Below are positions 1-32,444 of a DNA stretch of 32,444 nt, piece after piece. The number at the start of each line of letters is the position of its first letter. The first letter of the stretch is position 1. The notes below the pieces were generated by a model. It saw nothing but the letters and a program-made list of their open reading frames with translations, was not told the origin of the DNA and did not search any database. Made by a program: the position numbers and the translations under genes. The stretch lies in NCBI RefSeq assembly GCF_003935715.1, contig NZ_RHPP01000036.1, positions 1 through 32,444 on the forward strand, written 5' to 3'. Origin of the DNA: Stenotrophomonas sp. 278. GTDB taxonomy: Bacteria; Pseudomonadota; Gammaproteobacteria; Xanthomonadales; Xanthomonadaceae.

Positions 1-488
1 GGCACGACGCGGTGGTCCGCGCAATGCCGAACACCCCTGCCCTGCTCGGGGCCGGGGTCACCGGCCTGTTTGCCATGTCTGCGGTGAGCGCCGAACAGCG
101 CGCACAGGCCGACCAGGTACTGGCGACCGCGGGGCGCACGGTGTGGATCGAGGACGAGGCGAAGATGGATGCGGTCACCGCCGTCTCCGGCAGTGGCCCG
201 GCCTATGTGTTCCTGCTGGCCGAGGCAATGGAAGCCGCCGCCCGCGCGCAGGGCCTGCCGGCGGACGCGGCGCACACGCTGGTGGTGCAGACCCTGCTGG
301 GGGCCAGCCGCATGCTGGATGAGTCGGGAGAGGTGCCGGCCGAGCTGCGCCGTCGGGTGACTTCGCCCAACGGTACGACCCAGGCCGCGATCGAGTCGTT
401 CCAGGGCGATGGGTTCGAGGCCATCGTCGAGCGTGCGATTGAAGCAGCCACCGCGCGCGGCAAGGCGTTGTCCGAAAAGGCGTCGTAG
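1..488 (+). CDS. proC: pyrroline-5-carboxylate reductase, 3' part (5' end outside window)
   Basis: This is the C-terminal part of pyrroline-5-carboxylate reductase, which makes proline from pyrroline-5-carboxylate with NAD(P)H in the cytoplasm. The open frame enters at the window edge (reading from base 3, HDAVVRAMPNTPALLG), so the Rossmann domain lies upstream. The family landmarks MPNTPA, AVSGSGPAYVFLLAEAM and TSPNGTTQAAIESF are all visible in order; the last two belong to the helical dimerisation domain. A GTG at 12 is internal and is not the real start. The stop codon TAG at 486-488 is the GTAG head of a SMAG repeat, so the repeat begins inside the gene's last codons. Identification is firm; only the missing start is unknown. 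Confidence 0.95.
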   Translation, partial: HDAVVRAMPNTPALLGAGVTGLFAMSAVSAEQRAQADQVLATAGRTVWIEDEAKMDAVTAVSGSGPAYVFLLAEAMEAAARAQGLPADAAHTLVVQTLLGASRMLDESGEVPAELRRRVTSPNGTTQAAIESFQGDGFEAIVERAIEAATARGKALSEKAS

Positions 489-552
489 AGCCACGCCCTG
501 CGTGGCTACGCCATGTCCAACCGGGTCGAAGCCACGCAGGGCGTGGCTCTAC
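485..552. repeat. SMAG (REP) inverted pair
   Basis: Two copies of a GTAG-headed palindrome face each other. The left copy (485-509) has the GTAG head on the + strand and the stem AGCCACGC / GCGTGGCT around CCT. It also ends in CTAC, so it carries a head on both strands. The right copy (530-552) has its head on the - strand. The two copies are complementary, so the whole block can fold into one long hairpin. This matches the SMAG class of REP elements of Stenotrophomonas maltophilia. It lies between the converging ends of proC and the LysR remnant and contains the stop codons of both. Confidence 0.85.
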
Positions 553-1348
553 GGTTCCGCTCGTCGACGGCCGCCAGCAGGAACTCCACAAAACTGCTCA
601 ACTTCGGCCGTGGCCGCCGATCCGGCAGATATACCAGATGCAACGGTCGCGGCTCCGGCAGGTAATCCGCCAGCACCGGCACCAGTCGCCCCGCCGCCAC
701 ATCGTCGGCCAGCAATACCGCCGGTTGCAGGATCAATCCGGCTCCGGCCAGCGCGGCCCGACGCAGGCCGTCGCCGTCGTTGCATAGCAGCCGCGAATGT
801 TCCGACCAGTCCTGCTCGGGGTAGCCACGTAACCGCCAGCCATGCCCGCCGCGCCATGCCAGGTGGGTGAGGCAATCGTGATCGCCCAGATCGGACGGGT
901 GCTTCGGCGTGCCCCTGCGCTTCAGATACGCCGGCGCGGCGCAGATCTGCATCGCATACGGCGGCAGCGGTCGCGCCACCCACTCGGCCGAGCCCAGCGC
1001 GCCCATCCGCACCACCGCATCAAACTGTTCCTCGATCAGGTCGACCCGGCGGTTGCTCAGGTCGAGCTCGATGCTGACCCTGGGATGCGCAGCCAGATAG
1101 CTCGCCACCAGAGGGGCCAGTACGCAACTCCCCCAGGTGACCGGCGCGCTGATCCGCAGCACGCCCTGCGGCTGTCGTTGCAGCCCCTCGACACTGGCCT
1201 CGGCCTGCTGCACCTGCTCGAGCACCGCGCGGCAGCCTGTCAGGTAATTGCGGCCGGCATCGGTCAGGCTCTGCCGGCGCGTGTTCCGCTGCAGCAGCCG
1301 TGCGCCCAGATGGGTTTCCAGCTGCTGCAGGTGATGACCATGCGGTGA
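506..1348 (-). pseudogene. LysR-family regulator, lacking the N-terminal DNA-binding part
   Basis: The frame holds a typical LysR effector-binding domain (GVLRISAPVTWGSCVLAPLV through LVYLPDRRPRPKLSSFVEFL). In front of it is the end of the winged helix (HLQQLETHLGARLLQRNTRR, then QSLTDAGRNYL). In-frame homology reaches about position 1340, then meets a TGA at 1349-1351. Only 34 bases separate that stop from soxR, so the first 35-40 residues, including the recognition helix, have no room to exist. The protein could start at GTG 1225 or not be made at all. The last 15 or so residues are encoded by the SMAG pair, and the stop TAG (506-508) is a GTAG head. Most likely a decayed gene; a shortened ligand-binding protein is the alternative. 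Confidence 0.75.
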
Positions 1349-1359
1349 TCACCGGTAGC

Positions 1360-1378
1360 AACCGACCGTTGGTCGGTT
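1360..1378. promoter_or_regulatory. perfect palindrome, TetR-type operator candidate
   Basis: AACCGACCGTTGGTCGGTT has perfect 8-base arms around a 3-base centre. ACCGACC/GGTCGGT arms of this size are typical of operators bound by TetR-family repressors. No tetR gene or functional start adjoins it: it sits 7 bp from the soxR stop and at the broken start of the LysR remnant. It may be left over from a promoter lost in a deletion. The function is inferred from shape only. Confidence 0.4.
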
Positions 1379-1385
1379 GACGAAT

Positions 1386-1820
1386 TCACCCCCAGCGCTG
1401 CGCCCCGTCCCCCTGCTCGCCCAGCGCATCCCCCGGATTGGCCAGCCGACACTTCTTCAACGAAAGGCATCCACAGCCAATACAGTCGGTCAACTGATCG
1501 CGCAACAGCCGCAACTGCTCGATGCGCTGGTCCAGTTCGTCCTTCCACAGCGCCGACATCCGCGCCCACTCGGTCTTGGTCGGCGTTTTGTTTTCCGGCA
1601 GCGCCGCAAACGCATTCGCCACTGCCTCCAGCGGCAAGCCCACCCGCTGTGCGACGCGGATCACCGCCAGCCGTCGCAATACCTCGCGGCCATAACGGCG
1701 CTGGTTGCCGGCGGTACGCAGGCTGTGAATCAGGCCTTTGCGTTCGTAGAAATGCAGCGCCGACACTGCGACACCACTGCGGCGCGCCACCTCGCCTACA
1801 CTCAGCTCCTGCGCAATCAT
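1386..1820 (-). CDS. soxR: redox-sensitive transcriptional activator SoxR
   Basis: This is a 144-residue MerR-family protein with a winged helix at residues 5-75 ([36 protein letters not shown]). A dimerisation helix follows, then the SoxR cluster [12 protein letters not shown] with cysteines at 113, 116, 118 and 124. Those four cysteines hold the [2Fe-2S] centre that senses redox-cycling compounds and superoxide, and the spacing CX2CXCX5C is diagnostic. It diverges from an MFS transporter across a 90-bp gap holding a SoxR-like dyad, so this transporter is the likely target and soxR may regulate itself. No soxS-like gene is present, as expected outside enteric bacteria. Start is ATG 1820, overlapping nothing. 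Confidence 0.95.
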
Positions 1821-1823
1821 GCC

Positions 1824-1854
1824 TTGACCTCAACCTTGGTTAAGGTGTGATCGT
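1824..1854 (+). promoter_or_regulatory. SoxR-type promoter for the MFS gene
   Basis: The dyad ACCTCAACCTTGGTTAAGGT (1827-1846) resembles the SoxR box, with 8 of 10 base pairs symmetric. It starts inside a -35-like TTGACC (1824-1829). A spacer of about 19 bp leads to a weak -10 (GATCGT, 1849-1854). An overlong spacer with the dyad between the boxes is the usual MerR-family arrangement. If right, transcription starts near 1861 and translation of the transporter must start downstream of that point. Confidence 0.5.
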
Positions 1855-1910
1855 GCGTGACCGCGGCGCGCTCCGCAAGCGCCGCCGTCCCGATGCTGCC
1901 TGGAACCCCG

Positions 1911-3272
1911 ATGTCGTCCGAACCGCTCACCGTCTCCGCTTCCGCTGCCGCGGAGTCCATCCTTTCTCCGCGCTATCGCGCCACCACGCTGGGCATGGTG
2001 GCACTCGTCTCGCTGCACGCATTCGAAGCGTTGGCGGTGGCAGCCGCCATGCCGACCGTGGCCACAGCGCTGGACGGCCTGCGCCTGTATGCGCTGGCCT
2101 TCGGCGGCACCCTGGCCACCAGCGTGATCGGCATGACGCTGGCCGGGCGCTGGAGTGACCAGCAGGGACCATCGCAGCCACTGTGGCTGGGCCTGGCCTG
2201 CTTTGTCGCCGGCCTGCTGGTGGCGGGGCTGGCCCAGCACATGCCGGTACTGGTGGTGGGCCGCCTTCTGCAAGGACTGGGCGCTGGAGCCATTTCGGTT
2301 TCGCTGTACGTGCTGGTCGGTCGCTGCTACCCCGAAGCACTGCGCCCGCGCGTATTCGCTGCCTTCTCCGCCGGCTGGGTGGTGCCTTCGCTGGTTGGCC
2401 CGGCGATCAGCGGGCTGATCGTGCAGCACCTGGGCTGGCGCTGGGTGTTCCTGGGCGTGCCGCTGCTGGCCGTGCCGGCCGCCCTGCTGCTGCGGCCGGC
2501 CTTACGGCAGATGCAGAAGTACACCGCGTCGCGCGCGCCGGACAATGCGGTGGTGCGCTGGGCCACCGGCGCGGCGCTCGCTGCGCTGTTGCTGTATGTG
2601 GGCGGGCAGCAGACCGGTGTGGCGGCCGGCGCGCTGATGCTGCCGGCCACGCTTGCGCTGCTGCTGTGCAGCTGGAAGCTGCTGCCGGCCGGGACGCTGC
2701 AACTGCGTCGCGGCCTGCCCAGTGTCATAGCCCTGCGCGGCATCGCTGCGTCAGCCTTCTTCGGCTGCGAGGCGTTTCTGCCCTTGCTGCTTCAGCGCGA
2801 GCGCGGACTGACCCCGCTGCTGGCCGGCGTGGCGCTGAGCCTGGGCGCGCTCGGCTGGTTCAGTGGCAGCTGGTTCCAGGGTCACCAACGCCAGGGCTGG
2901 TCGCGCCGTCAGCTGCTGCATGCCGGCGCGCTGCTGATGTGCGGCGGCATCATCGCCACCGCGTTTGCCCTGCAGCCGGGCGTGCCGCTGTGGCTGGCAC
3001 TGGGCGGCTGGACCCTGACCGGACTGGGCATGGGGCTGATCTACCCCAGCCTTTCGGTGCTCACTCTGTCGCTGTCACCACCGGCGCAGCAGGGGGCCAA
3101 CAGCTCGGCGCTGCAGTTGAGCGAGGCCCTGGCCGTGGCGACCACGCTGGCGGTATCCGGTTCGGTATTCGCGATGATGCTCAGCGTGGACGTGGTGCTG
3201 GGGTATCTACTGATCTTCGGGGTGATGCTGATGTTGGCCGCCTTGAGCGTAGTGGTCGCGCGCCGGGTGTAG
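1911..3272 (+). CDS. MFS transporter, probable SoxR-controlled drug efflux pump
   Basis: A 453-residue integral membrane protein of the major facilitator superfamily with about 12-14 hydrophobic segments. Loop 2-3 carries the MFS motif (LAGRWSDQQGPSQPLWLG), and GRLLQGLGAGAISVSLYVLVG and AFSAGWVVPSLVGPAISGLIVQ resemble the conserved stretches of drug/H+ antiporters. It most likely exports toxic compounds from the cytoplasm by proton exchange; the substrate cannot be read from sequence. The frame is open from GTG 1857, and ATG 1893 and ATG 1911 are also in frame. I chose 1911 because the predicted promoter would place the transcript start after 1857, although no clear ribosome site settles it. 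It ends one base before the convergent esterase gene. Confidence 0.8.
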   Translation: MSSEPLTVSASAAAESILSPRYRATTLGMVALVSLHAFEALAVAAAMPTVATALDGLRLYALAFGGTLATSVIGMTLAGRWSDQQGPSQPLWLGLACFVAGLLVAGLAQHMPVLVVGRLLQGLGAGAISVSLYVLVGRCYPEALRPRVFAAFSAGWVVPSLVGPAISGLIVQHLGWRWVFLGVPLLAVPAALLLRPALRQMQKYTASRAPDNAVVRWATGAALAALLLYVGGQQTGVAAGALMLPATLALLLCSWKLLPAGTLQLRRGLPSVIALRGIAASAFFGCEAFLPLLLQRERGLTPLLAGVALSLGALGWFSGSWFQGHQRQGWSRRQLLHAGALLMCGGIIATAFALQPGVPLWLALGGWTLTGLGMGLIYPSLSVLTLSLSPPAQQGANSSALQLSEALAVATTLAVSGSVFAMMLSVDVVLGYLLIFGVMLMLAALSVVVARRV

Positions 3273-3273
3273 G

Positions 3274-5202
3274 TCATTCACCCACCTCTTCCAGGTCTTC
3301 GCGCAGGATGCGCCGGATCTCCAGGACCGCCTGCGGGGTCTCCTGCACGCTGTGGCCGGAGATGATCACCTTTTCCGACAGTGCGCCCGGCAGATGGGCA
3401 CTCCAGTACGGCACCAGGCCATCATCGGACTGCTCCAAGGGCACTTCGGGCTTTCGCTGCGCGATGATCGAGTGATACTTCAGGCCCGGGCGGATCGGCA
3501 ATGCGCTGGAGGCCTTCACGAACGGATCGTCCGCCTTGAGGTTGTCGATGCTGTTGGGAATGACCAGCTTCTTCGGCTGCGCCGACTGCGCTTCGGCCTG
3601 CTGCAGAGTCTGGAACACATCTTCGAACTTGCCCAACAGCGTGATCGGCAGACGTACCAGCCGGCCGATCAATCGGCCCACGCGGTTGCCGGCAATGTCG
3701 GTGCCCTTGTGCGGGGCGGCGATGAAGATCGCGCGCTCCACATTCGGCTCCGCGTCGAAGTGCAGCAGCGGACCCAGCTTGGCCTGCACCCGCTTCAACC
3801 GCTCGCCCTTCAGGTTGTAATTGGACAGCAGGTCATTCCACAGCACCTCGCCGGAATCACTGACCAGCAGACGCGCCAGTACACCGCCCATGCTGTGGCC
3901 GATGAACACCATGTCTTTGGAGGCGCGCGAACTGCCGCTCGGGTCGAAATGCTGCAGGGTGTTGTTGAACGCCTGGTCGATCTCGTAGCGGTTCAAGGCA
4001 ATCGGGGCATTGGTCGGGTAGTACACCTGCCACACCTGGAAGTGCTTGCGCAGCTCCGGGTCACCGAGGATCTCATTGGCCACGTTGACCCAGGCTTCCG
4101 GACTGCTGCCCAGCCCATGCAGCATGAAGATGATGCGCCGGTTCGGGTCCCACGGCTGCATCAGGTACATGTGCGGTTCGGCAATGCCTTCGCTCATGCC
4201 GAACAGAGTGCGCAGCGACTGCGTGGCAAAGCCGCTCTGCGCCAGCCACATGCCATACGCGGCGGTGAAGTTTCCGGCCAGCGGCACCTTCTCGCCGTGT
4301 AGTTCGACACTTTCGGTGGACTCGGGCGAGTACACATCGAACAGCACTTGGGTGGTATCCAGCACCTCCTGCAGACTGTTGCCCTTGAACTTCAGCAGCG
4401 CCGTGGCGTTGATTGCCGACATTTCGCTGTATTGCGGAATCTCGGCCTTTTCTCCGGCTGGCGGCGCGATCAGCTTGGGCGGGTCCATCAGCACGACGAG
4501 CTCTGCGCCGAACCCATCGCGCCGATAGGTGCTGCGCAGCCCGGCAAAGCTCAGCGACGAGGCGGGTGCCATGCTGGTGGGAATGCTGGTCAGGCGCAGC
4601 TGGTCGAAATCGGACGTGAGCGTCCAGCGCTCGCCTTCCACGGCAGCGTTGTAGTCCTCTCCTTCCAGCGCGCTTTCGCGGCTGCGCTTGAACACCACCG
4701 CGGCGGTCTGTTCGGCGGCGTAGTTGTAATAGTCACGGACCTGGGTCTGGCGATCCTCGAAGGCCCGCTGCGACGGCGTGCGTCCACTGAAGAACAGATA
4801 CGCGTAGGCGTAACGTGCGGCCTCCAGCCAGGCGTCCAGCGCCGCCTCTGACATCGGGTGGCTGTCGCGGTCCTTGGGCTTGGGGCTCAGCGCCAATGCG
4901 TTCTTGACCCACAGCTCGGACAGTGCGGACAGGCGCTGCTCCTCAGGCACGTCGACCGTGTTCTTGAGCGTTTTCTCGCACCCGACGATGTCTTTCTCGC
5001 ACTGGTCCTCGTTCAGCCCGACCACGCTCAAGGTCTCCCGTGAGGCCGCGCTGAAATCACCGCTCGTCAGCACGTCGCCGCGCTTGTTGGCCAGGTACTC
5101 GGTGGGGGCCACCTGCTTCATCGTGACCATGGCGCAGCCACTGGTCAGCAGCAGAGCCACGGAGGCAAGAACAGGCAGGACGCAACGGAAGGTGCCCCTC
5201 AT
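3274..5202 (-). CDS. lipoprotein with alpha/beta-hydrolase (esterase/lipase) domain
   Basis: A 642-residue protein beginning with a lipoprotein signal (lipobox around LLTSGC, Cys23). The first half has no motif I recognise. The second half is an alpha/beta hydrolase: IIFMLHGLGSSPEAW supplies the oxyanion region, GHSMGG the nucleophile elbow (Ser437), SDDGLVPYWSAHLPG a likely acid region and ISGHSVQ the catalytic His617. This predicts a membrane-anchored esterase or lipase facing the periplasm or outside; the substrate is unknown. Its start overlaps the stop of the upstream DUF4105 gene by ATGA, so the two are translationally coupled and probably act on the same envelope process. Confidence 0.8.
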   Translation of the reverse strand: MRGTFRCVLPVLASVALLLTSGCAMVTMKQVAPTEYLANKRGDVLTSGDFSAASRETLSVVGLNEDQCEKDIVGCEKTLKNTVDVPEEQRLSALSELWVKNALALSPKPKDRDSHPMSEAALDAWLEAARYAYAYLFFSGRTPSQRAFEDRQTQVRDYYNYAAEQTAAVVFKRSRESALEGEDYNAAVEGERWTLTSDFDQLRLTSIPTSMAPASSLSFAGLRSTYRRDGFGAELVVLMDPPKLIAPPAGEKAEIPQYSEMSAINATALLKFKGNSLQEVLDTTQVLFDVYSPESTESVELHGEKVPLAGNFTAAYGMWLAQSGFATQSLRTLFGMSEGIAEPHMYLMQPWDPNRRIIFMLHGLGSSPEAWVNVANEILGDPELRKHFQVWQVYYPTNAPIALNRYEIDQAFNNTLQHFDPSGSSRASKDMVFIGHSMGGVLARLLVSDSGEVLWNDLLSNYNLKGERLKRVQAKLGPLLHFDAEPNVERAIFIAAPHKGTDIAGNRVGRLIGRLVRLPITLLGKFEDVFQTLQQAEAQSAQPKKLVIPNSIDNLKADDPFVKASSALPIRPGLKYHSIIAQRKPEVPLEQSDDGLVPYWSAHLPGALSEKVIISGHSVQETPQAVLEIRRILREDLEEVGE

Positions 5203-6212
5203 CGGCCGGTCTCCGCATCGACGCCCGGCATACCGACCCGGATCAACCGCGAGAATGCGGGGTCATCACCGGCCGCGCGCGCACGGTCGGTGATCCGACC
5301 ACGCGCTTTCAGGGTGGCAAAGTCCACACCGGGCGTCAGCACGCCGAGATCGCGCGCGTATTCGGCAAAGTAGCCCGAGACCAGCAGCCGGTAGTCCAGC
5401 GGAAGCCCGGGCGCGATCTGCTTGGCCAGGTCGTAGACAATGGTCGTGCAGTTGCTGGTCAGGGTGTTGTAGAAAGCCGGCGTTGCATCCAGCCTGCGCG
5501 CTTCGCCGATGTAGGAAACGAACAATCCCTTGAGCTGTTCCTGGGTCATGCCCTTGAGACGGTAGAGGTACACGTCCTCACCGCGCACGTTGCTGCGTAC
5601 CCGGACGATGTCGGTTTCCTCGGCCGCCACCAGGGTCATTTCGAACTTGCGGAAAAAGCCACCCAGCGCGGAGAAACTCTCACCGCGCTCCTTGCGGATT
5701 TCCACCGAGAACACCAGCTGCCGGCCATCGGCGAAGCCGAAGCTGACCAGGGTGTGGGCGATCATCGGGCCCATCCAGTAAGACAGCACCAGGTCGGCCG
5801 AGCGCAGCTGGTCCAGGTCGTACTCGCGGCGCTCCCAGCGCACATCGTGGTCGTCCTCGGAACGCCAGGCGAAATTGCGCACGTTGTCCAGCACGACGCG
5901 CTGGCCATCAAACGAGACCACCTTCAGTCGCTGGGCGACATCATCGGCCCAGATCCTGTCCTGCTGTGGGGTCAGCAACAGCCACCACACGCCGGTGGCG
6001 ACCAGTACTGCCACAAAAAACAGGCCAGGCCAGCGCCCCGCCCGCGCGCGGACCACCGCAACCGCCGTGACAAAGGCAAAGCCGCCCCACATCGCCAATG
6101 CGATGCCTCGGAGCCAGCCCGGACCAGGCATCTGATAGGCCACCCATCCGAACACCCACAGCGCCGCTGCCAGCATCAGCGCTGCCAGCCCCCATCGTCC
6201 TGCTGTCTTCAC
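5199..6212 (-). CDS. DUF4105-family membrane protein
   Basis: A 337-residue protein with three or so hydrophobic segments in the first 85 residues, followed by a soluble domain of the DUF4105 type. The marker is the short motif LTSNCTTIVYDLAKQ, whose Asn-Cys-Thr-Thr core recalls the cysteine motif of the papain-like Lnb/NlpC fold. Family members are thought to be periplasmic, with no established reaction. The start used is GTG 6212; an ATG four bases upstream is out of frame, and the ribosome site is weak. It precedes and overlaps the esterase lipoprotein gene (ATGA). Confidence 0.75.
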   Translation of the reverse strand: MKTAGRWGLAALMLAAALWVFGWVAYQMPGPGWLRGIALAMWGGFAFVTAVAVVRARAGRWPGLFFVAVLVATGVWWLLLTPQQDRIWADDVAQRLKVVSFDGQRVVLDNVRNFAWRSEDDHDVRWERREYDLDQLRSADLVLSYWMGPMIAHTLVSFGFADGRQLVFSVEIRKERGESFSALGGFFRKFEMTLVAAEETDIVRVRSNVRGEDVYLYRLKGMTQEQLKGLFVSYIGEARRLDATPAFYNTLTSNCTTIVYDLAKQIAPGLPLDYRLLVSGYFAEYARDLGVLTPGVDFATLKARGRITDRARAAGDDPAFSRLIRVGMPGVDAETGR

Positions 6213-6270
6213 GCATCGATCCGTCAGTTGAATAGGCGCTAGTTAGCCATAACGGACGTGTACGTGACAT

Positions 6271-6284
6271 GGGGGGGGGGGGGG
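6271..6284 (+). repeat. run of 14 G
   Basis: An uninterrupted G14 tract, followed after one C by five more G. It lies between the start of the DUF4105 gene and the end of the small hypothetical gene, where the DUF4105 promoter would be expected. Runs of this length slip during replication and are also prone to sequencing error. Confidence 0.9.
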
Positions 6285-6303
6285 CGGGGGCCCTGGGGGC
6301 GTG

Positions 6304-6522
6304 CTACCTGCGGGAGGCCCCGACCTTCTGCCAGGGTGCGATGCCCTTGCGTGCATTCAGGCGCGGCCGGCGCAGCGGCAGCCGGCGCGGCATCGGAATT
6401 CCCACGCCTGGGGCGGCGGTGTCGTCGGCCCGCAGGTCGTCGGAACGCTCGCCGACCAGCAGGGCCGCCATCTCTTCAAGGCCGTTGCGCATGGTGCGGG
6501 CGGCGGTCTGCAGGACATTCAT
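6304..6522 (-). CDS. hypothetical small protein, 72 aa
   Basis: I do not recognise this protein. It starts MNVLQTAARTMRNGLEEMAAL, an amphipathic helix, and ends in an Arg/Pro-rich basic tail (PRRLPLRRPRLNARKG). A plausible ribosome site (CGGAG) lies 6 bases before the ATG at 6522. That site, and a composition unlike a random GC-rich frame, are the reasons to accept it. It stands alone, with the G14 run downstream and an iron-regulated promoter diverging upstream. It has no signal peptide and no membrane segment. Confidence 0.55.
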   Translation of the reverse strand: MNVLQTAARTMRNGLEEMAALLVGERSDDLRADDTAAPGVGIPMPRRLPLRRPRLNARKGIAPWQKVGASRR

Positions 6523-6617
6523 GGCGGCGTCTCCGGTGGGTTCGGGGACGTCCTACCCTACGCACGGGGCCGGGAAAGCCCCGTGCAGGAGATGTGGCAG
6601 GTGGATGAAACCCGACC

Positions 6618-6640
6618 GTAGAGCCGGGCTTGCCCGGCTG
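6618..6640 (+). repeat. SMAG (REP) element, single copy
   Basis: A GTAG head is followed by the stem AGCCGGGC / GCCCGGCT around TT. The same sequence recurs at 8898 and 29433. It lies 49 bases upstream of the Fur-box-like site and does not overlap a coding end. Confidence 0.85.
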
Positions 6641-6689
6641 ACAGGATGCCGGTTCCGTTCGATTCAAGAGTGCGTCGCAGCCAGCACCT

Positions 6690-6727
6690 GAGACTCATTT
6701 GCGTTGCCGGTGACAGGTCCCGATAAT
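6690..6727 (+). promoter_or_regulatory. promoter with Fur-box-like operator for the siderophore receptor
   Basis: TTGCGT (6699-6704) and GATAAT (6722-6727), separated by 17 bp, form a good sigma-70 promoter 27 bases before the receptor ATG. The -35 region is covered by TGAGACTCATTTGCGTT (about 6690-6706), which closely resembles the common Fur-site form TGAGAATCATTTGCATT. Binding there would block RNA polymerase when iron is plentiful. The match is by eye. Confidence 0.6.
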
Positions 6728-6753
6728 CCCGGCCTCACCCTTGGAATGCCGCC

Positions 6754-8835
6754 ATGACCGCCCTGCCGCGTCGCCGTGCCCTGCTGTTAGTGGTTCCCAC
6801 CCTGCTGGCCAGCGCCTTGGCGCAGGCCCAGGACGCCCGCACCCTGGACCAGGTCACCGTGGTGGCCGATCGGGCGAGCACCGCCACCAAGACCGACACC
6901 CCGCTGACCCAGACGCCGCAGGCGATCAGCGTGGTCAGCAGTGAGCTTTTCACGGACCGCGGCGCGCGCAACCTGCAGGAAACCCTGCGCTACAGCGCCG
7001 GTGTCACCGCCGATGCCTACGGTCTGGACACCCGCAGCGACGGCAGCACCGTGCGCGGACTGGACCCGGTGCAGTACGTAGACGGCCTGCGCCGCAGCTA
7101 CGGCTTCAGCCCGCTGGCCCGCACCGAGGTCTACGGCCTGGAACGTGTGGAAGTGCTGCGTGGTCCTTCTTCAGTGCTGTACGGGGCCGGTGCCACCGGC
7201 GGCATCATCAATGCCATGACCAAGCGCCCCACCTTCACCGATATCGGCGGTGAGGTCGGCGTGCAGCTGGGCAATTTCGACCGCAAGCAGTTCCAGGCCG
7301 ACGTGGGCGGCAGCTTGAACGACGCCGGCACCGTGGCCGGCCGCGTGGTCGGGCTGGTGCGCGATGCGGGCATGCAGGTCGAGGAGATCGACGATGACCG
7401 CATCTATATTGCGCCGTCGATCAGTTGGCGAGGCGAGCAAAGCACGCTGACCGTGCTCACCAGCTACCAGCACGACAAGACCGCCTCCAGCCAGCAGTTC
7501 CTGCCGGTGGTGGCCACCCTGAATGCCCCGGCCGGGACGCCGCGGCTGGACCCGGGCACGTTCCTCGGCGACAAGGATTTCGACAAGCTCGATTCGCGCG
7601 TCTACAGCATTACCGCGCTGTTCGAGCACCGCTTCAGCGACACCCTGAGCCTGCGCTCCTCGATGCGCTACCTGGATGGAAAGACCGAGTTCCGCGAACT
7701 GTACCCGGACGCCTACAGCAACCCGCTGGACCCGTTCATCGATGCTGAAAGGCGCGTGGTGAACCGTAATGCCTACGGGGTGCGCCCGGACGTCCGCTCC
7801 TTTACCAGCGACAACGCGCTGCAGTTCGACTTCGCCACCGGCCCGCTGCAGCACCAGCTGCTCGCCGGCGTGGACTACAGCGACTACCGCGAGGAATCGC
7901 TGCAGCTGGACGCCATCCCGACCCCGATCGACATCTACAACCCGGTGTCCAGCGGCATTGTCATCAACGGCTGGAACGCGCTGCCCGACCAGCGCACGAG
8001 CCAGCTCGGCGTGTATGTGCAGGACCAGATCCGCTGGGCTGACCGGGTTTCGCTGGTACTGGGCGCACGCCGCGACCATGCGCGCAGCGAAACCGAAGGG
8101 CTGCCCAGCCAGACCGACAACGCCACCACCTTCCGCGCCGGCCTGATCGGCGAGATCGGTGCGGGCGTATCGCCCTACATCAGCTACAGCGAGTCGTTCC
8201 TGCCGGTCACCGGCCAGGACATCTACGGCCGCGCGTTCGAGCCAATGGAAGGCGACCAGTGGGAAGGCGGCATCAAGTGGCAACCGGCGGCGAACATGCT
8301 GGTCACCGCCTCGGCCTACCGTATCACCGAGACCAACCGCCAGACCAACGACCCCGAGAACCCGCTCAACGTGGTACAGACCGGTGAGATCGAGTCCAAG
8401 GGCGTGGAGCTGGAAGGTCAGTTCTCCTTCGAACACGACCTTACGCTGACTGCCGCCTACGCGCGCAACCGTGCCAAGGTGACCAGAAGCAACTTCGAGA
8501 TGGAGGTGAACCAGCGCCTCAACGATACCCCGCAGGAGCTGGCATCGCTGTGGCTGGCCAAGGGCTTCCAGATCGACGACGACTCGCGCCTGCGCGTGGG
8601 CCTGGGCGGCCGCTACGTGGGCAACAGCCAGTCGCTGGGCTTTGGCGGCTTCATCCGCACGCCCAGCTACACGCTGGTGGATGCACTGTTCGAACTGCAG
8701 GTGGTGGACTGGACCATGGCGCTGAACATCACCAACCTTTCGGACAAGAAGTACTTCGCGCCGTGCCGCAATTTCGGGGATTGCTTCACCGGCAATCCGC
8801 GTACGGTGACCGGCACGATCAGTTACCGGTTCTGA
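6754..8835 (+). CDS. TonB-dependent siderophore receptor
   Basis: A 693-residue outer-membrane receptor that imports ferric siderophores using TonB energy. Residues 1-26 are a signal peptide ending AQAQ. A TonB-box-like DQVTVVADR follows, then the plug domain (QTPQAISVVSSELF, VRGLDPVQYVDGLRR, VEVLRGPSSVLYGAGATGGIIN). The rest is a 22-strand barrel ending in Phe (TGTISYRF), the usual outer-membrane insertion signal. Length and motifs match the FhuA/FpvA-like siderophore group. No signalling domain precedes the plug, so it is probably a pure transporter. A Fur-like promoter lies upstream and a PepSY membrane protein follows. The siderophore is unknown. Confidence 0.93.
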   Translation: MTALPRRRALLLVVPTLLASALAQAQDARTLDQVTVVADRASTATKTDTPLTQTPQAISVVSSELFTDRGARNLQETLRYSAGVTADAYGLDTRSDGSTVRGLDPVQYVDGLRRSYGFSPLARTEVYGLERVEVLRGPSSVLYGAGATGGIINAMTKRPTFTDIGGEVGVQLGNFDRKQFQADVGGSLNDAGTVAGRVVGLVRDAGMQVEEIDDDRIYIAPSISWRGEQSTLTVLTSYQHDKTASSQQFLPVVATLNAPAGTPRLDPGTFLGDKDFDKLDSRVYSITALFEHRFSDTLSLRSSMRYLDGKTEFRELYPDAYSNPLDPFIDAERRVVNRNAYGVRPDVRSFTSDNALQFDFATGPLQHQLLAGVDYSDYREESLQLDAIPTPIDIYNPVSSGIVINGWNALPDQRTSQLGVYVQDQIRWADRVSLVLGARRDHARSETEGLPSQTDNATTFRAGLIGEIGAGVSPYISYSESFLPVTGQDIYGRAFEPMEGDQWEGGIKWQPAANMLVTASAYRITETNRQTNDPENPLNVVQTGEIESKGVELEGQFSFEHDLTLTAAYARNRAKVTRSNFEMEVNQRLNDTPQELASLWLAKGFQIDDDSRLRVGLGGRYVGNSQSLGFGGFIRTPSYTLVDALFELQVVDWTMALNITNLSDKKYFAPCRNFGDCFTGNPRTVTGTISYRF

Positions 8836-8849
8836 TCGTTGCACCGTGT

Positions 8850-8872
8850 TGCCGGGCATGGCCCGGCACTAC
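8850..8872 (-). repeat. SMAG (REP) element, minus orientation
   Basis: The GTAG head (8869-8872 on the - strand) is followed by the stem TGCCGGGC / GCCCGGCA around a 3-base loop. It forms an opposed pair with the copy at 8898, 25 bp away, in the gap between the receptor and PepSY genes. Such a pair may trim or protect the 3' end of the receptor message. Confidence 0.85.
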
Positions 8873-8897
8873 ACGCGGCGCGGCAGGCACGGCATCC

Positions 8898-8920
8898 GTA
8901 GAGCCGGGCTTGCCCGGCTG
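8898..8920 (+). repeat. SMAG (REP) element
   Basis: A GTAG head and stem AGCCGGGC / GCCCGGCT, identical to the copies at 6618 and 29433. It is the right partner of the opposed pair downstream of the receptor gene. Confidence 0.85.
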
Positions 8921-8979
8921 CCGTTCGCGACCCACCGCGCACCACCGCAATCCCTCTCCAGCCTTCGCCAGAGAATCAA

Positions 8980-10116
8980 ATGCAACGCACCACCATCAAA
9001 GCCTGGTTCCTGATCCACAAATGGACCAGCCTGATCTGCACCGTCTTCCTCCTGCTGCTGTGCCTCACGGGCCTGCCGCTGATCTTCGCCGAGGAAATCG
9101 ACCACCTCAGCGAACCGCACGTCGAACACCCCCAGGACACCGCGCCCGCACGCAACCTGGATGACCAGGTCAGCACCGCATTGGCGCAGTACCCGGGCAA
9201 TGTGCCGCTGTTCATCGGCTGGGACTGGGAAGGCCATACCGTGTACGTCAACACCGGTGAGCGCGTGGACACCCCGCCGCCGCAGATGAAGACCGCACTG
9301 CTGCACGCCAGCAGCGGCGACGTGGTGCCCGCACCGCAGTTCAACGAAGGCGTGATGTATTTCCTGCTGCGCCTGCATACCGACCTGTTCGTCGGCCTGC
9401 CCGGCCTGCTGTTCATGGGTGCGATGGGCCTGCTGTTCGCGGTGGCGATCATCTCCGGTCTGGTGCTGTACGGCCCCTTCATGCGTCGCCAGCGCTTCGG
9501 CACCCTGCGCACCGGGCGCAGCCGCCGGCTTGCGTGGCTGGACCTGCACAACGTGATCGGCGTGGTCACGCTGGGCTGGGCGCTGGTCGTCGGCCTGACC
9601 GGGGCGATCAACACCATTGCCAAACCGCTCGAAACCGCGTGGCAGAGCCAGCAGCTGGGTGAGTTTGCCGCCCGCTACGCCGGCCAGCCGCGTCCCACCA
9701 CCCTGGCCTCGCTGGATGCTGCCGTGGCGACCGCGCGCGCCGCCGAGCCGGACATGCGCCCAGCGTTCGTCAGCTTCCCGGGCACCGGCTACAGCGGCGA
9801 CCACCACTATGGGGTGTTCATGCAGGGCAACACCCCGCTGACCGAGCGCATGTACCGTCCGGTCCTGATTGACGCGGTCACCGGTGAGCTCACCGCACGG
9901 CCGCAGTTGCCGGTCTACATGACCGTGCTGCTGCTCAGCCAGCCGCTGCACTTCGGCAACTACGGCGGCCTGCCGCTTAAGATCCTGTGGGCGATTCTCG
10001 ACCTGCTTACCATCGTGGTGCTGATCAGCGGCCTGTACCTGTGGTTCAAGCGCGGCAGCACCGAGGCGCGGGTGACCGAGATCGAGCGCGCCGAAAAGAC
10101 CGGAGGTGCCGCATGA
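8980..10116 (+). CDS. PepSY-associated membrane protein, probable iron-uptake accessory
   Basis: A 378-residue inner-membrane protein with a PepSY_TM layout. The first helix is near residues 8-32 (IHKWTSLICTVFLLLLCLTG), then a periplasmic PepSY stretch. Two helices surround FMGAMGLLFAVAIISGLVLYG and VIGVVTLGWALVVGLTGAIN, then another periplasmic part, then a last helix (LLTIVVLISGLYLWF). Proteins of this kind often sit beside siderophore receptors, and some act as reductases releasing iron from the siderophore. That role is inferred from context here. Conserved histidines (HKW, LHTDLFVG, DLHNVIG) could bind haem. It lies 144 bp after the receptor and overlaps the next small gene by ATGA. Confidence 0.85.
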   Translation: MQRTTIKAWFLIHKWTSLICTVFLLLLCLTGLPLIFAEEIDHLSEPHVEHPQDTAPARNLDDQVSTALAQYPGNVPLFIGWDWEGHTVYVNTGERVDTPPPQMKTALLHASSGDVVPAPQFNEGVMYFLLRLHTDLFVGLPGLLFMGAMGLLFAVAIISGLVLYGPFMRRQRFGTLRTGRSRRLAWLDLHNVIGVVTLGWALVVGLTGAINTIAKPLETAWQSQQLGEFAARYAGQPRPTTLASLDAAVATARAAEPDMRPAFVSFPGTGYSGDHHYGVFMQGNTPLTERMYRPVLIDAVTGELTARPQLPVYMTVLLLSQPLHFGNYGGLPLKILWAILDLLTIVVLISGLYLWFKRGSTEARVTEIERAEKTGGAA

Positions 10117-10295
10117 GCCGCCCGACCCCGCCGACCGGCAGCCCTTTCACCGCACCGGCCTGGATTGCGGTGATCAGCGTGGTGGGCCTGGTGAGCGCCC
10201 TGCTCGGCAACGGCGTCTATGACGTGGTGTCGTGGGTCGTGTTTGCCGGGCTGATTGGCTTGGTGGTGCGGGCTTGGGTGAGGCGCACCCGTTGA
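10113..10295 (+). CDS. small membrane protein, 60 aa
   Basis: The ATG at 10113 overlaps the PepSY gene stop (ATGA), so it is translated with it. The product has two hydrophobic segments (IAVISVVGLVSALLGNGVYD and VVSWVVFAGLIGLVV) and a short basic tail (RAWVRRTR), an inner-membrane hairpin. I do not recognise the family. Position makes it a third member of the iron-uptake unit, perhaps a small subunit of the PepSY protein. Confidence 0.75.
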   Translation: MSRPTPPTGSPFTAPAWIAVISVVGLVSALLGNGVYDVVSWVVFAGLIGLVVRAWVRRTR

Positions 10296-10299
10296 AATC

Positions 10300-10313
10300 T
10301 TCCCGTACGGGAA
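10300..10313. promoter_or_regulatory. hipBA operator O1
   Basis: TTCCCGTACGGGAA is a perfect 14-base palindrome, the first of three copies in front of hipB. It starts four bases after the stop of the preceding gene. Its centre is exactly 49 bp from that of O2. Confidence 0.75.
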
Positions 10314-10348
10314 TATTGGGTTGCAATTGGCGAAATTATGGTCAATTA

Positions 10349-10362
10349 TTCCCGTACGGGAA
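10349..10362. promoter_or_regulatory. hipBA operator O2
   Basis: A second perfect copy, TTCCCGTACGGGAA, 49 bp centre to centre from both O1 and O3. A possible promoter, TTGCAA (10321-10326) with 17 bp to AATTAT (10344-10349), runs into it, so bound HipB would cover the start point. The promoter call is tentative. Confidence 0.75.
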
Positions 10363-10365
10363 TTT

Positions 10366-10384
10366 TTGGTGATTTCTTCACCAA
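10366..10384. repeat. inverted repeat between hipBA operators O2 and O3
   Basis: TTGGTGA and TCACCAA are perfect 7-base arms around TTTCT. It lies in the AT-rich hipBA leader and differs in sequence from the GTACGG operators. It could be a site for a second regulator or a leader-RNA hairpin. Confidence 0.45.
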
Positions 10385-10397
10385 TTTGTCCCAAATA

Positions 10398-10411
10398 TTA
10401 CCGTACGGGAG
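10398..10411. promoter_or_regulatory. hipBA operator O3, overlapping the ribosome site
   Basis: TTACCGTACGGGAG is a near-perfect third copy with changes only near the edges. Its last four bases, GGAG, are also the Shine-Dalgarno sequence of hipB (ATG 10418). The changed outer base is therefore explained by the double use. Confidence 0.7.
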
Positions 10412-10417
10412 TATTTC

Positions 10418-10636
10418 ATGGACCTGGTTCGTGAAGTCGAAGATATCGGGAAGATGGTGCGCACTTCCCGTAAACGCCATGCGTTGACGCAAGCCGACTT
10501 GGCCGGGCTTTCGGGCACAGGCATTCGTTTCATCAGCGATCTGGAGCATGGCAAACCGACCCTCGAGTTCGGCAAGGTGCTGACCGTGCTGAAGGTCCTG
10601 GGCGTTGGCATGACGCTGCAGGATCGTGCCACGTGA
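10418..10636 (+). CDS. hipB: HipB-family antitoxin / repressor
   Basis: A 72-residue helix-turn-helix protein of the Xre type (MVRTSRKRHALTQADLAGLSG, then IRFISDLEHGKPTLEFGKVL). HipB proteins bind HipA to block its kinase activity and repress their own operon. Three palindromes upstream fit such autoregulation. It is short, with little beyond the DNA-binding domain. Its stop overlaps the hipA start (bases 10633-10636), so the two are made together. Confidence 0.9.
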   Translation: MDLVREVEDIGKMVRTSRKRHALTQADLAGLSGTGIRFISDLEHGKPTLEFGKVLTVLKVLGVGMTLQDRAT

Positions 10637-11901
10637 GCGACTCATTGACCGTACGCCTTCACGGCCAGCGCATCGGCGAGCTTAGAATTTCGGGGCCTCT
10701 TCGATCACCGGAAGACTGGCAGTTCGCCTACGACGCCGAAGCCTCGGCAGTTTCGCCACTGGGCCTGTCACTCTCCCTGCCAGTTCGACCAGAGCCGTAC
10801 CAAGGTGCCGTTGTACGCAATTGGTTCGCGAATCTGCTGCCAGAAGGCCCGGTCAAGGAAACTGTTGCCGCGCGCCTGCGCATTTCAGTGGCCGATGATT
10901 TCGCATTGCTGGCCGCCATCGGCGGCGAATGTGCCGGGGCCGTGAGCATCGGGGCCGATGCGGAAGACGCGGATGAAGATGAAACCGACCTGGAAGCCGT
11001 GTTCTATCTTGCCGGCGATGGTGCGGTCGAGGGCGCATGGGCCTTGGCCGGTGCGCCCCATCGCCTCTCCCTCGCCGGTGCACAGGACAAACTGGCGGTG
11101 GTGCGCGAGCCGGATGGGCGGCTGAGGCTCCCCCAGCACGGTGAACTCAGCACGCACATTCTCAAACCGGACAGCCGTTCGCTGCATGGGCTGCGCGAAC
11201 TGGAGGCATTGGGACTTAGGCTGGCCGCACACGCCGGATTGAAGGTCATCGGCTGCGAGCTCGTCAACGTCGGTGGACGTCCTGCATTGCTGCTCGCGCG
11301 CTATGACAGGGAAACGCTGCCAGACGGTACGCGCCTGCGAGTACATCAGGAAGACTTCTGCCAGGCGTTGGGTTATCCGTCGGAGATGAAGTACCAGTCC
11401 CAGGGAGGGCCCACGCTTGACCGGTGTTCGGCGCTGATCCGCGATGAGTTGGCCTTCGGACCTGCTGCACGAAGCGAATTCCTGGACTGGGTCGCGTTCT
11501 GCAGTCTGATCGGCAACGCCGACGCGCACGGCAAGAACCTTGCCATCCTGCATGGAAGGCAAGGTGAGCTGCGACTCGCGCCGCTTTACGATCTGGTGCC
11601 CACCATCGCCTTTTCCGAGCGCGAGATCGAACGCACGCCCGCCCTGGACATCGGCAATGCGCTGCGCATTGATCAGATCGAAGCGGCCGATTGGGACGTG
11701 TTTGCGCGCCAGGCTGGATTCGCGCCTCGCCTGGTTAGGCGGCGCGTCCAGGAACTGGCGGAGCAGATCGTCGGCGTTCTACCGGCAGTGATGGCCGAGC
11801 TGGAGCAGGAGGGCGCGGATGCAGCCCTGCTCGAGCGCCGGTCACTTCAGCCGATCATCGGCAATGCGCAGCGCATGCTGGAGCGGCTCACATCGCGCTG
11901 A
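10633..11901 (+). CDS. hipA: HipA-family serine/threonine kinase toxin
   Basis: A 422-residue kinase of the HipA family. The best-known member phosphorylates glutamyl-tRNA synthetase and drives cells into a persistent state. The N-terminal HipA domain (LSLSLPVRPEPYQGAVVRNW, FANLLPEG) is followed by the nucleotide loop RLSLAGAQDKLAV. Its Ser146 corresponds to the autophosphorylated serine of E. coli HipA. The catalytic motif is GNADAHGKN (Asp297) and the metal-binding motif YDLVPT (Asp320). All key residues are present, so it looks active. Length is close to the family norm. The start is GTG 10633, overlapping the hipB stop. Its true substrate may differ from that of E. coli HipA. Confidence 0.92.
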   Translation: MSDSLTVRLHGQRIGELRISGPLRSPEDWQFAYDAEASAVSPLGLSLSLPVRPEPYQGAVVRNWFANLLPEGPVKETVAARLRISVADDFALLAAIGGECAGAVSIGADAEDADEDETDLEAVFYLAGDGAVEGAWALAGAPHRLSLAGAQDKLAVVREPDGRLRLPQHGELSTHILKPDSRSLHGLRELEALGLRLAAHAGLKVIGCELVNVGGRPALLLARYDRETLPDGTRLRVHQEDFCQALGYPSEMKYQSQGGPTLDRCSALIRDELAFGPAARSEFLDWVAFCSLIGNADAHGKNLAILHGRQGELRLAPLYDLVPTIAFSEREIERTPALDIGNALRIDQIEAADWDVFARQAGFAPRLVRRRVQELAEQIVGVLPAVMAELEQEGADAALLERRSLQPIIGNAQRMLERLTSR

Positions 11902-11974
11902 GTCATCCCGTTGTCCTGTCGATGCCGTGGCGCTTAGACTCCGACGACAACGCCCTTCCAACAGGTAGCCAAGG

Positions 11975-12574
11975 ATGACCCTGAGAGAACGCATTGCCGC
12001 CCATGGCGGCCAGTTCCACTGCCACCAGATCCACGCCGAAGAAAACCAGAAAACGGTCACCTTCGCGCATGAGCTGCTGCCACCGCGCGAGGCCACGCTT
12101 CCCGATGTGCCGGGGCTGAAGGACTTCTATGGCCAGTTCGGTGGGCTGCGGCTGTACGCGCACCAGGACGATGCCGAGGAAGCGGCGTTCCACGTGGCCC
12201 ACCCCAGCGAATGGGCGGCACTGGAAGCCTGTTACCGCGGCTGGGTGGATGACGAAGAGGACGATGAGTTCCTGCCCTCTTCCGAAGGTGGCTATCTGGT
12301 GGTCGGCGAGGAGCCTGCCACCGGCAACTATCTACTGGTGCAGCAACACGGTGAGGGAGCCGGCGCGGTCGTGCTGTTTGATCACGACGGATTCGAGTTC
12401 GTCGAGCTGGGTGACAGCCTGCTGGACTTTGTCGAACGCGCGCTGGAACCGGACGGACAGGCATTGACCGCGATGGCCAGCCACATGCGGTTCCGCACCG
12501 AAGGTTCGGATGCGCAGTGGTGGATCGTGGAGATGCGTGACAACGGCGGGCGCGTTGTGCGCACCGAGGTGTGA
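11975..12574 (+). CDS. SMI1/KNR4 (SUKH)-like protein
   Basis: A 199-residue acidic cytoplasmic protein. LKDFYGQFGGLRLY, SEGGYLVVGEEPATGNYLLVQ and VVLFDHDGFEFVELGDSLLDFVERAL match the SUKH fold pattern, in which many members are immunity proteins against contact-delivered toxins. No partner toxin is next to it. It lies 73 bp after hipA on the same strand and might be co-transcribed. AAGG directly precedes the ATG at 11975. The family call is moderate and the immunity role is only a possibility. Confidence 0.6.
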   Translation: MTLRERIAAHGGQFHCHQIHAEENQKTVTFAHELLPPREATLPDVPGLKDFYGQFGGLRLYAHQDDAEEAAFHVAHPSEWAALEACYRGWVDDEEDDEFLPSSEGGYLVVGEEPATGNYLLVQQHGEGAGAVVLFDHDGFEFVELGDSLLDFVERALEPDGQALTAMASHMRFRTEGSDAQWWIVEMRDNGGRVVRTEV

Positions 12575-12579
12575 TGCGT

Positions 12580-12602
12580 TGACGCGCATGGCGCGTCACT
12601 AC
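12580..12602 (-). repeat. SMAG (REP) element between converging genes
   Basis: The GTAG head (12599-12602 on the - strand) is followed by the stem TGACGCGC / GCGCGTCA around a 3-base loop. The head supplies the TAG stop of the gene to its right, and the left end lies 5 bases after the stop of the SUKH-like gene. It could terminate both transcripts. Confidence 0.85.
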
Positions 12603-12949
12603 GTGGGGGTGACGATGCGCTCGCCCTCGCGGTCGATTTCCAGAAGTGCGTCGGAACATGGGTCGATATCCGGTGCTTCCGCGTCGGGGTCACAGCGGAC
12701 CGTGCACTCCAGCCCGGCGGCGAGGAAGCGCGCGAATTCGGGCGAGGACGCCCACGCCTGGCTGTGGTGCACCCAGATCTCCAGCATGCCTTCGTTGGGA
12801 ATCACCACCACCGTCACCGCACCGGCGGTATGGATGCGGAAACTGTCTGGATTGCCGTCCTCGCAGACCAGCGGGCCCAGCACCGACGACAACAGCGCGA
12901 CCGCCCTGCCCTCGTCAACGCCCAGCACATAGGCGGCCACTTCGCTCAT
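12599..12949 (-). CDS. hypothetical acidic protein, 116 aa
   Basis: Not recognised. It is a soluble acidic protein (MSEVAAYVLGVDEGRAVALL, IHTAGAVTVVVIPNEGMLEIWV, then a CDPDAEAPDIDPCSDALLE tail) without a signal peptide or membrane segment. It begins 1 base after the stop of the YbjQ-family gene and is surely co-transcribed with it. Its stop codon TAG is the GTAG head of a SMAG element. The compact beta-rich pattern would suit an immunity or binding protein, but nothing proves that. Confidence 0.7.
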   Translation of the reverse strand: MSEVAAYVLGVDEGRAVALLSSVLGPLVCEDGNPDSFRIHTAGAVTVVVIPNEGMLEIWVHHSQAWASSPEFARFLAAGLECTVRCDPDAEAPDIDPCSDALLEIDREGERIVTPT

Positions 12950-12950
12950 C

Positions 12951-13331
12951 TCAGCGCAGGGGCTCCACCACCACGGCCGTGCCGTAGCAGAGCACCTCGG
13001 TCAGCCCGGTCATCACGTCGGTCGCGTCGTAGCGCATGCCGATGATGGCGTTGGCCCCGAGCTGGCGGGCATGGCGGGCCATGTCGCGGTAGGTTTCCTC
13101 GCGGGCCTGTTCGCACAGCTCGGTGTAGATGGTGATGTTGCCGCCGAATATCGTCTGGATGCCGCCCAGGAAGTTGCCCACGATGGAGCGCGAGCGCACG
13201 GTGATGCCGCGCACCACGCCCAGGTTGCGGGTGATGCGGTAGCCCGGCAGTTCGAACGCCGTGGTCACCATTGCATCGTTCAACTGCGGGGCGGCGGTGC
13301 TGGGGATGCCGCTGTTGTAGGGGTCTGCCAT
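12951..13331 (-). CDS. YbjQ/UPF0145-family protein
   Basis: A 126-residue protein with the YbjQ domain: [61 protein letters not shown] and IIGMRYDAT. These small proteins form pentameric rings and have been called heavy-metal-binding, but no reaction is established. It is encoded 27 bp after the SDR gene and 1 bp before the 116-aa gene, all leftward. It has an N-terminal extension of some 20 residues before the domain. Confidence 0.88.
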
Positions 13332-13358
13332 GAGGGTCTCGCTCCTGTTGGGACCCCA

Positions 13359-14129
13359 TTACAACAACATGCCCCCTGCAACTTCAATCCGCTGCCCGGT
13401 AACCCAGTGGCCGCCGGGCCCCAGCAGGGCCGCCGCAGCAGCACCGATATCATCCGGACGACCGGTCCGACCCATCGCGGTGTGCTGGGCCACGTACTGG
13501 TTCACGCCGGCATCGTCGCGCACCGCGCCGCCAAAGAAGTCGGTCTCCGTCGCTCCCGGGGTAAGCGCATTGACTGCGATACCTCGCGGACCGAGCTCCT
13601 GCGCCAGGTAGCGGGTGGCATTCTCCAGTGCCGACTTCATCGCCGCGTAGGCCAGGCTGCCCGCCGCCACATGCCGGGTGAGGCTGCTGGAGATGTTCAG
13701 CACGCGCGCGCTGTCGTGCAGGTGCCGAGCCAGCGCCTGCGTCAGAAGCAGCGGTGCCTTGAAATGCACTCGATACAGCAGGTCCAGGTCCTCCGAACGA
13801 ATCTCGCCAAACGCCGCGGGGGCGTGCATGCCGGCGTTGTTCACCAGTTGATCGAAAGCGAGTGCGTCCCAGCGCTGCAACTGAGCCAGAAACGCAGGCA
13901 CGAAGGCATCCACGGCCCCTGTGGCAGCCAGGTCCAACGGCAGCATCGCCGCACGTACGCCTTCTGCTTCCAGCGCGCGTACCGTTTCAGTCGCCTTCTC
14001 CCGCTGGTGTTGGTAGGTGATGATCACGCTGGAGCCCTGCCGGGCCAGGTGCAGCGCGATGCTGCGACCGATACCACGGCTGCCACCGGTGACGAGGGCA
14101 ATGGAGGAACGGGCTGCTGGGTTGCTCAT
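13359..14129 (-). CDS. short-chain dehydrogenase/reductase
   Basis: A 256-residue classical SDR using NAD(P)H in the cytoplasm. It shows TGGSRGIG near residues 14-21 for the cofactor, VNNAG near residue 97, a catalytic Ser in NISSS, YAAMK (Tyr near 161, Lys near 165) and the LTPGATETDF motif. The C-terminus GGHWVTGQRIEVAGGMLL is typical. The closest look is to 3-oxoacyl-ACP reductase-like enzymes; the substrate is unknown. The frame extends to GTG 14174, but I start at ATG 14129, where family homology begins. It diverges from an AraC regulator that probably controls it. Confidence 0.88.
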   Translation of the reverse strand: MSNPAARSSIALVTGGSRGIGRSIALHLARQGSSVIITYQHQREKATETVRALEAEGVRAAMLPLDLAATGAVDAFVPAFLAQLQRWDALAFDQLVNNAGMHAPAAFGEIRSEDLDLLYRVHFKAPLLLTQALARHLHDSARVLNISSSLTRHVAAGSLAYAAMKSALENATRYLAQELGPRGIAVNALTPGATETDFFGGAVRDDAGVNQYVAQHTAMGRTGRPDDIGAAAAALLGPGGHWVTGQRIEVAGGMLL

Positions 14130-14158
14130 GTGTTTTGTCTGCGCGAGGGGAAGATGAC

Positions 14159-15127
14159 ATGCTGCGCGCGTCACTCCGCACCGCCGTGCCTGATTGCGCT
14201 CGATTCATGCCTGATCCTGCTGCCTCCGAATCTCACGCCCTGCTGACGGCTCTTCGCCAGCAGGCACAACACTGGCTGGCGACAAGGGCCATCAGCGGCG
14301 ATACCTTGCGCGAAGCTCTGCCCGGGATATGGCTGGCGCGCTCCGGCCGTGAGCGGGTGCCTTCAGCCGCACTGTATCGCCCAGCGCTGGGCGCGGTGCT
14401 GCAAGGGGCCAAGCAGGTGCTGGCAGGCGACCGCGTGATTGACTATCGCGCCGGAGAAGCGCTGCTGACCCGACTCCCGGTACCCGCGCGCGGGGTGGTG
14501 GCTGCCGGCAACCGCAGCGCACCCTTCATTGGCTTGGTGATTGAGCTGGACCCGCCACTGCTGCGCGACGTGCTGACACAGATGAGATCGGCACCCGCAG
14601 CCCGCGAAGTCACTGCGTTCAGCGTGGTGTCCCTGCAGGCAGCGGTGCTGGATTGCCTGCTGCGACTGCTTCGACTGGCCGATGACAATGAGGATGCGCG
14701 CCGCCTGTTGCTGCCTGCGCTGCAGCGCGAGCTGGCCTTGCGGTTGCTGCAGGGGCCCGAGGGTGCCGCCGTGGCCGCACTCGCACAACCGCCACCAGAA
14801 GCACGTCGACTGGGCACTGCGCTGCGCACCCTGCAGCGGGATTTCCGCCAGCCATTGGACGTAACCGCTTTGGCAAAGCGCGCGGGTATGAGCAGCAGCC
14901 AGTTCTACCGTCGCTTTCGCGAGGCTACGGCCCTTTCGCCGCTGCAGTACCACAAGCAGCTGCGCCTGCTGGAGGCGCGCCGGTTGCTGCAGCAAGGTGG
15001 CACCAGCGTCGCCAGTGCCGCGTTTGCGGTGGGGTATGAAAGCGCCTCGCAGTTCAGCCGCGAGTACAGCCGATTGTTCGGCCAACCGCCCCGGCACACG
15101 GTAGCGGTCAGCCGTGAGCGCCGTTGA
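14159..15127 (+). CDS. AraC-family transcriptional regulator
   Basis: A 322-residue protein with an N-terminal AraC_N-type sensor (ALYRPALGAVLQGAKQVLAGD, YRAGEALLTRLPVPARG). At the C-terminus are two helix-turn-helices (DVTALAKRAGMSSSQFYRRF and SVASAAFAVGYESASQFSRE). The second ends in the AraC signature FGQPPRHT. The start at 14159 has a strong ribosome site (GAGGGG) about 8 bases ahead; ATG 14207 is an alternative. It diverges from the SDR gene by only 29 bp and is the likely regulator of that gene. Its inducer is unknown. Confidence 0.88.
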   Translation: MLRASLRTAVPDCARFMPDPAASESHALLTALRQQAQHWLATRAISGDTLREALPGIWLARSGRERVPSAALYRPALGAVLQGAKQVLAGDRVIDYRAGEALLTRLPVPARGVVAAGNRSAPFIGLVIELDPPLLRDVLTQMRSAPAAREVTAFSVVSLQAAVLDCLLRLLRLADDNEDARRLLLPALQRELALRLLQGPEGAAVAALAQPPPEARRLGTALRTLQRDFRQPLDVTALAKRAGMSSSQFYRRFREATALSPLQYHKQLRLLEARRLLQQGGTSVASAAFAVGYESASQFSREYSRLFGQPPRHTVAVSRERR

Positions 15128-15130
15128 CCC

Positions 15131-16111
15131 CTAGGTAGCCGCTTGTTCCTTCAGTTGCGCAACGCCCGCTTCCAGTGTCACCACCGGACGGTAGCCCAGT
15201 TCACGACGCGCGCGGCTGTCGTCCAGCGTGACCTCCACGGCGGACGAGGCAAACTCCTGCCGGGTCATCGGCGCACGCAGCGGCAGGCGTAGTGCGCGGA
15301 ACAGATCATCAAGCGCGACGATCGTGCGCAGCACACCGCGCGGCACCCTTTTCTGCGGCACCTCCACACCGTAGGCCTGCAGCTGCGCGCTGATCAGCCG
15401 GCGGAACGGCACCGGTGCACCATCGGTGATGTGATAGATGCGCCCAGCTGCCCCGCTCTGCAGCGCGCAGTGCACCGCCTCGCACACGTTGTCCACGTGG
15501 GTGGCGGAGGTGAGGTAGTCGCCGCCATCGATCCAGGCGAAGCGCCCGCTGCGCACAGCCTCAAGCAGATACGGCATGGCGGTGGTGTTGTCGCGGCCCC
15601 ACACGAAGCGCGGGCGCAGGATCTTCACTGCAAACTGCGGCGAGTTCAAGGACAGCGCCACGCGCTCGGCCTCGGCTTTGCTGGCACCGTAGTTGCCCGG
15701 TGCACGCGCGGGATACGGATGATCCTCCTTGGCATTGCACAGGGGTGTGCCGTCGGTGAGCGCCGATTCGCTGCTGATCACGATCGCCACCGGCACTCCG
15801 GCGTCACGCGCGGCGGCAAGCACATTGCGTGTGCCCTCCACATTCGTCTGCCACTGGCTGGGTGAGGCATTGCGGTGATCGGTATCAGCGGCGGCGTGCA
15901 CAACAGTGGCGCAGTCGATCATGAGCCGGGCGATGCCCGGGTCCAGCAGATCACCGCGCACCGGCTGCGCACCCAGTGCCTGTACCGTGATAGCGGCCGC
16001 ATCGCTGCGCACCAGGGCACGTACCACATGTCCATCGCGGCACAGGCGGCGGATCAGATTGCGGCCCACGTAGCCGCTTCCTCCGGTAAGGAAGAGCGTG
16101 GAAGAACTCAT
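15131..16111 (-). CDS. NAD-dependent epimerase/dehydratase-family protein
   Basis: A 326-residue extended SDR. The cofactor loop TGGSGYVGRNL is at residues 9-19, VHAAADTDH follows the fourth strand, and the catalytic pair is YGASK (Tyr141, Lys145). The middle motif LRPRFVWGRDN and the form of the substrate part resemble the 3-beta-hydroxysteroid dehydrogenase-like group rather than sugar epimerases. The exact reaction is unknown. The frame is open to 16210, but ATG 16111 opens the Rossmann fold. It lies 23 bp after the TetR gene in one operon, so TetR very probably controls it. Confidence 0.83.
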   Translation of the reverse strand: MSSSTLFLTGGSGYVGRNLIRRLCRDGHVVRALVRSDAAAITVQALGAQPVRGDLLDPGIARLMIDCATVVHAAADTDHRNASPSQWQTNVEGTRNVLAAARDAGVPVAIVISSESALTDGTPLCNAKEDHPYPARAPGNYGASKAEAERVALSLNSPQFAVKILRPRFVWGRDNTTAMPYLLEAVRSGRFAWIDGGDYLTSATHVDNVCEAVHCALQSGAAGRIYHITDGAPVPFRRLISAQLQAYGVEVPQKRVPRGVLRTIVALDDLFRALRLPLRAPMTRQEFASSAVEVTLDDSRARRELGYRPVVTLEAGVAQLKEQAAT

Positions 16112-16134
16112 CGGGGGTACCTCGGTGGGAGAAA

Positions 16135-16689
16135 CTAGTTCGCGGGTGGTGGTGCGTCGACCAGTGCGCTGATGTCCTGCAGCAGTTGATCCCGCTGTTC
16201 GGCGGGCCACTGCACGTAGTCCAGCGACTCCAGCAGTTTCAGTCCTTCAAGCGCCAGGTAAGCCAGCAATGCGCTCCGCGGCTGCTGCGCGCTGGACTGG
16301 ATCTCAGCAAGGATCGCGGTCTGGTTGCGCTGGATGGGAGCACGCAACTGCGGGTCCTGCGCCATCGCCGCGCACAGCGCCAGAGCGACGGGCTGGAAGG
16401 CTTCCGGGAAGGGTTGAGCGGCGGCGGCAATGCGCCCGCGCAGCACGGCATCCCGAGTGAACCCCTGCGCAGCCTCCCGGTTGAAGACGTTGTCGCGCTC
16501 CACCGCGCGCTCCACCACCGCCTGGATCAGGCCGGCCTTGGAACCAAAGTCATAGACCACCGAAGCCTTGCTGACCCCGGCCTCGGCCGCCACTGCGTCC
16601 AGCGTCAGCCGCGCGGCTCCTACCTGCGCCACCACGCGCTCGGCGGCGTCCAGAACCTGTTGCGGATCAATGCTTTTGGGGCGGGCCAT
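16135..16689 (-). CDS. TetR-family transcriptional regulator
   Basis: A 184-residue repressor. The helix-turn-helix is LTLDAVAAEAGVSKASVVYDF (about residues 28-48), with the first helix IDPQQVLDAAERVVAQVGAA before it. The C-terminal ligand domain is helical (RSALLAYLALEGLKLLESL). It is the first gene of an operon with the epimerase-like enzyme. A well-formed promoter and a dyad lie directly upstream, which fits autorepression relieved by a ligand, perhaps a substrate of the enzyme. Confidence 0.9.
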   Translation of the reverse strand: MARPKSIDPQQVLDAAERVVAQVGAARLTLDAVAAEAGVSKASVVYDFGSKAGLIQAVVERAVERDNVFNREAAQGFTRDAVLRGRIAAAAQPFPEAFQPVALALCAAMAQDPQLRAPIQRNQTAILAEIQSSAQQPRSALLAYLALEGLKLLESLDYVQWPAEQRDQLLQDISALVDAPPPAN

Positions 16690-16704
16690 GGGCGGCCTCC
16701 ATTT

Positions 16705-16720
16705 TTAACCATCCGGTTGA
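16705..16720. promoter_or_regulatory. TetR operator candidate
   Basis: TTAACCATCCGGTTGA is a dyad with arms TTAACC and GGTTGA (one mismatch). It directly follows the -10 box of the TetR-operon promoter on the - strand, which is the classic place for a repressor to block transcription start. Confidence 0.55.
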
Positions 16721-16747
16721 TTATAAATTCAATCAGCGAGATGTAAA
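16720..16747 (-). promoter_or_regulatory. promoter of the TetR-epimerase operon
   Basis: Read on the - strand, TTTACA (16742-16747) and a consensus TATAAT (16720-16725) are separated by 16 bp. The -10 box ends about 30 bp before the TetR start codon. The region is AT-rich compared with its surroundings. Confidence 0.75.
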
Positions 16748-16760
16748 GCAGGCGGCCTGC
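16745..16760 (-). terminator. short terminator-like hairpin after the vWA gene
   Basis: Read leftward, GCAGG-CCG-CCTGC (16748-16760) forms a small GC hairpin beginning 3 bases after the vWA stop. Only TTT follows, and that TTT opens the -35 box of the next promoter. It may be a weak end signal for the five-gene operon. Confidence 0.4.
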
Positions 16761-16763
16761 GCA

Positions 16764-17951
16764 TCACCTTGTTGTCAGCAGGCCTTGTCCGCCGGCCCAC
16801 TGGTTGATGTCGTCGCGACGGATGGCGGCCGCCATCAGGCCCGGGAACGCGTCCGGCGTACAGGCGAACGACGGCACGCCCAGCGCCGCCAGGCGCGCGG
16901 CCAGCGCGTGGTCGTATGAGGGGGTGCCTTCGTCGCTCAGCGCCAGCAGCACGATGAACTGCACGCCAGCTTCCAGCAGTTCTTTCGCGCGCGCCAGCAG
17001 GCGATCTTCCAGGCCGCCTTCGTACAGGTCGGAGATGAGCACCAGAATGGCGTTGTGCGGCTCGCGGATGAGGCTCTGGCAGTAGGTCACGGCACGATGG
17101 ATGTCGGTGCCGCCGCCCAGCTGCACGCCGAACAGCAGATCCACCGGGTCATCCAGCTGCTCGCTCATGTCCACCACCTCGGTGTCGAACACCACCAGCC
17201 GGGTCGACACCGCCGGCAGCGAGGCCATCACCGCACCGAAGATGCTGGAGTACACCACCGAGGCGGCCATCGAGCCGCTCTGGTCAATGCACAGCAGTAC
17301 CTCGCGCTGGGGTTTACGTGCCTTGCGGCCATAACCCACCAGTTCCTGTGGCACCACTGTACGCAGCTCGGGCTGCCAATGCCGCAGGTTGCTGCGAATG
17401 GTGCGATGCCAGTCGATCTCGGCCAGGCGCGGGCGGCGGTTGCGGCGGGCGCGGTCCAGCGCGCCACTCACCGCCGAGCGCATCGGCTCCTCCAGCTGGC
17501 GCAGCAGGTCGTCCACCACCTGGCGCACGACCATGCGCGCGGTCTCCTTGGTCTCACTGGGAATGACCTGGCTCAGGCCAATCAGGCTGGCCACCAGATG
17601 CACATCGGGCTGCACCTGCTCCAGCATTTCCTTTTCCAGCAGCATCTGGGTCAGGTCCAGACGCTGCAGGGCGTCGCGCTGCATTACCTGGACCACGGAA
17701 GAAGGGAAGTAACGGCGGATGTCGCCCAGCCAGCGCGCCACGTTCGGCGAGGACGCGCCGCGGCCACCGCGCCGTCCCAGCCCGCCCGCACCATCGGGCT
17801 CATACAGCGCCGCCAGCGCCTGATCGATGCCCTGCAGCGGCTTGGGCAGCGCACCACAGCTGGCCTCCGCCTCCTGGCCAAGGATCATGCGCCAGCGCTG
17901 TTCACGGGTGGTGGGCGGCAGCACGCCCTGCTCTTCGGTGATATCGGTCAT
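16764..17951 (-). CDS. vWA-domain protein of the MoxR-associated operon
   Basis: A 395-residue soluble protein. The C-terminal half is a von Willebrand A domain with an intact metal site: DQSGSM (Asp223, Ser225, Ser227), GGGTDIHRA and LISDLYEGG. The N-terminal half is helical with a Gly/Arg linker (GAGGLGRRGGRG). vWA partners of MoxR ATPases usually act as adaptors that bring a target to the ATPase; ViaA of RavA-ViaA is the best-known example. The ATG overlaps the DUF5682-like stop (ATGA), and it is the last of five genes. Partners and targets are not readable here. Confidence 0.88.
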   Translation of the reverse strand: MTDITEEQGVLPPTTREQRWRMILGQEAEASCGALPKPLQGIDQALAALYEPDGAGGLGRRGGRGASSPNVARWLGDIRRYFPSSVVQVMQRDALQRLDLTQMLLEKEMLEQVQPDVHLVASLIGLSQVIPSETKETARMVVRQVVDDLLRQLEEPMRSAVSGALDRARRNRRPRLAEIDWHRTIRSNLRHWQPELRTVVPQELVGYGRKARKPQREVLLCIDQSGSMAASVVYSSIFGAVMASLPAVSTRLVVFDTEVVDMSEQLDDPVDLLFGVQLGGGTDIHRAVTYCQSLIREPHNAILVLISDLYEGGLEDRLLARAKELLEAGVQFIVLLALSDEGTPSYDHALAARLAALGVPSFACTPDAFPGLMAAAIRRDDINQWAGGQGLLTTR

Positions 17952-20266
17952 GCGGGCAGTCCCAGCAGTTCGCGCAGCATCGGCAGCGCGCGCTCGGCGC
18001 GGGCCACGTTCCAGTCGGGGGCCGGCGCGGCCACGGACGCCTGCATCGGAGCCCGTTTCACCCGGGTCCCCAGGTCACGCCGGTCAGCCGCTTCGAACGC
18101 GGCAAACGTACGTCGCACCAGCGGCAGCGCGCGCACAAGTTGCTCTTCATCCAGCGCGACCACCCAGGCATCGATCATCTGCCACACCGCGTCGTCGTGC
18201 AGCAGCACGGTGGCGTTGCGGTTGAGGAAACCGTCCAGCCACTGCGCCGCCTGCAGCGGTTCAGCACCCGGTGACAACTGCTGCTGCAACTGGATGTGGA
18301 CCATCTCGGTCGACAGTACCCGGGCATCAAACAACAGCCGCAGCGACACGCCGCGCAGCAAGGCGCTGCAGGAAGGCGACAGGGCAACGCGCTGCAGCGC
18401 CTTCTGCCAGTTTTCGCTGCCGGCGGCGTCGTTGCGCAGACCGATGGCGCGGTCGGCCTCCAGTACCACGTTGCGGGCCTGCTCGGCGTGTGCCTCGTCG
18501 AGACTGGACAAGGCCAGGCTCAGACCAATGACGGCGCGCTCAAGCATGCTGTCGAACACATGTGCCACCTGTACGCCTTCGGTCTGGCGCACGTTGCCGT
18601 AGCGATGCATGTTCGCCAAGGGCGGCAGCGCGCCCAGCAGCGCCAGCGGATCGGCCTGGGTGGCCGCACGCGCCTCCAGCTCAGCGGCGATGCTGCGCAC
18701 CGCCTGCGGCAGGTCCGCCAGCAGCACGTGGTTCACCAGCTCGGACAAGGCCGGAAGATCTCTGGCCGTGCGCGCCTCGCTGACCGCCTTGCTGGACGCT
18801 GCATCCACCAGGGTCTGCCCGTGCCGGCTGGCCTCCACCAGGTCGACCAGGAACTGCGGCTGCCAGGCCAGTCGCCACATCTCGTGGAAGGTGCCGCGCG
18901 CCGAGTGGCCGGTGCGCGACAGCTGCCCCCATTCGATGCCCAGCAACTGCAGGCGGTGCAGCAGATGACTTCGCGCCAGGTCGTTGTCCTTGCGCAGGTC
19001 CAGATTGAGCGTCTTTTCCAGCGCTTCGGGTTTGAGCCGCAGCCGCTTCTGCTGGGCTTCCAGGTCACGCTGCAGCGGCACCACTGGAACGCTCTCGGGC
19101 ACCTGGCCCAGCGCATCGCCCACCATCAGGCGTTCGCGGATCAGCTGCATGGGCGCATCGTCGCCATTGCAGATGACCGCACGGCTGGCTTCGGCAATAT
19201 CGTCCAGGCCGGGGGCCGGATGCTCGCGCAGTGCGGCCAGGGTGTCGGCCAGGCGCGTGGCTTCGATCAGGTGCGCCGGTGAACAATCCAGCCCGTGCTC
19301 GCGTAGCAGACGCCCCACCCGGGCGTACCAGCCCACGGCGCGCTGCGCATGCTGGCCGGCGTTGCGCCACAGGTGGTCGTACCAGCCGGGTGCGTCCACA
19401 CCGGCCCCGTAACCACTGGCGCTGCTGAGATGACGGTAGGTCCACGGCACCCAGGTGCTCTGGGTGCCGCGCTTGGGCATGCCCTTCAGCAGCCGGTTGT
19501 CGGCGGCGGCGCTGTTGGCACGGAGCGCCTCTGGTTGCAGTGCCGGCACGTGCCAGGCACCACACACCACCGCCACGTGCCCGAATTCCTTGCTGGCTGC
19601 GCGCAGTGCCGCACGCATGTGCGCCTCGCGGACCGCTTCGTGTTCACCACGTCGCCCGCTCAGCGGCGGCGTGTTTTCACGCACAGCGGTCATGGCCTCG
19701 GCAATGGCCTGGAACAGGCCCTCGCCTTCGCCGCGCTCTTCCACCATGTTGTTCCACCAGGTCTCGCCGTCGGCGTGGCCGGCGGCACGCGCCAGCCAAT
19801 CCAGCGGGTCGGCGGGGCGCTCTTCCAGGGCCGGCGCTTCCTTGTCAGCAACCTCGACATCGGGCAACGCCGCGCTTTCGTCGATCGGCAGCGCCGTGTC
19901 GCCCTCGGGCTCTGCCTGGTGGGCGGCACGGGCCTGTGCCTGCCACTCCAGGGTGAGCGGCGGAGGTACGTCCATGAAGCGCACCGGCACATTGCGCTGC
20001 AGCGCCCAGCACATCGCCTGCCATTCCGGCGAGTACAACGCGTAGGGGTGGAACACCGCCAGCTGCGGGTCGTCCACGCTGTAGGACAGCAGTGCCACCG
20101 GCGGCTGCATGCCGGCTTCCAGCACGTGCGCGAGCAGCGCCTCGGTACCGGCCGGGCCTTCAATCAGCAGGCACTGCGGCGGCTGCGCTTCCAGCGCGGC
20201 CAGCAGGCTGCGTGCACAGCCCGGGCCATGATGGCGTATGCCGAACAGGGAAATGCCGTCACTCAT
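17948..20266 (-). CDS. DUF5682-like protein of the MoxR/vWA operon
   Basis: A 772-residue cytoplasmic protein starting ISLFGIRHHGPGCARSLLAAL, LLIEGPAGTEALL. This opening, with its HHGPG motif and following LIEGP strand, is what I know of the DUF5682 family, whose function is undescribed. Later there is AVVCGAWHVPAL, a histidine motif of the sort seen in TraB/EreA-like hydrolase folds. That leads me to suspect a metal-dependent hydrolase with HH and H as ligands. The second half is helical and repeat-like. It is encoded 14 bp after the MoxR gene and overlaps the vWA gene. It has no signal peptide. Confidence 0.8.
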   Translation of the reverse strand: MSDGISLFGIRHHGPGCARSLLAALEAQPPQCLLIEGPAGTEALLAHVLEAGMQPPVALLSYSVDDPQLAVFHPYALYSPEWQAMCWALQRNVPVRFMDVPPPLTLEWQAQARAAHQAEPEGDTALPIDESAALPDVEVADKEAPALEERPADPLDWLARAAGHADGETWWNNMVEERGEGEGLFQAIAEAMTAVRENTPPLSGRRGEHEAVREAHMRAALRAASKEFGHVAVVCGAWHVPALQPEALRANSAAADNRLLKGMPKRGTQSTWVPWTYRHLSSASGYGAGVDAPGWYDHLWRNAGQHAQRAVGWYARVGRLLREHGLDCSPAHLIEATRLADTLAALREHPAPGLDDIAEASRAVICNGDDAPMQLIRERLMVGDALGQVPESVPVVPLQRDLEAQQKRLRLKPEALEKTLNLDLRKDNDLARSHLLHRLQLLGIEWGQLSRTGHSARGTFHEMWRLAWQPQFLVDLVEASRHGQTLVDAASSKAVSEARTARDLPALSELVNHVLLADLPQAVRSIAAELEARAATQADPLALLGALPPLANMHRYGNVRQTEGVQVAHVFDSMLERAVIGLSLALSSLDEAHAEQARNVVLEADRAIGLRNDAAGSENWQKALQRVALSPSCSALLRGVSLRLLFDARVLSTEMVHIQLQQQLSPGAEPLQAAQWLDGFLNRNATVLLHDDAVWQMIDAWVVALDEEQLVRALPLVRRTFAAFEAADRRDLGTRVKRAPMQASVAAPAPDWNVARAERALPMLRELLGLPA

Positions 20267-20280
20267 CGACGCAGGTCCGC

Positions 20281-21363
20281 TCAGACGTGTTCGCGGAAGG
20301 CGCGGTACAGGTCTTTCCAGTCATCGCGTTCCTTGACCACGGTTTCCAGATACTCCTTCCACACCAGCGCGTCCTGCACCGGGTCTTTGACGATGGCACC
20401 GATCATGCCGGCGGCCATGTCGGCCGGGCGCAGCACGCCATCGCCGAAGTGACCGGCCAGCGCCATGCCATTGTTGATCACCGAGATCGCTTCGGCGGTG
20501 GACAGCGTGGCGGTGGGACTCTTGAGCTTGGCCTTGCCGTCCTCGGTCACGCCATTGCGCAGTTCGCGGAAAATGCGCACCACGCGCGCCACTTCCTGCA
20601 GCGCCGGCGGCTCGGCCGGCAGGTCCAGCGCCACGCCCATTTCACCGACACGCTTGAGCACGATCGCCACTTCGTCCTCTTCGCTGTTCGGCACCGGCAG
20701 GATCACGGTGTTGAAGCGGCGCTTGAGTGCGCTGGACAGTTCGTTCACGCCCTTGTCGCGGTTGTTGGCGGTGGCAATCACGCTGAAGCCGCGAACCGCC
20801 TGCACTTCGCTGCCGAGTTCCGGCACCGGCAGGGTCTTCTCCGAAAGCACCGTGATCAGCGCATCCTGCACGTCGGCCGGAATACGGGTGAGTTCTTCAA
20901 TGCGCGCGATCTTGCCCAGGCGCATCGCGTTCATCAGCGGGCTGGGCACCAGTGCCTTTTCGCTGGGGCCATTGGCCAGCAGCTGCGCATAGTTCCAGCC
21001 GTAGCGGATCTGTTCTTCACTGGTGCCCGCGGTACCCTGCACGAGCAGGGTGGAGTCGCCGCTGATCGCGGCGGTCATGTGCTCGGACACCCACGACTTG
21101 GCGGTGCCCGGCACCCCGAACAGCAGCAGCGCGCGGTCGGTGGCGATGGTGGCCACGGCCACTTCCATCAGGCGGCGCTCGCCGATGTACTTTGGGCTGA
21201 CCACGAAGCCGTTTTCCAGCGTGCCCCCGACCAGATAGGTCACCACCGCCCATGGCGACATGGTCCAGTTGGCCGGCCGCTGGCGGTTGTCCTGGCGGCG
21301 CAGTTCCTCCAGTTCCTCGGCGTATTGGTGTTCGGCGTGCTGGCGCAGGACGGCAGTGCTCAT
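20281..21363 (-). CDS. MoxR-family AAA+ ATPase
   Basis: A 360-residue AAA+ ATPase. Walker A is GVPGTAKS (83-90), sensor 1 is IATANNRDKG (Asn200/201), and the arginine finger region is SALKRRF (Arg215/216). The usual Walker B Asp-Glu is replaced by Glu-Glu in KIARIEELTR (156-157), which I take as a feature of this subfamily rather than damage. MoxR ATPases form hexamers that remodel proteins together with vWA partners, and one is encoded two genes on. ATG 21363 follows a GGAG site; upstream frame extension lacks homology. It is the third gene of the operon. Confidence 0.9.
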   Translation of the reverse strand: MSTAVLRQHAEHQYAEELEELRRQDNRQRPANWTMSPWAVVTYLVGGTLENGFVVSPKYIGERRLMEVAVATIATDRALLLFGVPGTAKSWVSEHMTAAISGDSTLLVQGTAGTSEEQIRYGWNYAQLLANGPSEKALVPSPLMNAMRLGKIARIEELTRIPADVQDALITVLSEKTLPVPELGSEVQAVRGFSVIATANNRDKGVNELSSALKRRFNTVILPVPNSEEDEVAIVLKRVGEMGVALDLPAEPPALQEVARVVRIFRELRNGVTEDGKAKLKSPTATLSTAEAISVINNGMALAGHFGDGVLRPADMAAGMIGAIVKDPVQDALVWKEYLETVVKERDDWKDLYRAFREHV

Positions 21364-21391
21364 GAGGGCTCCAGTGATAAGGCGGTCAGGA

Positions 21392-22918
21392 TCAAAGGGG
21401 GGAATGCAGGGTCTGGCGCAGGGCCAGCAGCTGATGCGCCTGCTGCACGCAATCGAGCATGGCGTCGGTGGCGTTGGCGGCGGCGTCCGCCACACGCACC
21501 TCGGCCAGCACGGCCGGGTGCAGGACGGCAAGCAGCTCCAGCAGTACGTCGCGCAGGTAGTAGTCGTAGCGGAGGGCTTCGTCGCCCAGCTGCGCGCCGA
21601 TGCCGGCGGCCAGACGCCGCGAGTAGGCTTCACTGAGCGTCTGCCCGGGCGCGGTGCTGCCCAGCACGTCGCTCAGCAGGCGATGTTCGTGCAGTTCGCG
21701 TGCAGTGGCCGGCCAATGCCGTTCGCGCTGGTCAGGCGGCAGCAGCGCCATCAGCTCGCCCAGGCGGGGGCGCAGCCTGTCGAGGCCGATCAGCGCCTCC
21801 ACCCATTGCGGGGTGCTGGCATCGACACGTTCCAGCCATGCGCGCAGCAGCGCGTCGTACCAGTCGGTGCCGCGCGCCCAGTCCAGCAGCTCCGCCGGCG
21901 GCTGCGCCAGGGTATGTTCCCACCAGGCGAGCGGCAGCTGGCGGGCCAGCTGATACAGCCACCAGGCACGCTCGCCCAGTGATTCACCGTTCGGTCGTTT
22001 GGGGTCGATGGCCACGTCCGCCCACTCCGGCTGCGCCGCATCCGGCGCGGCCAGTACCCACGCCTTGCGTCCGAGCAGACCGCCGCGCTGCTCCTGCAGC
22101 AGCGTCTGCATCTGCGCCTGCAGGTACTGTGCGTGCGCGGTGCCCGGCAACTGCGCCAGCATCGGCCCCACCCGCTGGCGGACTTCGCGGCTGCGGTCTT
22201 TGAGCAGCGGCTGCAGCAGGTCGGCATCGGCCTCCCCGAGCTGCGGCTGCAACGCGGTGACCAGGTCGACGCGCTCGCGCGCGGAAAGCGTCTTCAGGCT
22301 TTCCTGCAGGCGCACACGCGCCTGACCGGCATCCTGGGTGCGCAGCTGCTGGAACGCCTGCAGGCGCACATCGGCGCTGCCTTCCTGCCAGGCCCGCTCC
22401 AGCTCGGCGGGGTCGTTACCCTCGGCAGCGGCGTCGACGGCATAGGCCCAATCCGTATTGCGCGCGGCAAGCCAGCGCCCACGCTCACCCAGCACGCCGC
22501 GCAGGTGCGGGCGCAACACGGTCATTCGTGCACCAGCTTCCAGCGCGTGCGGCAGCGCTGCTACTGGCAGGTGTCGTTCACGCGTGGCGAGTTGCAGGCA
22601 GGCCTCATGCCGGACGCGCTTCACCCACGGCGACGGCTGGCCTCCGGTGAACAGTGATTTCAGCAGTGGGCTCCAGCGGTGGTCCGCCGGAAGGACTGCG
22701 GCATCCGGTGCTGCGGGTGCCGGCGCGGCTACTGGAGCGGCCAGTCGCATCGCGGCGCGCTGGCAGGCGGCGAGCACGCCGACCTGCTGGCTGTAGCCCA
22801 GTGCGGCATCTTCCTGTGTGGCCAGGACGGCCAGCACCTCGCCGACGGGTCCTTCCATCGAAATCGCCTGCGGGCGGTCGATACCCAACAGGGCCGGCTT
22901 CAACCAGGCGTCGTTCAT
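21392..22918 (-). CDS. DUF5691-like helical-repeat protein
   Basis: A 508-residue soluble protein (MNDAWLKPALLGIDR) that I match to DUF5691, a family known only from this kind of operon. The middle holds HEAT-like helical repeats (DVRLQAFQQLRTQDAGQARV, ESLKTLSARERVDLVTAL, LLKDRSREVRQRVGPMLAQL), suggesting a scaffold that binds other proteins. An Ala/Pro-rich linker lies near residues 60-72. The ATG at 22918 overlaps the SWIM gene stop (ATGA); the longer open frame to 23158 only overlaps that gene. 28 bp separate it from the MoxR gene. Confidence 0.8.
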   Translation of the reverse strand: MNDAWLKPALLGIDRPQAISMEGPVGEVLAVLATQEDAALGYSQQVGVLAACQRAAMRLAAPVAAPAPAAPDAAVLPADHRWSPLLKSLFTGGQPSPWVKRVRHEACLQLATRERHLPVAALPHALEAGARMTVLRPHLRGVLGERGRWLAARNTDWAYAVDAAAEGNDPAELERAWQEGSADVRLQAFQQLRTQDAGQARVRLQESLKTLSARERVDLVTALQPQLGEADADLLQPLLKDRSREVRQRVGPMLAQLPGTAHAQYLQAQMQTLLQEQRGGLLGRKAWVLAAPDAAQPEWADVAIDPKRPNGESLGERAWWLYQLARQLPLAWWEHTLAQPPAELLDWARGTDWYDALLRAWLERVDASTPQWVEALIGLDRLRPRLGELMALLPPDQRERHWPATARELHEHRLLSDVLGSTAPGQTLSEAYSRRLAAGIGAQLGDEALRYDYYLRDVLLELLAVLHPAVLAEVRVADAAANATDAMLDCVQQAHQLLALRQTLHSPL

Positions 22919-24249
22919 GCACTGCTCCTTTCCCACTGCTCGCCCTGTGCGTTCCATGCCGACAACGGGTGCAGCACCTGTCCGTCCCACTCGCCCATCA
23001 GGCACAGCGGGTGGCCGCCGGCAAAGGCCATCAGCGACCAGCCCGGCATCGGAGCGAGCTGCAATGCCAGCGTGCCCTCGCCGTGCTGCAGCCAGCAGCG
23101 CTGCCCGTCGTGGGCAACGGTGACGGCGCTCAGGCGCATGGGCACCTGCGGCAACCACGGGTTGTCAGCGCAGGCCTGCGCGGCGACGTCAAAGGTGTCG
23201 TCAGCGGGTACCGCAGACGCGGTACCGCCTTGCACCTCACTGGCCACGGCGCGCAGCGGCACTGTGCCGGCATGGAAATGCACGGTGCCGGAATGGCTGT
23301 AGCCGGTGCGCCACTGCTGGTCCCAGCCGCGGCCGCCGTGACTGTAATCCTGCAGCAGCGCGGCGCGCCCGCTTGCCACACCATGCAGCCACACGCGGCG
23401 CTCGGTGAGGTTGCCGGGGTGTTCAATCAGCTGCTGGCCCTGCACGAACCAGGCATCCTGCAAGGCCTCGCCTTCGCGCAGCACCGTCTCACGGTCAACC
23501 GGCCAGCCCAGCGCGGCGCGCAGGTCGGCCTGGCGTGCCGCGCTGAAACTCTCCACTCGCGGCACCGCCTGGGTCAGCAGCTGCAGCAGGCCCAGGCGCT
23601 CGCCCAGGCGTGCGAGCGAAGGGAGATCGCGCCCGCCGCCGGACACAGCGTGGTCCAGCAGCGCGGCGAGTCCGGGGGCCTGCGCATCGACCATGCGCGC
23701 GCTCATGCGCTGCGCGTCCTGCTCGAATCCATTGCCCAGATTGGCCAGCCCCTGGCGGAACTGGTCGGCGATCCATCGCTGCAACTCACCCGCGCCCGCT
23801 TCCATCTTCGACCAGCGCGAGGCTTCGCGCTTGGCGGCGGCGGCGGCCTGCACCTGCGGATCCGGCGGCGGCGCGTTGGCGGCGGCTTCAGCGGCCGCTT
23901 CCTTGCGTGCGGCACGGTCGCGACGACCCTGCATCCACTCATCCACCCAGGCCGGACGCGTGCCCGGCACACAGCGCGGATTGCCCGCCGCATATAGAAG
24001 CAGCAGGGCCAGACCATGCTTGCAGGGAAATTTCCGGCTGGGGCAGGAGCAGCGGCTGACCAGCCCGGCCAGGTCGACCTGGGTCTGGTAGGGCTTGGAA
24101 CCACTGCCCTGGCATTCGCCCCACAAGGCTTCGGCATCGGCCCCGAGCAGGCCCCATTTGCCATCGGTGGCCAGCCCCGCGCCGGCTTTGCTTGACGCAG
24201 CATCAGGTGCAAGCGCGAGCACCTGCTCGCGCGTGAGTCGCACTTCCAT
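22915..24249 (-). CDS. SWIM zinc-finger protein, first gene of the MoxR/vWA operon
   Basis: A 444-residue protein with a SWIM finger near the N-terminus: CSCPSRKFPCKH, ligands Cys67, Cys69, Cys76 and His78. SWIM fingers bind zinc and are used for DNA or protein contact. After it comes a charged Ala-rich helix (RRDRAARKEAAAEAAANA), then a helical region. Last is a beta-rich half (VWLHGVASGRAALLQDYSHG, LQLAPMPGWSLMAFAGGHPL) that I do not recognise. GTG 24261 and ATG 24249 are both possible starts; I prefer the ATG. It opens the operon, with a palindrome overlapping its leader. Confidence 0.85.
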   Translation of the reverse strand: MEVRLTREQVLALAPDAASSKAGAGLATDGKWGLLGADAEALWGECQGSGSKPYQTQVDLAGLVSRCSCPSRKFPCKHGLALLLLYAAGNPRCVPGTRPAWVDEWMQGRRDRAARKEAAAEAAANAPPPDPQVQAAAAAKREASRWSKMEAGAGELQRWIADQFRQGLANLGNGFEQDAQRMSARMVDAQAPGLAALLDHAVSGGGRDLPSLARLGERLGLLQLLTQAVPRVESFSAARQADLRAALGWPVDRETVLREGEALQDAWFVQGQQLIEHPGNLTERRVWLHGVASGRAALLQDYSHGGRGWDQQWRTGYSHSGTVHFHAGTVPLRAVASEVQGGTASAVPADDTFDVAAQACADNPWLPQVPMRLSAVTVAHDGQRCWLQHGEGTLALQLAPMPGWSLMAFAGGHPLCLMGEWDGQVLHPLSAWNAQGEQWERSSA

Positions 24250-24260
24250 ATCCGTACTCA

Positions 24261-24279
24261 CATCAGATTGGGTCTGATG
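24261..24279. promoter_or_regulatory. palindrome in the leader of the MoxR/vWA operon
   Basis: CATCAGATTGGGTCTGATG has perfect 7-base arms around a 5-base centre. It ends 11 bases before the SWIM ATG, so it is either an operator or an RNA hairpin near the ribosome site. A weak -10-like TATCAT (24277-24282, - strand) overlaps it, without a good -35. Confidence 0.5.
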
Positions 24280-24347
24280 ATAGCCGAGGTTGGGTGACAG
24301 ATTGTGCGGTCAATCCAACGACACACGGTTCGGATTGACGTGCCGAA

Positions 24348-24370
24348 GCTGCCGGGCAGCGCCCGGCAGC
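24348..24370. terminator. strong hairpin after the OBAP-like gene
   Basis: GCTGCCGGGC and GCCCGGCAGC are perfect 10-base arms around AGC, starting 3 bases after the OBAP-like stop when read leftward. There is no T run, and no GTAG head as in SMAG elements. It may stabilise the 3' end of that message or stop transcription before the MoxR/vWA operon. Confidence 0.5.
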
Positions 24371-24373
24371 ACC

Positions 24374-25129
24374 TCATCGCGCGTGGTGCGTCTGCCCGGT
24401 CGGATCCTGCAACTGCAGCACCCTGCCCTGTTGCCAGGCGTCGGCTTCCGGATCGATGGTCGGGGTGGGGATGTCGGCGCGCTCGGCGCGCTTGGCCGCC
24501 GCGTCCACGTCCAGGCGATGGTTGCGTTGGGCCAGGAGCCCGGGATCCAGCTGCCCGTCCCGGGTGAACCCCATCATCAGCTGCGGTGCGCCGAGCGGCA
24601 GGGTCAAATCCCGGTCGGTGTGCCACGTATGCCAGGTCTTGCCGTAGGTGCCCACCAGCTTGGTCATCAACGCCTTCTCCGCCACATCGGGCAGACCCGG
24701 GGCAATCAGCGCACCCGACTTCACCTCATGCACGTGACTGTGCCAGAGCGCCTTTTCCTGCGGCGGGAGCTTTTCGAACACTGCCGCACTGACGATGTAT
24801 TCCACGCCCATGAGCTTGGCGTCGCTCACGCTCCCGTCGTAGATGACACACTGGATCACGTCGTCGTTCAGCACCGAACAGTAGTGGTGCGCTTCCATCT
24901 GCGCTTCCATCGCGCCGTTGTAGAAGTGGAATCCATCGAGATAGGCGTTCAGTGCCTCGACAGGGGGCCTGTCCTGGATCATCGCCGCACCTGCATCGAG
25001 TGCACGGGTCTTGGCGCTCTCACTTTTCCCCGGGGCTTCAACCGGTGAATCGGTCTGACCGCCGCCACATGCAGATACAGTCGATGCGAGGATCAAAGCG
25101 GCTGCGGCGACGAGGATGGGGCGGGTCAT
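24374..25129 (-). CDS. OBAP/DUF1264-like lipoprotein
   Basis: A 251-residue protein with a lipoprotein signal (LILASTVSAC, lipid Cys near residue 21). The rest resembles the oil-body-associated-protein family (DUF1264): LDGFHFYNGAMEAQMEAHHY, CSVLNDDVIQCVIYDG, AKLMGVEYIVS, LWHSHVHEVKSG and GKTWHTWHTDRD. Its many histidines are conserved in the family, but the function is unknown. GGAG stands 8 bases before the ATG at 25129. The xthA gene ends about 20 bp upstream on the same strand, so the two may share a transcript. A 10-bp-arm hairpin follows the stop. Confidence 0.85.
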   Translation of the reverse strand: MTRPILVAAAALILASTVSACGGGQTDSPVEAPGKSESAKTRALDAGAAMIQDRPPVEALNAYLDGFHFYNGAMEAQMEAHHYCSVLNDDVIQCVIYDGSVSDAKLMGVEYIVSAAVFEKLPPQEKALWHSHVHEVKSGALIAPGLPDVAEKALMTKLVGTYGKTWHTWHTDRDLTLPLGAPQLMMGFTRDGQLDPGLLAQRNHRLDVDAAAKRAERADIPTPTIDPEADAWQQGRVLQLQDPTGQTHHAR

Positions 25130-25149
25130 GACGGTCTCCTTCAGGCTGT

Positions 25150-25941
25150 TCACGGTGCGAGTTCGATCCAGGTCGGCGCATGGTCGCTGGCCTTTTCCTG
25201 CAGCCGCACCCAGCGGTCGACACCGGCTGCCTTCAGCCGTTTGGCCAGGACCGGGTTTAACAGAAGATGATCTATGCGCATGCCCCGATCACGCTCGGCG
25301 TGCTGGCGGAAATAGTCCCAGAAGGTGTAGATGCGACGCTGTGGATGCAGCTGCCGGAGGCTGTCGACCCAACCCTGCTTCAATAGTGATTCGAAGGCTT
25401 CACGGACGTCCGGATGGAACAGCGCATCGTCGCTGAAGCGCGCGGGGTCGAATACATCCTCTTCGGCTGGAATGACATTGAAGTCACCCAGCATCACCAC
25501 CGGATGCGGCAGGTCCACCAGAGTGCGGGCATGCCTGGCCAGCCGCTTCATCCACTTCAACTTGTACTCGAACTTGGGCCCTGGTCGCGGATTGCCGTTG
25601 GGCAGGTACAGCGCTGCCACCACGATGCCGTGGACAGCGGCTTCCAGATACCGGCTCTGCGTATCGGTGCGATCGCCTGGCAGCCCGCGCCGGCTTTCCA
25701 CCGGTACGGCACCGCGCGCAAGCAAGGCAACGCCGTTCCAGCGATGCTGTCCCTGCCACAGGGCCCCGTAGCCCGCTTCGTCCAGCGCCTGCGCCGGGAA
25801 CGCATCATCCAGCGCCTTCAGCTCCTGCAGCGCCACGACGTCCGGCTTTTCCCTTTCCAGCCACGCCAGCAGATGCGGCAGGCGGGTGCCGATGCCGTTT
25901 ACATTGAAGGTGGCGACTTTCAGGCGCTTGCTGCGTGCCAT
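25150..25941 (-). CDS. xthA: exodeoxyribonuclease III
   Basis: A 263-residue DNA-repair nuclease of the ExoIII/AP-endonuclease family, cutting at abasic sites and removing 3' blocks. Metal and active-site motifs are complete: ATFNVNG (Asn13), LQELK (Glu40), LYLPNGNP (Tyr112), LGDFNV (Asp153, Asn155), RIDHLLLN and SDHAP (His254). Length matches the family (about 260-270). It ends about 20 bp before the OBAP-like lipoprotein gene on the same strand. A second xth-type gene could exist elsewhere in the genome, so the symbol is by family. Confidence 0.92.
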   Translation of the reverse strand: MARSKRLKVATFNVNGIGTRLPHLLAWLEREKPDVVALQELKALDDAFPAQALDEAGYGALWQGQHRWNGVALLARGAVPVESRRGLPGDRTDTQSRYLEAAVHGIVVAALYLPNGNPRPGPKFEYKLKWMKRLARHARTLVDLPHPVVMLGDFNVIPAEEDVFDPARFSDDALFHPDVREAFESLLKQGWVDSLRQLHPQRRIYTFWDYFRQHAERDRGMRIDHLLLNPVLAKRLKAAGVDRWVRLQEKASDHAPTWIELAP

Positions 25942-26037
25942 GACACTCCACGCCGATCAACTGATCACAGCCTGCCCGGACAGCCGTGGTCGGAACGCGA
26001 CGGGAGAATGAACGGCGCGTGGCTGGTCCGGGACGGA

Positions 26038-26490
26038 CTAGGTGCTCACGGTGAGTCCGACCTTCACCCGGTCCAGCACGGGCAGGCTGCGGAAACTGGC
26101 CACGAGGTTATTGTCGGCGAACAACCGGGTCGACAAGGTTTCATAGGATTCAAAGTCCGGCAGCAGGATGATGAGAATGAGCCCGCCATTGCCGGTGACG
26201 TGGTAACACTGCTGGACTTCCGGAACGGCGCGGAACTGTGCTTTGACCGCGCGCACCACAGCGGACTGGTCGTTGATCAGGTGCACCTCCACCACCACGG
26301 TCACCCGCGCCCCCACAGCCTTGGGGTCCACCACCGCGATGTTCTGCTCAATGACACCTGCCGCTTCCAGGGCAGCCACGCGCCGCTGCACGGCGGCCGG
26401 GGACAGGCTCACCTGTTCGGCGATCAGCCGCTGCGGCGTACGGTTGTCCCGCTGCAGAATGTCGAGAATGGCGCGGTCGAATTTGTCCAT
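26038..26490 (-). CDS. Lrp/AsnC-family regulator
   Basis: A 150-residue protein. The N-terminal helix-turn-helix is FDRAILDILQRDNRTPQRLI, then EQVSLSPAAVQRRVAALEAA. The C-terminal RAM domain, which binds amino acids and builds dimers and octamers, covers VVVEVHLINDQSAVVRAVKA and VTGNGGLILIILLPDFESYE. GAGGAA stands before ATG 26490; the longer frame to 26532 is not needed. It diverges from an RhtA-like exporter across about 100 bp, and such pairs usually make an exporter that answers to its amino-acid substrate. Confidence 0.9.
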   Translation of the reverse strand: MDKFDRAILDILQRDNRTPQRLIAEQVSLSPAAVQRRVAALEAAGVIEQNIAVVDPKAVGARVTVVVEVHLINDQSAVVRAVKAQFRAVPEVQQCYHVTGNGGLILIILLPDFESYETLSTRLFADNNLVASFRSLPVLDRVKVGLTVST

Positions 26491-26529
26491 GGTGCAGTTC
26501 CTCGATTTCCCGCCCAGATTTAAAGATTT

Positions 26530-26545
26530 CACCCGCGAACGGGTG
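26530..26545. promoter_or_regulatory. inverted repeat between the lrp-like and exporter genes
   Basis: CACCCG and CGGGTG are perfect 6-base arms around CGAA, in the middle of the 102-bp divergent gap. It is a candidate Lrp-type site or a hairpin in the exporter leader; nothing else in the gap stands out. Confidence 0.35.
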
Positions 26546-26592
26546 CGGATCTGCGAATTTCGCTGGCGGCGGCGAGCCTACCATTTCCCGTC

Positions 26593-27492
26593 ATGAAGCC
26601 ATCACTCGCCCCCTCCTTCTCCCACCCGGCCCTGCTCGCGGTAATGATCTCGCTGGTTGTCCAGAACATCGGTGCGAGCCATGCCAAACATCTGTTCGTC
26701 GTAATCGGTCCGGAGGCCACCAGCGCACTGCGAATTGGCCTTTCGGCACTGATTCTGGTGCTGATACGCCGCGCCTGGCGACACCGCCCTGACCACACGC
26801 AATGGCCGGCCGTAGCGGTGTACGGTCTGATGCTGGGCGGCATGAACATCCTCATCTACCAGGCGTTCGCGCGCATTCCCCTCGGGGTTGCGGTGGCCAT
26901 TGAGATTCTGGGCCCGCTGGCCGTGGGCGCATTCGGCGCGCGAAGTGCGCTTGGGTTGATCTGGTCGGGCGTGGCGTTGGGCGGCTTGTTGCTGTTGCTG
27001 CCCTTGGGAGACGCCACGGACAGCGCGTTGGATCCAACGGGTGTGGCCTGCGCCGCGGGGGCCGCCGTCGCGTGGGCGCTCTACATCATCACCGGCAAAC
27101 GCGCCTCGCATCTGCAGGGTGTGGACGCGGTCTCGTGGGGCATGGTCGCCGCTGCCGCACTTGCCATACCGCTGGCCGTCGGGCCCGACCTGACATCTGT
27201 ATTCACGCCGGGGATTGTGTTGGCCGGTCTGGCCGTGGCGGTGCTGTCCAGTGTGATTCCGTATGCACTGGAAATGTGGGCCATGCGACGGCTGTCGGTG
27301 TCCACAATGGGCGTACTGATAGCCACGGCTCCCGCCGTCAGTGCACTGATCGGCTGGTGGCTGCTGGGTGAGCAACTAAGTGCGCGGCAGTGGATGGCTG
27401 TGGCTTTGATCGTGGTTGCAGTAGGCGGGCACGGTTTGAGCGCAAGACCTGTGCGTCATCACGCCACTACGGCGGGTGATCGATCTGCTTGA
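26593..27492 (+). CDS. EamA-family exporter, RhtA-like
   Basis: A 299-residue inner-membrane protein with ten hydrophobic segments in two EamA repeats (the second begins near CAAGAAVAWALYIITGKRAS). SLVVQNIGASHAKHLFVVIG, PLGVAVAIEILGPLAVGAF and SSVIPYALEMWAMRRLSVST match the RhtA threonine/homoserine exporter group, with the usual length near 295. It most likely exports an amino acid, though the exact substrate is not readable. The divergent Lrp-type regulator supports that. Its 3' end overlaps the convergent SymE-like gene by 26 bp. Confidence 0.85.
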   Translation: MKPSLAPSFSHPALLAVMISLVVQNIGASHAKHLFVVIGPEATSALRIGLSALILVLIRRAWRHRPDHTQWPAVAVYGLMLGGMNILIYQAFARIPLGVAVAIEILGPLAVGAFGARSALGLIWSGVALGGLLLLLPLGDATDSALDPTGVACAAGAAVAWALYIITGKRASHLQGVDAVSWGMVAAAALAIPLAVGPDLTSVFTPGIVLAGLAVAVLSSVIPYALEMWAMRRLSVSTMGVLIATAPAVSALIGWWLLGEQLSARQWMAVALIVVAVGGHGLSARPVRHHATTAGDRSA

Positions 27493-27772
27493 GCACACGG
27501 CGCGGGCGCTCGCGCTGATACTTCCGGAAGTTCACCGGCATTGCGGGTGGCGGTGGCTCAGGCGGGTCCAGCAACGTGATCACGATGCGCCCATGGCTCG
27601 CTGCAATCCGCAACCGGACGCCGGGATGGAAACCCATGCGACTCAGCCATCGGCCACGCAGCACGATCATGGGCACGCACTGGTCGAGGTCATTCGCATC
27701 ACGTGATGCACCGACGGTCGCCAGCACGCGCGCATCATCTGTCACCCGTACACCTTCTCCCTGCTGCCGCAT
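27467..27772 (-). CDS. SymE-like toxin
   Basis: A 101-residue protein whose centre, CVPMIVLRGRWLSRMGFHPG then VRLRIAASHGRIVI, matches the SymE domain (L.L.GRWL...GF..G..l.v....G.l.I). In E. coli, SymE is an SOS-induced toxin related to AbrB-fold antitoxins and is silenced by an antisense RNA. The Pro-rich basic tail (PPEPPPPAMPVNFRKYQRER) is extra. ATG 27772 follows AGAGG; the frame extends to 27883 without a better start. The antisense RNA would be read on the + strand across its start, but I cannot identify a promoter for it. Confidence 0.7.
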   Translation of the reverse strand: MRQQGEGVRVTDDARVLATVGASRDANDLDQCVPMIVLRGRWLSRMGFHPGVRLRIAASHGRIVITLLDPPEPPPPAMPVNFRKYQRERPRRVLKQIDHPP

Positions 27773-28011
27773 CACAGCCTCTCTTTCCTGAGATTTCACA
27801 TGCATCTGCGACGGTACCCGCAGATGAACTACAAAAACTCGCTCATGACGCCAATGACGCAAACCCCTGCACATCCTGCGCACCGCTACGGCTCCACAAA
27901 CAAGGCTGGGGTGGCGTGATCGGCATCATTGTGCAGTCCGCCGCAGTTGCGCGCTGCCGGTCACCTGATACGCTGCGGCACATGGACTACCGTGATGTGA
28001 AAGGACTTCAG

Positions 28012-29436
28012 ATGAAATCACCTGCACTGTTCCTGGCCCCATGGCTGATTACCGCCATGGTCGCCTCATCGATCTCCGCCCCGGCGGCCGCGCGGGATGT
28101 CGTGGCCGAGGACAGCGACGGCATTACCCTTGCGGTGATGCAAGGTAACCTCGACGCATTGGAACGCGTGGGCAAGACCAAGGGACCCGCCCGCCTCGCG
28201 GCGCGTGCCGGGTATTACCGGGTTCGCGGCGACCTGCAGCAGTCCGATAAATGGGCCGACACCTGCATCGCCGACCCTGCGGTGAAGGCTGTGCCGACTC
28301 AGGGCGTGATGTATCTCTGTCGCAGCCTGCGAGCCGGCAACCGCCTGCTCGCCGGAGATGTGGCAGGGTGGGCGAAGGAGATGCTGCTGGTGCGGGACAT
28401 CTTCCGGAAACACATCGCTCCGACGTTGCCTCCGGGCGACGACGTGGAGACGCTGAGCCGGCCGGCCTTCGAGCGATTCCTGACCGTTCCGGAGTCGGGA
28501 GTTCTGGCAGAGCCCGTCGCCGCTGGCACGCGCTTCCCGGTCTCCGATCGCGCGGGGGTTCCTGTGATTGCCGGGAAACTGGAAGGCGGTACCGACGGCA
28601 GGAAGCGCAACATTGATACCGACTTCATCGTCGACACAGGCGCATCGCGCTCCCACATCAGCCGCAAGGCCGCGCAGGCCATGGGCCTGAGCGTTACGGA
28701 CGGCTTCGGGTATGACACCACCAAGCCGGACCATCCGGTCCTGATCGGTCTGGCCGCTCCTGTGGACGTCCGGCTGGGCGATGTTCTGCTGCGCGACGTT
28801 TCCTTCACCGTGACCGATGACGTTCCGTTCGTCATCCTCGGACTCGACCTGCTTCAGCGGTTGGGCCCGTTTGTGCTGAAAGATGGGCACCTGGAAACCC
28901 TTGCCAGCGTTCCGCGGACGGTCTGCCAGCAGCCCGCCTCGTTTACCTCTTCGCTGTGGGGCACCCAGAACTCGCTGCGCGTGCCAATGCGCATTGGCAA
29001 GCGCGATGAACTGGTCCTGCTGGATACCGGTACCGACCTGCCACTGGAGATGTCGGGCGTGAGCCTTGCGGACTATCCCAAGAGCGCCCTGGTCGAGAAG
29101 CAACGACTCACCATGCACGGCGTCAACCAGGTCACCTATGCAGAGGCGACCGCACCGGTCACCTTCAACGGTGCCACGGTCAACGTACCCACCCAACTGG
29201 TTGACCAGCCGGGCATGGTGTACCCGATCTCCTGGAAGCTGGGTTACGGTCTGCGTCGGCAGTTCGACTTCTATGTCGACGTGGGCGGCGGACGCGGCTG
29301 CCTGCACAGCAAGCGGCAGGTGCCCGAGGAAACCGCGTTGTTCAAGGCGCTGAACGAAGAGATCGAACGTGAAGCTGACAAGGCAGCGGCTGCGGCTGAT
29401 GCGGCCGTTGAAGCAGCGTCGCGCGCTCACCCGTAG
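28012..29436 (+). CDS. secreted two-lobed retropepsin-like aspartic protease
   Basis: A 474-residue protein with a signal peptide (PALFLAPWLITAMVASSISA, cleaved after AAA near residue 28). A helical domain of about 150 residues comes next. Then two retropepsin-like lobes: the first has VDTGASRSHIS (Asp208) with its partner motif FVILGLDLL (about 273-281); the second has LLDTGTDLPLE (Asp338). Two DTG motifs in one chain recall pepsins, whereas bacterial retropepsins usually have one and dimerise. An Ala-rich coiled tail (EREADKAAAAADAAVEAA) ends it. AAGGA stands before ATG 28012; the open frame to 27703 overlaps the SymE-like gene. The stop is a SMAG head. Probably periplasmic. Confidence 0.75.
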   Translation: MKSPALFLAPWLITAMVASSISAPAAARDVVAEDSDGITLAVMQGNLDALERVGKTKGPARLAARAGYYRVRGDLQQSDKWADTCIADPAVKAVPTQGVMYLCRSLRAGNRLLAGDVAGWAKEMLLVRDIFRKHIAPTLPPGDDVETLSRPAFERFLTVPESGVLAEPVAAGTRFPVSDRAGVPVIAGKLEGGTDGRKRNIDTDFIVDTGASRSHISRKAAQAMGLSVTDGFGYDTTKPDHPVLIGLAAPVDVRLGDVLLRDVSFTVTDDVPFVILGLDLLQRLGPFVLKDGHLETLASVPRTVCQQPASFTSSLWGTQNSLRVPMRIGKRDELVLLDTGTDLPLEMSGVSLADYPKSALVEKQRLTMHGVNQVTYAEATAPVTFNGATVNVPTQLVDQPGMVYPISWKLGYGLRRQFDFYVDVGGGRGCLHSKRQVPEETALFKALNEEIEREADKAAAAADAAVEAASRAHP

Positions 29437-29455
29437 AGCCGGGCTTGCCCGGCTG
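29433..29455 (+). repeat. SMAG (REP) element at the protease gene end
   Basis: A GTAG head (29433-29436) and stem AGCCGGGC / GCCCGGCT, identical to the copies at 6618 and 8898. The TAG stop of the protease gene is part of the head. Confidence 0.85.
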
Positions 29456-29502
29456 CTGTTGCCGCGAACAACCAAACGCCTCCCGGGCCCGCCTGAACGG
29501 AC

Positions 29503-29844
29503 CTAACGACGGAAGCGAAGTACGTCCGCAGATGGTGGAACCTTCCGCCCCTCCATCGGCTCAATCCGATCGACCGAATCCGCGTACTTGATGCGCGCAT
29601 CGTGCATGTCGTAATCAAGCTGCATCTGGAACCAGAACTGATACGTAGTGCGGAAGTAGCGCCCAAGCCGCATGGCGGTCTCAGCACTGACACCCTTGCG
29701 GCCCGCAATGATGTCCGCGACAAGCGCGGGCGACACCCTGAGATCCGTTGCCAGCTCATCGATCGAGATGCCCATCGGCACCATGTACTTCTCTACCAGG
29801 AACGTGCCTGGACGCACCGGCAACAACGATGTGACGTTGCTCAT
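29503..29844 (-). CDS. HigA-family antitoxin without a recognisable toxin gene
   Basis: A 113-residue Xre-type protein with the HigA layout: PGTFLVEKYMVPMGISIDEL, DLRVSPALVADIIAGRKGVS, AETAMRLGRYFRTTYQFWFQ. HigA proteins neutralise HigB mRNA interferases and repress their own operon. The toxin gene normally lies directly upstream (to the right here) or sometimes downstream, and neither place holds one. The ATG overlaps the stop of a 28-codon open tail that lacks a good start, which may be what is left of a lost partner gene. Confidence 0.85.
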   Translation of the reverse strand: MSNVTSLLPVRPGTFLVEKYMVPMGISIDELATDLRVSPALVADIIAGRKGVSAETAMRLGRYFRTTYQFWFQMQLDYDMHDARIKYADSVDRIEPMEGRKVPPSADVLRFRR

Positions 29845-29927
29845 TCCGTTTCACCGCTCATCGAGGGTGCCTCTTCGATCAAAGCACGCAGTGTATCGAC
29901 GGGAACGGACGCGTTCTCACTGGTTTT
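29841..29927 (-). other. open reading tail overlapping the higA-like start
   Basis: A frame of 28 codons (containing VPVDTLRALIEEAP) ends in TGA that overlaps the HigA-like ATG (ATGA), the way coupled genes join. It is closed upstream by another TGA and has no ATG with a ribosome site. It may be the 3' remnant of a deleted gene, or chance. Confidence 0.3.
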
Positions 29928-30345
29928 TCATGTGAACGGCCCGCACCGAAACCAGCGTAGCGTTATCGTCGAAGGAAAACGTCGCCCGGATGGTTCTGGG
30001 GTCCACATCGAACATCGCCCTACCCCTGTCGTATCTGACCACAAGCTGGCCTGGGGTATCGTCATGGATCGATACACCCCTCAGCCCCTCGAACGCCCGC
30101 AACACCACTTCCTTGCGGGTACCAACAGGAAAGCGTGCGATCAGCATGTCACCCACGTCGATCTTGTCGAACCCGGTGGGCTTGCCCGAGGCCACGACTT
30201 CATCCAGCAGTTCCCGTGCCTGCTGTCTTTCCCCTCTCTGCTGTCGTGCCTCTGGGCTGAAGATATCGACGTAGATCCATCCAGCGACGACGCAGACGAA
30301 CAAGGCCAACCACATCGCACTGAATTTCGTATCCATTCTTTGCAT
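29917..30345 (-). CDS. hypothetical single-span membrane protein
   Basis: A 142-residue protein, function not recognised. One transmembrane helix (MWLALFVCVVAGWIYVDIFS) is followed by a charged helix and a small folded domain. That domain contains MLIARFPVGTRKEVVLRAFEGL; the FPVGT stretch followed by a helix recalls small envelope proteins of the SmpA/BamE type, but similarity is weak. The start at 30345 is chosen for the AGGGAG site before it; ATG 30372 instead would overlap the upstream stop by ATGA. It follows the two lipoprotein genes and is probably in their operon. Confidence 0.65.
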   Translation of the reverse strand: MQRMDTKFSAMWLALFVCVVAGWIYVDIFSPEARQQRGERQQARELLDEVVASGKPTGFDKIDVGDMLIARFPVGTRKEVVLRAFEGLRGVSIHDDTPGQLVVRYDRGRAMFDVDPRTIRATFSFDDNATLVSVRAVHMKNQ

Positions 30346-30368
30346 CCGGAACTCCCTGCGTTGATGAA

Positions 30369-31076
30369 TCATGGGGACACGAGAGGATCCCGAGGCTCCA
30401 TCTCGAACGTCACACGGCTGGCACAGGTTGGCGCGTTTCGATCATCCACCGTAATCGACAGGAAGAGCAAGTCGCCGGATGCAACAGTCTTATGAACAGT
30501 AATGCGGCGATCATCTCCCGAGGTCGGCGTGTACAGTTGGAAGCCCTCCGCCAGTAGCGGATGGGTAACGGCGTCCAAGCTCAAGCAAGCGTCCACCGGG
30601 ACCAGCGTCAATGCAATCCGATGGCTGTCCTGGGTGGCAACGGGCTTCCAAACTGCCCAGGCGTACGACCCTGCACCAATCGCACCCTGCACCCCTCGGC
30701 GTCGGGCAGACGCATCGGGGGGCAAATCGATTGCCAGCACCTTCTGAACCTGATCAACAGAAAAGTCGTGTTGGGATTTCAGTGCGTTCGCAAGATCGTG
30801 CACCTGCTCCACTACACTGCTTACGGTGAGCTCCGGCCCCTTAGCCAGCGCGGGGTAGTCACCCAGGTCCGGCACGGTCGCGGAATGAGTAGGGATTGAA
30901 GCATCTGAGAACGCAGCTGCCTGATCCTGCGCAGCCCGCATATCGGTCACCATCGCATCCTGCATGTTGTTCTCCTGATGGCCAGGTGCCGGCTTGGCAC
31001 AGGCAGACAGCGCGAGGATGAGCGCTGACCCGATGGCCACGTAGCGTGGGTTGCGGCCCCTCTTACTGCTTCTCAT
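30369..31076 (-). CDS. lipoprotein, tandem paralogue 2
   Basis: A 235-residue lipoprotein (signal ends LILALSAC). Its body shares blocks with the gene to its right: PALAKGPELTVSSVVEQVHDL, RRRGVQGAIGAGSYAWAVWK, ACLSLDAVTHPLLAEGFQLY, SGDDRRITVHK and DDRNAPTCASRV. The family is not one I can name. GGAGG lies 10 bases before ATG 31076; the open frame to 31205 overlaps the neighbour. The two copies arose by duplication. Envelope lipoproteins in tandem are often immunity proteins against secreted toxins, which is a guess here. Confidence 0.75.
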   Translation of the reverse strand: MRSSKRGRNPRYVAIGSALILALSACAKPAPGHQENNMQDAMVTDMRAAQDQAAAFSDASIPTHSATVPDLGDYPALAKGPELTVSSVVEQVHDLANALKSQHDFSVDQVQKVLAIDLPPDASARRRGVQGAIGAGSYAWAVWKPVATQDSHRIALTLVPVDACLSLDAVTHPLLAEGFQLYTPTSGDDRRITVHKTVASGDLLFLSITVDDRNAPTCASRVTFEMEPRDPLVSP

Positions 31077-31113
31077 CGACAAGCATCCTCCGCGATTTTT
31101 CAGATCGAGTTGC

Positions 31114-31818
31114 TCACCCGAGCGATTCATCACTTGGTTCCAGCTCGAGCATAACGACCCGGGCGCAAGTCGGGGCATCACGGCGGTCAACAGTAGCGGC
31201 CACATACAGCGTCAACCCTGAATCGACCAACTTGTCGAACGTAATCCGGCGATCATCACCGTACGTCGGCACATACATCCTGAAGCCATCAGCAAGCAAC
31301 GGCTTGCTCAGAGCATCGAAGCTCAGGCACGCCTCAGCTGGACTGAGCACCAACTGTACAGAGTGGCCAGCAGCGGAAGGCGACCTCTTCCATACCGCCC
31401 ATTCGTAAGTGCTGCTTCCAACCTTGCCCGACACACCGCGCCTACGATCTTCAGCGTCGGAGGGCAACGCGAATCCGAGAACTCGCGCCACATTCTCTGG
31501 ATCGGCGTCGGCATAGGTGCGCAGGTCTTTGGCAAGGCCGTGAACCTGTGCAACGAGCTCGGCCAAGCTCAGCTCCGGTCCGGGCTTGAGCGCCGGGAAG
31601 CCCTTCCACTCAGAAGGCGTGCTCGCCCCTTCCGGCACAAGGGAATCCGAAATCGCGGCAGCCTTGTCCTGTTCACGCCGGATCTCAGCGGATACTGCGT
31701 CCTGCAAAGCTTCTTCCTTCTTGTTCTTTGATGGCTGGGCGCAAGCGGAGACCGCAAGCGCTACCACGCCGACCAGCACTGCGACGGGGATATGGCATCC
31801 ATTGCGAAGCATGTCCAT
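31114..31818 (-). CDS. lipoprotein, tandem paralogue 1
   Basis: A 234-residue lipoprotein (signal ends VALAVSAC) with a Lys/Glu-rich start after the lipid Cys. The paralogous blocks are PALKPGPELSLAELVAQVHGL, RRRGVSGKVGSSTYEWAVWK, ACLSFDALSKPLLADGFRMY, YGDDRRITFDK and DRRDAPTCARV. Two cysteines in the shared blocks may form a disulfide in the periplasm. It is first of a leftward three-gene set and starts about 150 bp from the IS256-family element, whose insertion may have separated it from an upstream partner. Function unknown. Confidence 0.75.
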   Translation of the reverse strand: MDMLRNGCHIPVAVLVGVVALAVSACAQPSKNKKEEALQDAVSAEIRREQDKAAAISDSLVPEGASTPSEWKGFPALKPGPELSLAELVAQVHGLAKDLRTYADADPENVARVLGFALPSDAEDRRRGVSGKVGSSTYEWAVWKRSPSAAGHSVQLVLSPAEACLSFDALSKPLLADGFRMYVPTYGDDRRITFDKLVDSGLTLYVAATVDRRDAPTCARVVMLELEPSDESLG

Positions 31819-31966
31819 TAACTACTCGCTGGGAGGAGATGCCTGGAAGGGTAGCCTATGGGTCGGCGTTGAGACAGGTTGGTAATTTGACGAGCTCAAC
31901 CATGATCGGACGCATTGCAGTCATCCACCCAGAGGCCACTCAACGGACTGTTCCCGGCAGCCTTGA

Positions 31967-32444
31967 GGGGACTGTCAGGAATTTTGTGTTCGGGCATAAC
32001 ATGTTGAAAAGGATCATGTATGCCACCCAAGAAGAAGACCGCCAAGGCCGCTGCCCGTCAGCTGCCCACCCTGCCTGCCGAGCTCGTTGAGCAGCTCGCC
32101 AACGGAGCTACGACCGCTGGCGAGATCCTGGACATCACCACAGCCCTGAAGAAGGCCTTGATTGAGCGGGCACTGAAGGGGGAACTGGGCCATCACCTGG
32201 GGTACCCGCCCGGAAGTGAGCGACCGGAATCGACCGGCAACCAGAGAAACGGAACGTCCAGCAAGACCGTGCTGACTGAGGACGGCCCCCTGCGACTGGA
32301 CGTTCCGCGGGACCGGGACGGTAGCTTCCAGCCCATTCTGATTCCGAAGCACGAGCGGCGCTTTACTGGCTTTGACGACAAGATCGTGGCCATGTACGCG
32401 CGCGGGATGAGTGTTCGCGACATTCGTGCGTTCCTGTCTGAGCA
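31967..32444 (+). mobile_element. IS256-family insertion sequence, left end (continues past window)
   Basis: The element appears to begin near 31967 with GGGGACTGTCAGGAATTTTG, a terminal repeat typical of IS256-family elements in this group. The transposase starts 53 bases inside. The right end and the target duplication lie outside the window. The edge is set by similarity to remembered family ends and may be off by a base or two. Confidence 0.75.
32020..32444 (+). CDS. IS256-family (Mutator) transposase, N-terminal part
   Basis: The first 141 residues of a DDE transposase. It begins with a Lys/Ala-rich leader (MPPKKKTAKAAARQLP). The well-known family block follows: ALIERALKGELGHHLGYPPG, NQRNGTSSKTVLTEDGPLRL, DVPRDRDGSFQPILIPKHER, RFTGFDDKIVAMYARGMSVR. 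These are the N-terminal DNA-binding parts; the DDE residues lie beyond the window edge. An ATG at 32016 is out of frame. No frameshift is seen in the visible part. Confidence 0.93.
   Translation, partial: MPPKKKTAKAAARQLPTLPAELVEQLANGATTAGEILDITTALKKALIERALKGELGHHLGYPPGSERPESTGNQRNGTSSKTVLTEDGPLRLDVPRDRDGSFQPILIPKHERRFTGFDDKIVAMYARGMSVRDIRAFLSE

What the first reader, a model, noticed from the sequence alone, without database searches (positions are those of the whole stretch)
16764..24249. Five-gene SWIM / DUF5691 / MoxR ATPase / DUF5682 / vWA operon: an undescribed MoxR-vWA machine
Five genes are packed head to tail with ATGA overlaps at two junctions (22915-22918, 17948-17951) and gaps of 14 and 28 bp at the others, so they are made together. 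MoxR and vWA proteins are known partners in protein remodelling. Here they come with a SWIM zinc finger, a HEAT-like scaffold and a 772-residue protein with an HHGPG start and an AWHVPAL motif. A plausible model is that the SWIM protein senses a target, the scaffold and vWA protein present it, the ATPase remodels it and the DUF5682-like protein acts as enzyme. vWA-MoxR gene sets have been proposed as conflict systems, but the function of this five-gene form is unknown to me.
Basis: partly seen in the sequence, partly recalled or inferred. Interest (0 to 1): 0.78.

Follow-up and report, generated by a model that had tools for sequence, protein, structure and literature searches.

The report
Five-gene ATPase and hydrolase cassette
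A tight set of five bacterial genes, related to an unexplained operon of laboratory E. coli, seems to encode an ATP-driven machine built around a probable hydrolase; the set is real and recurs in distant bacteria, but its job in the cell is still unknown.

Summary
SWIM, DUF5691, MoxR-type AAA+, DUF5682 and CoxE-type vWA genes lie head to tail at 24249-16764, minus strand. The set is not chance: of 595 genomes searched, 24 have DUF5691 above its cut-off; all 24 carry DUF5682 within 3.4 kb and all five genes. In two relatives only the cassette matches the window, not the flanks.

It is not wholly undescribed. E. coli yehL-yehM-yehP-yehQ is MoxR, DUF5682, vWA, SWIM, and YehL names a MoxR subfamily. 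The window is a sister branch in which DUF5691 stands in place of the DUF4132 proteins of the yeh branch. Searches found no function in print.

New here: the DUF5682 N-terminal domain looks like a branch of the Tiki/TraB/ChaN hydrolase superfamily, so HHGPG and AWHVPAL are probably active-site motifs. I propose that MoxR-vWA mechanically activates or gates this hydrolase, with SWIM-DUF5691 as targeting module. A phage-defence role is not supported by context.

The parts
22915..24249 (-). SWIM zinc-finger protein, 444 aa (possible GTG start at 24261)
   Evidence: Pfam PF04434 28.6 bits; zinc-ligand pattern CxC...CxH: first Cys in 28 of 28, the other three in 27 of 28 with one gap; profile homology to E. 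coli YehQ outside the finger, P 1.9e-5 over 146 columns
21392..22918 (-). DUF5691 protein, 508 aa, probable helical scaffold
   Evidence: PF18944 297.1 bits; in one ORF with SWIM in L105, L107 and L155; weak PDB matches to alphaRep proteins
20281..21363 (-). MoxR-type AAA+ ATPase, YehL-like, 360 aa
   Evidence: PF07728 129.5 bits; 41% identity to E. coli YehL; Walker A GxPGTxK, E156 E157, N200, R215 R216 in 48 of 48 (numbers one higher)
17948..20266 (-). DUF5682 protein, 772 aa; N-terminal ~290 aa Tiki/TraB-like putative hydrolase domain
   Evidence: PF18934 814.7 bits; profile match to the TraB/GumN family P 1.5e-5 over 203 columns, 0 of 200 shuffles reach it; H12, H13, E36, R213, E214, H239 in 49 of 49
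16764..17951 (-). CoxE-type vWA protein, 395 aa, YehP-like
   Evidence: PF05762 175.4 bits; 36% identity to YehP; MIDAS D223, S225, S227, D308 in 46 of 46, T282 in 42 of 46 (one of 47 rows, L117, left out); in one ORF with DUF5682 at 6 of 49 loci

Best explanation
The five genes encode one machine, the DUF5691 branch of the YehL-type MoxR-vWA systems. SHOWN by sequence: the five genes form one conserved set; ATPase, MIDAS and zinc-finger residues are intact in the window; the DUF5682 N-terminal domain has the residue pattern and profile similarity of the Tiki/TraB/ChaN superfamily. INFERRED: MoxR forms a hexameric ring; the vWA protein docks on it as NorD does on NorQ and holds DUF5682 through its MIDAS; ATP-driven movement remodels DUF5682, loading a metal or opening its active site, so that a hydrolase normally kept closed acts on its target. 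The SWIM finger and the DUF5691 scaffold (DUF4132 proteins in the yeh branch) form a separable module that binds the target or places the machine. The substrate, perhaps a peptide bond, ester or cofactor, is unknown.
For: Linkage: DUF5691 above cut-off in 6 of 299 and 18 of 296 genomes, each time within 3.4 kb of DUF5682. Architecture: 28 of 28 fetched loci with a DUF5691 ORF hold the other four families. Fusions: DUF5682 with vWA in one ORF at 6 of 49 loci; SWIM with DUF5691 at 2 of 28 plus a Hymenobacter plasmid. Pairwise identities of the five families correlate, r 0.90-0.97 over 26 loci (two fusion loci left out, no control family run). Enzyme: N-domain against TraB/GumN profile, P 1.5e-5 over 203 collinear columns, 0 of 200 column shuffles as good; six unrelated profiles P 0.14-0.56. 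In a scan of 22 N-domains against Pfam at E up to 1, ChaN (described there as Tiki superfamily) and TraB_PrgY_gumN are the only other families hit by more than one member (2 of 22 each, best E 0.01 and 0.011). Motor: PDB matches to Midasin (E 1e-15) and NorQ (E 1e-6); the NorQD structures show a MoxR ring moving a vWA partner to insert metal (abstract and passages of PMC13036017).
Against: No structure or complex could be predicted. No PDB chain of the Tiki superfamily was found with the DUF5682 profiles: the best are a two-domain di-Zn(II) and porphyrin-binding protein (E 0.0078, outside the N-domain) and pentatricopeptide repeat proteins (E 0.0025). In one search one member hits CBM46 with a better E (0.0054) than the Tiki-type families. 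The ChaN match is weak (P 0.004) and, on cleaned profiles, short (36 columns). The first Glu of the 2His/2Glu set of a Tiki-family peptidase (passages of PMC6254334) is not conserved: position 10 is V or I in 49 of 49, position 11 is R in 45 and C in 4. That DUF5682 rather than an outside protein is the client of MoxR-vWA rests on linkage and fusions only.
Confidence: 0.5

Rival explanations
1. A housekeeping maturation system: MoxR-vWA acts on a separate metallo- or respiratory enzyme elsewhere in the cell, and DUF5682 is an accessory that binds or moves a metal or haem (as ChaN is described in Pfam), not the final hydrolase.
For: MoxR-vWA pairs act on nitric oxide reductase (abstract), CO dehydrogenase and Rubisco (abstract openings and titles in the listing; CbbQO in a passage). 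DUF5682 is weakly similar to ChaN. yehLMPQ matches in 5301 of 5426 E. coli genomes, 5162 over at least 80%, as a housekeeping role would suggest.
Against: No client gene recurs beside the DUF5691-type loci: no Pfam family is in more than 2 of 104 neighbours at E up to 1e-5. DUF5682 is in every architecture seen and is fused to vWA at 6 of 49 loci, but the loci were picked by DUF5682 or DUF5691, so MoxR-vWA pairs without DUF5682 could not be seen.
Confidence: 0.25
2. An anti-phage or inter-bacterial conflict system in which SWIM-DUF5691 senses an invader, MoxR-vWA sets the threshold and DUF5682 is the effector protease.
For: Patchy distribution: DUF5682 over cut-off in 10 of 81 genomes of the genus, 12 of 299 and 21 of 296 in two phyla. 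The cassette sits in unrelated flanks in L005 and L006, about 5 kb from a GajB gene in L006; the yeh type lies beside a restriction-modification gene set on an Iodobacter plasmid; DUF5682 is in 36 plasmid records, some of them chromosome-sized. PADLOC mad3 hits two neighbours (best E 1e-31). MoxR-vWA pairs occur in published conflict systems (section 7 and passages of PMC7159879).
Against: Among the five proteins PADLOC gives only two marginal IetA matches of the ATPase, E 0.0067 and 0.0095. No PADLOC model hits more than 2 of 104 neighbours, from 24 of 28 loci (25 of 50 families shown, ordered by count), or more than 1 of 72 at the other types. Partner families do not vary. Near-core in E. 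coli. No relative found by a pattern scan of IMG/VR and 1 of 50,697 phage records.
Confidence: 0.17
3. The five genes merely sit together and do not form a functional unit.
For: None found; complexes were not tested.
Against: Linkage across two phyla, the same order on Deinococcus and Rhizobium plasmids, overlaps, fusions, and one shared block between relatives.
Confidence: 0.02

Closest known systems
E. coli K-12 yehL-yehM-yehP-yehQ operon (YehL subfamily of MoxR ATPases), with yehI, yehH and yehF upstream
   Same: MoxR (41% identity), DUF5682 (28%), CoxE-type vWA (36%) in the same order, plus a SWIM protein related beyond the finger by profile
   Different: No DUF5691; DUF4132 and WGR proteins instead; SWIM gene at the 3' end and longer (614 against 444 aa); DUF5682 of the lower-scoring class (330.8 against 814.7 bits)
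NorQ-NorD, CbbQ-CbbO and CoxD-CoxE MoxR-vWA activases
   Same: MoxR with vWA partner, MIDAS and Walker motifs; phmmer matches to NorQ; vWA of CoxE type
   Different: None of their clients is encoded in the cassette; a DUF5682 protein and a SWIM-DUF5691 module instead
MoxR-vWA ternary conflict systems (Kaur and others 2020, PMC7159879)
   Same: MoxR-vWA core with partner genes in one operon
   Different: Pfam lists no VMAP, iSTAND, FtsH or beta-propeller domain in the five proteins at E up to 0.01; bpMoxR 19.6 bits against a cut-off of 27. Partner families constant over the loci seen. The main text has no hit for SWIM, yeh, EreA or Tiki
Tiki/TraB/PrgY/GumN and ChaN superfamily
   Same: Collinear profile match that aligns the N-terminal G..H, a Glu, an Arg and the C-terminal GxxH
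   Different: About 480 further residues after the domain; part of a MoxR-vWA operon; first catalytic Glu not conserved; Pfam lists it only as DUF5682

Membership tests
YehL-type MoxR-vWA system (yehLMPQ) | YehL-like MoxR, DUF5682 and CoxE-type vWA adjacent in this order | tested here: met
   order as in E. coli
YehL-type MoxR-vWA system (yehLMPQ) | SWIM protein in the operon | tested here: met
   PF04434 in both; homology outside the finger P 1.9e-5; pairwise BLASTP alone not significant, E 0.17
YehL-type MoxR-vWA system, yeh branch | DUF4132/YehI-like protein next to the core | tested here: not met
   0 of 28 DUF5691-type loci against 9 of 10 yeh-type loci (L039 has none in the stretch held and its contig ends just after DUF5682). 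So a sister branch, not the yeh branch itself
MoxR AAA+ family | Walker A, Walker B glutamate, sensor 1, arginine finger | tested here: met
   Conserved in 48 of 48; hits to NorQ and Midasin. Motif names are recalled
vWA partner of MoxR | MIDAS DxSxS-T-D | tested here: met
   D, S, S and last D in 46 of 46; T in 42 of 46, N in 4 (one of 47 rows left out)
Tiki/TraB/ChaN superfamily (DUF5682 N-domain) | Profile similarity along the domain with His, Glu, Arg and His aligned | tested here: met
   TraB/GumN P 1.5e-5, 203 columns, 0 of 200 shuffles; ChaN P 0.004, about the same as TraB against ChaN (P 0.004)
Tiki/TraB/ChaN superfamily (DUF5682 N-domain) | Full 2His/2Glu set | tested here: not met
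   Second Glu and both His present; position 10 is V or I and position 11 is R or C; the set is from PMC6254334 passages. Hence 'probable branch', not 'proven member'
Tiki/TraB/ChaN superfamily (DUF5682 N-domain) | Parallel beta-sheet core fold | not testable with these tools
   Structure prediction switched off
MoxR-vWA ternary conflict systems | VMAP, iSTAND, FtsH or beta-propeller component (section 7 of PMC7159879) | tested here: not met
   No such domain listed by Pfam at E up to 0.01; it was not checked that Pfam holds a model for each component
Known anti-phage defence systems | Match to a defence model, or enrichment of defence genes nearby | tested here: not met
   activity itself not testable here

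The most novel reading that the evidence does not exclude
DUF5682 is a new branch of the Tiki-type hydrolases, and the cassette is an ATP-gated hydrolase machine of a kind not yet described: a MoxR ring and vWA adaptor that open or load a Tiki-fold peptidase or esterase, aimed by interchangeable targeting modules (SWIM-DUF5691, or SWIM with DUF4132/WGR). The same machine, in the yeh form, would then sit uncharacterised in nearly every E. coli.
Probability: 0.35. Interest if true: 0.78.

Novelty: new variant of a known kind. Interest (0 to 1): 0.55.

Why it matters
YehL is one of only two MoxR ATPases of E. coli K-12 (passage of PMC3893208) and I found no function for it in print. Showing that its operon has a sister branch in distant bacteria, with one constant core (MoxR, DUF5682, vWA) and exchangeable adaptors, and that the constant non-motor part is probably a Tiki/TraB-type hydrolase, turns an operon of unknown function into a testable hypothesis with named residues. 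If right, it would add gated hydrolysis to the known tasks of MoxR-vWA pairs.

Tried and rejected
Defence island: PADLOC on the five proteins, on 104 of 210 neighbour ORFs from 24 of 28 DUF5691-type loci and on 72 of 130 from 17 of the 20 loci of other types (L002, L119, L125 left out) showed no recurrent defence family. Viral origin: IMG/VR 0 relatives from 19 pattern matches, 1 phage record. Close plasmid copies of the window cassette: none. DUF5691 as a divergent DUF4132: no similarity (P 0.65 and 0.75), so replacement, not homology, is all that can be said. DUF5682 in the PDB by sequence: no Tiki relative. vWA in the PDB: no match at E up to 1. Papers: DUF5682 0, DUF5691 0; two papers hold at least two of four yeh names, one opened for its deletion table, the other not opened; one search listed 25 of 693 papers with any yeh name, mostly other meanings of the letters. 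Searches (2 of 2; 25 of 100; 4 of 4; 12 of 12; 15 of 137; 25 of 44) listed related papers but, by title and abstract opening, none on this set. The paper cited for the MoxR subfamilies and two Tiki papers are not held, so a description of the yeh neighbourhood there cannot be excluded.

Script errors: the window row of the MoxR, vWA, SWIM and DUF5691 profiles was empty because of a name clash; the other rows were sound. rebuilt them and gives the numbers used here. One search failed and was redone; one search failed and was redone within 109. Rows dropped: one of 47 vWA rows (L117, whole fused ORF), 2 of 17 ChaN loci (too short when read), two fusion loci (L105, L107) from the identity correlation.
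Full report
What is there. From 5' to 3': SWIM (24249-22915), DUF5691 (22918-21392), MoxR-type AAA+ (21363-20281), DUF5682 (20266-17948), CoxE-type vWA (17951-16764). Two junctions are ATGA overlaps and two are gaps of 28 and 14 bp; each gene starts ATG and ends TGA in frame. Pfam matches are above cut-off for each protein. Upstream lies a DUF1264 gene, downstream a TetR regulator and an NAD-dependent epimerase-like gene. The only sigma-70-like site found in 16600-24450 (1 found, 0.5 expected) lies at 16747-16720, before the TetR gene and not before the cassette. ARAGORN found no tRNA and Rfam no family over its threshold in the window.

Where it occurs. A pattern scan of genome contigs gave five DUF5682 relatives: three Stenotrophomonas (93, 80 and 80% identity in the best segment), one Xanthomonas (80%) and one Kutzneria (40%); that the window itself is Stenotrophomonas is my inference from this. 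In 81 genomes of the window's genus, 10 have DUF5682 over the cut-off and 13 at E up to 0.001; eight of the ten score 724-834 bits like the window and two 345-349 bits like the E. coli branch. In 299 genomes of the phylum DUF5682 is in 12 and DUF5691 over cut-off in 6 (8 at E up to 0.001). In 296 genomes of the phylum of the Kutzneria genome the figures are 21 and 18 (21 at E up to 0.001). All 24 genomes with DUF5691 over cut-off, the window's own among them, have DUF5682 on the same contig with 1.2-3.3 kb between the matched stretches (coordinates). The five DUF5691 matches below the cut-off (two and three) have no DUF5682 in their genomes. The reverse does not hold: 6 of 12 and 3 of 21 genomes with DUF5682 have no DUF5691 match.

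Architectures. I took neighbourhoods and searched them with profiles built from the window proteins and YehQ. Of 49 DUF5682 loci including the window, 28 have a DUF5691 ORF, and all 28 have the other four families too: 18 collinear as in the window, 8 with SWIM and DUF5691 turned the other way (L097-L104), 2 with SWIM and DUF5691 in one ORF (L105, L107). These 28 include all 24 genomes above. One locus (L127) is a contig fragment with DUF5682 and vWA only. Ten are of the E. coli type: eight have MoxR, DUF5682, vWA and a YehQ-like SWIM protein; L039 is cut by a contig end and L041 runs from DUF5682 into DUF4132 ORFs to the end of the stretch, so vWA and SWIM were not seen in these two. Six have DUF5682 and vWA in one ORF after MoxR (L115, L117-L121). 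Four have vWA first (L123-L126). Several loci come from related species or from one genome, so these are counts of loci, not of independent events. Annotated plasmids show the window-type order in Deinococcus and Rhizobium, in Methylosinus with the vWA gene in pieces, and with a SWIM-DUF5691 fusion in Hymenobacter; two others are of the E. coli type. Across 26 window-type loci the pairwise identities of the five families correlate with r 0.90-0.97, which fits shared descent but had no outside control.

One block. BLASTN of the window (E up to 1e-10) against L005 and L006 matches only from about 16775 to 24268 and 24299, that is, the cassette. In L003 and L004 the cassette is again one piece with sharp ends (16766-24320 and 16776-24268), but other parts of the window match elsewhere in these loci. 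Cassette G+C is 0.689 against 0.653 and 0.622 in the flanks. So the five genes travel or persist as one unit in different surroundings.

Relation to E. coli. yehL, yehM, yehP and yehQ of K-12 are MoxR, DUF5682, vWA and SWIM: 41% identity for MoxR, 28% over 591 columns for DUF5682, 36% for vWA. For SWIM against YehQ, BLASTP is not significant, but profiles match outside the finger (P 1.9e-5, 146 columns). YehL is named as one of seven MoxR subfamilies (passage of PMC3893208). DUF4132/YehI-like ORFs lie beside 9 of 10 E. coli-type loci and none of the 28 window-type loci, nor the ten of the other two types; among six plasmid loci both E. coli-type ones have them and the four window-type ones do not. 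So DUF5691 and DUF4132 replace each other; no sequence similarity between them was found. In E. coli the four genes match in 5301 of 5426 genomes, 5162 of them over at least 80% of the length, yet they lie in a stretch deleted from the reduced strain DGF-298 (table passage of PMC10652928), so they are common but dispensable in that strain.

What DUF5682 is. Its N-terminal domain has residues invariant in 49 of 49 homologues: H12, H13, E36, D99, E176, R196, R213, E214, G236, H239. I built profiles for the TraB/GumN and ChaN families from genome matches (30 of 30 and 15 of 17 loci used) and compared them by hhalign. On profiles cleaned of gappy columns, the N-domain matches TraB/GumN with P 1.5e-5 over 203 columns; 200 column shuffles reach at most 21.0 against 44.1, the reversed profile 12.6. 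The alignment puts the RHH stretch on the G..H of TraB, E36 on a Glu, R213 on an Arg and GAWH239 on its G..H. On uncleaned profiles the same comparison gave P 1.2e-4 over 51 columns, and ChaN P 0.0022 over 185 columns; cleaned, ChaN is P 0.0041 over 36 columns, 0 of 200 shuffles as good. TraB against ChaN, accepted relatives (my recollection), score P 0.0017 uncleaned and 0.004 cleaned. Six unrelated profiles score P 0.14-0.56. When 22 N-domains were scanned against 24,736 Pfam models at E up to 1, the only families other than DUF5682 hit by more than one member were ChaN (described there as Tiki superfamily) and TraB_PrgY_gumN, two members each, best E 0.01 and 0.011; nine further families are hit by one member each, CBM46 with E 0.0054. 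Also against the reading: searches of the PDB with DUF5682 profiles gave no Tiki relative, and the first Glu of the 2His/2Glu set of a Tiki-family peptidase (PMC6254334 passages) has no counterpart. I conclude that DUF5682 is probably a branch of that superfamily, with most but not all of the catalytic set.

How it may work. In the NorQ-NorD pair a MoxR hexamer acts on a vWA partner through a finger in its pore and thereby allows metal insertion into the target, which the MIDAS is thought to hold (PMC13036017 abstract and passages; PMC9976466 passages). The MoxR motifs are kept in 48 of 48 homologues, and the full MIDAS in 42 of 46, with N for T in the other 4. The constant core MoxR-DUF5682-vWA, and the DUF5682-vWA fusions, make DUF5682 the most likely client. 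The SWIM-DUF5691 fusions make these two the most likely second module.

Defence or not. Distribution is patchy in the genus and in two phyla, and single loci lie near a GajB gene (L006) or restriction-modification genes (L156). PADLOC on 104 neighbours gave 50 families, of which 25 were shown: mad3, mad2, mad8 and a CARF model hit two members each and the rest, GajB among them, one; whether the mad hits are more than generic domains was not checked. The five proteins give two marginal matches of the ATPase to IetA. Kaur and others describe four MoxR-vWA conflict classes (section 7), and Pfam shows none of their third components in the window. I rate a conflict role at 0.17.

Verdict.

Noticed in passing
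window 20281-21363 (MoxR residues 288-291): Where, from memory, MoxR proteins carry a sensor-2 arginine, this subfamily has S-T-A-E (S, A and E in 48 of 48, T in 46, which numbers them 289-292). No comparison with other MoxR subfamilies was run.
   Followed up: partly
L154 11172-12397 (Methylosinus trichosporium OB3b plasmid): The vWA family matches in three overlapping ORF pieces next to four annotated window-type genes, with transposase genes nearby; probably a decaying copy. Only described.
   Followed up: no
window 15131-16747: A sigma-70-like site (TTTACA, 16, TATAAT; 11 of 12) lies just before the TetR-family gene that overlaps an epimerase-like ORF; in 81 genomes of the genus only one other (G668, 89% identity) has a copy of the latter above 52% identity.
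   Followed up: partly
G196 (L032, L033); G464 (L097, L117, L125); G326 (L102, L118, L124): Single genomes hold two or three of the architectures at separate places, so the branches are not mere substitutes for each other.
   Followed up: no
L152 8762-8998, L155 8368-8979: Plasmid copies from Deinococcus and Hymenobacter carry an extra small hypothetical gene between MoxR and DUF5682.
   Followed up: no
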